NCBI GenBank assembly: GCA_945900755.1
Contig: CAMDKS010000008.1
Span: 31,130-95,129 of the forward strand
From: Bdellovibrio sp. ZAP7
GTDB taxonomy: Bacteria; Bdellovibrionota_B; Oligoflexia; Oligoflexales; RGVZ01
Direction: 5' to 3'
DNA length: 64,000 nucleotides
Position numbers and translations under genes: made by a program. Below the pieces are notes generated by a model. That model was not told the DNA's origin and ran no database searches. It was given only the letters and a program-made list of their open reading frames with translations. Numbering within the stretch: position 1 is the first letter of the stretch; every line of letters starts with the position of its first letter. Below are positions 1 to 64,000 of this stretch, piece by piece.

Positions 1-233
1 ACAGTCGTTGAAGTTCTTGAAGAGTTAAAGCTAATCCTACATGGTCGTGTTGCGAAGGCAAAGCTTCATGTAGGCGCCGCCATTGAATTGTTCTCGTTTT
101 TCTTTTGTGTATTTGTCCTCGACTTTGACGGAAACTAAACCTGCATCGAGGCCAATTTTGACATTCGGCGCTACGGAAAATAGTAGATTTAACCGTAACA
201 AGAGACTGCTTACTTTGGGGCGCCGCAGCACAA

Positions 234-274
234 AAAAAATGGATCCCGTTTCGGGGATCCATTTTGCTTTGCGA
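234..274. terminator. Bidirectional Rho-independent terminator-like hairpin
   Basis: AAAATGGATCCC-gtttc-GGGGATCCATTTT flanked by A and T runs, downstream of the minus-strand gene ending at 342. Confidence 0.8.
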
Positions 275-341
275 TCTACATTTAAAAATCACATCGCACG
301 CTTGCCCGAAGGCAGCATAATCAAAGGCTAGAAGCCAATGA

Positions 342-600
342 TTATTTCGCGTGTTGCTCAGTAGCAGGAGCAGGAGCAGCAGGAGCAGCAGCAGCAGCTG
401 GAGCGGCTTCAGCAGGAGCTGAAGTTGTTGCAGCTTCCATCCAAGTACCATGTTTTTTCTCGCATGCAGCAGCGTCTTTTACGCTAAGTTTTTTGCCTTT
501 AACTTCGCAGTTAGGTGTCTTAGGCGCTTTTTTCTCGTTAGCGAAAACTACAGAGGTTGTAAGTGCAGAAAGAGCGACGATTGCATAGGCTAATTTCATA
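342..600 (-). CDS. Small secreted protein with Ala/Pro-rich C-terminal tail
   Basis: Internal ATG at 600 gives MKLAYAIVALSALTTSVVFA, a clear signal peptide. It is followed by a short Cys-containing core and an (A/P)n tail. The longer ORF start at 695 is less likely. Confidence 0.6.
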
Positions 601-820
601 ATGACTCCAAATAATCTAAAGTATTGATATACACACCATGTGTACCCATTCCTTGATGCATGAATCCGGCCAAGATTAGGGGCTTTCGAAATCATTTTAA
701 GTTTATGATATTGCAGGAAATTGCCGTTTAACCAAACATAAAATATTCCGACAATTAAGAAACAGCAGGCTTAGATTCTCAATATTAGGAATTTTCGGAA
801 CCTAAGTCAATATTGGGTGC

Positions 821-2623
821 TCAAATCATGGGTAGGCAAATTGAAAACGTTGCCCCTTTGATGCCCCCAGGTTCAAGGCCTTTTTTGGGGTCGCTGGCTA
901 CGAGAATGCGGCCACCATGGGCAGCAACTATCTTGTGTACCGACGACAGGCCAAGTCCGACTCCATTTTCCTTAGTTGTGAAAAATGGGTTAAATAATTT
1001 TGATTGTATTTCTAGAGGAATACCAATCCCGGTGTCGGAAATTTCGATGAGCACTTCTGACCCAATCATATATGCCGACATTAAAATTCGCCCACCAGCA
1101 GGCGATGAATCCAATGCATTCTTTACTAAATTGACTAGGCATTGTTTTAGTTGATCTGAGTCCGCGCGGATGGATAGTGGTTCGCCGGTCACAACCTCAA
1201 GAGTCACGCCAAGAGTGTTTGCGAGGGCATGGAACAGGTCGAGAACCGACAGCAGCAGAGCGCGGATATCCACGTCCCCACGATTGATTTGTACTGCGCG
1301 CGCATAGTCAAGAATGCTGGAAACAAGTCGGTCGAGACGTCCCACCTCACTAAATAAATCTTCTGTCAGATGCTTTCGGGTGCCTTCGTCTTGACTATAC
1401 GTCAACCGCGAAAGCAACAGTGACATGGCATTCAAGGGATTCCTAATTTCATGGGCTAGACTTGCTGCCAGGGTGCCGATTGTAGCCAATCGTTCACTTT
1501 CTATTCGCAGATGCTCACTTTCGGTCAATCGATCTTGGAGTCGCCCCTGAGTGCTGGCGATGCGACGGCGCATCCTCTCCAGTTCCGCGCCGATAAAGAC
1601 CACCTCCTCAATCTCCTGACTTACGACCACAGGCTCCGAGTATTGGCCTGCGGCAATTTTACGAGTCGACTGTACGAGCTGCAAGAGTGGACGTGTGATA
1701 GAGCGGCTCAAGGCGAAAGAGACCAGAATAAAAAGTGATAGAAGTCCAATGGTAGCCGCAACAACCATATTTCTAAGACTCGTCATTTGCTTAAGTACAT
1801 CGTCAAAATTACGTTCAACGACGACATACCAACGATAGCCTGAAATCTTCAAAGCCGTCCCAAGTACCTGATGACCGTCGGCTCGTTGATATTCCCCGAC
1901 CCAAAACTCATCCTTTAAATGACTGGCTAACGTTGTTGAGGCCAAGTGACTGTTGACGAGCCCACGGACCTGTGATCGGCCGGTGGTGATAAACCTGAGA
2001 TCGCCGTCGAGCAAGAAAGCATCTGTGGTCTCTGACAAGCCGATTTTTTGATCCATTAGGCTATAGATATCACTTAAATCGATAATTGCTACAATGACGC
2101 CAACGACAACTTGGTCCTTAAAAATTGGCGCCGAAACAAGTTGCACTCGTCCTTCACCTTCGGTGCCATAAATGGATGGAAAATTGAAACCTTCAACACC
2201 TTGTCGAAAAAAATTCCAGTTTTTACCTTGAATTCTGTACCAATCAGAATCGGTCGTGCCGACGCACTTCGCATCCAAATCGTAGATCATCAAGTCGGTC
2301 AAATGGGTGTTGTGCTCAAGCGCAATTTTTAGAAAAGACTCCAGCCAAGCTTTATTCACAACTTTGTCCGATAATTGTGAAACCAAGACATCGTCTTCGA
2401 CAATGTCTTCCAAATTGCTCTCAAGATTTTTGAATTGGTTTTGAATGAGATCACTTAATACAAGGCTCAAGACTCGCAACTCATTGCTAGAAGATTTAAC
2501 TAGAAGTTGGCCACCAAAGTGGGTCGTAAAGAAGCAAAAAATAAATGAAAGCAACGCCAACGCAAGCGTGAATGTTAAAAATATTTTTGAGCCGAGTCTG
2601 CTCGCGTATGGAATCTTGATCAT
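821..2623 (-). CDS. Membrane sensor histidine kinase (extracytoplasmic sensor, HAMP, HisKA, HATPase)
   Basis: N-terminal TM, periplasmic domain, second TM, HAMP-like region, H-box LAHEIRNPLNAMSL, N-box NLVKNALDSS, G-boxes DTGIGIP and GVGLGLSSV. Confidence 0.93.
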   Translation of the reverse strand: MIKIPYASRLGSKIFLTFTLALALLSFIFCFFTTHFGGQLLVKSSSNELRVLSLVLSDLIQNQFKNLESNLEDIVEDDVLVSQLSDKVVNKAWLESFLKIALEHNTHLTDLMIYDLDAKCVGTTDSDWYRIQGKNWNFFRQGVEGFNFPSIYGTEGEGRVQLVSAPIFKDQVVVGVIVAIIDLSDIYSLMDQKIGLSETTDAFLLDGDLRFITTGRSQVRGLVNSHLASTTLASHLKDEFWVGEYQRADGHQVLGTALKISGYRWYVVVERNFDDVLKQMTSLRNMVVAATIGLLSLFILVSFALSRSITRPLLQLVQSTRKIAAGQYSEPVVVSQEIEEVVFIGAELERMRRRIASTQGRLQDRLTESEHLRIESERLATIGTLAASLAHEIRNPLNAMSLLLSRLTYSQDEGTRKHLTEDLFSEVGRLDRLVSSILDYARAVQINRGDVDIRALLLSVLDLFHALANTLGVTLEVVTGEPLSIRADSDQLKQCLVNLVKNALDSSPAGGRILMSAYMIGSEVLIEISDTGIGIPLEIQSKLFNPFFTTKENGVGLGLSSVHKIVAAHGGRILVASDPKKGLEPGGIKGATFSICLPMI

Positions 2624-4008
2624 TATCGCCCCAGATCACCGCCACGACGGGCAATATTAAGCTCCTCCATTTTTCGGTAAAGGCTGCTAATCCCGAGGCC
2701 CAACAACTTTGCGGCCTCCTTTCGATCTTGGTTCACATGTCCCAAAACCTTTTCGATGTGTCCCTTAACGAATGCGCTACTAACGAAATCCAAGTTAAAA
2801 TCGGAAACGTATTGCCCCTGCGAGTCTAAAGCGGCTTCGCCTGCAGGCCAAAAAATCTGCGGTAGGTGTTCGACCTCAAGGAAGTCACTATTTACGCCGA
2901 GTATAATGGCGCGCTCAATGACATTTTCTAACTCTCGGATATTTCCTGGCCACCGGTATTTCATGAGACTGCGAGCGGCTTCATTCCCGACGCGGAAATA
3001 TTTTTTTGAGAATTCCTTCACGTATTTGTCGATAAAAGCCTGAGCCAATGCAGGCACATCTTCGGGGTGATCTCTAAGGGCAGGCATAGCTATTTGGACG
3101 ACATTTATGCGGTAGTAAAGATCTTGTCGAAACGACCCCTCAGCGATATCTGCGGCTAGATCTCGGTTTGTAGCCGCAATTAATCGGACATCAATTTTTA
3201 TGGCTTTAGTATCACCGACGGGCGTGATCTCGCGCTCTTGAAGCACTCGCAGAAGCTTTGCTTGCAAGCTTTTTGGCAAGTCTCCTATTTCATCTAGAAA
3301 AATGGTACTGCCGTTGGCGACCTTAAACAGTCCCTCTTTGTCCGATACTGCGCCCGTGTAGGCACCCTTTTTATGTCCGAAAAACTCGCTCTCCAAAAGA
3401 TTTTCGGGAATCGCAGCACAGTTCACGGCGACGAAACGTTTTGAGGATTCGGCACTAGCTGCGTGAATGGACCTTGCTGCGACTTCTTTCCCAGTGCCGC
3501 TCTCGCCAGTAATCAAAACCGTGCCCTTCGTCTGAGCCACCTGAGAAATGACTCTGCGAACCTCGTCCATGCTTTTTGACTTGCCCAATAAATGTGAGGT
3601 TTCAACTGAATTGACTCGAGTCCGGAGATCTCGCACTTCCAATTGAAGTGACCGGTACTCATCGAGAGCAAGAATCTTCCGTAACACCTGTTCGACACTT
3701 AATGGCTTTAACAAATAATCGACAACACCAAGGCGCATAGCGTCAATGGTGCTGGTGACATCTGCGTAGGCGGTCATAATCATAACGGCCGTGCTGGGGG
3801 AAAGGTATTTAGCCTTCTCAGCAACGTCAAGGCCGCTTCCGTCAGGCATTTTGAAATCAGTTAGAATCAGCTCAAAATTTTCTGCCGTAAGAGCCGCCAC
3901 AGCCTCGGCAACATTGCTACAACTAGTAGTTTCATGACCATGCTCTCGCAGGATATCGGAAAGGGTCTCCCTTTGAATTCGCTCATCATCAGCTACAAGA
4001 ATCTTCAA
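2623..4008 (-). CDS. Sigma-54-dependent NtrC-family response regulator (REC-AAA+-HTH)
   Basis: REC domain (ILVADDERIQ, LILTDFKMPDGSG), GESGTGKE Walker A, GAYTGAV, FLDEIGDLP, C-terminal Fis-type HTH. The ORF runs to 4074, but a TTG at 4008 after GGGAGACTTAAGG removes the overlap with the upstream gene. Confidence 0.93.
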   Translation of the reverse strand: MKILVADDERIQRETLSDILREHGHETTSCSNVAEAVAALTAENFELILTDFKMPDGSGLDVAEKAKYLSPSTAVMIMTAYADVTSTIDAMRLGVVDYLLKPLSVEQVLRKILALDEYRSLQLEVRDLRTRVNSVETSHLLGKSKSMDEVRRVISQVAQTKGTVLITGESGTGKEVAARSIHAASAESSKRFVAVNCAAIPENLLESEFFGHKKGAYTGAVSDKEGLFKVANGSTIFLDEIGDLPKSLQAKLLRVLQEREITPVGDTKAIKIDVRLIAATNRDLAADIAEGSFRQDLYYRINVVQIAMPALRDHPEDVPALAQAFIDKYVKEFSKKYFRVGNEAARSLMKYRWPGNIRELENVIERAIILGVNSDFLEVEHLPQIFWPAGEAALDSQGQYVSDFNLDFVSSAFVKGHIEKVLGHVNQDRKEAAKLLGLGISSLYRKMEELNIARRGGDLGR

Positions 4009-4012
4009 GACC

Positions 4013-5329
4013 TTAAGTCTCCCATTTTTCGCTACTGGTTTCTGGCTCGCACTTTGTTGCCAGCACCTTATCAATTCGATTGCCGTCCATATCTAACACT
4101 TCAAATTTCCAATTTTGGCAGGCGACGATTTGCCCTTCGCGAGGAATTGAATTGGCAATATGCATCACCAAACCGCTTAGGGTTTGAGCGACGTCACCCA
4201 ATACGGGAAGATCTAGGTCCAACATTTCAGACAATTCAAATAGTGTGACCATCCCGTCAATTAAAATGGTTCCATCGGCCCTCGTTACAAATTTCGGTCG
4301 GCTCTCACCACTATTCTGTGGAACTTCACCCATTACCGACCCAACTATGTCGGTCGCAGTGACCACACCTGCCATTCCTCCAAATTCGTCGATTAGCACG
4401 GCCATGTGGGTGCCACGTTCTTTCATGGCTTCGAGCACACGACCCGCTCGCATGGTGTCAGGAAGAAATAAAGGCTCACTCATGTCTAGTGACAAATCCA
4501 AAGTACCAGTGCGGTAAAATTGCTCGAATATTTTTTTTATCGAAATAATTCCGATTAAATTATCTATTTCCACGTTAAAGACCGGAAAATATGCGTGGCT
4601 CGTAGCCAGCATTTTATCCATATTCATGCTAATCGAATCGTTCAAATTGATTCCAATGATTTTCGTGCGGGGAGTCATTAAATCCTGAGCTTTGATGTCG
4701 CCAAATTGAAGAACCCGTTTAATCATGGTTTCTTCATGGCGATCAAAAACGCCTTCGTCGACCCCTTGCTCGACAATTAATTTAAACTCATCTTCCGTCA
4801 CCGAGTGATGCTCCTCGGACTGAGATTTAATGGGGAGCCTTGACAGTACTGCATCCGTCATCCGACTCAAAACGTGCGCTATCGGGGTCAGGGTCAATCC
4901 GATGCGGCGCATGGCCGGTGCGACACGTATGGCGATGGATTCTGGGGCCAGAAGGGCTAGGCGCTTGGGCAACAGCTCCCCTATAAACACCATTAAAAAC
5001 GTTTCGACGACGATGACCAGTGTCATCCCGATACCGTGCGACCATTTAGCTAACGATGGAATTCCTGTAGATACCCAGGCTTCGACACCCGAGGCCATCG
5101 TGGCACCGCCATAGACGCCGGCCATAATTCCAAGGATCGTCAAACAAATCTGCATGGACGCCAAAAAACGAGTCGGTGATTCGGCAAGCGCCAAGGCAAC
5201 ATCAGCGCCCCGTTTTCCCTGTTCAGATAGGAACTGCAAGCGAATTTTACGCGAAGAAATAAGCGACATTTCCGACATCGCAATAAATCCGTTGACACAA
5301 ACAATTGAAAGGAGAATTAAGCCTTGCAT
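4013..5329 (-). CDS. CorC/HlyC-like (DUF21-CBS-CorC_HlyC) transporter-family protein
   Basis: N-terminal DUF21-type TM region (NGFIAMSEMSLISSRKIRLQ), CBS pair (DLMTPRTKI, HMAVLIDEFGGMAGVVTATDI), C-terminal domain. Confidence 0.9.
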   Translation of the reverse strand: MQGLILLSIVCVNGFIAMSEMSLISSRKIRLQFLSEQGKRGADVALALAESPTRFLASMQICLTILGIMAGVYGGATMASGVEAWVSTGIPSLAKWSHGIGMTLVIVVETFLMVFIGELLPKRLALLAPESIAIRVAPAMRRIGLTLTPIAHVLSRMTDAVLSRLPIKSQSEEHHSVTEDEFKLIVEQGVDEGVFDRHEETMIKRVLQFGDIKAQDLMTPRTKIIGINLNDSISMNMDKMLATSHAYFPVFNVEIDNLIGIISIKKIFEQFYRTGTLDLSLDMSEPLFLPDTMRAGRVLEAMKERGTHMAVLIDEFGGMAGVVTATDIVGSVMGEVPQNSGESRPKFVTRADGTILIDGMVTLFELSEMLDLDLPVLGDVAQTLSGLVMHIANSIPREGQIVACQNWKFEVLDMDGNRIDKVLATKCEPETSSEKWET

Positions 5330-5979
5330 GTTTTCCTTGATTTTAAATAGGACCTTAAGACTTCCACTACAGGCATGACCAGCGACAAAGCAATAATGCC
5401 CATGATCACGATTGAAAAATTATTTTGAACCCATACTAAATTTCCAAAAAAGTATCCGAGTAATGTTAGGGGGAGCACCCATAGGAAGGCTCCCGCGACG
5501 CTGTAGGTAGCAAATCGCGCAAATTTCATGTGACCAATTCCAGCAATGAACGGCACAAACGTCCGCACTATTGGCAGGAACCGCGCGATAATGATGGCCT
5601 TACCACCATGCTTGTCGTAAAATATCTTGGCATGGTGAAGATGTTTTTTGTTTAAAAACACCCCAGACTCTCCCTTAAAAACTTTCGGTCCTAAGTGTCG
5701 CCCTACCGTGTAATTAACGCAGTCACCGCACAGGGCAGCGGTAAACATCAAGCCCATTAAGGCCCAAATATTCAAGCCCATATCAGGAAGGGCAGCAATG
5801 GCGCCCACCGAAAATAAAAGGGAGTCTCCCGGCAAAAATGGCATCACCACTAGGCCAGTTTCCGCAAAAATAACGACAAACAAAAGAACATAGGTCCAAC
5901 CACCTAGGGCTAGGACTATTTCTCGCAGGTGCTTATCCAGGTGTAAAAATAAATCAATAATTTGCCGCAACCATTCCAT
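5317..5979 (-). CDS. DedA-family membrane protein
   Basis: FAETGLVVMPFLPGDSLLF, GDCVNYTVGRHLG and ARFLPIVRTFVPFIAGIGHM are DedA family motifs. Confidence 0.93.
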   Translation of the reverse strand: MEWLRQIIDLFLHLDKHLREIVLALGGWTYVLLFVVIFAETGLVVMPFLPGDSLLFSVGAIAALPDMGLNIWALMGLMFTAALCGDCVNYTVGRHLGPKVFKGESGVFLNKKHLHHAKIFYDKHGGKAIIIARFLPIVRTFVPFIAGIGHMKFARFATYSVAGAFLWVLPLTLLGYFFGNLVWVQNNFSIVIMGIIALSLVMPVVEVLRSYLKSRKTCKA

Positions 5980-6049
5980 TGTAAAACTCCCGATTTAGAG
6001 CTGAAAAATCATTATTACTCTACCGCCAAGACTTTTCAATGGCAATTGA

Positions 6050-6670
6050 CTAGTTTTGAGTCCGTCTAGGCCCCATGAAGGTCCTTTTAGAGAGATAATT
6101 TCCTAGATATTGGTCAAATGCGGTCTTACTTAAGACCCTCTCGAGCTTTTCAAAGTCGACCGAGGCTTCTAAGTCTTCACGCGCAGAAAATTGGAGGCTG
6201 TTATCAACGACTACTAGCCAAGCCCGTGTTAAGTCTGTGCCGGCAGGAAGAATGGTGCCGTCTGCAGGCTTACCGGCGAATTTTCGCCAATCTCCAAATT
6301 CCGAGAGTGAGTCCGCCCCATCGCCGACAACGGCGAGAATTAACGTGTTATTATCTTCGCTCCACTTTGATTTTAGGGATTTATTAACCCATTCATGCAC
6401 CAAATTGGCTGTTTTGAGCGAGTTTTCGCACAAATTAGTCGGAGAGCAAGCGGCCGGCCAGTGCATGATAACAGTTACAGATCGCCGCATTTGGTCTCTT
6501 GTGAGCGGAATATCTAATTGATCTCGCAATACGAATTGACCAACAACACCAAGCTCTGGGCGCTCCAATGCTCCATGACGCTCCAGCCAAATACGACCGA
6601 ATAACGGCACCAAACATAAAATAAGAGCGCCGCTGGCCCACAACAATGCTCGTCTCATTCTTACTGTCAT
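6050..6670 (-). CDS. Membrane-anchored protein, possibly a divergent SCO1/thioredoxin-fold protein
   Basis: Single N-terminal TM, then GQFVLRDQLDIPLTRDQMRRSVTVIMHWPAACSPTNLCENSL, resembling the SCO-like strand/Cys-loop arrangement. The assignment is weak. Confidence 0.45.
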   Translation of the reverse strand: MTVRMRRALLWASGALILCLVPLFGRIWLERHGALERPELGVVGQFVLRDQLDIPLTRDQMRRSVTVIMHWPAACSPTNLCENSLKTANLVHEWVNKSLKSKWSEDNNTLILAVVGDGADSLSEFGDWRKFAGKPADGTILPAGTDLTRAWLVVVDNSLQFSAREDLEASVDFEKLERVLSKTAFDQYLGNYLSKRTFMGPRRTQN

Positions 6671-6903
6671 TGCGACCCCCCCCCTGTGCTAACTCTCGAT
6701 AATTACGCCTTTTTAAATCGCCCTGATCATACCTAGAGAAATTAAATTAACATCCAATAAAAATCTGTATCTTTTTGTGGCATTCCTCCTGAAAGACTGC
6801 TACACTCTGCCTAACGTTCTAGAAAATTTTAGAATGCGGTTAACAGCTTCACTAGGAAAATGGAAAGTCTATTTTTCGTGTGGGCAAAAATAAAGAGTAG
6901 GTT

Positions 6904-7197
6904 TTGGATATGGAAAAGAAGCTTTACATTGGTGGACTACCTTACAGCACAACGCAAGAAGCACTAGCTAGTCTTTTTAGCGAAGTAGGAACAGTCGAGT
7001 CAGCACGCATCATCACAGACCGCGAAACAGGTCGCAGCAAAGGCTTTGCCTTCGTTGAAATGAGTTCTGACACTGAAGCACAAGCTGCAGTCGATAAATT
7101 CAATGGCCAAGAATTCGAAGGCCGCCGTCTTACAGTTAACGAAGCTCGCCCTCAGCCGCCTCGTGACAACCGTGGACCACGTCAAAGCCGCTACTAA
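6904..7197 (+). CDS. RNA-binding protein with RRM domain
   Basis: RNP2 KLYIGGLP and RNP1 RSKGFAFVEM; short basic tail. Confidence 0.95.
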   Translation: MDMEKKLYIGGLPYSTTQEALASLFSEVGTVESARIITDRETGRSKGFAFVEMSSDTEAQAAVDKFNGQEFEGRRLTVNEARPQPPRDNRGPRQSRY

Positions 7198-7226
7198 GCG
7201 CTTTAGCGATTAAATTCGAAATTAAA

Positions 7227-7260
7227 AAATCCGCACCGGCAATGGTTGCGGATTTTTTTT
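7227..7260 (+). terminator. Rho-independent terminator after the RRM gene
   Basis: AATCCGCA-N-TGCGGATT followed by T8. Confidence 0.85.
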
Positions 7261-7287
7261 GTGGCGATCACGATATGACTTGGAGCC

Positions 7288-7968
7288 TCAGATCTTGACC
7301 ATCATCGTACTGCGTGCGTACTCGGTGAGCTCAATCTCTTTACCCTTGGTAATTTGATTAATTTTTCGTACTAGCTCGGCAATTCTTAGCATGGCTGTTT
7401 CCGCCTTTTTGTAGGCGACCATATCGTTTTTGCTCATTCCAAGAGATAAATTGCCTAAGGCGATAGCCAGCGGATTATTTATTTCGTGATTAAACGCAAC
7501 AATTAGGGCGTTCATGGCATCGTGTTGCTGACGACGGCTATTTTCTCGGAAAAGATCGCAAACACTTAGCTGGGTATTAATGCGAGCAATAGCCACCTCA
7601 ATATGCACGGGCTTAGCGATATAGTCATTCGCCCCAAGCTGTAGTGCGGAAGCAATATCCTCTGGAGCGTCATTTGAGGTAACCATGATCACAGGAACGA
7701 TGGTTTTTTCAAATTTTTTGCGAATCAGCTTTAGGACTTCAACTCCGTTAATGTCTGGGAGCATGACATCCAGCAGCACAATTTCAGCCCCGCTCGACGC
7801 AATTAAATCCACGACGCCATCTCCGATCAAGTGGGAGACGACTTCAAAGCCACGCTTTACTAGTATCGAGGACAAGATCTTATTATTGACGGTGTCATCA
7901 TCAACCAATAATATTTTCCTAGGCTTAGTTTCGCCAGTAGATTCAATTTTGGTTTTATCTGCAGTCAT
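7288..7968 (-). CDS. Response regulator receiver fused to a HisKA-like dimerization domain without an HATPase domain
   Basis: REC (KILLVDDDTVNN, IVLLDVMLPDINGVE, KPVHIE), then FNHEINNPLAIALGNLSL (H-box). The protein ends at 226 aa with no N/G boxes. Confidence 0.85.
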   Translation of the reverse strand: MTADKTKIESTGETKPRKILLVDDDTVNNKILSSILVKRGFEVVSHLIGDGVVDLIASSGAEIVLLDVMLPDINGVEVLKLIRKKFEKTIVPVIMVTSNDAPEDIASALQLGANDYIAKPVHIEVAIARINTQLSVCDLFRENSRRQQHDAMNALIVAFNHEINNPLAIALGNLSLGMSKNDMVAYKKAETAMLRIAELVRKINQITKGKEIELTEYARSTMMVKI

Positions 7969-8324
7969 TGCGCACCTTTTTTCAGTTGGGATGCCAAAGC
8001 ATTGATTTCAATGGTTAACCCTTCCATCATGGGTTTTAATGTTGCAAAGTTTGTTTCGCTAGCGGTCAAATCGTTGTTTCGACCTTGCTTCTCTAGTTCG
8101 TAGCAAACATCTTTAATCAGCGGTGCCTGAAAGTTGGCCGCCGCGCCCTTCAGCGTGTGTGCGGTAAATTCAAGTGCCTTCGCATCTTTAGAAGTGACCG
8201 CAGCTGCAATAGCAGCAACACTGCTGGGAATTTCAAGTAGGAATGCAGCGCATAGCTCGACGAGTATTTCTTCGTCACCCTTAAACTCTTTCAAGAGTCG
8301 GTCTGTGTCAATATAGTTCGTCAT
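7965..8324 (-). CDS. Stand-alone histidine phosphotransfer (Hpt) protein
   Basis: AHTLKGAAANFQA Hpt motif in a 119-aa protein; overlaps the next gene by 4 bp. Confidence 0.9.
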   Translation of the reverse strand: MTNYIDTDRLLKEFKGDEEILVELCAAFLLEIPSSVAAIAAAVTSKDAKALEFTAHTLKGAAANFQAPLIKDVCYELEKQGRNNDLTASETNFATLKPMMEGLTIEINALASQLKKGAQ

Positions 8325-8645
8325 GAGGTTTACCTTTAGTTAGCCGTTAGAATATCGATTCCCTATACTGCTCGGTTGAAACCGATATAACTTGAGGGCA
8401 ACTTGTTGGTGAGTTGATAATTGGGCCTGAAACGTAACCGAATCCTGAATAACTAAGCGTTCAAATGTCAAAAAACATATCCGTAATGGCTGCCAATAGG
8501 ATCGATTTTTGGTGGAATGCCAACACCGTGTACTCCACGTCATCCCTCAAGTTTTGGGGACGGTCACCGATAAGTGGCGCTAGAGACAGCAGAGCTACAG
8601 GTTGTTTAGGATTTAAAATCTCAATTTGAGGAATCTTCATTTAGT

Positions 8646-10157
8646 ATGACATCGAGTTCATCCCAAAAAACGAAGTTCGTCTCCATCTCCCGAGGATTAA
8701 TTTTTTCGGTTCTGACGACTAGTACGCTTGTAACAAGCGTATTGACAGTCATGCAGGTCGGGTTGGAATATCAGACTAAAAGTAAGGAGATGGATGCACT
8801 CATTGTGACTATGGAGGCAAGCCTAATACCGACGATTAGTGACAGAATGTGGAATCTGGACGCCGACGGAATCAAGTCAACAATGACGCCAATATTGCCG
8901 TCGATGGATGCAAGTTCGATTATACTTAAAAACGACAAAGGTGAGGTTTTGTTCGAGGCGAATATTCCTAACTTTGTTCCTAGTTACCCGATGAAAAAAA
9001 CATTTCCTATTATCAAATCTGATGCGGGAGCAAAAGCAGAGTCCATCGGGCAATTGGAGGTGGTCCTATTTAAGGACAAAATAATTGATGAAGTGCGGAA
9101 TAGGTTTTTGTTTGTTTTGTTTTTGAATTCAATTAAAACAGCCGTCGTTGCCGCAGTGCTGCTGATTATTTTCCATCGTAAAATTGCTGGCCCCATTCTA
9201 GACATTACGAAATATTTTGATAGCCACCGCGACCTAACAAAGGTCGACGGCAAAGACTTTAAGGTCAGTGAACGTGGCGGCACGAACGACGAACTAAGTG
9301 TAATGACGGAACATATCAGGTTGCGGGAGTTGAAGTTGGCCGAATGGTCTGCCCTTCAGCAGGAAAAAATTGAGCGTGCAGAAAGTGCCCTTGCGGAGGC
9401 TGATGAAACCATTCGACAGGAAAAAATAAAAGCTGAAGCCTCTGCCCGTTTGGCTCAGCTCGGAGAGATGGCGACCTCGATTGCCCATGAAATAAATAAT
9501 CCACTAGCGATCATTTCCGGCTACAATTTTTTAATTCGCAAGGAGGCGTCTAAACCTGAAGCGGATATGGCGAAAATTATAAGCACGAATGATTCCGTCG
9601 AACAAACCATAAAAAGAATTACAAAAACAATTACCGGACTTCGATCTTATGCACGAGATGGAGCTTCCGATCCATTTGAAACTTCTGGGATCAATCAGAT
9701 GATCGACGACACCGTTTCTATGGTTGAGACGAGACTCAGGTCCAAGGGAGTCCCGTTGCGTCTCGTGGGTGACAAGACTCAAGATATTCTGATTAGTGGA
9801 CGAGCCGTACAAATTGTACAAGTGTTGGTGGCTATGATTAATAACTCGTGTGATGCGGTTTGTTCCCTTCCTTCCCTTCCTTCTCCCTGGTTAGAGCTCG
9901 AAGTGCAACAAGCAGGGCAAATCGTGAAGATTATTTTGACCGATGCCGGTCCTGGGATTTCTCCTGAAATTGAAGCCAAGATATTTAATCCGTTCTTTTC
10001 CACGAAGCCGGTGGGGCAAGGTACTGGCCTCGGTCTTTCTATTGCTCACGGCATCATCCAAGAGCACGGCGGCAGGATTTTTGTTGATCACTCGTGTAAG
10101 AACACAAGATTTGTGATCGAGCTTCCGCTGGTTGCTGGCGTGCAGAAAACGGCCTGA
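8646..10157 (+). CDS. Membrane sensor histidine kinase
   Basis: Two TM segments, H-box IAHEINNPLAIISGY, DAGPGISPE, GTGLGLSIAHGI. SD-like AGGAA upstream. Confidence 0.93.
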   Translation: MTSSSSQKTKFVSISRGLIFSVLTTSTLVTSVLTVMQVGLEYQTKSKEMDALIVTMEASLIPTISDRMWNLDADGIKSTMTPILPSMDASSIILKNDKGEVLFEANIPNFVPSYPMKKTFPIIKSDAGAKAESIGQLEVVLFKDKIIDEVRNRFLFVLFLNSIKTAVVAAVLLIIFHRKIAGPILDITKYFDSHRDLTKVDGKDFKVSERGGTNDELSVMTEHIRLRELKLAEWSALQQEKIERAESALAEADETIRQEKIKAEASARLAQLGEMATSIAHEINNPLAIISGYNFLIRKEASKPEADMAKIISTNDSVEQTIKRITKTITGLRSYARDGASDPFETSGINQMIDDTVSMVETRLRSKGVPLRLVGDKTQDILISGRAVQIVQVLVAMINNSCDAVCSLPSLPSPWLELEVQQAGQIVKIILTDAGPGISPEIEAKIFNPFFSTKPVGQGTGLGLSIAHGIIQEHGGRIFVDHSCKNTRFVIELPLVAGVQKTA

Positions 10158-10195
10158 TATGGATCCCACTTGTGGATTTCTAACAGAGGAGAATT

Positions 10196-11452
10196 GTGAA
10201 TATAACAACTCAATTATCAAATTTTCTTGAAGGTCAGTTTGTGCTGGTCGTTGAGCCGTCTACAAATTATCGGGCCTCGATTAAGGGTTTTTTTACTAAT
10301 TTAAAGCAAAAAAATGTTCGCTATGTTCGTTCTGTCGCCGAAGCTCGGCGTGAAATGCTGGTAATTAAAGTAGGTTTATTTATTGTCGAATGGCAAATGG
10401 CTGACAAAAATGGTCTAGAATTCTGCCGTGAAATTCGTAAGGGATCTCAATTTCAGACAACTCCTTTTTTATTGCTGAGCACCGAAAATATGCATGCTGA
10501 CGTCATCCTTGCGAGCGAGGGTGGGATCAACTCTTACCTGCTCAAGCCTTTTTCATACCCCGATTTTTGTGCTCAACTAACGATTTTAATGCAGAGAAAA
10601 AATTTTCCTTCATCAATCAACGCCTTACTAGAGCGGGCTGATCTTCATTTAAAGCAAAAGGACCTGTGGGTCGCTGAAACACTCTTCAACGAGGCACTGT
10701 CCATGAAGCCGACATCTGCGAAAGCTCTTTGTGGGCTTGGTTGCGTACAAATGGAACGCTCCAACATTCCGTCGGCTCTTAGTTACTTTCGAAAAGCGAT
10801 TGAGAATAATCCAGAGTATGTCGAAAGCTACAAACTCATTTTAGATATAGCCGAAAGTCGCGCTGACCATTTGGGAATTCTGCATTCGGCTTCGATACTG
10901 CATGACTTAAGTCCAGAAAATCCGCGCTATCCCTTGCTTATCGCTTACTCTCAGTTGGAGTTGAACAATCAAATCGAATCAGAAAAATTTTTTAAAATCT
11001 GCATCCGACTGTCACCTCTTGCGGCTTCAGGTCATAAGGGCATTGGAAATCTATATCTAATCCAAAAAGAATTTAAGAAATCCAAGAGGGCCTTGGAGCG
11101 TGCTCTAGATCTTGACTCGACAGATGTCTCCACGCTAAATTCGTTGGGTACTGCGTTAGTTCGGCTTGAAAAATTGGATGAAGGCATTCACAAATATCGC
11201 ATGGCTCTGACCCTGAATGCCTCTGATGCGCGCGTATTGTTTAATCTTGGCCTTGCGCTCGAACTCAAAGGAGACTTGTCCGAGGCCCTTAGCGCCTTTC
11301 GAAGCGCCATGTCTTCGGACCCGAAATATGCCAAGGCTCAAAAGAATATTGATCGGATCGAGGCGTTATTGGCGGTGTCTAAAACGGAGGTCTCACAGAT
11401 TCAAGGGACTTACGATCAAAGTTTTAGTAAAAAAACTAAAAATAGTGCGTAA
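10196..11452 (+). CDS. Response regulator receiver domain plus TPR repeats
   Basis: REC-like N-terminus (VLVVEPSTNYRASIKGFF, FIVEWQMADKNGLEFCREIR, LKPFSY), then serial TPR motifs. GTG start with GGAG upstream. Confidence 0.87.
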   Translation: MNITTQLSNFLEGQFVLVVEPSTNYRASIKGFFTNLKQKNVRYVRSVAEARREMLVIKVGLFIVEWQMADKNGLEFCREIRKGSQFQTTPFLLLSTENMHADVILASEGGINSYLLKPFSYPDFCAQLTILMQRKNFPSSINALLERADLHLKQKDLWVAETLFNEALSMKPTSAKALCGLGCVQMERSNIPSALSYFRKAIENNPEYVESYKLILDIAESRADHLGILHSASILHDLSPENPRYPLLIAYSQLELNNQIESEKFFKICIRLSPLAASGHKGIGNLYLIQKEFKKSKRALERALDLDSTDVSTLNSLGTALVRLEKLDEGIHKYRMALTLNASDARVLFNLGLALELKGDLSEALSAFRSAMSSDPKYAKAQKNIDRIEALLAVSKTEVSQIQGTYDQSFSKKTKNSA

Positions 11453-11529
11453 GACTTGCAGCACTCCCTCCGTTAGGCTAAAACTAAAGCAGGCGTCTAT
11501 CTGTTTATTTTTTAATCGCACGGAAATTT

Positions 11530-12204
11530 ATGTCAATCCATTCAGATCAAGCTTCGTTGTATGAGGATCCCTTAATTGGACGTGCCGCAATTGGCGACCA
11601 ATTATTCGTCGGACCGTCCATTGAGGACTTCGATATTGACGGTATGGAATTGTCAGCTGCGGCGCTCGCATTAGGCATTTCCTCGGACGAAGTTTGGCGT
11701 CGAATTCGCAACGGAGTTCTACTTGGACGGACAGTTCAAGGGAAAGTCCTAGTGTACACCGATCTCAAAGTCGTCAGCGACAATCATGCCGATGATTCGC
11801 AGGCGTCAGTGTTCCGAGTTGGGGCCGCAGCAGGGTCAGGACTACCTCCCATACCGACATCCATAAGCAGCCGGTTGGACCCGTCAAACAACACGGCGAG
11901 CACTTTTTTGCTGCCCATTGATGAAGCGTCTACAAGGGGACACCAAGAGATCATGTTACTTATTGATCACTTGAGTCTCGCTAAAGAGGAAAATCGCGAA
12001 ATTCTTCGCCTCACACAAGATGCTATGTCTCGGCTAACGCACATGACCGATGTCATGCTTGATATGAAAGATGCGTTAATTGCCTCAAAAGAAGAACAAA
12101 TGTCGATTCTAAAACTTCGATTGAGCGAACAGTCAGCAGATTTGACCCGGGCGCTCAAAGAAAATGAAGATCTTGAGACGCTCACGATGGCCCTTCAGCA
12201 GTAA
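11530..12204 (+). CDS. Conserved-looking protein with an HTH/excisionase-like N-terminus and C-terminal coiled coil
   Basis: ELSAAALALGISSDEVWRRIRNGVLLGRTVQGKVLVY resembles an excisionase-type wHTH. The C-terminal 80 aa have a heptad pattern. Confidence 0.55.
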   Translation: MSIHSDQASLYEDPLIGRAAIGDQLFVGPSIEDFDIDGMELSAAALALGISSDEVWRRIRNGVLLGRTVQGKVLVYTDLKVVSDNHADDSQASVFRVGAAAGSGLPPIPTSISSRLDPSNNTASTFLLPIDEASTRGHQEIMLLIDHLSLAKEENREILRLTQDAMSRLTHMTDVMLDMKDALIASKEEQMSILKLRLSEQSADLTRALKENEDLETLTMALQQ

Positions 12205-12310
12205 AATCATTCTAAAGCTTGCCAAAAACGGTCATTTCAATCATCATAATAAGTATTGATCTACTTATTTGAACCTGATTCGCATACTTATTTAAAAGGT
12301 ATTGTAGCCC

Positions 12311-13549
12311 GTGACTGCTCGTATACATCACATTCGATCAACCGTACTTGTGGCTGGGCTCATGCTGCAGTTATTTTTTGGCGTCCAAGGCCGAGCAGAG
12401 GTACCCGACGGCTATTTGTCGCCTCGCCCCATGGGCATGGGCGGAGCGTTTACCGCAGTTGCAAATGATGAATCTGCTTTTTGGACGAACCCTGCCGGAA
12501 TTGCAAGAGTTCGTAAAGCTCGTAGTCGCGAGGGCGTTCATATTGTTAAATTCCCAAATGCCACAGTTGCAGCGAACAAAGGCAGTCAAAGTATTCTCAA
12601 AGTGATTAATGGCTCATCAACGGACGGCGTCGCGGATGCCATTGCTGCCTCTGATTTAAATTCGTCAAAACCTTTTTATGCACGTGGAGCAGCATTTCCG
12701 GTCATCTTATTCGATGCCGGAAAAAATAATCCAATGGGTTTTGGAGTCTTTCAAAATACGACCATGCGGATTTTTATAGATAAAGATATTCCAACGGACG
12801 CCAGAGTTGTGGCCGTTTCAGACGTGGGAGCAAATTATGGAATAGCTTATTCAAACTTTGCGAATCGCCTGAATTTGGGATTAACCTTGCGACCGACTTA
12901 TCGATACGCCTACGAAGATACGGCTCCCACCAGTGAATTAAAAAGTAAATCAGCTCTTGTAAAACGGATTCAAAAAGGAAGTAACCGCGGAGTTGGCATT
13001 GGGGCCGACGTTGGTTTCCTTTTTACCCTTGCCGACTTTTGGTTTCCAACAATCGGCGTCGCCATTAGAAATCTGCCGACCGGATGTAAGACTGATTACT
13101 TAAATCCAAATACGGAACTGCGCCAGAATATTTGTGGAACCAAATTCTCGGGCTCAGATGGAAACCCTGAAGCACTCTCTGTGATTGATCCCATGGACAC
13201 AAGAATCGGCCTTTCTATTAGCCCACGAATTGCTAGAGAATTTGGAATGCGTTTCACCGGTGACATCCAAAATATCGCCCTCAATTCAGGAAAAGTATTC
13301 TACGGATTGCCCGGAATCGACGCCGCGAAAATGTTGCACGGCGGTATTGAATTCTATTCAGGGAATCCCCTTGAGCGTAGTGCCTTTGCTGTCCAGGTTG
13401 GGGCCAATCAAGGCTTCGTTACTTGGGGTGTTACGGTTAACGCACCATTTGCAAGTCTAGAAATTGCAAGTTATGGAGCAGACCTTAGCACAACCGTAAA
13501 ACGGATTGAGGACAGGCGCTACGTGGCATCGGTGAGCTTTGCGTTATAG
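12311..13549 (+). CDS. Outer-membrane beta-barrel-like protein (FadL/PorV/UPF0164-like)
   Basis: Signal peptide, then RPMGMGGAFTAVANDESAFWTNPAGIARV, a hallmark of FadL/TraF-like barrels; GTG start. Confidence 0.65.
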   Translation: MTARIHHIRSTVLVAGLMLQLFFGVQGRAEVPDGYLSPRPMGMGGAFTAVANDESAFWTNPAGIARVRKARSREGVHIVKFPNATVAANKGSQSILKVINGSSTDGVADAIAASDLNSSKPFYARGAAFPVILFDAGKNNPMGFGVFQNTTMRIFIDKDIPTDARVVAVSDVGANYGIAYSNFANRLNLGLTLRPTYRYAYEDTAPTSELKSKSALVKRIQKGSNRGVGIGADVGFLFTLADFWFPTIGVAIRNLPTGCKTDYLNPNTELRQNICGTKFSGSDGNPEALSVIDPMDTRIGLSISPRIAREFGMRFTGDIQNIALNSGKVFYGLPGIDAAKMLHGGIEFYSGNPLERSAFAVQVGANQGFVTWGVTVNAPFASLEIASYGADLSTTVKRIEDRRYVASVSFAL

Positions 13550-13623
13550 GGACAGATAGTAAACCGCTGGTTTAGATTTCTACATCGATTGGGATTAGAC
13601 CATTATTTAGGAAATAAAATGAT

Positions 13624-14835
13624 ATGAAGAATGCACCTGTTCAATCAATCATTAAGTCACTCGTTAAGTCACTCGTTAAGTCACTCGTGATTTCAGTGAC
13701 TTTTTTGACGTGGTCTATGGCGTATACTTCTTGTGAAACGACCCCTCAAAAACAGGACCGTGAACCTGTTAAAGTTGCGGCCCCCGCGCCCAAACCAGTC
13801 GTGAAGCAAGCCTTGCGACCGATGCCTAAACCCAAGCTCCCAGAGTTCGATTACAATGGATTTTTTTCTAGAATGTCCATTCCAGAAAATGAGTATACCG
13901 AAACAGATCGTCATACTTTAACCAGTTTCCCTCCAAATCCGACAGCGGGCAGCATCCATGAAGCTGCCCTCGTGGTGGGACTTCTGCGCGATGTTTTAAC
14001 GCCATTTGGAATTGAAAGTGCTTCGTTCAAAACAGCAGATACGACACCGCCAACAGCCGTTAATTCTTCAAACCCTAATTCTGTGGTCGTTCCTAGTGGA
14101 GGGGCCCCAGGAAATCCTCCGTCAACACCGCAAGGAGACCTTGCGCGAGTCATTGAAATCCGAGCTCGCACAATGGGAGTGGATATCATTAGTGCTCTAG
14201 CCAGTAACCCCTACTTAAAAAGCCATGGAGTCTATAACATGGCCTCTGATGCGTCGCATATAGACGGCAACAGCCAGATTTTTGTACAAAATCTAGCTAC
14301 AGTGATTAAAAGCGAAGTTCAGATTTGGGCAGATATGTTCCGTAGACTTGGTCTCGATATGCGCCCAGTTGCAGTCGGAGCTGCTGCATCAGATCCAAGT
14401 CCTAGCACTGAGCAGAACCCTGCGCTAGCCACACCACCAGCACCCCTTCCTACTGGCGCTGTGCCATTGACACCGGCGCAAAATGCGCAGGCAGCCAAAC
14501 ATCTCGTCACTGCGCGCGAATTTGCGCAAAGAGAACAATACGAGAGCGCCATCGTGGAATCTCGGAAGGTTCCGCCAGGGGCAGATAATTATGCTGAGTC
14601 TCAAGAACTCACTAAGACCTGGGCGAACAAAGTCGTCCAAACCCTTAGGCAGCAGGCGGCAAGCCAATACTCGGCAGGGCGGAGTAATCCTGACAATGAG
14701 GGTAAGAAAATGAATCTAACGAAATCAAAAATGTTTCTTGAGCAAGCGATTACTAAATTTCCAGAAGCATCCACTCTGGACACAGTCCGAGAGAATTTGG
14801 CCATCATCGATGGCGAAATTGCCCGTTTAATGTGA
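13624..14835 (+). CDS. Exported or periplasmic hypothetical protein, Pro/Ala-rich, with a TPR-like C-terminus
   Basis: Hydrophobic N-terminus containing KSLV x3, a Cys near the cleavage region, low-complexity segments, C-terminal helical repeats. Confidence 0.6.
   Translation: MKNAPVQSIIKSLVKSLVKSLVISVTFLTWSMAYTSCETTPQKQDREPVKVAAPAPKPVVKQALRPMPKPKLPEFDYNGFFSRMSIPENEYTETDRHTLTSFPPNPTAGSIHEAALVVGLLRDVLTPFGIESASFKTADTTPPTAVNSSNPNSVVVPSGGAPGNPPSTPQGDLARVIEIRARTMGVDIISALASNPYLKSHGVYNMASDASHIDGNSQIFVQNLATVIKSEVQIWADMFRRLGLDMRPVAVGAAASDPSPSTEQNPALATPPAPLPTGAVPLTPAQNAQAAKHLVTAREFAQREQYESAIVESRKVPPGADNYAESQELTKTWANKVVQTLRQQAASQYSAGRSNPDNEGKKMNLTKSKMFLEQAITKFPEASTLDTVRENLAIIDGEIARLM
13654..13689. repeat. 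12-bp tandem repeat AAGTCACTCGTT x3
   Basis: Directly visible; in frame and encodes KSLVKSLVKSLV in the signal-peptide region. Confidence 0.95.
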
Positions 14836-14866
14836 TCAGTTTAATGTGATCATTGTTATGTGATCA
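14825..14866. repeat. 14-bp tandem repeat GTTTAATGTGATCA (two exact copies plus one degenerate)
   Basis: GTTTAATGTGATCA|GTTTAATGTGATCA|TTGTTATGTGATCA overlapping the stop codon of the preceding CDS. Confidence 0.9.
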
Positions 14867-14885
14867 TATAGGAAGAGGCGTAAAT

Positions 14886-15386
14886 CTAGTCTTCTGCCTC
14901 AGGCGTTGGTTCATCTTCGCCTGCTTTTCCATTTAGACGGCTTCGAACCATTTCAATTGGTGCACCGAAGATAATTCCCTCATGCGATAACTCTAGAAAT
15001 TCAGGAAATTTTTTCTCCATATAAATAATCGAGTCATCGGTTGTCGGGAAAACCGGATACTTTGACATGTAATTATAGGAATGAAGTAGTGCAAGGGGAC
15101 GAGACGTCACTCCAGTAAAAAGAAACGGAATGCGTACACGCTTCATGAGCTGCATTAGTTCCTCAAGAAAGTCGGCAGGTACTTCCTTTTCATCCTGAAA
15201 ATCAAAAACTATATAGCGGAGTTGTGTGCCAATGAGCCAGTTGTGAACGGCGACAACAAAATCAGCACCAACAAAAGCGTCGGTAGGGGAAATTCCGGGG
15301 ACGATGCTCGTCGAAATTTGACGGGCCGACTGCAATACGTTCATGACAACGATGCGGTCTACTTTTTCAGGAATAAATTCCAACAT
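14886..15386 (-). CDS. Hypothetical protein, possible STAS-like fold
   Basis: LRYIVFDFQDEKEVPADFLEELMQLMKRVRIPFLFTGV resembles a STAS beta-alpha pattern. Weak. Confidence 0.5.
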   Translation of the reverse strand: MLEFIPEKVDRIVVMNVLQSARQISTSIVPGISPTDAFVGADFVVAVHNWLIGTQLRYIVFDFQDEKEVPADFLEELMQLMKRVRIPFLFTGVTSRPLALLHSYNYMSKYPVFPTTDDSIIYMEKKFPEFLELSHEGIIFGAPIEMVRSRLNGKAGEDEPTPEAED

Positions 15387-15466
15387 TCTTCAAACTCCCA
15401 ATTTCTAGAAACTCTCTAAAAAGAATCTGTTTTATTGGAAATCTAGTCGATCGTCAAGCTAACGTG

Positions 15467-15994
15467 TCAAAATGTATCGCTATTTGGACCTAGTCCGCCC
15501 CTCGTAACGCCTTGTCTCTCCATCTCACCGAAGGATGATAAGCCATCGACCCAGCGGCCTACAAGGTCACGTTTGACCCGGTGAAGGGATAATTTGCTAA
15601 AATTATCGCGTAGTTCTGGCAAAATCTGGGACATTTTTTCGCGCATTCCTCTTTCGCCGAGCGCCTCATAATGCATTTTTTTCATTCGCAGGGGCACTGG
15701 GGTGGTTCCCGTCAAAAAAATGAGGCGAGCATCAGCTTCTGGATCAAAAGTGCCGGTTTCGACCAGTTTTGATACAGCTATGTCGATTCCCAATTGGAGG
15801 GTTGCGATCCATTTCCCCTGATGGGGGTCCAAATCACTGGGAAATTGCTCGAAAGACATGATTAATCGCCAGTCTATGCCGTCGCCATCTCGTAAAAAGG
15901 AAAAGTTATTCTGGCCTAGCCAACTGTCCCAATCAGCCTGAGCACTAGTTAAACTTTTTACGACTGGTTTTGACGGTAACCTATCATATTCCAT
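15467..15994 (-). CDS. Hypothetical protein
   Basis: 175-aa ORF with plausible composition between annotated neighbours; no recognised motif. Confidence 0.5.
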   Translation of the reverse strand: MEYDRLPSKPVVKSLTSAQADWDSWLGQNNFSFLRDGDGIDWRLIMSFEQFPSDLDPHQGKWIATLQLGIDIAVSKLVETGTFDPEADARLIFLTGTTPVPLRMKKMHYEALGERGMREKMSQILPELRDNFSKLSLHRVKRDLVGRWVDGLSSFGEMERQGVTRGGLGPNSDTF

Positions 15995-16020
15995 GGCAGC
16001 CTCGATATCTTCAGGTTATG

Positions 16021-16704
16021 GTGTTCACTATGATTATTATGAATGCTTCTAGCTCAGAGTCTATAAAAAAATCGGGACAAGTGTGTTTTTTCACATTGTG
16101 CACACTAATTTTGACGTTTTTTCAGGTTGGGTGTGCCTATAGACTCACGAATTTGCACACGTCGAGTCCCAATAATATTCGAACCATTCACATTGAGGGC
16201 GTTTACGACACTAGCGCTGAGCCGGTGCCGCACGAGTTACTTTGGGACGCCATTCAACGCGCAGTGTCTGCAAACGGACAATTAAAGGTCGCACCCGCTG
16301 ATAAGGCAGACGCCATTCTGAGAGCGCAGATCATTAGCACGCAAATGTCTAAAGGCGGCGAACGAAAAATATTGAATAGTGATCGCCGAAGAAAAGAAGT
16401 CGAGGTATTTAGCGGGCAGAGCGCACCGCCGGCGGCAGGCCAACTCAGGGATATAACCGTAACCGATGATTTTTTTGTTAATACTCTATGGACGAGCGCA
16501 GTCAGGGTTGAACTCTGGGATTTGAATACCAAAGCACTTCTTCTTCAACGAGAATATCAGCTCTCCGGTGACGTGGTTGCGTATCGTGGAGATTTGCCGG
16601 TGCAAATCCATCAATTACGATTTGAAGAACAATTTCAATACTCTTTCGGGAATTCAGCCAATAGTTTAGCAGAAAGAATTGTCAGCGATCTACTCGTAAG
16701 ATAG
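16021..16704 (+). CDS. lptE: LPS-assembly lipoprotein LptE-like
   Basis: Lipobox-like FFQVGCAYRL, then IRTIHIEGVYDTSAEPVPHELLWDAIQRAV, typical LptE layout; faces lptD. Confidence 0.75.
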   Translation: MFTMIIMNASSSESIKKSGQVCFFTLCTLILTFFQVGCAYRLTNLHTSSPNNIRTIHIEGVYDTSAEPVPHELLWDAIQRAVSANGQLKVAPADKADAILRAQIISTQMSKGGERKILNSDRRRKEVEVFSGQSAPPAAGQLRDITVTDDFFVNTLWTSAVRVELWDLNTKALLLQREYQLSGDVVAYRGDLPVQIHQLRFEEQFQYSFGNSANSLAERIVSDLLVR

Positions 16705-16759
16705 ATCACTTGGGCTCTCCTCGGTTGCACGCAGTGTCGAGCGGAATGTTTACGAAAAT

Positions 16760-19700
16760 TTATGATTTTTTAAGCTCTCTCTCCATGGCATTCGACATGT
16801 TCGGGAAAGTTCGACCTTGGCCCATAAAGGTAATATTTAATTGAAGCAAATAGCTCGCACCGCGCTCTTCGACGCCGTAACCTTTTTCGCGGGCGAAGCC
16901 TAGCCCCCAACAAAGACTAGACGAGCCATAAATAAAGCTTATTTTTTGGCGATAGTCTCTGGCAGGGCTCCCATTGTCAATTTCTTTTCGACTGTAATTC
17001 CAAGTGCTCGTAATTGGTTTTGTTAGTGACGTTGCGACACTCGTAGACTTTTCTCTGGTCGTGATGTATCCGAGCTCGCCTGCCGACGAAATCTGCGCAG
17101 CGCGATTAATCGTTAAGCCAAAAGAGACATTCGTTTGATAAAATCCTGGAGGAGTCAGGGCAGCCGAAAAATTGGTTTGAGCCTTGTCATAAATATTGTA
17201 GACCGAGGAACCCGTTAGACTCCAGGTCAAAACAGAAAGCCCCATCGACGAACTGAGTTCACTCCAGGGACGATTGTCGCGTGTTTTTCCATCTCTGCGG
17301 CGACGAACATCCTGCAATCGATCATAGGAAATTGAGGCTGAAAAGTTAACGGGCTCAATATAATCGGTGTCTAGAAGTTGATACCGATTTGAAAACCATT
17401 TTGTTTGATCGCTCGAAAAAAGATCTTCCGAACCAGTAATCGGCTGATCAATTGTGTACAGAAGCTCACGACGCGCTCTTTCATCAAAAGAAAGTTCAGA
17501 TTTTGACAAAATACTTTTTGGACGTTCTTCACCAACGAGAGTCTTCCAAATCTGGCTGTAAATCTTCCAACGGTGCGACGTGGCGAAGGTCACTAACTGG
17601 TACTCGTTCATAAATTCAGTGGCTGGAATATTTTGAGCCGACCCGGATCTATCCGTAGAGAACCAAGTCGCAGGAGTCTTAGCTATTGAGGTATTTGGGT
17701 CGCCATACTGCCCACGACGACGAACGCTGGGTCTAGTGGCTAACGTCATCGACCAGTTCATGACATGCTGGATGTTTCTGGTGCCGCTTGCATCAGAAAA
17801 ACCGCCGAGCCATTTGGGAAGTGGGCTTTTTCCATCAATTGGCAACTGAAAACGCAGACCGGTTTTCCATGACTGCAATGTGCTGTCACGGCCGAACCCT
17901 CCTTGCTTAGGTTGACCGTCGTAAGTCATCATTCGGGCCTCTAGGTCCGTAAAATGATCAACTTGGACAGCCGTTCTACCTGTCAAAGGAGCTATGAAGG
18001 AGGCCTCGGCTCGCTTCCACGAGCCTCCGGGAATCCATGCGCCCTTGCTTTCAGGATCTTGCGCCGTTCCGCTATTGCGAATAATTCTGTTATTGTCAGC
18101 CGACAGCCTTGCATATATTGGCACTCCATCTTTTTTAAGGGTATACCAGCGACTTTTCGCATTGATAACCAGGGGCAATTGATAGCCCTCAAATCGATCA
18201 TTCAATCTTGAGGGATCACCAAAATATGAGCCGCCACCTAAAAAATAATCATCACCACTATACGTCAATCGGTTACGAATGGGGTTGATCGCGCGTTCAC
18301 CGGTACCTGTATCAAAGCCTGCCTCAATTGATTCGGGAAGGTACACATCCGCATTGTACTGCCGATCGGAATAGACATCTCCAGAGCTGGCAAAGCCCGT
18401 GCGTTCACCTAGGCGATCATAAGCCTTCCACTTTAGCAGACCGCGATTTGCGTTGCTGGGAGGGCGCACAGCTCCCAAAACTCCAGCTTCGCAGGCGGCA
18501 CGAACCGCAGGGTCGTCGGACAAACAATCAGGAGCGTTACCTTGCCACCAATCGCGCTGAGCTAGTCTCATGCGCATATACTCGCGATTTGTGTACGACG
18601 AAATATCTGTTGGTGTTGCCGTTGGGTCCTGTGCACGCGCTGCAACTAGGCCGTCGGAATACATCCGCGACAAATCCCGACGAGTAGCTCGTTGTTTCAA
18701 CCAAATTTTATCGCGCATGCCCTCGACATTTAATTGCAGGCCGCTATACTTGCGGCGCTTCCACCTATATTCACCACCAGCCCGCATTCCTCTGCGCTCA
18801 AAAATATCAGCTTTGAGGGTTGCATCCTTGTCTGGACCTAAATCAAGAAATAGTGGCTGAGAATAGCCATTACCAGATTGTGAATCCTCAGTAAATGAGG
18901 GCATCAGTAGCCCAGACTGACGCCGATCTTTAATCGGCAGCTTCATCCACGGTAAATAGAGCACAGGCATGCCTTTAATCTCAATCATCGCATCGTCAAA
19001 GGTTGCATATCCACCCATTTGAGCCGTCGTTGAAGACGCTCGAACTCCCCAAGCTGGGGTCTCGTCTTCTTCGCAATAACATGGAGTCCAGAGCGAATGG
19101 AGTGCACGAAAATCATTGCCATTTGTTTTTGTGAGTTCATCACCGTCGAGCCGAAAATAGGTTCGCCCGGATAAGCCACTTTGAGCTAGTTTTGAATCTT
19201 TGGACAGGTCCCAATAATCACGACGTTTTCTCAAGGTCGCTCGCCGCGATTCAGTCATGTGAGCAAACGTAGGATTTTCTTGGCGCTTGATTAAATCTTC
19301 TTGCTCTAGAAATCGAGCGTACTCCGAAATTTCACTTTTGCCCGCATCCTTGCCCAGTTTTGCATGATTGCGAACGGTGGCGAATATTTCGGCTTTCTTT
19401 TCTGCGATTTCCTTGAGGCGAGCGTTACGCTGTGTTTCGAATTCTAGTTCTGGAATCGTAAAACCTAAGACATCTTTAGAGATTCGTTCGGCCTCGTTCC
19501 GATCATTTACGACCATTCGAGCTCCGGTAATCTTAAAATCTCCAGAATCCAAAAGAAAATCAATTTTGTCACCAGTCAAAATTTGATCGGCAGCCAATAC
19601 AACGACGTGCCCTTCGGCGATCAGTTGGCGTTTTTCTTGATTCACGACGACCTTATCCGCTGTAATGACACTTCGAGGACCAATGGCAATCACATCACCG

Positions 19701-19921
19701 TCAAATACTTGCTGCTTACCATCGGGCGTAAAGCCTGTAGAGCGAGCATCAAAAAATAACTGCGGCCTCCCGTCCTTTGCCTCTGGCACGATCTCGCCCG
19801 GCACCGGAAGGGTGACCGATTCTTCTGCAAAGGAACGACGGCCAAACCCGATGGACAATAGTGAAATTAAGGCCATCATTTTGACGTTCATTCTTGATGA
19901 TAATCTACCGATTAGAATCAT
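16760..19921 (-). CDS. lptD: LPS-assembly protein LptD (OstA-like N-terminus plus beta-barrel)
   Basis: OstA-like VFDGDVIAIGPRSVITADKVVVNQEKRQLIAEGHV, then a large barrel region with PVLYLPWMKLPIKDRRQSGLLMPSF. Confidence 0.92.
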   Translation of the reverse strand: MILIGRLSSRMNVKMMALISLLSIGFGRRSFAEESVTLPVPGEIVPEAKDGRPQLFFDARSTGFTPDGKQQVFDGDVIAIGPRSVITADKVVVNQEKRQLIAEGHVVVLAADQILTGDKIDFLLDSGDFKITGARMVVNDRNEAERISKDVLGFTIPELEFETQRNARLKEIAEKKAEIFATVRNHAKLGKDAGKSEISEYARFLEQEDLIKRQENPTFAHMTESRRATLRKRRDYWDLSKDSKLAQSGLSGRTYFRLDGDELTKTNGNDFRALHSLWTPCYCEEDETPAWGVRASSTTAQMGGYATFDDAMIEIKGMPVLYLPWMKLPIKDRRQSGLLMPSFTEDSQSGNGYSQPLFLDLGPDKDATLKADIFERRGMRAGGEYRWKRRKYSGLQLNVEGMRDKIWLKQRATRRDLSRMYSDGLVAARAQDPTATPTDISSYTNREYMRMRLAQRDWWQGNAPDCLSDDPAVRAACEAGVLGAVRPPSNANRGLLKWKAYDRLGERTGFASSGDVYSDRQYNADVYLPESIEAGFDTGTGERAINPIRNRLTYSGDDYFLGGGSYFGDPSRLNDRFEGYQLPLVINAKSRWYTLKKDGVPIYARLSADNNRIIRNSGTAQDPESKGAWIPGGSWKRAEASFIAPLTGRTAVQVDHFTDLEARMMTYDGQPKQGGFGRDSTLQSWKTGLRFQLPIDGKSPLPKWLGGFSDASGTRNIQHVMNWSMTLATRPSVRRRGQYGDPNTSIAKTPATWFSTDRSGSAQNIPATEFMNEYQLVTFATSHRWKIYSQIWKTLVGEERPKSILSKSELSFDERARRELLYTIDQPITGSEDLFSSDQTKWFSNRYQLLDTDYIEPVNFSASISYDRLQDVRRRRDGKTRDNRPWSELSSSMGLSVLTWSLTGSSVYNIYDKAQTNFSAALTPPGFYQTNVSFGLTINRAAQISSAGELGYITTREKSTSVATSLTKPITSTWNYSRKEIDNGSPARDYRQKISFIYGSSSLCWGLGFAREKGYGVEERGASYLLQLNITFMGQGRTFPNMSNAMERELKKS

Positions 19922-19960
19922 TTTAATTAATTGCGCCCCATCGCCAATTTGAATGACAAG

Positions 19961-21286
19961 CTAATGTGTAAATGGTTCCACAAGCCAACCATCTTTCTTC
20001 CAAAATAAAAAAACCTCTCCCACTGCCGCAACAGATCCAAAGATTAGCCACGGTCTTGAATCCGCCCAATTTTTGCGACCTACTGCTTCCGCCCAAGCGC
20101 TAGCGAAGGATTCCATCATAATTCCTGGCACTCTAGAATCCTCGGCAGACCATGTCCTTGGCGAGGGAATTTGAAACCGGATTATTTCCTTAATCTTACT
20201 CTTGATTTCTGCCCAAATGCCAGCGGCGTCTTTGTCCTCTAGCACACTAATGAGGCAACAGGTTGGTTGACCTTCCGTCGACACTCCCATTTCGTCAAGG
20301 GCACGGGCTAAAGCTCTTGCCCCGTGAGGGTTATGACAGACATCGATCAATACCGTTCTTGAAATATTATTTCGTGAGATAATCAACCGCTCAAATCGTC
20401 CCTTTAACGTGACAGGACTCGGCAGTGCAGGGTCGTCGTAGTGTTTGATCACGTCTTGAAGCCGAATCTTGGCAAAGCTGGCGCCTTTTTCTAAAAATAA
20501 AAATTCCCTCATGGCCAATTGCGCCAATCTAAAATTTTTCCTCAAAAATTCTGGCCGACCATGAATGGATGCTGGTAATGGAAGGTCATCTCCGCCAACA
20601 GCAGAATTATATTCAATGATTGGAGCACCGATTTCTTGAGCTGCTTTAACAATCGTATCGTGTGCCAACGCCTCGCTTGACTCACGCCCACCCCAAATAA
20701 TAGGAACACCAGACCGCATGATGCCGGCCTTTTCACGAGCGATGCCGGATATTTCTGAGCCAAGAAATTCTTCGTGATCCATGCCAATGCTAGTGATTAC
20801 GGTGACATCACCGTCATAGACATTAACACAATCGAGTCGCCCGCCAAGGCCTACTTCGAGTACATTTAGCTCGGTCCCTTGTTCGTCAAAAATAAGGAAT
20901 GCAAGAATCGTATTGATTTCAAAAAATGTTAGATCTCTCCATAGGACTTCTGGAAGGCATTTTTTTAGTGTTTTTAGGTGAGCAATAATGATGTCATTTG
21001 AAATATCTCGATCACTGACCGTGATGCGTTCGCGAAATTCGAGCAAATGGGGCGAAGAAAATAATCCCACCCGAACTCCGCCCGCAGCAAAAAGTCGCCA
21101 CAGCATCCCGCTCGTGCTGCCCTTGCCGTTTGTTCCGGCGATCACGATGCGAGGAGTTTTCAGTCCAGGGTTGCCAAGGAAAGCCAAGGCACTACGAATG
21201 CGCTCTAGTCCAGGTTTGATGACCGTTGCGCGCTTTTCAAATAACTCAAGGATCTCACTCGGCTCAGGGCTAATGTTTTTGGACAT
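19961..21286 (-). CDS. folC: Folylpolyglutamate/dihydrofolate synthase
   Basis: VIAGTNGKGSTSGML, SSPHLLEFRERI, LEVGLGGRLDCVN, SIGMDHEEFLG. Probable ATG at 21286 (ORF extends to 21325). Confidence 0.92.
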   Translation of the reverse strand: MSKNISPEPSEILELFEKRATVIKPGLERIRSALAFLGNPGLKTPRIVIAGTNGKGSTSGMLWRLFAAGGVRVGLFSSPHLLEFRERITVSDRDISNDIIIAHLKTLKKCLPEVLWRDLTFFEINTILAFLIFDEQGTELNVLEVGLGGRLDCVNVYDGDVTVITSIGMDHEEFLGSEISGIAREKAGIMRSGVPIIWGGRESSEALAHDTIVKAAQEIGAPIIEYNSAVGGDDLPLPASIHGRPEFLRKNFRLAQLAMREFLFLEKGASFAKIRLQDVIKHYDDPALPSPVTLKGRFERLIISRNNISRTVLIDVCHNPHGARALARALDEMGVSTEGQPTCCLISVLEDKDAAGIWAEIKSKIKEIIRFQIPSPRTWSAEDSRVPGIMMESFASAWAEAVGRKNWADSRPWLIFGSVAAVGEVFLFWKKDGWLVEPFTH

Positions 21287-22139
21287 TGGCCGCCAAAATT
21301 TCAAATATTCGAGAAATGGTGACACGCATGGAATCGCGGTGGCAAATTAGGTCCAGCATTCCATGATCCAATAAGTATTCAGCTCGCTGAAACCCCTCAG
21401 GCAGTTGGGTGCGAATGGTTTGCTCGATGACTCGAGGACCAGCAAAACCGATTAGTGCATTTGGTTCACCGATATTAATATCGCCTAGCATTGCAAAACT
21501 AGCCGCAACGCCGCCTGTTGTGGGGTGGCATAAAATTGAAATATAGGGTGCTCCGGCCTCCCGCATTTTGGAAACGGCCGCACACGTTTTTGCCATTTGC
21601 ATGAGACTAATGAGTCCCTCTTGCATGCGCGCCCCGCCCGAAGAGCTTACAATAACCGCTGGCTCAAGGCTTTCGGCCGCACGTATTAATAGTCTTGCAA
21701 TTTTCTCCCCAACTACAGATCCCATGCTTCCACCCATAAACTGAAAGTCAAAGACTCCCAAATGATAAGGTCGACCATTCACGGTGGCACGTCCAGAAAC
21801 AAAGGCGTCGAATCGGCCTGTTTTTTTCTTTAGCTCGCTTAGCCGGGTGGCATAAGGCTTGCTGTCCGCAAACTTAAGCGGATCAGCACTATGGAGGTTC
21901 GTATCCATCTCAACAAACGATCCCTCGTCCACCAAACTATGAATACGATCCCATACTGCAAGCGGGTAATGATGATCACACTTAGGACATACATTTAGAT
22001 TTTCATGAAGTTCTTTGCGAAGAATGATCTCTGCACATTTAACGCATTTTTCCCACAGTCCATCGGGGGTGTCAATTCGTTCACTGATTGCAATCGGTGC
22101 TTTTTCTCTATCTAACCATGCCATGGATGGATCCTTCAC
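21270..22139 (-). CDS. accD: Acetyl-CoA carboxylase carboxyltransferase subunit beta
   Basis: Zn ribbon WEKCVKCAEIILRKELHENLNVCPKCDHHYPL; SSSGGARMQEGLISLMQMAKT; PTTGGVAASFAMLGDI. Confidence 0.97.
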   Translation of the reverse strand: MKDPSMAWLDREKAPIAISERIDTPDGLWEKCVKCAEIILRKELHENLNVCPKCDHHYPLAVWDRIHSLVDEGSFVEMDTNLHSADPLKFADSKPYATRLSELKKKTGRFDAFVSGRATVNGRPYHLGVFDFQFMGGSMGSVVGEKIARLLIRAAESLEPAVIVSSSGGARMQEGLISLMQMAKTCAAVSKMREAGAPYISILCHPTTGGVAASFAMLGDINIGEPNALIGFAGPRVIEQTIRTQLPEGFQRAEYLLDHGMLDLICHRDSMRVTISRIFEILAANVQKH

Positions 22140-22463
22140 AAGTCGGGCTCATTTATAGGAGCAATTAGGTGGCGAGGGTAACTCGTTCCTTATTATGCGT
22201 CAACCGCAGGCCCAATAACGCAGTCGTAGTTTTTTTAAAGGGCCCTAAAAAAATTATTGCAATCATCAGAATTGCTGATATGCTCCTAATTAAATAACAT
22301 TAGAAGTGCAGTTTCCGTAATTTATTCTGAGTCTTATCCTAACGATTCATCCTGTCAAAATATCCAATCGAGTATTCGATGGAAGTGGCTTGCTAGGGTC
22401 AGGTAAGGAGCGAATTGCGGCCAGTGTCTCCAGAAGTCTTTAATCCAAGGAAGGGATATAAGA

Positions 22464-22745
22464 ATGCTCTGCTCACGTTGCCCCCATCATGTTCGCCATG
22501 GCCATCTGGCCGAAGATCGAAAAACCATTGAATTTAAAGACCGCTGCGGCCTAAAAATGCGCCAAGGCAAAGAGGAAGCCTGTGATAAGGTTCCTTTTCA
22601 AAAAGGCTTTAACTACATGGAATGCGATGTGTATCACGTTACTTTCAAAAGTACTGGTCAACGCAACGATTGTATTCCAACCAGTGACTTCCAATTTTCT
22701 GACTCTTTAAGCAGCACTCCGCTCGCCGAGATGGAATTGCTTTGA
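22464..22745 (+). CDS. Small Cys/His-rich protein, probable metal-binding
   Basis: MLCSRCPHHVRHGH...DRCGLK...EEACDK...YMECDVYHV...NDC. SD-like AGGAAGG upstream. Confidence 0.6.
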   Translation: MLCSRCPHHVRHGHLAEDRKTIEFKDRCGLKMRQGKEEACDKVPFQKGFNYMECDVYHVTFKSTGQRNDCIPTSDFQFSDSLSSTPLAEMELL

Positions 22746-22779
22746 CGAGCTAAGCGCAGACCACTAAAGTCTGGCGCTT

Positions 22780-23568
22780 ATGGTTAAAGTCACTACATGG
22801 AATGTAAATTCAGTAAATTCACGTCTAGAACGTATTCAAGCGTTTTTAGCACGCGAGGCTCCTGATTATTTGTGCTTACAAGAACTCAAATGCGTCGATG
22901 AAAAATTTCCTACCGAAGCTTTTCATAGCTGCGGCTATGAGTCTGCAATATTTGGACAAAAAGCATATAATGGCGTCGCAGTTCTTTCAAAAAAGCCTGT
23001 GGAGATCTTGTTTAAGAATTTTGACGACGACCCTTCCGATCTACAGTCTCGTACAATTACCGTACGCACCAATCACGGCTTCGACTTAATAAGTGCTTAT
23101 GTACCGAATGGACAGGCGTTCGGCAGCGAAAAATATGCCTATAAAATGCTATGGCTCAAACGTGCAAAGTTGTTTTTGGCTCGACACTGGAAACCAAGCT
23201 CACCACTTGTTCTCGTAGGGGATTTCAATATTGCTCCCGAGGATCGCGACGTTTATGATCCTGTTGCCTGGAAGGATCACATCCATTGCTCTACTGACGA
23301 GCGAAATGCGCTGGCTGAATTAACCGCCTTTGGTTTGATCGATACTTTTCGGATGCATGAACAGGGGGCGAATCTCTTTTCATGGTGGGATTATCGTGAA
23401 ATGTCGTTTATGCGAAATAAGGGTCTTCGCATTGATTTAATTTACTGCACCCCACCCACTGCTGCAAAATGTCGAAGCGTGATGATCGATCGCGATGAGC
23501 GGCGAGGAGAAAAACCTTCGGACCACGCTCCCGTATCAGCTGTTTTTGACGTCCCTTTAGAAAACTAA
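22780..23568 (+). CDS. xthA: Exodeoxyribonuclease III
   Basis: TTWNVNSVNSRLERIQAFL, LCLQELKC, VLVGDFNIAPEDRDVYDP, GLRIDLIYCT, SDHAPV. Confidence 0.96.
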   Translation: MVKVTTWNVNSVNSRLERIQAFLAREAPDYLCLQELKCVDEKFPTEAFHSCGYESAIFGQKAYNGVAVLSKKPVEILFKNFDDDPSDLQSRTITVRTNHGFDLISAYVPNGQAFGSEKYAYKMLWLKRAKLFLARHWKPSSPLVLVGDFNIAPEDRDVYDPVAWKDHIHCSTDERNALAELTAFGLIDTFRMHEQGANLFSWWDYREMSFMRNKGLRIDLIYCTPPTAAKCRSVMIDRDERRGEKPSDHAPVSAVFDVPLEN

Positions 23569-23612
23569 ATATTGAACGCATTGTTTTGCGACTACATCGG
23601 AGAAAGCACCAA

Positions 23613-26045
23613 GTGACCACAAAAAATTCTAATTCTACACCCGCGAGTAACTTGGGTGGACCAGCCCCCAGCCTGACAAAAAGCCAGGTGCTAAAAGACT
23701 ACGGGGTGATTACCCTTAGCCGACAAGCAAGCTTAGTTGGGCGCAAGGAAGTATTAAACGGAAAAGCAAAATTCGGAATCTTTGGCGACGGCAAAGAGCT
23801 GGCTCAAGTGGCCATGGCTCATGCCTTTAAAAATGGTGACTGGCGTTCTGGGTACTACCGCGATCAAACCGTCATGATGGCCGTCGGAGGGTTAACGGTT
23901 AAGCAATTTTTTGCCCAATTATTTGCCGACACTGATGTAACGCATGAGCCCGCAAGTGCTGGTCGGCAGATGAACAATCATTTTGCGACACGGTTGATTG
24001 ATGATCAGGGGCAGTGGCTCGATCAGTTGGCACAACCCAACACGTCGTCTGACATCTCGCCAACAGGAGGCCAAATGGCTCGACTCGTTGGCCTAGCGTA
24101 TGCTTCGAAGCTCTATCGTGGCAATAAGCGTCTAAGTGGACAAACCAAGTTCACTCACGCAGGCAATGAGATTGCCTTTGGAACGATTGGCAATGCGTCG
24201 ACTTCTGAGGGTCTTTTTTGGGAGGCCATGAACGCTGCCGGTGTTCTCCAAATCCCAATGCTTATGAGTGTATGGGATGATGCCTATGGCATTTCTGTTC
24301 ACGCAAAATATCAAACCACCAAACAATCGATCTCAAAGATTATGGCTGGTTTTAACTACGAAACGGATCTCAAAGGCATTGCCCTGCATGTGGTGAAGGG
24401 GTGGGATTACGAAGCCTTAGTGGCCACCTATCTAAAAGCCGCAGAGGCTTGTAGGCGAGATCACATTCCTCAGCTTGTCCATGTCATCGAAATGACCCAG
24501 CCTCAGGGTCACTCCACGTCGGGCAGTCACGAACGCTACAAAAGTAAAGAGCGCCTGCAGTGGGAAGAAGAATTTGACTGTGTCGCACGAATGAGGGCCT
24601 GGATTATTTCGACCGGTATTGCAACGGCCGCCGAGGTGCAAAAAATTGACGACGAATCCCTAAAATCTGTAGAAACAGCCAAAAATGAGGCTTGGACCGA
24701 CTACCTTCGGCCCCTTGAAAAAGAACGGGACGATGCCGTCAACATCTTAGAAGCGGTCGGAGCTAGCACCGGAAAGGAAGACATTTGTCAGAGGGCTGTT
24801 CAAGAACTTCGTCGGCAGCCGGCCTTATTTAGACGCAACGTCCAAAGTTTACTCAAGCGCGTTTTGTTTCAAATGAATGATATTTCCCAAGATGACAAAC
24901 GGACTTTGCTTCGATTTATTGAGCGCCACGAGGCTGTAAACCAACGCCGTTATTCCAGTCATTTATTTAGCGAAACAAACCGCTCTGCACTGTTAGTCAA
25001 GGACGTTAGCCCCAAATACTCGGCTACTAGTGAAAAAGTGGACGGGCGGCAAGTGATTCAAAAATTTTTTGATACTGCCATCAGTCGAGATCCGCGAATT
25101 TTTATTTGTGGAGAAGACGTGGGTCAACTTGGTGGCGTGAATTTGGAATTTGAAGGCCTGCAAGAAAAATTTGGAGAATTGACGGTCACCGATACCGGCA
25201 TTCGTGAGGCCACTATATTTGGACAAGGTATTGGCGCTGCTATGCGTGGACTAAGGCCTATCGCTGACATTCAATATCTAGATTATCTACTTTATTGTTT
25301 TCAGGGTATGAGCGACGACCTCGCAACGTTGCACTACCGAACGGCTGGCGGTCAAATAGCTCCCATAATCGTTAGGACTAAAGGTCACCGGCTTGAGGGG
25401 GTTTGGCATAGTGGCTCTCCCATGGGAACAATCATAAATGGTGTTCGTGGAGTTCACGTTTGTGTGCCTCGCAATATGGTTCAGGCGGCAGGCATGTACA
25501 ATACACTTCTTCAAGGCGACGATCCCGCTCTCGTGATCGAAGTTTTGAACGGCTACCGGCTAAAAGAAACAATTCCAGACAACCTTGGTGACTATACGGT
25601 GCCACTTGGAGTGCCAGAGATTCTCCACGAAGGTACAGACGTGACGTTGGTTACTTATGGTGCATGTATTCGCATTGCACAGGAGGCGATGAAGCTTCTC
25701 GAGGATATTGGGATTAGTGTGGAATTAATGGACGTGCAAACTTTATTGCCGTTTGACCGGTTTGGAAAAATTGGTGAATCCTTGGCCAAAACGAATGCTC
25801 TCGTTTGCATGGACGAGGATGTTCCTGGGGGGGCATCTGCTTTCATGTTGCAACAAATTTTGGAAGATCAGAAATCTTATGACCGCTTAGATGCGGCTCC
25901 ACGTACATTAACGTCAAAGGCCCACCGTGCGGCCTATGCCTCAGATGGCGACTACTACTCGAAGCCAAATGCAGAAGATGTTTTCGAATTAATTTACTCC
26001 ATGATGCATGAACGCTCTCCGTCGCGTTATCCAAGTCTTCGATAA
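23613..26045 (+). CDS. Fused alpha/beta E1 component of a 2-oxoacid (branched-chain-type) dehydrogenase, ThDP-dependent
   Basis: E1-alpha half (HAGNEIAFGTIGNASTSEGLFWEAMNAAGVLQIPMLMSVWDDAYGISV) and E1-beta half (GEDVGQLGGVNLEF, DTGIREATIFGQGIGAAMRGLRPIADIQYLDY). GTG at 23613 preceded by GGAGAAAG; ORF track starts at 23586. Confidence 0.9.
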   Translation: MTTKNSNSTPASNLGGPAPSLTKSQVLKDYGVITLSRQASLVGRKEVLNGKAKFGIFGDGKELAQVAMAHAFKNGDWRSGYYRDQTVMMAVGGLTVKQFFAQLFADTDVTHEPASAGRQMNNHFATRLIDDQGQWLDQLAQPNTSSDISPTGGQMARLVGLAYASKLYRGNKRLSGQTKFTHAGNEIAFGTIGNASTSEGLFWEAMNAAGVLQIPMLMSVWDDAYGISVHAKYQTTKQSISKIMAGFNYETDLKGIALHVVKGWDYEALVATYLKAAEACRRDHIPQLVHVIEMTQPQGHSTSGSHERYKSKERLQWEEEFDCVARMRAWIISTGIATAAEVQKIDDESLKSVETAKNEAWTDYLRPLEKERDDAVNILEAVGASTGKEDICQRAVQELRRQPALFRRNVQSLLKRVLFQMNDISQDDKRTLLRFIERHEAVNQRRYSSHLFSETNRSALLVKDVSPKYSATSEKVDGRQVIQKFFDTAISRDPRIFICGEDVGQLGGVNLEFEGLQEKFGELTVTDTGIREATIFGQGIGAAMRGLRPIADIQYLDYLLYCFQGMSDDLATLHYRTAGGQIAPIIVRTKGHRLEGVWHSGSPMGTIINGVRGVHVCVPRNMVQAAGMYNTLLQGDDPALVIEVLNGYRLKETIPDNLGDYTVPLGVPEILHEGTDVTLVTYGACIRIAQEAMKLLEDIGISVELMDVQTLLPFDRFGKIGESLAKTNALVCMDEDVPGGASAFMLQQILEDQKSYDRLDAAPRTLTSKAHRAAYASDGDYYSKPNAEDVFELIYSMMHERSPSRYPSLR

Positions 26046-26106
26046 ATAATTGTAACTAAATGTTCAAATCAGTGTTTCAATAAGTGAGAACTAGTCAGGA
26101 AGAATT

Positions 26107-26691
26107 ATGGCAAAACTATATTTTAGGTATGGTGCGGTTGGCTCCGCAAAAACACTAAACCTTTTGGCTGTGACACATAATTATCAGCAACAAAAAAAAT
26201 CGGTTTTTCTAATGAAGCCTAAACTTGACGATCGTTTTGGTAGTCAGGATGTTTCGTCAAGAGCTGGTCTTAGCAAAAGGGCCGACATGCTTCTTTCTGA
26301 CGATACGGTGCTCGACCCAGAGCTATTAAAGGGTAAGGATTGTATTTTAGTAGATGAAGCGCAGTTTCTTAGCAAATCGGTCATTGATCAGTTTCGGACG
26401 ATTGCGACGGTGCAAAACATACCGATTATCTGTTATGGGCTGCGTACAGATTTCCGCGGCACCCTGTTTGAGGGCAGTAAGCGTCTTTTTGAAGTGTCCG
26501 ATTCCCTAGAGGAGATTAAGACCACCTGTGCGTTCTGTAATCGTAAGGCCATTTTCAATCTCAAACTCATAGATGGCAAAGCTAGTTTAACTGGACCGAC
26601 CATTGAACTTGGGGCTGAGGAAAAGTATCTGCCGGCCTGTTCCAAATGCTACAGATTACAAATTGAGCAGCAGTATGTTGCAACAGTGTAA
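26107..26691 (+). CDS. tdk: Thymidine kinase
   Basis: P-loop YGAVGSAKTLNLL, DEAQFLSK, zinc Cys pairs CAFCNRKA and CSKCYR. Confidence 0.93.
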   Translation: MAKLYFRYGAVGSAKTLNLLAVTHNYQQQKKSVFLMKPKLDDRFGSQDVSSRAGLSKRADMLLSDDTVLDPELLKGKDCILVDEAQFLSKSVIDQFRTIATVQNIPIICYGLRTDFRGTLFEGSKRLFEVSDSLEEIKTTCAFCNRKAIFNLKLIDGKASLTGPTIELGAEEKYLPACSKCYRLQIEQQYVATV

Positions 26692-26843
26692 AAAGTATTC
26701 GGCTCGTTTGAGACGTTCTTAATCATGGTTAGCAGACTGTGATTAGTGGTCGCTTTTTTAATTGCATTAATTTTAAGAATTAGTTAACTCTGTCCCAGAA
26801 TTCTCTGACGTGAACAGGTAAAACTAGTAAATGAGAAATATTA

Positions 26844-27335
26844 ATGCGCTTTAACTTATTGATGATTATAGCAGTACTTTCCGTCCAGACCGTCTCCACT
26901 CCCCGGGTGGTTGCAAGCAATTTTCAAGAAGTCTATACAGCGGCCAAAAATATTTTGTCTGGAAAAAAATTCAAGAATGAAGAAGGCACGATACTATCCT
27001 TTGGCGAAGTTCAGTTGATCGCTGGATCTGCCGCAGCTTTTCTTCCTGTCACCATCGAATCGGTAGATGGCAATAAACTAAGCCATTTGGAATTTATCGA
27101 CAGAGACGGCGTTCAAATTCGCATGAGCAAAATTGTTCAAGCTCAGGTTGAAAACACATTTGCTATAACTGTTTCCGCGCCATACAATGTTTTGAGCATT
27201 CGTCCGCTTGACACAGATAACGTGGAATTCCTAAGCCGTGACTGCGTCTACAAAAAGAATGAGGACATTCATGTCTGCTATATCAAAACAAAAGTTGGCG
27301 GCGAAGTGTACTCTAGCGTTTACACAGAATTCTAA
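26844..27335 (+). CDS. Small secreted hypothetical protein
   Basis: N-terminal signal peptide MRFNLLMIIAVLSVQTVSTPRVVAS; no recognised family. Confidence 0.55.
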   Translation: MRFNLLMIIAVLSVQTVSTPRVVASNFQEVYTAAKNILSGKKFKNEEGTILSFGEVQLIAGSAAAFLPVTIESVDGNKLSHLEFIDRDGVQIRMSKIVQAQVENTFAITVSAPYNVLSIRPLDTDNVEFLSRDCVYKKNEDIHVCYIKTKVGGEVYSSVYTEF

Positions 27336-27339
27336 TATC

Positions 27340-27966
27340 GTGATTTGTCCAACACCTTGCGTGCTCGTTTTTGATCTCGGCAAAGTGCTCATTGATTTTG
27401 ATCTTAATCGTGCGGTCGAGCAAGTGTCCAAAGCAGCTGACCTACCAGCTCATTTAGTCAAAAAATTTCTGTTCGATGATGGCCTTGAATATCAATTTGA
27501 GGCGGGAGCCTTTGATTTTTTGACGTTGCACAAACGGTTTGAAGCCCACTTCAATCTGAGCATTAGTCGCGAAGTACTGGCCTTTGCTGCGTCCGATGTG
27601 TTTACACCAATGCCTGCAAGCATTCAATTTTTGCAAGTACTTCGCCAAAAATACAAAGCTAAAATCCCCTTCGTTTTGCTTTCGAATACCAATGAAATTC
27701 ATTGGGACTACATTGAAAAAAACTGGCAGGTCTCCCAGTGGTTTGATCATGTGATCTTGTCGTTTAAAGTAAAATCAATGAAACCAAGTCCGGAAATATA
27801 CCAAGAAGTGGCTCGAATGACGGGGCAAGCGCCTGAGACGTGTTTTTTTGTCGACGATATTCTCGCAAATGTTGAGGGGGCTCGCCGCGAACGCCTTGAT
27901 GCTGTGCTGTTTTCTGGTGTTGATTCATTATCCCAAGATCTTTTGCGGCGGGGAATTTTTATTTAG
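27340..27966 (+). CDS. HAD-superfamily hydrolase
   Basis: VLVFDLGKVLIDFD motif I, LLSNTNE motif II, K in FKVKSMKPSPEIY, FVDDILANVEGA. Probable GTG start at 27340 rather than the ORF start at 27238. Confidence 0.88.
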   Translation: MICPTPCVLVFDLGKVLIDFDLNRAVEQVSKAADLPAHLVKKFLFDDGLEYQFEAGAFDFLTLHKRFEAHFNLSISREVLAFAASDVFTPMPASIQFLQVLRQKYKAKIPFVLLSNTNEIHWDYIEKNWQVSQWFDHVILSFKVKSMKPSPEIYQEVARMTGQAPETCFFVDDILANVEGARRERLDAVLFSGVDSLSQDLLRRGIFI

Positions 27967-28250
27967 CAGCGAATTAAAACTCTTCAACGAATTGGCGCTT
28001 GGATTCGTCCATTCAGCTCAGCCCTTTTTTTGACTACTCCGCCAATAGTTTTAAGGCATTAATATTATTGCTACTATTTGATTTGTTGGTTTATTGTACA
28101 ACCGACGAAGGCTACCGCCTGACTGCAACCGACTAAAATAACTACTGATTAAAATTAACCCTCAAAGTATTCGAAGTGTCACAGAGACCTTGCTACCTTA
28201 CTTATAAGCAATCAAGACCTCGTTATTTTTCTCCTAGAGAGTAAACCCAT

Positions 28251-28530
28251 GAACTTGATTGTGCCTGTTGTACCCACAATAGGAAGCGGATCTTTGTCAT
28301 TTTAGATTTCGATTAAACCAAAGTGAGGCGAGGCTTCTTTGCTCAATTGCCGCTTCCTGTGCTCCATTAGGAGGACCCCTCCAATTTGCCTCTGGCTTTC
28401 CAGAGGCGTCACAGCCGATGACTTCTCACTTTGCGAAATTTAGGATGATGCCCCAGTAGCCGGGGCCGGTGACCTCCAGATTAGTGGATGCACCGGCTCT
28501 TCCTCCCTCTGAAATCAGGCTCCTTTAACC
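28251..28530. ncRNA. Candidate structured non-coding RNA, class and strand unassigned
   Basis: Multiple perfectly complementary segments: 28258-63/28275-80, 28281-89/28350-58 (9 bp), 28319-27/28425-33 (9 bp), 28370-74/28378-82, 28388-95/28400-07 (8 bp), 28450-54/28462-66, 28466-71/28491-96. They lie in an ORF-poor gap. Confidence 0.55.
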
Positions 28531-28709
28531 AAAAGCTGCCAAAAAATGCTTTGAAATATAACAGGAATTGCCCAAGCGGCGGCCGCAAGGTTGCGGTAAC
28601 GCATTGAAATTAATCATTAAAAATAATTATTTTGATTATTTAACAACCTCGCCTCAAGTCTTTTTGTAGCCCTCCGAAGCCATCTAGGATGTTTTGATAG
28701 GAGGCCATC

Positions 28710-29207
28710 ATGACAAATTCATTCTTAGAAGATACCGTACTCACAGATAGCCTGACAGCCGAGTCTAATCGCGGGAAATCGCTGTTTGAACGCTTTGGCG
28801 GCAGGGCAACTCTTGAACGCGTTCACATTATCTTCTACGACAAGCTTTATGCGCACCCGTGGCTGAGCTCATTTTTTATCGGCATCAATCAAAAGCTTAT
28901 TGAAAACCAACAATCAGATTTCTTTTCACAGCTAACGGGTGGACCGAAAAACTATAGCGGCCGAATGCCGCAGCATGCTCATGCCCATATTTTTATTTCC
29001 GAAGAGCTTTTTCTCGTACGACACGAACTATTAAAGGAATCTCTCATCGAAGGCCGAGTGACGTCACCCGAGCTAGAAGAATGGTTAAAAATAGACATGG
29101 CATTCAAAAGAGTACTATCCAAACAATCACCTCGTGACTGCCAAAAGCGTTATGTCGACGAAGATATCGCGGTGATCCCTGATCCACATTCCCGCAAGGC
29201 CTCATAG
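28710..29207 (+). CDS. Truncated hemoglobin (2/2 globin)
   Basis: SLFERFGGRATLERVHIIFYDKLYAHPWLSSFF ... LTGGPKNYSGRMPQHAHAHIFISEELFLVRHELL, a typical trHb pattern. Confidence 0.85.
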   Translation: MTNSFLEDTVLTDSLTAESNRGKSLFERFGGRATLERVHIIFYDKLYAHPWLSSFFIGINQKLIENQQSDFFSQLTGGPKNYSGRMPQHAHAHIFISEELFLVRHELLKESLIEGRVTSPELEEWLKIDMAFKRVLSKQSPRDCQKRYVDEDIAVIPDPHSRKAS

Positions 29208-29380
29208 GGCGTTGGGGATGTTAACAGCCAGTGCTGGAAAAAGATTGGAGTTTCGACTACATGCAACTGAATTCTAACCTTAACCTCAGAATTTCAGCAA
29301 CAAACGAAGTTTTTTGACATGCTCATCCATAAAGCGACTCGTACGAGAGAGAAATAAAATCGTTGTTACAGGTCCTGAAT

Positions 29381-29980
29381 TTACGCAGCTCGTCCCGCCG
29401 TGGCAAAACGAATTAGGCGCTCAAACTCGCCTGTATCTGCTTGACGCAGCGCGGCCAGGTACTCCTTCCTATCAATAGAATCACCGACCAAGGTGTCTCG
29501 GGCGCCCCAAGAAAGAGGTGGTTGTTTTAGGTATTCGAGATACATGTCGGCCGTTAGACGACTTACCCGACCATTGCCGTTTGGGAATGGATGAATAGAG
29601 ACAAGACGGTGATGAAACCTGATAGCTGTCTCAATCGGTTGAAACGTTTTGTGCTGTTCCCAGTAGATTACGTCATCACATAATTTCTTAAGTTCTTCGG
29701 GAATCTCGTGCCAAGACACGCCAAAGTTTGTTTCGTGTTGTCGAAATTTCCCTGCCCACCTCCACGTTAGATCAAACATCTTCTTATGAAGAAACTTGAT
29801 ACCTTCTATACTAACAAGTTCACGCTTCAGCTTTCGACTCTTGCTCGCCCAAACTACTGCAATTTGAATATTGGTTTGTTCGAACTCGTTAAGTTCGCTT
29901 TGAAGTGTGAGACGTGGGATCAAACCTTTGGCAGCATCTGGATTTAAAGGAGTTACTCCTTCAGGATACTTAATCTCCAT
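29381..29980 (-). CDS. Fic-domain protein, 'mobile mystery protein B' type
   Basis: HPFPNGNGRVSR Fic core; overall layout as in the mobile mystery B family; paired with an Xre-like partner. Confidence 0.85.
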   Translation of the reverse strand: MEIKYPEGVTPLNPDAAKGLIPRLTLQSELNEFEQTNIQIAVVWASKSRKLKRELVSIEGIKFLHKKMFDLTWRWAGKFRQHETNFGVSWHEIPEELKKLCDDVIYWEQHKTFQPIETAIRFHHRLVSIHPFPNGNGRVSRLTADMYLEYLKQPPLSWGARDTLVGDSIDRKEYLAALRQADTGEFERLIRFATAGRAA

Positions 29981-30463
29981 CTAGTCGGCTTCCCAAAGGC
30001 GCTTATCGAGATTGCCAAGTAGATCATTAGCGAGTTCACGAATTTGTTGTTCACGTTCTTTTTTTGCAATGGATTGATCTTCCAGCGCCATGGTCCGCGA
30101 GACTTTATTAACAAATTTCGTTGCAGCTTTGAGAGCCCTTTCTAGCAAAACACCCTCAAGCCCATCGGGGTGATTTGGTATGACAGCATAGACAACACGG
30201 CAATTCACTGCTTCGGCCAAACGCCGTAACGTAGCTAACTCGATCGTTTGCTTTTCTTCGCTGGCTTCTAGCTTTTGAAACGCCTGTCTGCTGATGCCCA
30301 GCAACTTCGCAAACTGCGTCGAAGACAACCCGAGCGCTTCACGGATGTCCCGTATCCAGCCACTGCTAGGAAAGGACTTACTAGTCAGAGGCTTGAGCTG
30401 AGAATACAGGGATTCAAGCTGTCGCCTCCTGAGTTTCTTTCCCTTGTTTTTTCGTATATCCAT
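29981..30463 (-). CDS. Xre-like HTH protein, 'mobile mystery protein A' type
   Basis: GWIRDIREALGLSSTQFAKLLGISRQAFQKLEASE HTH, followed by VYAVIPNHPDGLEGVLLERA. ATG at 30463 likely (ORF extends to 30490). Confidence 0.83.
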   Translation of the reverse strand: MDIRKNKGKKLRRRQLESLYSQLKPLTSKSFPSSGWIRDIREALGLSSTQFAKLLGISRQAFQKLEASEEKQTIELATLRRLAEAVNCRVVYAVIPNHPDGLEGVLLERALKAATKFVNKVSRTMALEDQSIAKKEREQQIRELANDLLGNLDKRLWEAD

Positions 30464-30478
30464 AACACAATCGTAACC

Positions 30479-30493
30479 TTTATGTTGCATAAA
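30479..30493. promoter_or_regulatory. Candidate operator: perfect inverted repeat TTTATG-TTG-CATAAA upstream of the Xre/Fic pair
   Basis: Palindrome read directly; sits about 16 bp upstream of the proposed start of the HTH gene. Confidence 0.45.
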
Positions 30494-30731
30494 TGCAATA
30501 CTTTAGCATCCTATAGAATGCTATTTTACTTAAATACGCAACATATAGGTTGCCATTGTGGCACGGCTAGGACACAAAAACCATGAGTACTAGCCATTTT
30601 TACAAACTGGGCATCCCAAAATCTACGCTAAAACAGTGGAAAATTTGCGGACCGTTAGACTATTTTTCAATTTCAGAATTGGATTTAACCGTAACACCAA
30701 GGTTCAATCAAGTCGATTTGTATCTAAAATC

Positions 30732-31303
30732 CTATATCTTTAGCATTTGAAAGGCCATTACACCCAAGACTAGGGCCCCAAACAACGTAACCACCGGGCC
30801 AAATTTCTTGGACAGTTTTCTCGCCAAATAAAGCCCTGCGATCGTGGAAATAAAAGCCCATACTCCAATCGAAATGATAAAGGGGAGTATGGGCTTACTG
30901 GTAATCCCCAACCCAATTCCAACTCCAAAAGCGTCTAAGCTTGTGGCAAATGAGACGAGTAGAATTTTCGAAAAACTATGAAACTCCAATTTCGGTTCAT
31001 TTGAAGCGTCTGTTTTATTTTTCCCAAAAAGATCTTGATAGCCTTCGTAGGCCATGTGCAACGACACGCCCGCCAGTAGAGTAAATGCAATCCAATGATC
31101 TATGGCAGCAAACTTACTGACGACATGGGTTCCGAGCAAAGTGCCAAGCAACGCCACCACGGCCTCCGCTCCGCCAGAGGAGGCTGCAAATTTAAGTGCA
31201 TCTTTTTGAGAAAAGGGCTTCATTCCCATGGCTACTGCCGCAGAGAATGAATCCGCACTTAACAGCAGACCAATGCTACAAACTTCCAAAAAAAACATCA
31301 TTT
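30732..31303 (-). CDS. MntP-like (DUF204) putative Mn2+ efflux membrane protein
   Basis: LLLSADSFSAAVAMGMKPFS ... ATSLDAFGVGIGLG, the duplicated MntP D-x-F/A-x-G motifs. Confidence 0.82.
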
Positions 31304-31340
31304 GCCGCCTCCTGAGCAATTACAAAAGTATCGTAAAACA

Positions 31341-31377
31341 AAAAACCTTCCAGATATCCATTACAGAAATCGGAAGG
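31341..31377 (-). terminator. Terminator-like hairpin downstream of tRNA-Ala
   Basis: On the minus strand CCTTCCGAT-N-ATCTGGAAGG followed by TTTTTTGTTTT. Confidence 0.65.
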
Positions 31378-31387
31378 AATTATGTGT

Positions 31388-31463
31388 TGGTGGACGCTAG
31401 GAGAGTCGAACTCCTGACCCCCAGAATGCAAATCTGGTGCTCTACCAGCTGAGCTAAGCGCCC
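31388..31463 (-). tRNA. tRNA-Ala (anticodon UGC)
   Basis: GGGCGCTTAGCTCAGCTGGTAGAGCACCAGATTTGCATTCTGGGGGTCAGGAGTTCGACTCTCCTAGCGTCCACCA folds as a cloverleaf with G3:U70 and an encoded CCA. Confidence 0.98.
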
Positions 31464-31587
31464 TCTTTCGAGAGGTCGCTACTGTGCCCAAAACAATTGT
31501 GCTTGGCAAGGATAAATTGTCCATATTTTGCAAAATTGTAGAAAAATTTTTTGGAACAATCCCAAAAAACTCCCTAAAAGGAAAAAT

Positions 31588-32133
31588 ATGAATAGTATTG
31601 CTGGCTTTCGCAGAACAATGACATATTATAAAACCGTCAAAGTTCTAAATAAGGAGCAGTCAATGCCTGGTTTTATCCCATTCAGCCGCGGAAGCTTTAT
31701 GCTTGATCTGGTCGCTGTCGCCATGTTCGCAATTTTACCTGCGGTTACAATTGGTTTAAATCTAGTAAAGCGCCAAAGGAACTATGGCGCCCATAAAAAA
31801 ATGATGCTCGGTATATCCATCGTTCTTGGGATCGCCGTAATTCTATTTGAAATTGAAATGCGGATGATTGGTTGGAGAGATTTGGCTGAGGCAAGCCCCT
31901 ACTACTTGACAATTCTACCGGCAATCCTTGGGGTGCATTTATTGTGCTCGATATCGACCACAATCTTGCTGAGCTCCACAGTTTGGTTTGCATGGCGAAA
32001 ATTTCCATCGCCTCCCAAGCCTAACCCACATTCAATTTTGCATAAAAGATTAGGTAAGCTTTCGGCAATAGGGCTGTTGTTGACCTCGGTGACGGGTTGG
32101 ACTTTTTATTATATGGCATTTATAGCGGTATAA
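31588..32133 (+). CDS. DUF420-family membrane protein
   Basis: Four-TM protein with HKKMMLG and HKRLGKLSAIGLLLTSVTGWTFYYM, as in the DUF420 (YozB/CtaM-like) family. Start may be 31588 or 31663. Confidence 0.75.
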   Translation: MNSIAGFRRTMTYYKTVKVLNKEQSMPGFIPFSRGSFMLDLVAVAMFAILPAVTIGLNLVKRQRNYGAHKKMMLGISIVLGIAVILFEIEMRMIGWRDLAEASPYYLTILPAILGVHLLCSISTTILLSSTVWFAWRKFPSPPKPNPHSILHKRLGKLSAIGLLLTSVTGWTFYYMAFIAV

Positions 32134-32140
32134 TGGCCCG

Positions 32141-33139
32141 TTACAAGCCTAAAATATAGTTTGATAGAACCGCAATCTCATCAAGCAAATGTTTCACTTT
32201 TTGAGACGCTTCATCAAATTCAGTTTTCTTCTCTGTGCCAATCTGACTTAGTTTAAGGGTCGACATATAGGCCTTAAAATTGAGAGTACTCAGTCGGACA
32301 ATGCCCTCACGGGTTTGGGATTGCTTGATTCCATTTGAAACGGATAGGCTTAAACGGCCTTGATCAATTGGCTTGTCGAGAAAATCCATCACCCCTAATT
32401 TAACGAATTCAATGATGTTCCCTCGGTCTGCAAACCCAGAAACGAATATAACCGGAACTTTTTCGTCGTGTTTCCTGACTTCCGTTACGAACTCAAGCCC
32501 ATTTAAATTAGGCATCCGCAAATCTGTGACAATCAAATGGGGCTTGTGTTTTTTTACTTGCTCGACAGCCTGAAGGCCATCGGCCGCTGTCACAATCGTA
32601 AACTTTGAGTTTATAGATTGGATCAAATCCACGACGATTTCCAGAATGTCTTCATCGTCATCACAAGCCAAGACCGTGGGTTGAGTGGCAGAGCTCAGTT
32701 GGACATGGCTGGATCGCGCTGGAGTCGAATTCGGTTTTTGGGGCGAAGGAGTGGCTGCGGCTTTGTTTGCTGCCGGCGATGCTGCTGCTGAGGCGGCTGG
32801 CGGCACTGGTGCAGCAGGCTCGTCGTCATCGAAAAATCCAAAAGCGGGGCCGTCCCATTTTTCTTTGACATTGGCTCCAATGCATTCTGTTAGTAGGCCG
32901 GAAATATGAGTGACATCCAAATCGGCGTCAAAATCATCGTTAAGTGCAGCAATGAATTTCTGAAGTGTGTCGTTACTTTGCAGCAGAATGTCCACCACAT
33001 GGGGTGTGGCCTCTACTTTGTCCTCCCGAAGCAAGTTTAACAGCGTTTCAAACGTGTGGGCAAAGGCTCCTAAGGGCATAAATCCCGCGGCAAACGACGA
33101 CCCCTTCACCGTATGGGCGAGCCTGAAAATATGATCCAT
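32141..33139 (-). CDS. C-terminal part of an interrupted Hpt domain fused to a response regulator receiver
   Basis: IFRLAHTVKGSSFAAGF (Hpt phospho-His helix), Ala/Pro linker, REC (VLACDDDEDILEI, LIVTDLRMPNLNGLEF, DKPID). The N-terminal Hpt helix lies upstream, behind an in-frame TAA. Confidence 0.85.
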   Translation of the reverse strand: MDHIFRLAHTVKGSSFAAGFMPLGAFAHTFETLLNLLREDKVEATPHVVDILLQSNDTLQKFIAALNDDFDADLDVTHISGLLTECIGANVKEKWDGPAFGFFDDDEPAAPVPPAASAAASPAANKAAATPSPQKPNSTPARSSHVQLSSATQPTVLACDDDEDILEIVVDLIQSINSKFTIVTAADGLQAVEQVKKHKPHLIVTDLRMPNLNGLEFVTEVRKHDEKVPVIFVSGFADRGNIIEFVKLGVMDFLDKPIDQGRLSLSVSNGIKQSQTREGIVRLSTLNFKAYMSTLKLSQIGTEKKTEFDEASQKVKHLLDEIAVLSNYILGL

Positions 33140-33151
33140 GGTTCCTTTATC

Positions 33152-33256
33152 TTAGGGATCTCTCTCTAGATCGAGAAATTTGCTTTCAACCTCTTCTAAC
33201 ATTTCAGCGGCTTCAATCAAGAATTCACGCTTTATGCCGTCATCAAAATTTTCCAC
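33152..33256 (-). pseudogene. N-terminal Hpt helix reading frame (34 codons) separated from the downstream Hpt-REC by an in-frame TAA
   Basis: GTG at 33256 preceded by TGGAGGG; translation VENFDDGIKREFLIEAAEMLEEVESKFLDLERDP*, then in the same frame DKGT-MDHIFRLAHTVKGSS. Confidence 0.75.
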
Positions 33257-33301
33257 GAGTGCCCTCCAGTTAAGTTTCGAACTTAATGCAAAATTCCAAA
33301 G

Positions 33302-34156
33302 TCACTTTCCAGGCTTCTTTTGGTACATTGCTCCGCGCTCAAATTGCCTCAATTCAAAGGCGTCACTCAGTCCTGTCAAGCTTTCGGCCGCACCCATCAC
33401 CAGAAAGCCGTTGGGTACGATTTTGTCCGCAATTTTTTGAATGATTTTGATTTTGTTTTCGACGTTTTGATAAATCAACACGTTTCGGCACAGAACTAAG
33501 TCAAAGGGCTTTAAGGCGCTAAAGTCTTCAACCAGATTCTGCTGTTTAAATGTTATGTTTTTCTTCAATTCTTCATTCACCATCCAACCAGGGCTGTGAC
33601 TTCCTGAGGCTTCACCCTTCGACTCGTTGTGAAAATGCCGGACTAACATGGTTGCCGGTAGTCCTCTTTGAACCTCTAGCTGGCTATACCGTCCAGCCTT
33701 AGCCTGGTCGAGGACTCGCTCTGAAAAATCTGTGGCCAAATAGGTAAAAGATCTTTTTGGATTAAGGCGCTGCCAGACGTTTAGCAGCATGGCTAGACTA
33801 TACACCTCTTGACCTGTGCTGGTGGCGCAAGTCCAAATTCGAAGCGGTGGCGGATTATCACCAGAAAATTCAGCACTGCCAAGAATCTTTTCATCGATGA
33901 ACTTAAAGATGCTGGGATCACGAAAAAACGAAGTCTCATTATTGGTGGCTAAATCTAGCAACAGCATTCGCATCTGGCCGAAGATCCCCGGCTGTGCCTT
34001 TTGCCATAATTCTTCCACATTTGAAAAATTCATCTGTGTAGCGATATCTTCGAGACGTTTGATTAATTGATAGTAGTTGTCCTTCACGTAAATAATACCG
34101 AGTTTTGCCTCGATAAAATCGGCGAAAAATTTCAATTGAGAATCTGATAGGGCCAT
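33302..34156 (-). CDS. cheR: CheR-type chemotaxis protein methyltransferase
   Basis: NETSFFRDPSIF, LRIWTCATSTGQEVYSLAM, LVLCRNVLIYQN, GFLVMGAAESL. Confidence 0.95.
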   Translation of the reverse strand: MALSDSQLKFFADFIEAKLGIIYVKDNYYQLIKRLEDIATQMNFSNVEELWQKAQPGIFGQMRMLLLDLATNNETSFFRDPSIFKFIDEKILGSAEFSGDNPPPLRIWTCATSTGQEVYSLAMLLNVWQRLNPKRSFTYLATDFSERVLDQAKAGRYSQLEVQRGLPATMLVRHFHNESKGEASGSHSPGWMVNEELKKNITFKQQNLVEDFSALKPFDLVLCRNVLIYQNVENKIKIIQKIADKIVPNGFLVMGAAESLTGLSDAFELRQFERGAMYQKKPGK

Positions 34157-34157
34157 A

Positions 34158-34535
34158 CTATTTCACCTCATGGCCGAGAACTTGAGACATCTTGTCGAAT
34201 AAGATGTCCTTAGTAAATGGCTTCATGATGTACTCACTTGCTCCCGCCTGGAGCATTTTTGTGATGTCATTCATGTCATTTTTGGACGTCACCATGATCA
34301 CCGCAATGTCCGCGCTATTCTGCCGAATCTCAGCCATAGTTTGGAGCCCATTTTTCACGGGCATTTCCCAGTCAAGAAGCACCATGTCGAAGCCCTTAAA
34401 GCCGACCGCTGTCAGTGCGTCTATGGCCTGTTGACCGTCAAAAACATGTACCAGCTCATGAGCCGACCCCCCAAAGAGTGAGCGCAGGTAAGCGTGAACG
34501 GATTTTGTATCATCGACACATAGAATTTTCATCAT
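34158..34535 (-). CDS. CheY-like response regulator
   Basis: ILCVDDTKSVHAYL, MVLLDWEMPVKNGL, KPFTKDI; single REC domain. Confidence 0.92.
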   Translation of the reverse strand: MMKILCVDDTKSVHAYLRSLFGGSAHELVHVFDGQQAIDALTAVGFKGFDMVLLDWEMPVKNGLQTMAEIRQNSADIAVIMVTSKNDMNDITKMLQAGASEYIMKPFTKDILFDKMSQVLGHEVK

Positions 34536-34548
34536 GGACCTCCATAAA

Positions 34549-35505
34549 TCAGACGGTACTTAACTCGAATAGTTTCACCAAAATGTTATTGATCTCAAAA
34601 AATGCATTTTTAAACTCAGGGGAATTCCATATAGATTTTTCGGAACGCTCCTCACGCAAAATTCCCCGTATAGTGGTTATCATGTCGTAGGTCCGATTTA
34701 TTATCCCAGTGACATTTTCAATATTAGCGACTAGCCATTCTTCATTCGCTAGGATGGCCCGTAGGGAGGTCATGGCTTGAAGGGAAAGGCGTTCGAGCAG
34801 TTCAGCACGAACAAATCGAGCTGCGGCTTGCATGGAGTCCAGATCGCTCGTGTATTTGAGGAGATCATCTACGACGAGGTCGGTTTCGCCGTCATGCATT
34901 TTTTGGGCCCATGACGAGCTGACAATGGCAACGTCGGACGGGAGTTTTTCAGGAATAGTCTCAAAGAACTCTTCCAAAAGGGTTCGGTCAATGGATTGCA
35001 ATTTCGGTTCAAATCCGTCTGCGAATGCATTCGAAGACGCCAAAATGTCGACTTTTGATGGGGAGGCTTTGGGGGCATCCAAATGGATGGCGGTAACAGT
35101 TGGCGGTGTCTTTGGTTTTGCAACTGCGGTATCGCCATCTGAATCACATTGGCCAACAAACTCGTCCAGCACCCTGGTCAGATCTCCGAAACTCATGAGT
35201 CCTTTGGATACAATTAGCTGACCAAGCGGTGGTCGGCTCTGAATGCTTTTTTGGACGATGGTCGAGGCCATTTCCTCATTCCAAAACTTTAGGTCGACAC
35301 ACGCCTGCTGATAATCCCAACCGGTACGACTCTGCACTCTGAGGGCCTCTAGCTGCTGAGGTTCAGTTAAGAGACTGTTGTCAAAGATGACCTGAGCTAC
35401 CGAGGGCTGGCTTTTGATTTGGTCAATGAGAAGGCCGAGTACAGTCGGGGCATTTAAAAGGCCCTTCTGTACAAGGTATTCTCCAAAGAGGATTCTTCCC
35501 ACCAT
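34549..35505 (-). CDS. Hypothetical protein of the chemosensory cluster with two MshEN-like repeats
   Basis: FGEYLVQKGLLNAPTVLGLLIDQI and LGQLIVSKGLMSFGDLTRVLDEF resemble the 'LGxxLvxxGLxxxxxLxxaL' MshEN pattern. Confidence 0.6.
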   Translation of the reverse strand: MVGRILFGEYLVQKGLLNAPTVLGLLIDQIKSQPSVAQVIFDNSLLTEPQQLEALRVQSRTGWDYQQACVDLKFWNEEMASTIVQKSIQSRPPLGQLIVSKGLMSFGDLTRVLDEFVGQCDSDGDTAVAKPKTPPTVTAIHLDAPKASPSKVDILASSNAFADGFEPKLQSIDRTLLEEFFETIPEKLPSDVAIVSSSWAQKMHDGETDLVVDDLLKYTSDLDSMQAAARFVRAELLERLSLQAMTSLRAILANEEWLVANIENVTGIINRTYDMITTIRGILREERSEKSIWNSPEFKNAFFEINNILVKLFELSTV

Positions 35506-35508
35506 GAT

Positions 35509-36606
35509 TTACTCCTTTGTCCATTCTTGTAGAATTCGCCCGCACTCTAAGAGCGGCCCCATTTTGTCAAATGCACCAGATGCGTGAACAGCTCCAGGCA
35601 TGCCCCAAACAATACTAGTTTCCTTGTCTTGGATCATCACCCCGCCACCTTTTTCCTTAATGGCTCGACATCCCAACATTCCGTCTTCGCCCATTCCGGT
35701 TAGAATCATGGCGCCCACCGTTTTCTCATAAATAGAGGACACGTCTTCAAATAGCACGTCAACTGCAGGCCTAACATGGCAACGTTTCGGGGCTTGGCTC
35801 AATTTAATACTTATACCCAACTTGGAAAGAAATAATCCCATGTGATAATCCCCAGGGGCCACGTAAATATGGCCGGGCTGAATGACCTCACCATTTTTTC
35901 CTTCTGCCGCAGGTAGGCCAGTAATGCTGGCGATTCTTGCTGCAAGACTTGCCGTGAATATGGGAGGCATGTGCTGAACCAAAAGAATTGGGACGTGTAC
36001 CGGTGGGCGAATATTTGCGAATAGAATTTCAAGGGCATTTGGCCCTCCAGTGGAGGAGCCAATGACAATGACTCTAGGCCTAAACGTTTCGACCTTGGTC
36101 TTGGAGTATGCTCCAGGCGCGATTCCTGGAAACATCATCTTCGCACTTTCTTCCATTTTCGTGCGGACGGTTGTAACGGCGGCCGAAGCCTCAGACGTGA
36201 CTCGCCCACCTTCGATCATTTTAAGAATTGGCATAAGCTGGGCTTTAACTTGAATTAATGCCTCGTCGAGAGATCCCGCCCCGCCGTCAGGCTTTGCGAC
36301 AACTTCAAGGGCGCCGAGAGAAAGGGCCTCGAGGGCGGTTCCTGCAGCTCGCGCATTTTGCGCGGCAAAAACGATCGTTTTTACGGGTATTTTTTTCGCC
36401 TTTATTTCACGAAGGGTCTCGAGGCCATTCATCTCGGGCATTTCCATGTCGAGGGTCATGACGTCAAAGCCTTCGGCCTCGAGTTTTTGCAATGCGATCT
36501 TGCCGTTAGCAGCCGTGGCAAGATAAGTCACCTTCATGGAGGACTCTACCGCAGCTTTAATTTGCGATCTAAACACTACAGAATCATCGACGATCAGTAT
36601 TCGCAT
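35509..36606 (-). CDS. cheB: CheB-type protein-glutamate methylesterase
   Basis: REC domain plus VIGSSTGGPNAL, LVQHMPPIFTASLA, YVAPGDYHM, LTGMGEDGMLG. Confidence 0.97.
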   Translation of the reverse strand: MRILIVDDSVVFRSQIKAAVESSMKVTYLATAANGKIALQKLEAEGFDVMTLDMEMPEMNGLETLREIKAKKIPVKTIVFAAQNARAAGTALEALSLGALEVVAKPDGGAGSLDEALIQVKAQLMPILKMIEGGRVTSEASAAVTTVRTKMEESAKMMFPGIAPGAYSKTKVETFRPRVIVIGSSTGGPNALEILFANIRPPVHVPILLVQHMPPIFTASLAARIASITGLPAAEGKNGEVIQPGHIYVAPGDYHMGLFLSKLGISIKLSQAPKRCHVRPAVDVLFEDVSSIYEKTVGAMILTGMGEDGMLGCRAIKEKGGGVMIQDKETSIVWGMPGAVHASGAFDKMGPLLECGRILQEWTKE

Positions 36607-36649
36607 CTACTAACACTCCACAATGACAAAAATACAGAAATAAAGAGGA

Positions 36650-37129
36650 CTAGCCGTTTAGTGCATGAAATATTTTGTCGACATCCAAAATACTTAGGAG
36701 GTTGTCGCCAACTTTATAGACCTTGGTCATGAAACGACGAACTCCCTCAGGGATAGTATTCGGGGTTTGTTCGAATTCATTTGAGTCAAGTTCAACCACA
36801 TCCCCGATTTCGTCCACCAGTAGCGAAATTAGCGATCCGTCAGCCTTGCAAATGACATTCATTAGCTCGGCAGGAGCCTTTTCCTTCAATTTAAAGAGAT
36901 CATGTAAGCTCAATGCGGTTACCACTTGGCCTCGTAGATTTATGAGGCCGTGAACAAAATCATCGGCCAACGGAATTTTAGTGGTCGTCATCGGCCGCAC
37001 CACTTCTTGAACGCGAGTGACGTCAATGCCGTACATTCGTTTGGCGACCAAAAAAGTTGAGTACTGAATACGCAGTTGTCCTTTGATGTCCTTTCCGGTG
37101 CTGGGTTTGGTGGCTGTATGTGGTTCCAT
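36650..37129 (-). CDS. cheW: CheW-type coupling protein
   Basis: YGIDVTRVQEVVRPM, FVHGLINLRGQVVTALSL, LLVDEIGDVVEL. Confidence 0.93.
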   Translation of the reverse strand: MEPHTATKPSTGKDIKGQLRIQYSTFLVAKRMYGIDVTRVQEVVRPMTTTKIPLADDFVHGLINLRGQVVTALSLHDLFKLKEKAPAELMNVICKADGSLISLLVDEIGDVVELDSNEFEQTPNTIPEGVRRFMTKVYKVGDNLLSILDVDKIFHALNG

Positions 37130-37200
37130 AAAACATTCCTCCTAGTTATAGTTTGCTTGGTTCAACTGTTTAGTCTCACTGTTTAGTCTCACTGTTTATG

Positions 37201-40200
37201 TCACGCAACAATTCCAAAAATTAGGTCCATATTTTGAACTAAAATTTCACCGTTAAATTTCTCAAGGTAGGCATTGAATCCAACCTCCTTACCGCGGTCA
37301 ATATCGACTTTTCTGACCCGAGTGGTTAGGGCGATTACCGGCAAATTCGCGGTTCTTTCAAGGGCTCTGATTTTTTTAACCAGTTCAAATCCATCCAATA
37401 TTGGCATCTCAATATCTGTGACCACCATGGCATACTCATTCGGTCGAGACTCTTCGAGTGTTTTGAAGCCTTCTTCGCCATTGACCACAGTCACAACCGT
37501 GAACCCCGCCACCTCTAGAAACGTTTTGACGTGCCTCCTAAAAAACGCGGTGTCCTCGGCTAGCAATATTTTAAGCGTGCTGCGCATGGTCCGCGCATCT
37601 GCATCCGACTTCGCCGCAGTCGTGATTACGGCCTTGGTCTCTCGAAGTTTAAAGGCTGTTTGTGGCAAGGCTGAGCCGCCTGAGATCTTTTTTACAGAGT
37701 CATCAATAATTTTGTGAGCGTCTATGACTACGATGACCTCGCTTCCATGGATCAGCGAGCCATGAATCCCAGGCCTGTCACTTAAGTCGCTGTCGATGGT
37801 CGAATTAATTTGGACGATATCGACTATGTTTTTAACCTCTAGTCCAAACAGTCGATTGAGTTTACTGACAACGACAATGCTTACTCGGTCATCTACATGC
37901 CTAGTATCGGTGCCGATGCCGGGTAAATCGAGGTGTTTACCGATTTGAATGAGTGGCAGTAGGGAGTCGCGGTACCTGACCACTCTTTGCGCCCCAGAGA
38001 CTTCAACCAGTTTGGGCTCAAACTCCTCCAACCGATTAACGAGGCACAAGGGAATCGCATAGTGGCCAGGCACTCCCAAGTCGACAAATAAATATTCGGC
38101 GGCATCAGATAAACTTTTGTCGGTTCCTAGGTCTCGCGTGGCTCCGCGAGTTTCTTCGGATCCGGAGCTCAAGTGGGCGGCCGAGGCTAGCCCAGGTACA
38201 TCCAAAATCAAAACCACTGCGCCGTCACCCATGATTGTCGCACCAGAGTAGGTCGAAAGATTTTTGAGCATTTTACTCAATGGCTTCACAACTATATCTG
38301 CATTGTCTACGACCTCATCGACGATTAAGCCAAACATTCCGCTTTCACTATTCAAAACAACAATATTGTTGATCGGTTTAAGCACCAAATCATCAGGAGA
38401 ATCGGCCTTAATGTTCAGCGTGGTACAAAGATCAATGAGCGGTAGCAATTGGCCACGCAGCCGATATACGGGTCGGCCTTGAAGCAATTCTATGCGCCCA
38501 CTACCCTTTTTCTCTCGTTCAACGCGGACAAGTTCCACAACTTTGACCTGTGCGATAGCAAACCTAGTGCCCTCAACTTTAATGACCAATGCAGGAATGA
38601 TGGCGAGTGTCAGAGGTATTTTAAGTCTGATGGTTGTTCCTTGATTGACCGTGCTACTCAAATCTATAGCGCCACCAATGCGCTCAATGTTGGTTTTTAC
38701 GACATCCATGCCAACGCCGCGTCCTGAAATATTGGTGACCTTATCGGCGGTCGAAAATCCGGGGGAAAAAATTAGTGCTTGAACGTCACGCTCTGGCATG
38801 CGAGCTAATTGTTCTTCGGTCAGAAGGCCTTTTTCTACGGCCTTTTTGCCTATTTTATCACGGGAGAGTCCTCGCCCATCATCTTTGATTTCGATGATGA
38901 CTTGGCCGCCTTCATGGTAGGATCGAATCACCACGGTTCCGGTTTCGCTTTTCCCACTCAACCGGCGTTCTTCTGGTTTTTCGAGTCCATGGTCCACGCT
39001 GTTTCGCACTAAGTGCGTTAACGGGTCTTTTACGGCCTCGACGAGAGTTTTATCGAGTTCGGTTTCGACGCCCTCGAGTTTCAATTCGATTTTTTTACCT
39101 AAATCTCTCGACATGTCGCGAACGACGCGGTGAAATTTAGTCAAGATGGTGCCAACGGGCTGCATTCTCGTTTTCATGACGTCATTTTGTAGTTCTGATG
39201 TCACTATGTTTAGTCGCTGAGACAACTTTTGAAAATCTTGGTCGGCATTTCGATCTGTGAATTGTATCACCTGATTGCGAACCAAAACGAGCTCACCCAC
39301 GAGATTCATGAGGTTGTCTAGAAGTGAAACTTGAATGCGAATCGTGCTCGTGTCTCCGCCATGGTCGTCCTTCGCCAAGCCGTCATCTGCCGGCTTTCGC
39401 CCGCCGCTGTCATGCCCGCCTCCTCCCGCACTGCCGCCTCCCGCACTGCCGCCTCCCGCACTGCCGCCGCCGCCAACGGATGCACTCGCACCCGCGGAAG
39501 ACGTTGCGGTTTCGCTAGGTGCAGCCGCGCTAGGCGTTGCAGTCATTGCCGGGCCCGCCGTGGCTCCGGTCAAAGTCTTGGCGGCCTGCACCGATGCCGG
39601 TGAGAATTCCCGTGTTTTGCTGGGTTGGGGCACAGGTGCGGATTCGGTAAACGTTGGGGACGCAAGTTTGGTCGCAGATGGTGCGGCCGGATTTGCTGCG
39701 GGTGCCGTACCCATGGTCCCAGAATGTATGTGAGACGTCGGAGTTTGGTTTGAAGCGGGAGTCGGAGTAAGCATGCTAGGTATTCCTTTTGCGGTTGTCG
39801 ATGGGCTTGTTGATTGGATTGATGATGGGCTTGTTGATTGGATTGATGATTGGATTGATGATGGGCTTGTTGATGGTGAGTCGTGATTAAAGATGTATTC
39901 CTGTGCCCCTGTTCGATCATTGGACGCTCGCAGGTCTCCGCCTATAGAAGAGACGGTCAAATCTGCAAGCAATGGAATAAGCTTTGCTAGGCCAGACGTA
40001 TTATGATCGCCTTCGGCGCCATTTTCGGAAATGCCCTCGGTCATTTTTCCGATTAGATCTAGTCCGCCATACAAGGCGTCCATCATTGATGAACTGACTG
40101 TAACCAATTTGTGGCGAATCGGATCGAGCGCAGTTTCCATGGCATGAGCCAATTCACCTATATGCCTGAAGCCAAAAAGGTAGGAGCTTCCTTTAATAGA

Positions 40201-40344
40201 GTGCATGTCACGGTAAATTGAATTGAGAGTTTCGTCGTTATGAATTTTCTTTTCAACCATTCCCAAATTCATGGACAGGCGCTCCAACATTTCGCGCGTC
40301 TCTCCAAGATACTCATCTAGGACTTCTTTTGGCAATTCAGACAT
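37201..40344 (-). CDS. CheA-type hybrid chemotaxis kinase (Hpt, kinase, CheW-like regions, C-terminal REC)
   Basis: Hpt DMHSIKGSSYLFGF, H-ATPase HLVRNSVDHGLE, GRGVGMDVV, CheW-like regions, terminal REC ILLAEDTAFFRRHVK/VVTDIEMPILDGFEL. ATG at 40344 (MSELPK) preferred over 40365. Confidence 0.94.
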   Translation of the reverse strand: MSELPKEVLDEYLGETREMLERLSMNLGMVEKKIHNDETLNSIYRDMHSIKGSSYLFGFRHIGELAHAMETALDPIRHKLVTVSSSMMDALYGGLDLIGKMTEGISENGAEGDHNTSGLAKLIPLLADLTVSSIGGDLRASNDRTGAQEYIFNHDSPSTSPSSIQSSIQSTSPSSIQSTSPSTTAKGIPSMLTPTPASNQTPTSHIHSGTMGTAPAANPAAPSATKLASPTFTESAPVPQPSKTREFSPASVQAAKTLTGATAGPAMTATPSAAAPSETATSSAGASASVGGGGSAGGGSAGGGSAGGGGHDSGGRKPADDGLAKDDHGGDTSTIRIQVSLLDNLMNLVGELVLVRNQVIQFTDRNADQDFQKLSQRLNIVTSELQNDVMKTRMQPVGTILTKFHRVVRDMSRDLGKKIELKLEGVETELDKTLVEAVKDPLTHLVRNSVDHGLEKPEERRLSGKSETGTVVIRSYHEGGQVIIEIKDDGRGLSRDKIGKKAVEKGLLTEEQLARMPERDVQALIFSPGFSTADKVTNISGRGVGMDVVKTNIERIGGAIDLSSTVNQGTTIRLKIPLTLAIIPALVIKVEGTRFAIAQVKVVELVRVEREKKGSGRIELLQGRPVYRLRGQLLPLIDLCTTLNIKADSPDDLVLKPINNIVVLNSESGMFGLIVDEVVDNADIVVKPLSKMLKNLSTYSGATIMGDGAVVLILDVPGLASAAHLSSGSEETRGATRDLGTDKSLSDAAEYLFVDLGVPGHYAIPLCLVNRLEEFEPKLVEVSGAQRVVRYRDSLLPLIQIGKHLDLPGIGTDTRHVDDRVSIVVVSKLNRLFGLEVKNIVDIVQINSTIDSDLSDRPGIHGSLIHGSEVIVVIDAHKIIDDSVKKISGGSALPQTAFKLRETKAVITTAAKSDADARTMRSTLKILLAEDTAFFRRHVKTFLEVAGFTVVTVVNGEEGFKTLEESRPNEYAMVVTDIEMPILDGFELVKKIRALERTANLPVIALTTRVRKVDIDRGKEVGFNAYLEKFNGEILVQNMDLIFGIVA
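39418..39474. repeat. 15-bp tandem repeat CCTCCCGCACTGCCG in the cheA linker
   Basis: Directly visible; encodes (GGGSA)n on the minus strand. Confidence 0.9.
39800..39882. repeat. Tandem GATTGGATTGATGATGGGCTTGTT-type repeats in the cheA linker
   Basis: Directly visible; encodes Ser/Thr/Pro/Gln repeats (SPSSIQSSIQSTSPSSIQSTSPS). Confidence 0.9.
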
Positions 40345-40588
40345 GTAACATTCCCATCTGAGCACTTAAAAATATAATTAAATTTGCAAACTCGGACGAG
40401 GGCTCCCAAGAAAGCAATTTTGCGCAACACCATCTTACTCATTATTATCTGCCATTTTGAGCAGGTAAGTCAAACGACTCACAATTATTTTGATAGGTTT
40501 TAGGAACCGATTTTTTTAGTCAAGTATCTAGACGCCAAGTGTCATCTGACTGCGTGGAGTAACTCAATAAAATGTATGGCTGTCGAAG

Positions 40589-40709
40589 GCGCTTTAGAAA
40601 ATTCCCCAACCGTCGCCAGCGAATCCTGCCGCGACCTCAGCCGGAGCGTCAACGTTTTCCAAAGGTGCATTTGGCAAATCCCCCAAATTTTCATTTGGTC
40701 GTTCGTTTG
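40589..40709. repeat. 121-bp direct repeat, copy 1 (truncated cheA 3' end)
   Basis: Aligns gaplessly with 44787-44907 with about 6 mismatches by eye; encodes NERPNENLGDLPNAPLENVDAPAEVAAGFAGDGWGIF* on the minus strand. Confidence 0.92.
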
Positions 40710-40806
40710 AATGAATACGGGCAGGCTCGACAAACTCTGGGGCGCTGAGCGTTAAAATTGATTAACAAACATCGTCAACCATGAATAATCGCGAAAAGCG
40801 TATAAT

Positions 40807-41150
40807 GTGTGTTGCTACTACACGATCCCAGGAATAGTTTTCCAGGAGTTTTTGACTGGTTTCGAGAGTGACAAAAAGCTGAAAGTTGCTAGGCATTCCA
40901 TTGAAGGCTTTCCCATCATTTTTGCGGATGAAGAGGATCACTTGCTTGCGTCTCGTATCCGCTCACAGTGTCTGGCCAATTTCACTTGATCGTAGAGGGG
41001 CTTTTTGGGTATTGGTGGTGGCATCAATTATCTAAGATCTTCAAGCTCCAACGAGGTTTTTATGAGGAATGTGCTTTTGTCATTCTCGTGAAATCCTCCA
41101 TATTGCGGCTCTACAGCGATATTACCCGGTTTTCTTACTCAACTCATCCC
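40807..41150 (+). pseudogene. Decayed PIN-domain (VapC-like) toxin fragment
   Basis: IPGIVFQEFLTGFESDKKLKVARHSIEGFPIIFADEEDHLLASRIRSQCLAN resembles the VapC core. A shifted frame downstream gives EILHIAALQRYYPVFLL, resembling a VapC C-terminus. Stops and frame changes lie in between. Confidence 0.5.
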
Positions 41151-41373
41151 GCACAATCTTGCGTATATGCTCATCCGACTCCCGTGGAGCTTGCATGGCT
41201 TCTTTAAGGATTGAGTTCATCAAAGTTTGATAGGGAATGCCCTTTTTCTCGCCCTGTTCGCGAAGCCAGGAAAGAACATCAGGATCTAGCCTACTTGTGA
41301 CCGCAATCTTGGTCGATTGAGGATCTAAGCGCGCGCCACGTTTTGCACCTTTGAATTTAAATTCCTTGTTCAT
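41122..41373 (-). CDS. brnA: BrnA-like antitoxin
   Basis: AVTSRLDPDVLSWLREQGEKKGIPYQTLMNSILKEAM, a BrnA/CopG-like RHH; overlaps the 3' end of brnT. Confidence 0.85.
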   Translation of the reverse strand: MNKEFKFKGAKRGARLDPQSTKIAVTSRLDPDVLSWLREQGEKKGIPYQTLMNSILKEAMQAPRESDEHIRKIVRDELSKKTG

Positions 41374-41629
41374 ACTGTTCCCTTTCGTTACGAGTTGCCT
41401 TACGGGCTGAAATAATCCTGATCTCATCATCATCCTTTTCAACCGTAACAACATATAGAAGTCTGGAACGATCAGAATGTCCTAGATACTCAAAACGCTC
41501 GCCGCTTGCGTGCTTATTGGTATTACTTAACGAGGTCGCATTAAACAACACGGTGGCCGCTTCTTCAAATCAGATGCCATGCTTTTTAAAGTTTGATTCG
41601 TTCTTTTTGGGATCCCAAGTTACTAGCAT
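41357..41629 (-). pseudogene. brnT: BrnT-like toxin gene interrupted by an in-frame TGA at codon 20
   Basis: ATG at 41629: MLVTWDPKKNESNFKKHGI*FEEAATVLFNATSLSNTNKHASGERFEYLGHSDRSRLLYVVTVEKDDDEIRIISARKATRNEREQYEQGI, a canonical BrnT layout with TGA at 41570-41572. Confidence 0.85.
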
Positions 41630-41916
41630 TTGCCGATTATATGACATTGTACGTACAAAAGCAAGGTGTCCCTCCTAAATATTCTGTACAACCGCATTAA
41701 TGAAAACACCTGATTTCATTGACTATTTCCTTCTGCCATGGCATAGCCCTTAGTATGGTTGAGCCTCTCAGAAGTAAAATAGGAGCGAAATGTGACCCCG
41801 ATATCATTGCCGCCACTGAATAAAAAAACATTTTACCAACTCAAAAGCATATCGACCAAAGTGTTTCGCGAATGTGATTCAGAAAAGCAAAGCGAACCGA
41901 TCGTGACTGCTTTTCC

Positions 41917-43311
41917 ATGCGCGAATGCTCACTTGCAGAAGGGGCCTCGGCGATATCCTATATGTGCAGACTTTTTTCGCCGGTTGATTTTGAGCGTCTA
42001 AGGCTGCGCGTTGAATCAGCGGCACGAAACATTGAAAAACTGCGTGAACGGGGACTTTGTCAATCGAGCGAACAGTTTTCATGCGCAGGCGGTATCGAAT
42101 GCCCGTTTTTGCGAGACGCGAAATGCTGTATTTACCCAGCCCGTCCACTTGCATGCCGTAGGAGCATTTCCGTCGAAAGAAGAAGAGAACTGCAAGAAAG
42201 AATATCCGGAGAAGAAGCTGCATTATTGTCACTTAGCCCTACAGCTCCACGCCTACTTCCGGAAGTGATAAGTGATCTCTGGCAAGCAGGAATGCCGTCG
42301 AAATATCATAATATGACCCTCGGCAACTGGGCGTATCTGCGCAATGGTAATCGGCCATCCGTCGACCTTACATGGCAAGACGAGAGCGAAGATTACTCCA
42401 TTTTAGACCGTGCGTTATCCATCCCGACCGAGGCTGATTATTCACCCGATTTTACCGTCTTGAAGCAACATTTGGACGCGGACGAACTATATGATCGGCA
42501 AGTTCCGGGCGGGATCATGCCGACCTTCAATTCTCTGTACAAGCGACGGCTAGGATCGAAGTTCGATTGGGCAAACCGAAAATTCGAGTGGGGCGATCAG
42601 AGCGACGACGGAATGCCCTACACAATTTGGATGTCGGACGACCCTCAAGAACGCCTTATGATGTGGGATGCGGCCAAACGTTGCCGTGGAAAAGTGCTTT
42701 GCGGCGGACTCGGTCTCGGCGTGTTCCCGCAGTTAGCTCTTTCGCTACCGCAAGTAGAGTCCGTTCATATTATCGAAATGGACCCCGATATCATTAAACT
42801 TACCACAGGCTTCTGGAATGACAATCCGTGGCCGGGAATGTCTCAATGTAAAGTAAGCAACGACACAATCGAAAATTATTTGTGTAGGACGGACGAAAAA
42901 TACGACACGGTCTACATTGACACCTGGGACGCGCTCTATCATGAATATCTCCCGCACATTAATGTCCTTGCGACAATGAGTCAGCGGGTTTTAAGGGATA
43001 GCGGAGAAATTTTGCTTTGGGGATATTCGATGATGATTCAGATGTTTCTGAGTACAACGAGAGATCTCTATGATAAAAAACATGAATATTGCACCGCTAC
43101 CGACACCCAGATAGCAAAGATTGAACTTCAGTACCCATTGCTTTTGAAGCTTGTTCTATGGATGCGGAGTCATCCGCGGTGTAACACTTACGAACTATTG
43201 GAACAGGCTTTGATCGTCGCGACGACGTCTGAGTGGGAGCGAGGCATTCTCAAAATTGCCGACGATACAGCAGCGCAAGACTTAGTAAACATGAAGTATT
43301 TCTCAAAATAA
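41917..43311 (+). CDS. N-terminal Cys cluster (YkgJ-like) fused to a spermidine-synthase-like SAM methyltransferase domain
   Basis: CAGGIECPFLRDAKCCIYPARPLACRRS (YkgJ-like), then KVLCGGLGLGVFPQLALSLPQVESVHIIEMDPDIIKL and YDTVYIDTWDALY. Start codon uncertain. Confidence 0.65.
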   Translation: MRECSLAEGASAISYMCRLFSPVDFERLRLRVESAARNIEKLRERGLCQSSEQFSCAGGIECPFLRDAKCCIYPARPLACRRSISVERRRELQERISGEEAALLSLSPTAPRLLPEVISDLWQAGMPSKYHNMTLGNWAYLRNGNRPSVDLTWQDESEDYSILDRALSIPTEADYSPDFTVLKQHLDADELYDRQVPGGIMPTFNSLYKRRLGSKFDWANRKFEWGDQSDDGMPYTIWMSDDPQERLMMWDAAKRCRGKVLCGGLGLGVFPQLALSLPQVESVHIIEMDPDIIKLTTGFWNDNPWPGMSQCKVSNDTIENYLCRTDEKYDTVYIDTWDALYHEYLPHINVLATMSQRVLRDSGEILLWGYSMMIQMFLSTTRDLYDKKHEYCTATDTQIAKIELQYPLLLKLVLWMRSHPRCNTYELLEQALIVATTSEWERGILKIADDTAAQDLVNMKYFSK

Positions 43312-43372
43312 TTTTCAATTTTTATTGATGGAGCGAAATCTTTCCTGCTCACTAAACCATGAAAAATGCAAT

Positions 43373-43400
43373 GCAAATGCATTGCAAATGCATTGCAAAT
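43373..43400. repeat. 11-bp tandem repeat GCAAATGCATT (2 full plus 1 partial copy), each containing the palindrome AATGCATT
   Basis: Directly visible upstream of the AlbA_2 gene. Confidence 0.9.
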
Positions 43401-43425
43401 AGTCGTTGCCATTGAGAGAAAGGTG

Positions 43426-44784
43426 ATGTACGATATACCAATTATGGACAAAATTACATGTAATATTAGAGATATATTAGAACTCGGCGAAGGTCAGTCG
43501 ATAGAGTTCAAGGAATCCCCCTCTAAGTTAGACAAGGAAATTGTTGCTTTTGCAAACGCAATCGGCGGAACCATATATTGCGGCGTTACAGACAGCGGTG
43601 AGGTCGTTGGAACGACGGTAACTAACGCGGTACGCAGTCAGATTCAAGACATCGCTCGAAATTGCGACCCAGCCATAGCAATCTCGGTACACGTGCTACC
43701 TAACAAAATTTTGGCTGTTGAGGTTCCTGAAAGCGATCGAAAGCCACACCAGTGCTCTACTGGGTTTTATCTTCGCATGGGCGCCAATAGCCAAAAGCTT
43801 AAGACATCGGAAGTTTTGGGCTTAATCGGTAAAGGCCAAACTTTTTTTGATTCAAAACTAAATAGTGCAGCCCGTTACCCCGAAGATCTTAGCATCCAGG
43901 CTCTTGAGCAGTATGGGCGAGCATGTGACATTGTGGTCCCGAAGAGGCCGCGGGACCTGCTGCTCAATCTGCACGCAATTTGTTTAGACCCTGCGACAAA
44001 GAAACTTGGGTTTACCAATGCAGGAGTCATTTTACTAGCCGAGGATCCGAGCAAATTCATTCCAGAATGCTATATTACGGTAGTCAAATATACCGGAGTC
44101 GATAAATTTAGGATCAGTGATCGCAAAGATTTTAAAGGGCCGATTCTTGCGCAAATTGAGGCTGCGCTATCATTCGCTAGGCAGCACATCGAGGTTGGGT
44201 ACGAGATTTCGGAGCAAGCTCAGCGGGTGGAAGTACGAAAGTACCCATTAGTAGCCATTCGCGAAGCTTTAATTAATTCACTGGTACACCGCGACTATTC
44301 GTTCAGGGGCACCTGCACTTATTTCTCAATTTATGCAGATCGAATTGAAATCGAAAATCCAGGTGGACTATTGGGAAACTTTACACCAGAGAACATCGAA
44401 GGCAAAAGTATTCGTCGTAACCCCCTACTCGCCGATCTTCTCTTTCGTGCTGGATTTGGGGAAAAGCTTGGCTCTGGTCTTGTCCGGATTCGCGAAGCAC
44501 TACTGGCAAATAGGAACCCTCCCTATCAGTTGGCAGCAACAATGTTTTTTGCGTTAAAGCTGCTCCCGCGAATAGAAAGGTTGAAGGATTTAACCTTTCG
44601 AGCAAGACAAATGGAAATTTTAAGTTTATTACAAACGAATGGACGCGAGTGGAGTTCCAGCGAAATTGCCGCGCAGGTAGGGGCAAGCCCCACCACCATT
44701 ATCCGTGACGTCAAAGACCTAGTGCTGGCCAAACTCTTGGTTAAAACTGGGATCGGCAAATCATCACGATACCGAAGTGGCTAA
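43426..44784 (+). CDS. Schlafen AlbA_2 domain plus HATPase-like domain plus C-terminal wHTH putative regulator
   Basis: EGQSIEFKESPSKLDKEIVAFANAIGGTIYCGV (AlbA_2), IREALINSLVHRDYS and IENPGGL (HATPase-like), C-terminal wHTH. ATG at 43426 (AGAAAGG upstream) preferred over 43366. Confidence 0.87.
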   Translation: MYDIPIMDKITCNIRDILELGEGQSIEFKESPSKLDKEIVAFANAIGGTIYCGVTDSGEVVGTTVTNAVRSQIQDIARNCDPAIAISVHVLPNKILAVEVPESDRKPHQCSTGFYLRMGANSQKLKTSEVLGLIGKGQTFFDSKLNSAARYPEDLSIQALEQYGRACDIVVPKRPRDLLLNLHAICLDPATKKLGFTNAGVILLAEDPSKFIPECYITVVKYTGVDKFRISDRKDFKGPILAQIEAALSFARQHIEVGYEISEQAQRVEVRKYPLVAIREALINSLVHRDYSFRGTCTYFSIYADRIEIENPGGLLGNFTPENIEGKSIRRNPLLADLLFRAGFGEKLGSGLVRIREALLANRNPPYQLAATMFFALKLLPRIERLKDLTFRARQMEILSLLQTNGREWSSSEIAAQVGASPTTIIRDVKDLVLAKLLVKTGIGKSSRYRSG

Positions 44785-44786
44785 CT

Positions 44787-44907
44787 GCGTTTTAGAATAT
44801 TCCCCAACCGTCGCCAGCGAATCCTGCGGCGACCTCAGCGGGAGCTTCGACGTTTTCCAAAGGTGCATTTGGCAAATCCCCCAAATTTTCATTTGGTCGT
44901 TCGTTTG
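44787..44907. repeat. 121-bp direct repeat, copy 2 (3' end of the cheA-like gene 44792-47512)
   Basis: See copy 1 at 40589-40709. Confidence 0.92.
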
Positions 44908-47512
44908 CTTGTTCGACTGGTCCATGAGCCAGATTTTTAAGTAGACCTTTGGGGTCAAATGTCTTGAGGATTCCATGCTTATCTAAAACTGAGAACAGAT
45001 CTAAAATCGATACAACTTTACCATTTACGTCGATGGTGCCAGCAATTTCATCGCGGTCTCGGACGCTAACATCAATGGTTAGTGGTGCGAGGCAGACATC
45101 CTTTATTTCATGAATCATGAATGCAACATAGCGATCATGAATCATAATCACGAACACGGGTACAGGATCTTGCCCGGCTTGAGCGACCCTATCGGTGACG
45201 GTGAGATGCACGGCATCGGTTAGATCAATGAGTGGTACGGTTTGCTCGCGGTAAATGAGCACTTGTCGGCCACCAATAGACTGGAACGACTTGCGTGGGA
45301 ATTCCTCGAGACGGTGGATCATGGACAGGGGGACTCCGAATAGGCCTCCACACCAGAGATCGAACAATAGAATTTCTTGAGTTTTGATTTCGGAATCTTG
45401 GACCGCTTCGTCGTCTGCGCTTGCACCCGCCAAATGGGCGTCATTGACGCCCGCACATTCTGCCAATCCTTCTGCGCTCAAAATAAGGCCAACCCGGCCG
45501 TCACCCATAAACGTCGCTCCGGCGTATACTTTTGCAGCCTCCAAAAATTTGCCAACCGCTTTAACGACAATTTCTTCACTATCAAGAATCTGATCCACCG
45601 CTAACGCAAAGAGAGAGTTCTCACTCTTGACGATGAGGATGTTCTGCAGGTCGCATTTCAGAAAGTTGATGCTTCCCTTAGGGCGCAGTCCTAAGGTTTC
45701 TCCTAGATCCGTGACGGGGATCAGTTCGTCTTCGTAATCAAGGACAAAAGCACCCTCCAGTTGTTTGATTAATGTTGCGATTCTAGCGCCTTCAAGACGG
45801 TACAAGCGGGCAATTTTGTCTTGTGGAATAGCAAAATTACTGCCTGCAGCCTCCACCACCAACGAACTAATAATCATCACTGATTTTGGAATGGGCATCT
45901 GGAGGGCAAAGGTCGTGCCTTTACCTAAGTCCGACTCGATATTGATTCGACCTTTAACCTTTTGGATCGAGGCCCGCACCATATCCATTCCTACGCCGCG
46001 GCCCGACACGTCAGTCACTTTGGCTGCGGTAGAAAATCCGGATTCAAATATTAGTGAGAAAACTTTTTGCGGTGATAACTTTTCAACGTCGGCAGCAGAG
46101 TATAGCCCTCGCTCTACGGCCTTATTTTTTATCATGGTTTGGTTTAGCCCGCCGCCATCGTCTTGGATGCTGATAACCACCTGATCATTGGCCTCAACAG
46201 CGCGAATAAAAATTGTACCCTCGGCCTTCTTCTTGCGCTCAAGCCTTTTTTCTTTGGCTTCAATGCCGTGATCGAGGGAATTTCTGACAATATGAACCAG
46301 TGAATCTGAGAGTGCTTGGGCTAATGAGGTATCGACTCTGAGGTCTTCCCCGTCAATTTTGAGATTGATGGTCTTGCCCAAAGAACGGGCCGTATCTCGT
46401 ACGGTTCTTGGCAGTGATCGGAAGACTTTGGTCAACGGAACCTTTCTGGTTTCCGTTAATTGCACCTGCATGCCACTGTTTATTTTGTGCATCTCATCAA
46501 GGAGCACTCCAAGTTGCTGTACATTGCGATTGCCCGGCATTTCCTTTTCAATCACGCGCACCAATTTATTGACCATGTTGCGAATGACCGTAATCTCCCC
46601 AGAAAGCTCCATAAATTGATCCAGCATTGCCGCAGGCACACTAACCGTTTCCTTTCCGCCAGCTTTGGATGTATCCCCAGCCGTCGCCGTATCTGCTGTG
46701 GCTCCGGCATTCGCCGACTTTTCGTTGGCAACACCAGTCACATCAAAAATTTTGGCCAGCTCTTCTACATTGCCTGTCCACGCCTCACCTCGGCGAAGGC
46801 CGCCGATCATTTGCCCAACTACATCAAAGCCTTTGAGCAAGATGGAAACAATTTCTGGCGTAGCCGTCATCGCTCCATTTTTTAGTTTCGAGAGTAAATC
46901 TTCATATTTATGCACATAGGAGCGAATGTGTGTTGAATCGAGTACGCCGCTCGATCCTTTTATAGTATGAACGAGGCGGAAAATCGTGTTGAGAGTTTCC
47001 ATGTCGCGAGGCTTTTTTTCCATGTCCATTATGAGGGGCTCCAGTTCCTCAACAATGGCGGAAGATTCCTCAATAAATGTTTGCTCCAGCATGATGCGTT
47101 CACGAATCAAGGACTCGCGTTCTGCTGCGTGTTTTTTAATTTCAGCATGTATGGTCGCCGTGGTGGAGGGTTTGCTGAGGAATGCCAAGACCTTTAGGTC
47201 AATGCCTGCAAGAACCTGTTCCTTAGTAATAAATCCGGAAATGATGATGAAAGGAATATCCTTGAATGTTGGCATCATTGCGGCGCGAAGCTCCAAGCCG
47301 TTCATCCCAGGCATCTTGAAGTCAGAGACGACGCAAACGATTTCCGGGCCAAACTCTTTGAGTTTTAGTAGGGCCTCGGCCCCCGTCGAAGCGTATATGC
47401 CATCGTACATGTCAGAGCAGGAATCAAGGACCAGGTCTCCGATATCCTTTTCATCGTCGACCACCAGTAGCTTTAATTTTGAAGTAAGATCTAATTTTTT
47501 TGCTGCACCCAT
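44792..47512 (-). CDS. CheA-type hybrid kinase with N-terminal REC, Hpt, kinase and CheW-like regions
   Basis: REC LLVVDDEKDIGDL/VVSDFKMPGMNGLEL, Hpt FRLVHTIKGSSGVLD, HIVRNSLDHGIE, GRGVGMDMV, CheW-like C-terminal half. Confidence 0.94.
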   Translation of the reverse strand: MGAAKKLDLTSKLKLLVVDDEKDIGDLVLDSCSDMYDGIYASTGAEALLKLKEFGPEIVCVVSDFKMPGMNGLELRAAMMPTFKDIPFIIISGFITKEQVLAGIDLKVLAFLSKPSTTATIHAEIKKHAAERESLIRERIMLEQTFIEESSAIVEELEPLIMDMEKKPRDMETLNTIFRLVHTIKGSSGVLDSTHIRSYVHKYEDLLSKLKNGAMTATPEIVSILLKGFDVVGQMIGGLRRGEAWTGNVEELAKIFDVTGVANEKSANAGATADTATAGDTSKAGGKETVSVPAAMLDQFMELSGEITVIRNMVNKLVRVIEKEMPGNRNVQQLGVLLDEMHKINSGMQVQLTETRKVPLTKVFRSLPRTVRDTARSLGKTINLKIDGEDLRVDTSLAQALSDSLVHIVRNSLDHGIEAKEKRLERKKKAEGTIFIRAVEANDQVVISIQDDGGGLNQTMIKNKAVERGLYSAADVEKLSPQKVFSLIFESGFSTAAKVTDVSGRGVGMDMVRASIQKVKGRINIESDLGKGTTFALQMPIPKSVMIISSLVVEAAGSNFAIPQDKIARLYRLEGARIATLIKQLEGAFVLDYEDELIPVTDLGETLGLRPKGSINFLKCDLQNILIVKSENSLFALAVDQILDSEEIVVKAVGKFLEAAKVYAGATFMGDGRVGLILSAEGLAECAGVNDAHLAGASADDEAVQDSEIKTQEILLFDLWCGGLFGVPLSMIHRLEEFPRKSFQSIGGRQVLIYREQTVPLIDLTDAVHLTVTDRVAQAGQDPVPVFVIMIHDRYVAFMIHEIKDVCLAPLTIDVSVRDRDEIAGTIDVNGKVVSILDLFSVLDKHGILKTFDPKGLLKNLAHGPVEQANERPNENLGDLPNAPLENVEAPAEVAAGFAGDGWGIF

Positions 47513-47684
47513 ATAACACCTCCTAGTTTTGCTTTAGGGTGTTCGGCCTAGCGAAGGATTACTTTAAGTCGGGGTCTAAAAAAGCGCTCGGGGGTTCCTT
47601 GGGCAAATTGGCAAATTGGTCACATTTGCGCAGCTGTGGCAGCGGATTGGAAAATGTTTACAAAAAATATCAGTTTTTTAAAAA

Positions 47685-48371
47685 TTATGGAATGACGAGA
47701 GTGAATTTTAGTTCTGTCCAGCCTTCTTCTGATAGTCCCAACCGATTTTTGCGGGGTTCGAACTTAGATGCGCGAACAGATTTTAGGACGCGCTCATCCA
47801 TGCCGTAGCCGATTTTCTTACGTAATTCGGCTTCACGAACCTGACCATCAAGATTTACAAATACATCCACGATAAACGATCCTTCAACGCCAGCGTCGAG
47901 CGCATCATCGGAATAGGGTGGAGGCGCAAGTGTGCCTGCTAATAGTTTTGCAGGTTTCGATTGGTCACCCTTTAAGGCTTCGACCTCTTTGAGTCGTTGT
48001 CCTGTATCTTCTGTCATCAGCGTATTTCCGATTGGTGCGGACATGGTTCCTGACGTGGAAAGAGAATCTTTCGTTAGGCCTTGAACGGGAGCCACGTTTG
48101 GTGCAGAAATGGGCGCAGGCATTGAATTCGGGGCCGGAGTTGGTTTGGGACGGGGCTCTTTTTTCGGCGGCTTGGGCGGCAAAGGTTCAGCCTCTTTGGG
48201 TTGAATCTCAGCCTCCCGAATTTTCACGGGCGCTAGTGTGATCGGCCCACGGACGTTTGAGAAATAAGTCAGCCCTTTGCCTGACAGCAAATGCACAGCA
48301 AGTGAGGCTATAACGGCCAAACCCCAAAGCAAACCGGGCTTTTCGAATATTTTTAAAGAGGAAATATGCAT
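47685..48371 (-). CDS. TonB-family energy-transducer-like protein
   Basis: N-terminal TM, Pro/Lys-rich linker (EAEPLPPKPPKKEPRPKPTPAP), C-terminal TonB domain with YSDDALDAGVEGSFIVDVFVNLDGQV. Confidence 0.85.
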   Translation of the reverse strand: MHISSLKIFEKPGLLWGLAVIASLAVHLLSGKGLTYFSNVRGPITLAPVKIREAEIQPKEAEPLPPKPPKKEPRPKPTPAPNSMPAPISAPNVAPVQGLTKDSLSTSGTMSAPIGNTLMTEDTGQRLKEVEALKGDQSKPAKLLAGTLAPPPYSDDALDAGVEGSFIVDVFVNLDGQVREAELRKKIGYGMDERVLKSVRASKFEPRKNRLGLSEEGWTELKFTLVIP

Positions 48372-48610
48372 TTATATTAAGCACCATTCGTCGTCCATGC
48401 AATTTTTTTTCATGGGGGCAACATGAGTCTGACCACCTACACATTAATTGTATCGCTGATAAGTCCGATTTGAAAGTTAACAGCTCTAGTATGTATTTTT
48501 AGAATGCCAACAACCTATTTCCTTGGTATCTTTGGTGCAGAAAAGCGCCCTAAATGTTTAGATTATGTCGATTTTTTTCGGAAATAAACAAATTGTAAAG
48601 GAGACGTCCC

Positions 48611-49771
48611 ATGAATTTAGGAACTAGCGTGCTGAAAGTAACAAGAGTTGGAATTCTAAAAGGACGGCTTCTCGCAGCTGTGAGTACACTATTGATTGGT
48701 TCGTCGGTTTTCGCCGCAACGATTAAGATTGGCGAAGTTGGTTCGATGACAGGTTCCGAAGCAACGTTCGGAATTTCAACTCACGAGGGCATTGAACTCG
48801 CCATTAAAGAGCAAAATGCAAAAGGTGGCATCAAAGGCCAAAAAATCGAATTAATTAGTCTCGACGATCAAGGTAAGCCCGAAGAAGCGGCTATTGCGAC
48901 GACGAAATTAATCACTCAAGATAAAGTCGTGGCAATTTTGGGAGAGGTCGCATCCTCTCGCTCTTTAGCCATGGCGCCAATCGCTCAAAAATATAAGGTG
49001 CCAATGATTTCTCCATCTTCAACCAACCCTAAAGTGACCGCCGTTGGCGATCATATTTTTAGAGTTTGTTTTATTGACCCGTTTCAGGGTGCGGTTATGG
49101 CGAAATTTGCTTCGGAAAATCTCAAGGCAAAAAAAGTCGCAATTTTTCGTGATGTGAAAAGTGATTACTCGGTGGGCCTCTCAGATTTTTTCAAGGAAGC
49201 TTTTTTAAAAGCTGGCGGAGAAGTCGTAGTCGATCAATCTTATAGTAGTGGAGAAGTGGATTTTAATAGTCAATTGACGTCCATTCGGGCCAAAAAACCG
49301 GACGTCATTTTTCTCCCTGGCTACTATACCGAGGTGGGCCTAATCGCAAAACAAGCACGAAAGCTTGGTATTAAGGCTGCGATTCTTGGCGGTGACGGAT
49401 GGGATTCCGAAAAACTTTATGAAATTGGCGGCAAGTCTTTGAACAATAGTTACTTCTCAAATCACTACAGCCAAGACGACCAAACTCCAGCGGTTCAGAG
49501 CTTTATTGCTACCTACAAAAAAGCCTATAATAAAATTCCTGATGGTCTTGGAGCTTTAGGTTACGATGCTGCCCGAGTGCTGTTTGCCGCCATGGAAACG
49601 ACGAAAACAGGAAGCACTGCAGAAGTCCAAGGAGCTCTAGCAAAAACGAAAGACTTTCAAGGAGTGACTGGAAAAATTACAATGGACGAAATGCGCAATG
49701 CGACAAAGTCTGCGGTTGTGCTTGAAGTTAAAGATGGCAAGTTTCTTTACAAAACGACGATCAATCCCTAA
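48611..49771 (+). CDS. livK: Branched-chain amino acid ABC transporter, substrate-binding protein
   Basis: Signal peptide; KIGEVGSMTGSEATFGISTHEGIELAIKEQNAKGG; LivJ/K-type Peripla_BP. Confidence 0.92.
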   Translation: MNLGTSVLKVTRVGILKGRLLAAVSTLLIGSSVFAATIKIGEVGSMTGSEATFGISTHEGIELAIKEQNAKGGIKGQKIELISLDDQGKPEEAAIATTKLITQDKVVAILGEVASSRSLAMAPIAQKYKVPMISPSSTNPKVTAVGDHIFRVCFIDPFQGAVMAKFASENLKAKKVAIFRDVKSDYSVGLSDFFKEAFLKAGGEVVVDQSYSSGEVDFNSQLTSIRAKKPDVIFLPGYYTEVGLIAKQARKLGIKAAILGGDGWDSEKLYEIGGKSLNNSYFSNHYSQDDQTPAVQSFIATYKKAYNKIPDGLGALGYDAARVLFAAMETTKTGSTAEVQGALAKTKDFQGVTGKITMDEMRNATKSAVVLEVKDGKFLYKTTINP

Positions 49772-49807
49772 ATTGTTTGGTAACGCATCAGTCGAGTCTG
49801 AGTATAT

Positions 49808-50773
49808 ATGTCTGAATTCTTTCAATATGTAATTAATGGCCTATCACAAGGTGGAACGTACGCACTTGTTGCGTTGGGTTACACCATGGTGTTTGGGATT
49901 TTACAGCTAATTAATTTTGCCCATGGCGAGGTATATATGCTGGGCGCATTTACCGGCCTGTATACCTTGCGTTTTTTTGGTGCCAGAATTGTTGAATTTT
50001 ATAATCTTGCACTGAGCGTGGGAGCTGATCAAGCGTCGACGACTGTTGCGATATTGACGGCGATTACAGTCATCGTAATCTCGATGATTACCTGTGCCAC
50101 CGTTGGTTATTTCGTGGAGCGTTTGGCGTATCGCCCACTGCGGAATTCGCCAAGAATTAACTTGCTGATCACTGCCGTCGGCGTGTCCCTGTTCTTTCAA
50201 TATTCTGGGCAATTGATTTTTGGCTCTTCTCCGCAGCCATACCCAGATCTTTTTGAAAATTTGGAGTCGTGGACTTTTGGCTCGGATGAAAATTTACTAG
50301 TCATTAATCCTCTTCAAGTGTTCGTTTTTGTGACGGCCATTACTCTCATGTTAATTCTTAGACACGTTATTTTTAATACTCGGCTCGGACGTGCCATGAG
50401 AGCCGTCAGTTTTAGTCACGAGTTATCGAGCCTCATGGGAATTCCTACGAACCGCATCATCACGGCAACCTTTATGATTGGGTCATCGTTAGCCGGTGCT
50501 GCGGGAGTCATGGTCGGGATGACTTACCCCAAAGTAGAGCCGCTCATGGGATCCTTGCCTGGACTTAAAGCATTCTGCGCCGCCGTTCTTGGGGGCATCG
50601 GAAATGTAACCGGTGCGGTTCTTGGCTCCTTTATTCTGGGACTTGCGGAGGCTTTCTTGTCAGGATACGGGGCCCCGACCTACAAAGATGCGCTCGCCTT
50701 CACCATTCTCATTTTGATACTACTAGTGAAGCCATCCGGGTTGCTCGGTGTTCATCGCACCGAAAAGGTGTAG
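49808..50773 (+). CDS. livH: Branched-chain amino acid ABC transporter permease
   Basis: GLSQGGTYALVALGYTMVFGILQLINFAHGEVYM. Confidence 0.95.
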   Translation: MSEFFQYVINGLSQGGTYALVALGYTMVFGILQLINFAHGEVYMLGAFTGLYTLRFFGARIVEFYNLALSVGADQASTTVAILTAITVIVISMITCATVGYFVERLAYRPLRNSPRINLLITAVGVSLFFQYSGQLIFGSSPQPYPDLFENLESWTFGSDENLLVINPLQVFVFVTAITLMLILRHVIFNTRLGRAMRAVSFSHELSSLMGIPTNRIITATFMIGSSLAGAAGVMVGMTYPKVEPLMGSLPGLKAFCAAVLGGIGNVTGAVLGSFILGLAEAFLSGYGAPTYKDALAFTILILILLVKPSGLLGVHRTEKV

Positions 50774-50787
50774 GGTAGGGATCAATC

Positions 50788-51876
50788 ATGAAAAACAAGA
50801 AGCAAAATAAAAATGCATTGAATCCAACAGATCCATTTTGCGGCTTCGCAAGCTTACGCTGGTGGTTGCTGGCTGTGGCTGTTGTTTGGGTTCTAAATAG
50901 TATTCTGCCCGATTTAATGGGCCCTTATTATTTTCAGATTTTAATATTGGCAGGTATCAACGTCATCTTGGCCGTGAGTTTAAATCTTGTGAACGGCTTT
51001 ACCGGTCAATTCTCAATGGGGCATGCAGGCTTCATGAGTGTTGGCGGATACATCTCGGCTTATATAACGACTCAGTTGATCGTGTCACATCCCGAGATTA
51101 TGAATGATGCTATTTTGGGATCGGCTGTTTTCGTAGGGTCGTTGCTACTTGGGGGGCTTGGAGCCACGTGTACTGGGTACTTAGTGGGGCTACCTTCTTT
51201 GCGTTTGCGGGGCGACTACCTAGCGATTGTAACCCTCGGGTTTGGCGAGATCATCCGTGTGGTATTTCTTAACATGGATGCTGTTGGCGGCGCTCGGGGG
51301 CTGTCAGGAATTATGCAATTTAGCTCCTTTGGCTGGGTTTTTACCCTCGCTATTTTTACTGTTTTCACCGTTTGGCGGGTGGTTCACTCCGCCCAAGGAC
51401 GAGTTCTTTTATCCATTCGCGAGGATGAAATCGCTGCAACAGCCATGGGTGTCAATACCACCCAAGGGAAAGTGCGGGCATTTGCTATGGGTGCTTTTTT
51501 TGCTGGTGTCGCCGGTGGATTATTTGCGCACTACCTGACGATCATGAGCCCAGGAACCTTTGATTTTAATCGAAGTTTTGAAATCATCATCATGGTCGTC
51601 TTGGGCGGCATGGGATCCATCTCGGGAAGTGTTGTGGCAGCCGTTCTACTTACGAGTTTGAAAGAGGCCCTTAGGCCGCTACAGCAACTTACCGGCGTAG
51701 ATTTGCGGATGGTTATTTATTCTCTGGTGCTGATTACGATGATGCTTGCACGGCCCTCCGGCATTTTTGGGACCAGAGAAATCGGAGATATATATCGAGA
51801 CTGGAGGGCGGGAAAAGCCCCTAAGGACGCAAAAAAATTAAAGGCGTCCACCCCATCTAAAGGCGGTGCCGCATGA
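50788..51876 (+). CDS. livM: Branched-chain amino acid ABC transporter permease
   Basis: NLVNGFTGQFSMGHAGFMSVGGYISAY; RLRGDYLAIVTLGFGEIIRV. Confidence 0.95.
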   Translation: MKNKKQNKNALNPTDPFCGFASLRWWLLAVAVVWVLNSILPDLMGPYYFQILILAGINVILAVSLNLVNGFTGQFSMGHAGFMSVGGYISAYITTQLIVSHPEIMNDAILGSAVFVGSLLLGGLGATCTGYLVGLPSLRLRGDYLAIVTLGFGEIIRVVFLNMDAVGGARGLSGIMQFSSFGWVFTLAIFTVFTVWRVVHSAQGRVLLSIREDEIAATAMGVNTTQGKVRAFAMGAFFAGVAGGLFAHYLTIMSPGTFDFNRSFEIIIMVVLGGMGSISGSVVAAVLLTSLKEALRPLQQLTGVDLRMVIYSLVLITMMLARPSGIFGTREIGDIYRDWRAGKAPKDAKKLKASTPSKGGAA

Positions 51877-52688
51877 ATTCAAGTTCCACTTTTGCGCTAA
51901 AGGTCGATAAGCTGACCATTCAATTCGGAGGCCTAAAAGCAGTCAGTGAATTGGATTTGGAAATTCCTCAAGGCACCATTTTTGGTTTAATTGGCCCAAA
52001 TGGCGCCGGAAAAACAACCGTTTTCAATATGCTGACAGGCATCTATAAACCGACCTCTGGCACTATTACGCAAGGCGGCACAAACCGTCAAATTGGTGGC
52101 CTGAAGCCCTATGAAATTACAAGAGCGGGAATCGCTCGCACATTTCAGAATATTCGCCTTTTTAAGAATCTGACAGTCGCAGAAAATCTATTGGTGGCGA
52201 TGGATCAAAATCCCGCGCATCCCAAGTTTTCAATTGCGGCAACGCTGTTCCATTCTAAAAAAGTACTCACAAGCGAGCGGGTCAAATTACTTGAGGCGAT
52301 GGAAATTCTCAAAATATTCAAAATTGACCATCGTGCTGGTGAACCAGCAAACTCCCTTCCTTACGGCGACCAGCGACGTCTGGAGATTGCACGGGCGATT
52401 GCGACAGGAGCCAGAACGCTTCTGCTTGACGAGCCTGCCGCCGGCATGAATGCCCACGAAACGACAAGTCTCATGGATACAATTCGCGACGTTCGCAAGA
52501 AATTCAATGCCACTATTCTACTTATCGAGCACGACATGAAGCTTGTCATGGGAATCTGTGAGCGAATTGCTGTTTTGGACTACGGAATAAAAATTGCCGA
52601 AGGAATTCCTGCGGAGATCCAAAAAAATAGCCGAGTAATCGAAGCCTATTTAGGGAAGGCGGCAACGAATGACTCCAGTAAAAAATGA
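51873..52688 (+). CDS. livG: Branched-chain amino acid ABC transporter ATP-binding protein
   Basis: IGPNGAGKTTVFNMLTGIYKPTSG, LPYGDQRRLEIARAI, LLLDEPAAGMN. Confidence 0.96.
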   Translation: MNSSSTFALKVDKLTIQFGGLKAVSELDLEIPQGTIFGLIGPNGAGKTTVFNMLTGIYKPTSGTITQGGTNRQIGGLKPYEITRAGIARTFQNIRLFKNLTVAENLLVAMDQNPAHPKFSIAATLFHSKKVLTSERVKLLEAMEILKIFKIDHRAGEPANSLPYGDQRRLEIARAIATGARTLLLDEPAAGMNAHETTSLMDTIRDVRKKFNATILLIEHDMKLVMGICERIAVLDYGIKIAEGIPAEIQKNSRVIEAYLGKAATNDSSKK

Positions 52689-53397
52689 ACCAGTTCTTAG
52701 TATTAAAGACGTGAGTGTGTTTTACGGAATTATCCAGGGCCTTCACAACGTGAGCTTTGATGTTCAAAAAGGCGAAATCGTGACCCTTGTTGGTGCGAAT
52801 GGCGCCGGCAAGTCAACAACCCTTCGTGCCATTTCTGGTCTGGTAAAGCCGAAAACGGGTCAAATAAATTTTAAAGGAGAAAATATCGTCGGCGTTCCTG
52901 CCCACGATATTGTGCGTAAAGGACTGTGCCAAGCCCCTGAAGGGCGAGGTATTTTTCTCAATTTATCCGTGGCCGAAAATATGGACCTCGGTGCCTGGGC
53001 GGCTCCCGATAAAGGTGCGTACCAAGCCAACATGGACAAAGGATTTCAGTTATTCCCGCGCCTAAAGGAAAGGCGCAAGCAGTTAGCTGGGACTCTTTCA
53101 GGGGGCGAGCAACAAATGCTGGCCATTGCCAGGGCCCTCATGAGCCAGCCAGAAGTGCTACTTTTAGATGAGCCAAGCCTCGGACTTGCTCCCCAAATTA
53201 TTGAGAAAATATTTGAAATCATTACGGATATTAATAAATCAGGAGTCACGATTTTACTCGTCGAGCAAAACGCTCTGCAGGCCCTACAGATTGCCCACTA
53301 CGGGATTGTATTCGAAACGGGGATGATTAAAACCCATGGTAAGGCCAGTGAATTGTTGCGTTCTGATGAGATTCGGAAGGCTTATTTAGGCGACTGA
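52669..53397 (+). CDS. livF: Branched-chain amino acid ABC transporter ATP-binding protein
   Basis: VGANGAGKSTTLRAISGLVKP, TLSGGEQQMLAIARALM, LLLDEPSLGLAP. Confidence 0.96.
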   Translation: MTPVKNEPVLSIKDVSVFYGIIQGLHNVSFDVQKGEIVTLVGANGAGKSTTLRAISGLVKPKTGQINFKGENIVGVPAHDIVRKGLCQAPEGRGIFLNLSVAENMDLGAWAAPDKGAYQANMDKGFQLFPRLKERRKQLAGTLSGGEQQMLAIARALMSQPEVLLLDEPSLGLAPQIIEKIFEIITDINKSGVTILLVEQNALQALQIAHYGIVFETGMIKTHGKASELLRSDEIRKAYLGD

Positions 53398-53447
53398 AAC
53401 GATTTTTTTTGGTATTTAATGGCTCCTATAATTTAAAGGAGCCTCCT

Positions 53448-53912
53448 ATGTCACCGCAAGTCATCGCCTTTCACTACAAACTAACTGATGTCTCAGGCCA
53501 AACTCTTGATCAATCCGAAGCCAACGACCCCCTAGCTTTTATGACGGGGTCTGGTCAAATTATTCCTGGCCTTGAAAAAGTTCTTGTCACCCTAAAAATA
53601 GGCGACAAAAAACGAGTCGAAGTCGAAGCCGCAGACGCCTACGGAGAACACTCCCTAGAAAATATCATGACCATTGCTCGCAGCCAGCTTCCAGAAGGTG
53701 ACGTTAAAGTCGGAGACATGTTTCACGGACCAAACGGTGAACCTGTAACCGTTACTGCCATTGCAGCTGAAACAGTTACGCTCGATGGAAACCACCCACT
53801 TGCAGGTCAAAAATTAATTTTTGATGTGGAAATTGCTAATGTTCGCGAAGCCACAAAAGATGAACAAGCCCATGGGCATGCGCATGGTCCGGATGGTCAC
53901 CACCACCATTGA
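53448..53912 (+). CDS. slyD: SlyD-type FKBP peptidyl-prolyl isomerase with His-rich C-terminus
   Basis: FHYKLTDVSGQTLDQSEANDPLAFMTGSGQIIPGLEKVL; tail HGHAHGPDGHHHH. ATG at 53448 after AAAGGAG. Confidence 0.93.
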   Translation: MSPQVIAFHYKLTDVSGQTLDQSEANDPLAFMTGSGQIIPGLEKVLVTLKIGDKKRVEVEAADAYGEHSLENIMTIARSQLPEGDVKVGDMFHGPNGEPVTVTAIAAETVTLDGNHPLAGQKLIFDVEIANVREATKDEQAHGHAHGPDGHHHH

Positions 53913-53915
53913 GGG

Positions 53916-54033
53916 ATTGTGCTGAAAATAGACGATCTCTGCGTTGCTTTGTCGCCAAAAAATGCTCAGCTACCGAAGTAGCCTCCGCTTTTTTGGCTCC
54001 TCGCGCCTTGAGCTAGTCTATTTTGAGCACAAT
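53916..54033. repeat. 118-bp palindromic element, left copy
   Basis: Termini ATTGTGCTGAAAATAGAC...GTCTATTTTGAGCACAAT (17/18 complementary); core CTACCGAAGTAG hairpin. Confidence 0.9.
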
Positions 54034-54097
54034 CCAGCTATGAGTCAGTAGTCTACCCTGCTCGAACCGTGAAAATAACCTAATTACACATACCTAG

Positions 54098-54216
54098 ATT
54101 GTGCTCAAAATTGGTGAGATCAAGGCGCAACGAGCCAAAAAAAGCGGAGGCTACTTCGGTAGCTGAGCATTTTTTTGTGAGGCTGCAACGCAGAGATCGC
54201 CAATTTGGTGCACAAT
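54098..54216. repeat. 119-bp palindromic element, right copy, inverted relative to the left copy
   Basis: Its reverse complement closely matches 53916-54033, including the shared AAAAAATGCTCAGCTACCGAAGTAGCCTCCGCTTTTTT core. Confidence 0.9.
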
Positions 54217-56589
<2,373 letters not shown>

Positions 56590-56723
56590 CCTCTTAGGTT
56601 ATCTTTCTAGATTCGCCTAATACATCGTCACGACTAGCTAAAACTTTAGAATTTCAATGGATGAATATGATGTAGGGACGATCAGGCTGCGACTAGCCGC
56701 CTGTATTGATGGCTTATTTTAGG

Positions 56724-57791
56724 CTAATTTGATTGAATGACCAACTGCCCACATGCCGCCGCAATGTCCTGGCCTTTGCTGTATCTAACCATGACTCGGA
56801 TGCCAGATTTGTAGATTTGGTCACGAAAATTCTCAAGTTGCTGTGTTTCTGGAGCTTTCATTCTGGAGGGTCCAACAGGATTTAGGGGGATAATATTTAT
56901 TTTTACGTTGAGACCATCAAGAATTTCCACAAGCTTGTCGGCGTGAAGCAAAGAATCATTCACGCCAGATATAAGTGTGTACTGAATCAGCAAGCCATTT
57001 TCTTGTTGGGTTGGCAGTGAACGAAGTTTTTGAATGAGCTGTGCTAATGGCCAACGTCGATTAATTGGCATGATTTTTGAACGTTCGGCATCGATAGCAG
57101 AATGCACCGAAATCGCAAGGCGAACTGCGGGATGAATTTTTACAAGTTCCTCCAGTCCGTCCAAATGACCGGCGGTCGAAACGCTAATGCGGCGAATGGC
57201 CAAATTCAAACCGTAGGGATCAGTCATTATGGAAATCGATTTGGCTACTGCAGGGACATTGTCTAGAGGCTCCCCCATGCCCATAAATACAATATTAGTG
57301 ATGCGTTGTTGGGGTGGGAGCCGCGTCTCGACAAGCCACTGCGGATGCTCGGAAATCCATTTGTTAGCCAGCCATACTTGGCCTATTATTTCAGAGGCGT
57401 CAAGATTTCTACCGAGCCCCATGCGACCAGTATGACAAAAAACACAGGCCTGTGCACATCCGACTTGAGAACTTACACACAGCGTGACCCGCTTTGACTC
57501 CGGCATTAATACCATTTCAATTTGACGAAGATCCGATAGTTCGATCACAAATTTTACGCTGTGGTCGTACTGACTAAGATGTTCCGAGACGACTCGCAGG
57601 TTTGGTCCAACGAATTTTTCCGCGCAATATTTCGCATATTTCTTTGGTAGTCCCTCTCGACTCCACGGCGCAGGATTACTGTCTTTGTAGGCCGCCCTAA
57701 ATAGGTTTTGTGCATGCATCTTGGGAATTCCAGAATCCTTGCAGGTTTCCTCGAGCTCTAGGCGGCTAAAATCAAAAAAACTTTGAGTCAT
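56724..57791 (-). CDS. rlmN: 23S rRNA (adenine2503-C2)-methyltransferase, radical SAM
   Basis: CVSSQVGCAQACVFCHTGRMGLGRNL (CxxxCxxC), GMGEPLDN, RRISVSTAG, LNPV. Confidence 0.96.
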   Translation of the reverse strand: MTQSFFDFSRLELEETCKDSGIPKMHAQNLFRAAYKDSNPAPWSREGLPKKYAKYCAEKFVGPNLRVVSEHLSQYDHSVKFVIELSDLRQIEMVLMPESKRVTLCVSSQVGCAQACVFCHTGRMGLGRNLDASEIIGQVWLANKWISEHPQWLVETRLPPQQRITNIVFMGMGEPLDNVPAVAKSISIMTDPYGLNLAIRRISVSTAGHLDGLEELVKIHPAVRLAISVHSAIDAERSKIMPINRRWPLAQLIQKLRSLPTQQENGLLIQYTLISGVNDSLLHADKLVEILDGLNVKINIIPLNPVGPSRMKAPETQQLENFRDQIYKSGIRVMVRYSKGQDIAAACGQLVIQSN

Positions 57792-57985
57792 CGCGATGCC
57801 CCTCCTTCCTGCTTTTCTAGAGAGTCCTTTTTAACGACTGCCTTAAATTTATACTATCATCCTGCGCCAGCTTGTAGCACGCCCCATCCCTCCTTGTCCA
57901 GAGTCCCTTCAAGAGTTATCTGAAACGTGTTAAGCTACCAAAGCCGATAGAAAGTGCCCAATATGATTGAGGGAGTAAGACCTGT

Positions 57986-59302
57986 ATGCCTGCGACCAAA
58001 GGATTTGTCATTGAGACGCTCGGCCCCTGCTTATTAGACTCGCCGATTAAACTTAGTGATTCGGGTGCGTTTACTAGTGACGACGAGGTTATGGCCGTAA
58101 AGCCCAACCTCAAAACACTTCTCGAGCAAATCCAGCGGGGAGAACAGCCTGATGCCTTTGAAGTCGCCGGCCCAAGAGAAAAAATTTACATAGATCCTGC
58201 CCAAGTTCGTGCAGGTATCGTCACCTGCGGAGGTCTTTGCCCTGGCCTTAATAGTGTGATTCGTGCGCTCGTCTTGCAGTTATGGCATCGTTATAATTGC
58301 ACCTATATCGAGGGTTTACGAGGTGGATTTCAAGGCCTATCAGCTACTAATAGGCACCACTTCAATGGTCTAACGCCAGATGACGTTGAAGATATTCACA
58401 CCCGTGGCGGCACCATCCTTGGAACCTCCCGAGGAACCCCACCAACAGCCGAGATGGCTGATTCGATCATGGCTAAAGGGATCAATGTTTTATTTACCAT
58501 CGGCGGCGACGGCACCATGCGAGGTGCGGCTGCGCTCGACCTTGAGCTTAGACGTAGAGGGGCAAATGTTTCTGTCATTGGCATCCCGAAGACGATCGAC
58601 AATGATATTCCTTGGGTGCGGCGTACGTTCGGCTTCGAAACCGCGGTTAGTGTTGCGGTCGAGGCCGTCAAGGCCGCACATGTTGAAGCTGAAAGTGTTT
58701 TCAACGGCGTAGGACTTGTGAAGTTTATGGGGCGTGATTCTGGCTACATTGCGGCCAACGCCACCTTGGCGTCAGGGGATGTTAATTTTTGTCTGGTCCC
58801 TGAGGTGGATTTTAATCTGGACGGCCCTTCGGGGCTTTTTGCGGCTATTGAAAGCCGATTGAAATCCCGTGAGCATGCGGTCATAGTCGTGGCCGAGGGA
58901 GCTGGGCAAAAGTTTTTTCAAACTAGTTCAAGCAACCCTGCTATAGAAAAAGATGCCAGCGGTAATGTAAAATTGGGAGATATCGGGACATTTCTTAGGG
59001 ACCAAATCAAAGACTATTTCAAAAATAAAAATATTCAAATGTCCCTGAAATACATTGATCCAAGCTACCTCATTCGCGCCAATTGCGGAAATGCTGGAGA
59101 TCAACTTTTTTGTACTCGCCTCGCACAAAATTCTGTTCATGCAGCGATGACAGGACGAACAGGCATGCTGATCGGATACTGGCATGGGCGCATGACCCAC
59201 GTGCCTTTTGCCTCGATTTCTGGTCGGCAAAAAATAAATCCAGCGGGCGAGCTTTGGTTTAATGTTCTCGAGTCGACAGGACAGCCCGCCCACTTCGGAT
59301 AA
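57986..59302 (+). CDS. 6-phosphofructokinase, probably ATP-dependent
   Basis: GGLCPGLN, TIGGDGTMRGA, IGIPKTIDNDIPW. GGDG combined with PKTIDND favours the ATP-type plant-like clade. Confidence 0.88.
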   Translation: MPATKGFVIETLGPCLLDSPIKLSDSGAFTSDDEVMAVKPNLKTLLEQIQRGEQPDAFEVAGPREKIYIDPAQVRAGIVTCGGLCPGLNSVIRALVLQLWHRYNCTYIEGLRGGFQGLSATNRHHFNGLTPDDVEDIHTRGGTILGTSRGTPPTAEMADSIMAKGINVLFTIGGDGTMRGAAALDLELRRRGANVSVIGIPKTIDNDIPWVRRTFGFETAVSVAVEAVKAAHVEAESVFNGVGLVKFMGRDSGYIAANATLASGDVNFCLVPEVDFNLDGPSGLFAAIESRLKSREHAVIVVAEGAGQKFFQTSSSNPAIEKDASGNVKLGDIGTFLRDQIKDYFKNKNIQMSLKYIDPSYLIRANCGNAGDQLFCTRLAQNSVHAAMTGRTGMLIGYWHGRMTHVPFASISGRQKINPAGELWFNVLESTGQPAHFG

Positions 59303-59317
59303 ATTGGGAAATCAATC

Positions 59318-59370
59318 AACCGAAGTAAAGAGCCCCTTGCGGATGTCGCAAGGGGCTCTTTACTTTGGTT
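59318..59370. terminator. Long bidirectional terminator hairpin
   Basis: AACCGAAGTAAAGAGCCCCTTGCG-gatgt-CGCAAGGGGCTCTTTACTTTGGTT: 24-bp stem with one mismatch/wobble between convergent genes. Confidence 0.88.
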
Positions 59371-59422
59371 GGTCTAGATCAATCATCAACCGATGAGCCG
59401 TCTAGACTCTCAAATTCCCAGC

Positions 59423-61321
59423 TTAAACTTCGATTTTCTTGACTAACGCCTCAAGACGCTCGGCCAGTTGACCGAGGGACTTGGCAGCATCCAGCACTTG
59501 ATTGGCGCCACTTGCGGTCTCACTTGAGGCCGTGGACACGGTCTTGACGCTTTCAGAAATCGATTGAATGCCTTTTGAGGACTCTTGAATGACGCGAGCC
59601 ACTTCGTTGGTGGTGGCTTGTTGTTCCTCTACCGAAGCGGCGATTGCAGATGCAATACCATTTAGCTTACGAATACTCTCGGTGATACCGCCGATGGCTT
59701 CAACAGCGGTACTTGCATCTCCTTGAATAACTCCAATTCGGTTGGTGATGTCCTCTGTTGCTTGGGCCGTTTGTTTCGCCAGTTCTTTTACTTCGTTCGC
59801 AACCACTGCGAAGCCTCGGCCCGCATCTCCAGCTCGTGCGGCCTCGATAGTTGCATTCAGAGCAAGAAGGTTCGTTTGCTGTGCGATGGATGAAATTACT
59901 TTAATGACGTTTCCAATTTCTTGACTTGATACGCCAAGTTTCGTAATCGTCGTGTTGGTGCTTTCCGCCTGACGCACTGTCGTGTTAGCGGCTGAGGCAG
60001 CTTCATTGGCGTTACGAGCAATTTCATTAATTGAAGCCGTCATCTCCTCAGTATTGGTGGCCACAGTCTGAACTCCGCGAGCAACTTCCTCCGAAGAGCC
60101 CGCTACCTGATTCGCTTCTTTGGTGGTTTTACCCGCGTTCGCGGTCATTTGAGTGGCCGTCGCATTAAGTTCAGCGGCAGCAGCTGACAAATGACGACTC
60201 GCTTCTGAGATGTCGGTTTGCAGTAGCACTTGGTTGGTAACAACTTCCCAAGTAACCATCGGGCCAATGTACTCCTTATTACTATTATACATAGGAGCAA
60301 CGAGGAGGCTTAAGGTCTCGGGCCCAAGTCTAATCTTAGAACGCATCGGTAGCTGACGGTCGTCCTTGGTGATTCGGCGTTGGTGATCTGGGTTCTTGTG
60401 GAAAATATCAATTTTTTGGCCGAGCAGCTGGTCAACTGGTTTAGGCAAGAGCTTTTCTAGTGTCCGAAGTGTTTTGATCGTGGCAGGATTCATGTACTTA
60501 ATATCGAATTCCAAGTCAGCACACATGATGTTTATTGGAGCATTTTCGATCATTGAGTTGATCCGAGCCAAGTCATTTTCGAGAGCGAGTTTTTTGGTGA
60601 CGACGTCCCAGGTGACCATCGCGCCAATATATTTTTTTGATTGGTCATAAATAGCGGTCACGAGAAGATCCAATTTCTCTGGGCCGAGCTGAATGATGGA
60701 GCGAATGGGCAGATTACGGTCATCGCCAACAAGTCTTCTTTGATGATCAGGTTTTTTGTGAAAAACATCGATGCTTATACCCATTAGCTTGTCCACAGTT
60801 ATGGGCATGTATTTTTCGAGAGTTTTGAGGGTTTCTTTGGACTTTGGATTCACGAATTGAATATTGAAATCGCGATCGCAATAAAGAATGTTGATCGGTG
60901 AATTTTCTGTCATCGATTGAATTCGAGCCAAATTTAACTCATTTTGTAGTTTTTGAGTAACGATATCCCAAGTGACCATCGTTCCTATAAATTTTTTGTC
61001 AAGGTCGTAGATCGCAGAGACAAGCAAGTCCAATTTTTCAGGTCCAACTTGTATAATAGCGCGGTGGGGAAGGTTTTTGTCTGAAGATAACAGCTTGCGT
61101 TGGTGCGCTGGATTTTTGTGAAAAACATCGATAATTGCACCTTGTACTTTGTTGGCTGGCACGGGCAACAGTTTTTCAATAGTCGTCAAAGTCTCAAGGC
61201 TTTTTGGGTTGACGTACGTCACGACGAAATTTAAATCTGCGTAAAGTACATTGACTGGAGCATTCTCCAACATACTCATGGACTCTGCGCCGGTGAGAGA
61301 ACTTTTTAACAGGTCATTCAT
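59423..61321 (-). CDS. Soluble methyl-accepting chemotaxis protein with three tandem PAS-like domains
   Basis: Three repeats of 'MxENAPxNIxYxDLxFxxxYxNPxxxxTLxTLEKxLP ... MVTWDxVT', then an MCP signalling hairpin ([42 protein letters not shown]). No TM segment. ATG at 61321. Confidence 0.93.
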
Positions 61322-61622
61322 TTTTGTTTCCTTTTGTGCTGCGTGCACCATATCCAAAATTGTTTCAAATTTTCACGACGAAGAGAGTTAACTGTTTTAC
61401 GAACCTGTGATCGGTAATTCTTTGTATTACTTTAGCAGGTGCAAATATGTAAACGCAAGTGTGCCGTATATAATTGCGCAAATAGTTAATCTTGGGAACC
61501 TCTGTAAACTATATTTACTTTGCCCGTTCAATTTTTAAAATCGTTTTGAGTCAGTTTCGGAGCGGGCCGCCCCCCTAGAAAGTGTTCGTAGGCCAGAACG
61601 ATTTGTACTATTATGATACGAC

Positions 61623-63857
61623 ATGCTTAACTCGCCAAAAAAAATTTGCGATTTTGCCAAGAATGTTCTCTACGGGAATAATCTGGAGTTAAAATTAATT
61701 GCGCCAGACAATTTTCTCCTGGAATCAGGCACAGTCCATCGAGACAGCAAGATCAAAGTGTATGACAACGGACAAGGAGTATCCGAAGCCTCCCCAAACA
61801 TGGCTGATGAATATGAGCGTTTTGGGAAAAGTTCAAAATTTGAGGCCCCTTTGTTGCCTGGTCGACCTGAGTTCCTTTCTTTTGCTCGTCCGCAAAAATC
61901 TGGCCGTAGTACGTTTCCTGCCCGTGCACATCTTGCCGATGACAGGGCTAGAGGGCTTGTCCTTCATTTTTTCGCCAATCACGAATTGCTGGCCTTAGAG
62001 CTTATGGCCTTGGCTCTATTAAAATGGCCCGAGGCACCTGATGGATTTCGCCGTGGGCTCGTGCAAACAATGATCGAAGAACAAAATCACATGCGTCTCT
62101 ATCTAGGACGGATGCAAGACCTCAAGGTCGAATTCGGAGAGGCTCCTCTCAATGCTTTTTTTTGGAATAGCATGAAAGATCTCTCGTCCCCGATGGAATT
62201 TACAGCGGCCATGTCCATGACCTTTGAACAGGCCAATCTAGATTTTGCGCTGCACTACGAACAGCTGTTTCGGATCGAGGGTGATGTGGTGACGGCTGAT
62301 ATTATGCGGCGAGTCCGGTTAGAGGAAATCGGTCACATCAAGCACGGCGTGGTCTGGTTTGAACGCTGGCGGCCAAAGTGTGAGCGATTATTTAAGGAGT
62401 GGCAGGAAACGTTACAGTGGCCGATGACTCCCGCACGGGCCAAAGGCATGATTTTTGATCGTGAGGGTCGAGTATCGGCAGGTTTACCGTTAGAGTATAT
62501 CGATGAGTTGGAGGTTCACAATCAGTCGAAGGGACGGCCACCACGCGTGTTTTGGTTCAATCCTGGATGTGAGCAAGAAATAGAGACAGGCAACCTTAGC
62601 TGGACAGCTCCGAAGGCGATTCAAGCCTTGACCTCCGACTACGCATCCCTGATGGGTTTTCTTGGCCATAAAAGCGATATTGTGGTGTTAAACCAGATTC
62701 CCAGTGTTTCTTTTCTAAAGTCACTAGACCGGCTTGGTTTTGAAATTCCGGAGTTTGTCCATCAAAGTGATTTAAAAAAACTGATGACCAGAAAATTTAC
62801 GGGCCTTGAGCCGTGGGGGTGGTCCCCAGTTTCAAGAAAATTCTTTGAGCCAATTTCGTCCCACGTGATCGGAGAGCTCGTGGAAGCTGATCGCACGCCC
62901 CCCACGGCGGCCTCAAGTATCTTTAGTAAGAGTGTTGCCGCAGATATGCGAGTGAAAATGTCGTTAGATGATATCGTGACGCTTCGTCCCAAGACCCGAG
63001 AGGGCGTCGACTCTGCATTGTCCTCATTGCGCCCTGCATCGCCCACGGATATGGTTGTCTTTAAGGCGCCCTTTAGTGCGTCGGGTCGAGGAATGATTCG
63101 CCTTAAGAATGGGGTCATGTCAGAAAAAGATTGGACGTGGATTAAATCTAACATAGATCAGCATGGATTTATTCTGGCGGAGCCGTGGCTTGATAAATGG
63201 GTTGATCTCAGTGCTCATATTGATATTTCCCGTGATGGAGCCGTAAAATTTGTTGGCTTTACAAGATTTTTGACCGATCAAAGAGGTCAATATCGAGGGC
63301 ATATATTAGGACGACCTTTTGATGATCTCGGTGCGGAATTTCTTAAACGTTGGCACGCAAAAAACGGGTGGCAACAAACTCTTCAAGAAACCGTCACCAA
63401 CGTTGGTCACGAGGCTTTTCGCTTGGGATATACGGGCCCACTTGGCATTGATGCATTTGTTTACCGAAGTGACGATGATCTAAGGTTGCGACCTTTGTTG
63501 GAAATAAATCCGAGGTGGTCCATGGGACGCATTGCCTTGGCCATCACACCGCGCCTTGCCCCAAAGCGGTGCGGACTCTGGATACATGTATCTTTGAATG
63601 AAGCTAAAAAAATCGGCCACAGTAATTTTTCAGACCTCGTTGCCGCGTTGGATCAAAGTCATCCCAGCAAAATTGAGACGCATGGGCTGGTGAAAACAAT
63701 CAATCAAGGGGTCTTTTCATTAAACGACCCAGAAACCGCAAAACAATCCGTTGCATTACTAATCGTAGGTCACGATCTAGCAGAATGTTCTGCCGTAGTG
63801 TCCCTATTTGGAGATGGGGCCACGGTCCACTCTAGAAAAGCAAGTACAAAGCAATAG
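61623..63857 (+). CDS. DUF455 ferritin-like domain fused to a C-terminal ATP-grasp-like domain
   Basis: N-terminal HFFANHELLALELMALALLKWPEAPDGFRRGLVQTMIEEQNHMRLYLGRM ... RLEEIGHIKHGVVWF (DUF455). C-terminal FKAPFSASGRGM ... FILAEPWLDKWVDLSAHIDISRDG ... LLEINPRWSMGRIALAI (ATP-grasp-like). Confidence 0.72.
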   Translation: MLNSPKKICDFAKNVLYGNNLELKLIAPDNFLLESGTVHRDSKIKVYDNGQGVSEASPNMADEYERFGKSSKFEAPLLPGRPEFLSFARPQKSGRSTFPARAHLADDRARGLVLHFFANHELLALELMALALLKWPEAPDGFRRGLVQTMIEEQNHMRLYLGRMQDLKVEFGEAPLNAFFWNSMKDLSSPMEFTAAMSMTFEQANLDFALHYEQLFRIEGDVVTADIMRRVRLEEIGHIKHGVVWFERWRPKCERLFKEWQETLQWPMTPARAKGMIFDREGRVSAGLPLEYIDELEVHNQSKGRPPRVFWFNPGCEQEIETGNLSWTAPKAIQALTSDYASLMGFLGHKSDIVVLNQIPSVSFLKSLDRLGFEIPEFVHQSDLKKLMTRKFTGLEPWGWSPVSRKFFEPISSHVIGELVEADRTPPTAASSIFSKSVAADMRVKMSLDDIVTLRPKTREGVDSALSSLRPASPTDMVVFKAPFSASGRGMIRLKNGVMSEKDWTWIKSNIDQHGFILAEPWLDKWVDLSAHIDISRDGAVKFVGFTRFLTDQRGQYRGHILGRPFDDLGAEFLKRWHAKNGWQQTLQETVTNVGHEAFRLGYTGPLGIDAFVYRSDDDLRLRPLLEINPRWSMGRIALAITPRLAPKRCGLWIHVSLNEAKKIGHSNFSDLVAALDQSHPSKIETHGLVKTINQGVFSLNDPETAKQSVALLIVGHDLAECSAVVSLFGDGATVHSRKASTKQ

Positions 63858-64000
63858 TTTTCCATAATCGAACGTTTTTATTTTGCGTCCAACTGGTGGA
63901 ACCCCCCGTTGAGGTTCTTGATAACGATAGTCCTCTTTGAATTTCTGCCTTCCTAGTTTTGGGCGAAAAAAATACTTCCAAGCGAGTTCTTAAACTGCGG

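Follow-up and report, generated by a model that had tools for sequence, protein, structure and literature searches.

OLE, ROOL and GOLLD are large structured bacterial ncRNAs whose functions are poorly understood (PMC12286853). Within the phylum considered here, the attack-phase sRNAs of Bdellovibrio are lineage-restricted intergenic ncRNAs, and one of them, merRNA, carries a c-di-GMP riboswitch (PMC3627812). Here, we analyse an element found in a window of 64,000 nucleotides (the whole stretch of DNA under study) of the source genome, denoted G000. It resembles OLE, ROOL and GOLLD in being long, elaborately folded and pseudoknot-compatible, in having been found by covariation and in its obscure role (PMC12286853), but at about 365 nt it falls short of their length (about 580 to over 800 nt), has no sequence or Rfam match, and is chromosomal, no placement in a phage or tRNA island being established. 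Like the Bdellovibrio attack-phase sRNAs, it is intergenic, belongs to the same phylum and is not conserved outside its own lineage (PMC3627812); unlike the case of merRNA, an Rfam scan of the window finds no c-di-GMP riboswitch. The 6S RNA, tmRNA, RNase P RNA and SRP RNA are likewise compact trans-acting structured RNAs, tmRNA and RNase P RNA with pseudoknots, but each of these is present elsewhere in G000 or alongside the new RNA in its relatives. Our analysis indicates that positions 28142-28505 of the plus strand are very probably the gene for a stand-alone, highly structured ncRNA of ~365 nt, so far seen in one lake-dwelling genus of Oligoflexales (phylum Bdellovibrionota).

Results

The first-pass annotation of the window had pointed to two interleaved 9-bp pairings, A/A' (AGGAAGCGG, 28281-28289, with CCGCTTCCT, 28350-28358) and B/B' (CAAAGTGAG, 28319-28327, with CTCACTTTG, 28425-28433), together with several local hairpins, in the interval 28033-28700. 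Both pairings are exact as quoted, as are all the local hairpins at their positions. Taken alone, however, a pair of 9-bp complementarities within 668 nt is a weak observation, near chance level: perfect 9-mer complement pairs number four in the interval, shuffled versions contain 1.14 (P = 0.07), and ordinary stretches of 668 nt from the same sequence hold 1.6 on average. It is the comparison with relatives, in which the same element recurs with compensatory changes, rather than the quoted pairings, that makes the finding solid.

A DNA search of the genus recovered the same element in three other species, hereafter G003, G004 and G005, with identities over 28125-28506 of 93% (G004), 80% and 72%. 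The conserved block in these relatives corresponds to about 28125-28506, so the originally proposed interval was too wide: 28510-28700 and most of 28033-28120 lie outside the conserved element. The description of the region as an ORF-poor gap holds, there being no conserved ORF on either strand; a small peptide starting at an ATG near 28251 (M N L I V P V V P T I G S G S L S F) was considered and rejected, its start codon not being kept in G003 and G005. The features of the locus, all on the plus strand, are as follows.

28134..28139, plus strand: possible -10 hexamer TAAAAT, 2 nt before P1, suggested by the alignment
28142..28505, plus strand: probable structured ncRNA, approximate extent, with the 5' end placed from P1 and the 3' end from P10 and a conserved CUUCNUC tail
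28142..28147, plus strand: P1 5' strand CUACUG, which pairs with 28454-28459 (CAGUAG) and closes the molecule in the consensus fold
28163..28173, plus strand: P2 5' strand CAAAGuAUUCG, paired with 28287-28296 (CGGAUCUUUG) in the consensus fold; invariant in 4/4 species
28190..28211, plus strand: hairpin UUGC(U)...AGCAA with conserved UACCUUAC, from the alignment, in which G005 is locally misaligned
28258..28280, plus strand: hairpin H1a, AUUGYG-loop-CRCAAU, with one covarying pair (UA/UG/CG)
28264..28271 with 28276..28283, plus strand: H1b, an alternative to H1a
28281..28289, plus strand: A strand AGGAAGCGG, overlapping H1b (AGG) and P2 (CGG)
28297..28311, plus strand: P5a 5' strand, paired with 28434-28448; 3 pairs changed on both sides
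28312..28318, plus strand: A-rich, one-sided 7-nt bulge between P5a and P5b, from the alignment
28319..28327, plus strand: P5b, identical to the B strand, paired with 28425-28433 (B'); 5/9 pairs changed on both sides
28350..28358, plus strand: A' strand CCGCUUCCU, within a nearly invariant run
28359..28412, plus strand: P6, GUG/CAC, closing a two-hairpin domain; invariant
28362..28382, plus strand: CUCC-GGAG-CUCC, two mutually exclusive conserved hairpins
28389..28406, plus strand: P8 hairpin CCUCUGG/CCAGAGG; 3 pairs changed on both sides
28425..28448, plus strand: B' (P5b 3' strand) and P5a 3' strand, by covariation
28450..28466, plus strand: P9, GCCCC/GGGGC, competing with the base of P10
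28463..28499, plus strand: P10, 3' hairpin GGGCCGGUG/CACCGGCUC, by covariation; 2 pairs changed on both sides

Covariation in homologs and folding energy relative to shuffled controls had both been proposed as checks with the first-pass annotation. Across the four sequences, 99% of the cells are paired and 14 of the 63 pairs are changed on both sides, compared to 4.5 in shuffles; none of the 500 shuffles reached 14, and slid-partner controls yielded 0-3. B/B' is proven by covariation and extends into a 24-bp interrupted helix made of P5b and P5a across the 7-nt A-rich bulge. By contrast, A/A', P2 and P6 never vary and are thus beyond the reach of the covariation test with four sequences. The closing helix P1 includes a U-G pair in G005 and is a weak, bulged variant in G003, and P10 occupies a terminator-like position, with no U-run in G000. 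The fold energy lies well beyond that of shuffles for the whole 668-nt interval (z = -4.45), and for 28138-28508 it is z = -5.9 on the plus strand versus -2.6 on the minus strand; the homologs in G005 and G003 give z of -4.3 and -5.8, respectively. Read as the plus strand, the helices contain 17 G.U cells versus 1 A.C cell, and this 17 to 1 excess points to the plus strand as the RNA. The candidate -10 hexamer reads TGTAAT in G005 and TGAATT in G003, with no clear -35 box seen 5' of it. At the 5' end of the RNA, 28140-28175 is a very conserved AT-rich block (YTGATTAAAWTTWA...CAAAGTATTCGA), of which P1 and P2 explain a part, the middle being without an assigned pairing.

Two of the smaller helices proposed initially call for correction. 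CTGTG/CACAG (28357-28361 / 28410-28414) is present but shares two bases with A', so that A/A' leaves room for GTG/CAC alone. Of GGAGG/CCTCC, the relatives keep just GGAG/CTCC, against which an equally conserved CTCC/GGAG competes.

The element is single copy in the genome and present in 4/6 species of the genus. A covariance model of its core, R1, was run against 43 genomes from the order and 58 from the class, and recovered exactly these four elements with E of 3e-58 to 2e-62. Beyond them it gave a single match, at E 0.01 in G010 (R1 score 19.8), which lies inside a coding gene, is without A' and was rejected as a remote homolog. No remote homologs were found at the syntenic genes of G001 and G006-G009. 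Given that the element is absent from the sister genus and from two members of the genus, one of which is 66% complete, its distribution appears to be restricted at the genus level among the genomes examined. A scan for the A...A' pattern identified the three relatives as Oligoflexales MAGs (contigs CANLUT010000003, CANILH010000036 and CANJQY010000020); matches to this pattern from Lamprocystis, Novosphingobium, Chloroflexi, Deltaproteobacteria and Albimonas were dismissed, none scoring beyond noise with the covariance model. No viral or plasmid relatives of the element were found.

At the gathering threshold of Rfam 15, no family matches the element, and a tRNA is the only match in the window; at E up to 10, the element yields only noise, and the three homologs are likewise without a family match. 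RNase P RNA, tmRNA and 6S RNA were each found elsewhere in G000, and the genomes of G004 and G005 have both SRP RNA and the new RNA. SRP RNA was not found in the assemblies of G000 and G003, although relatives have it, which is probably an assembly gap. The proposal that the region encodes an undescribed structured ncRNA is thus borne out by the covariation in relatives, the lack of an Rfam match and the presence of the housekeeping RNAs elsewhere.

Upstream of the element, the order E1 dehydrogenase - thymidine kinase - 163-aa protein - HAD hydrolase is common to G000 and G005 and is the same in G004 and G003 within the stretches examined. The RNA directly follows this block in G000, G003 and G004, and follows an inserted aspartokinase gene in G005. 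In G004, the HAD hydrolase gene beside the RNA is truncated (L002 1995-2411, minus strand; a 138-aa ORF matching only at residues 2-93) and the RNA is intact. Globin is the downstream gene in G000 and G004 alone. Next to the RNA in G003 and G005 is instead an unrelated, convergent gene for a 240-260-aa protein without a Pfam match, its 3' end towards the RNA, and the globin homolog of G003 is located on another contig. The RNA is 93% identical between G000 and G004, versus 72% for the upstream coding stretch, and in the comparison with G005 no other DNA match occurs within 2.7 kb. In these alignments, the RNA is more conserved than the neighbouring genes and, judging from gene order, it is independent of the flanking coding genes.

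Further downstream in the window, on the minus strand, a Fic-domain gene (29381-29980) adjoins an Xre-type HTH gene (29981-30490), possibly forming a toxin-antitoxin-like pair (29381-30490). An MntP-type manganese exporter gene follows at 30732-31319 (minus strand). Genes for MntP-type exporters often carry a yybP-ykoY riboswitch; no Rfam riboswitch match was found near this one.

The A/A' complementarity is invariant in 4/4 species and, at 9 bp, forms the longest Watson-Crick helix common to all of them. Only 1 of 1500 permutations of the invariant columns yields a helix as long, so the complementarity is unlikely to be accidental. The A strand, however, is also claimed by two other conserved helices, H1b (through AGG) and P2 (through CGG), so that A/A' may coexist or alternate with them. 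The interleaved pseudoknot envisaged in the first-pass annotation accordingly stands as plausible: its B helix covaries, and its A helix is invariant and overlaps P2 and H1b. Keeping A and A' single-stranded costs 10.6-12.2 kcal/mol and stacking of the A helix returns about 19.4 kcal/mol, leaving a net energy of -7 to -9 before the pseudoknot penalty. This penalty is of similar size. As a nested helix replacing B, A/A' makes the fold 9-14 kcal/mol worse, so a simple switch of A versus B is unlikely. With A/A' and the competing P2 and H1b predicted at nearly equal energy, a pseudoknot and a switch are both possible, and so are a shortened A helix coexisting with its competitors, a full exchange or a standing pseudoknot.

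Discussion

Selection on the whole fold, the invariant junction blocks and the independence of the flanking genes favour a trans-acting RNA that would work by shape, most likely together with a protein. The reasoning is that what is conserved is a closed fold whose junction and loop blocks are invariant, not one exposed seed. We infer a role in trans for the ncRNA, most likely as the RNA component of a ribonucleoprotein or otherwise as an RNA that depends on its fold. The main rival of this shape-based role, which we consider unlikely, is that of an antisense sRNA acting in trans, in which the invariant pyrimidine-rich A' (CCGCUUCCU, or CCCUCCA) would pair with the ribosome-binding sites of mRNAs and would be masked by A or by GGAG in the off state. 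The core of A', CUUCCU, is complementary to the Shine-Dalgarno-like AGGAAG, and A', although nested folds often leave it unpaired (mean P unpaired 0.53-0.74), does not vary among the four species. Nevertheless, typical seed-type sRNAs do not share the length and closed form of this RNA, and the covariation reflects selection on the fold as a whole.

Other explanations fit the comparative data poorly. The switching leader suggested at the outset, i.e., a riboswitch or other cis-regulatory leader that would control the truncated haemoglobin gene at 28710 by toggling between A/A' and the competing helices, would account for the alternative pairings of near-equal energy and for the fact that the RNA precedes globin in G000 and G004. 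It is highly improbable, being contradicted by synteny: the downstream gene differs among the relatives and is convergent to the RNA in G003 and G005, with the G003 globin homolog on a different contig; moreover, between the RNA and the globin gene lie 205 bases without conservation and a 3' hairpin that is conserved. Similarly, it is very doubtful that the inverted repeats function at the DNA level, as a mobile element end or recombination site, even if they do lie at a variable junction where the downstream genes differ: the element is single copy, the gene upstream is the same in G000, G003 and G004, and both the 17:1 ratio of G.U to A.C for the plus strand and the strand asymmetry of the fold energy speak for RNA. 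A diverged SRP RNA, RNase P RNA, tmRNA or 6S RNA would be of similar size and complexity, and no SRP RNA was detected in the G000 assembly, but it is hardly conceivable that the element is one of these, with three of them elsewhere in G000, SRP RNA beside the new RNA in G004 and G005, and nothing but noise from Rfam even at E 10. The coexistence of the two in G004 and G005 also led us to discard the idea of an SRP substitute.

For the trans-acting structured RNA, the invariant A' strand might form a pseudoknot by docking onto A, whether lastingly or in alternation with P2 and H1b, in which case the ncRNA may have two states. A stronger version is possible but decidedly tentative, namely, that the element represents a new class of bistable RNA from a phylum of predatory bacteria, in which the invariant 9-bp A/A' pseudoknot exchanges with the equally conserved P2 and H1b, and the two states act in trans. 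The near-equal energy of the pseudoknot and the nested states is a concrete prediction.

The host genus is poorly studied and known here only from MAGs, and the covariation model and coordinates make the RNA directly testable if a culturable relative is found. The element would constitute a new structured RNA family outside Rfam that evolves more slowly than the nearby genes, which implies a conserved function.
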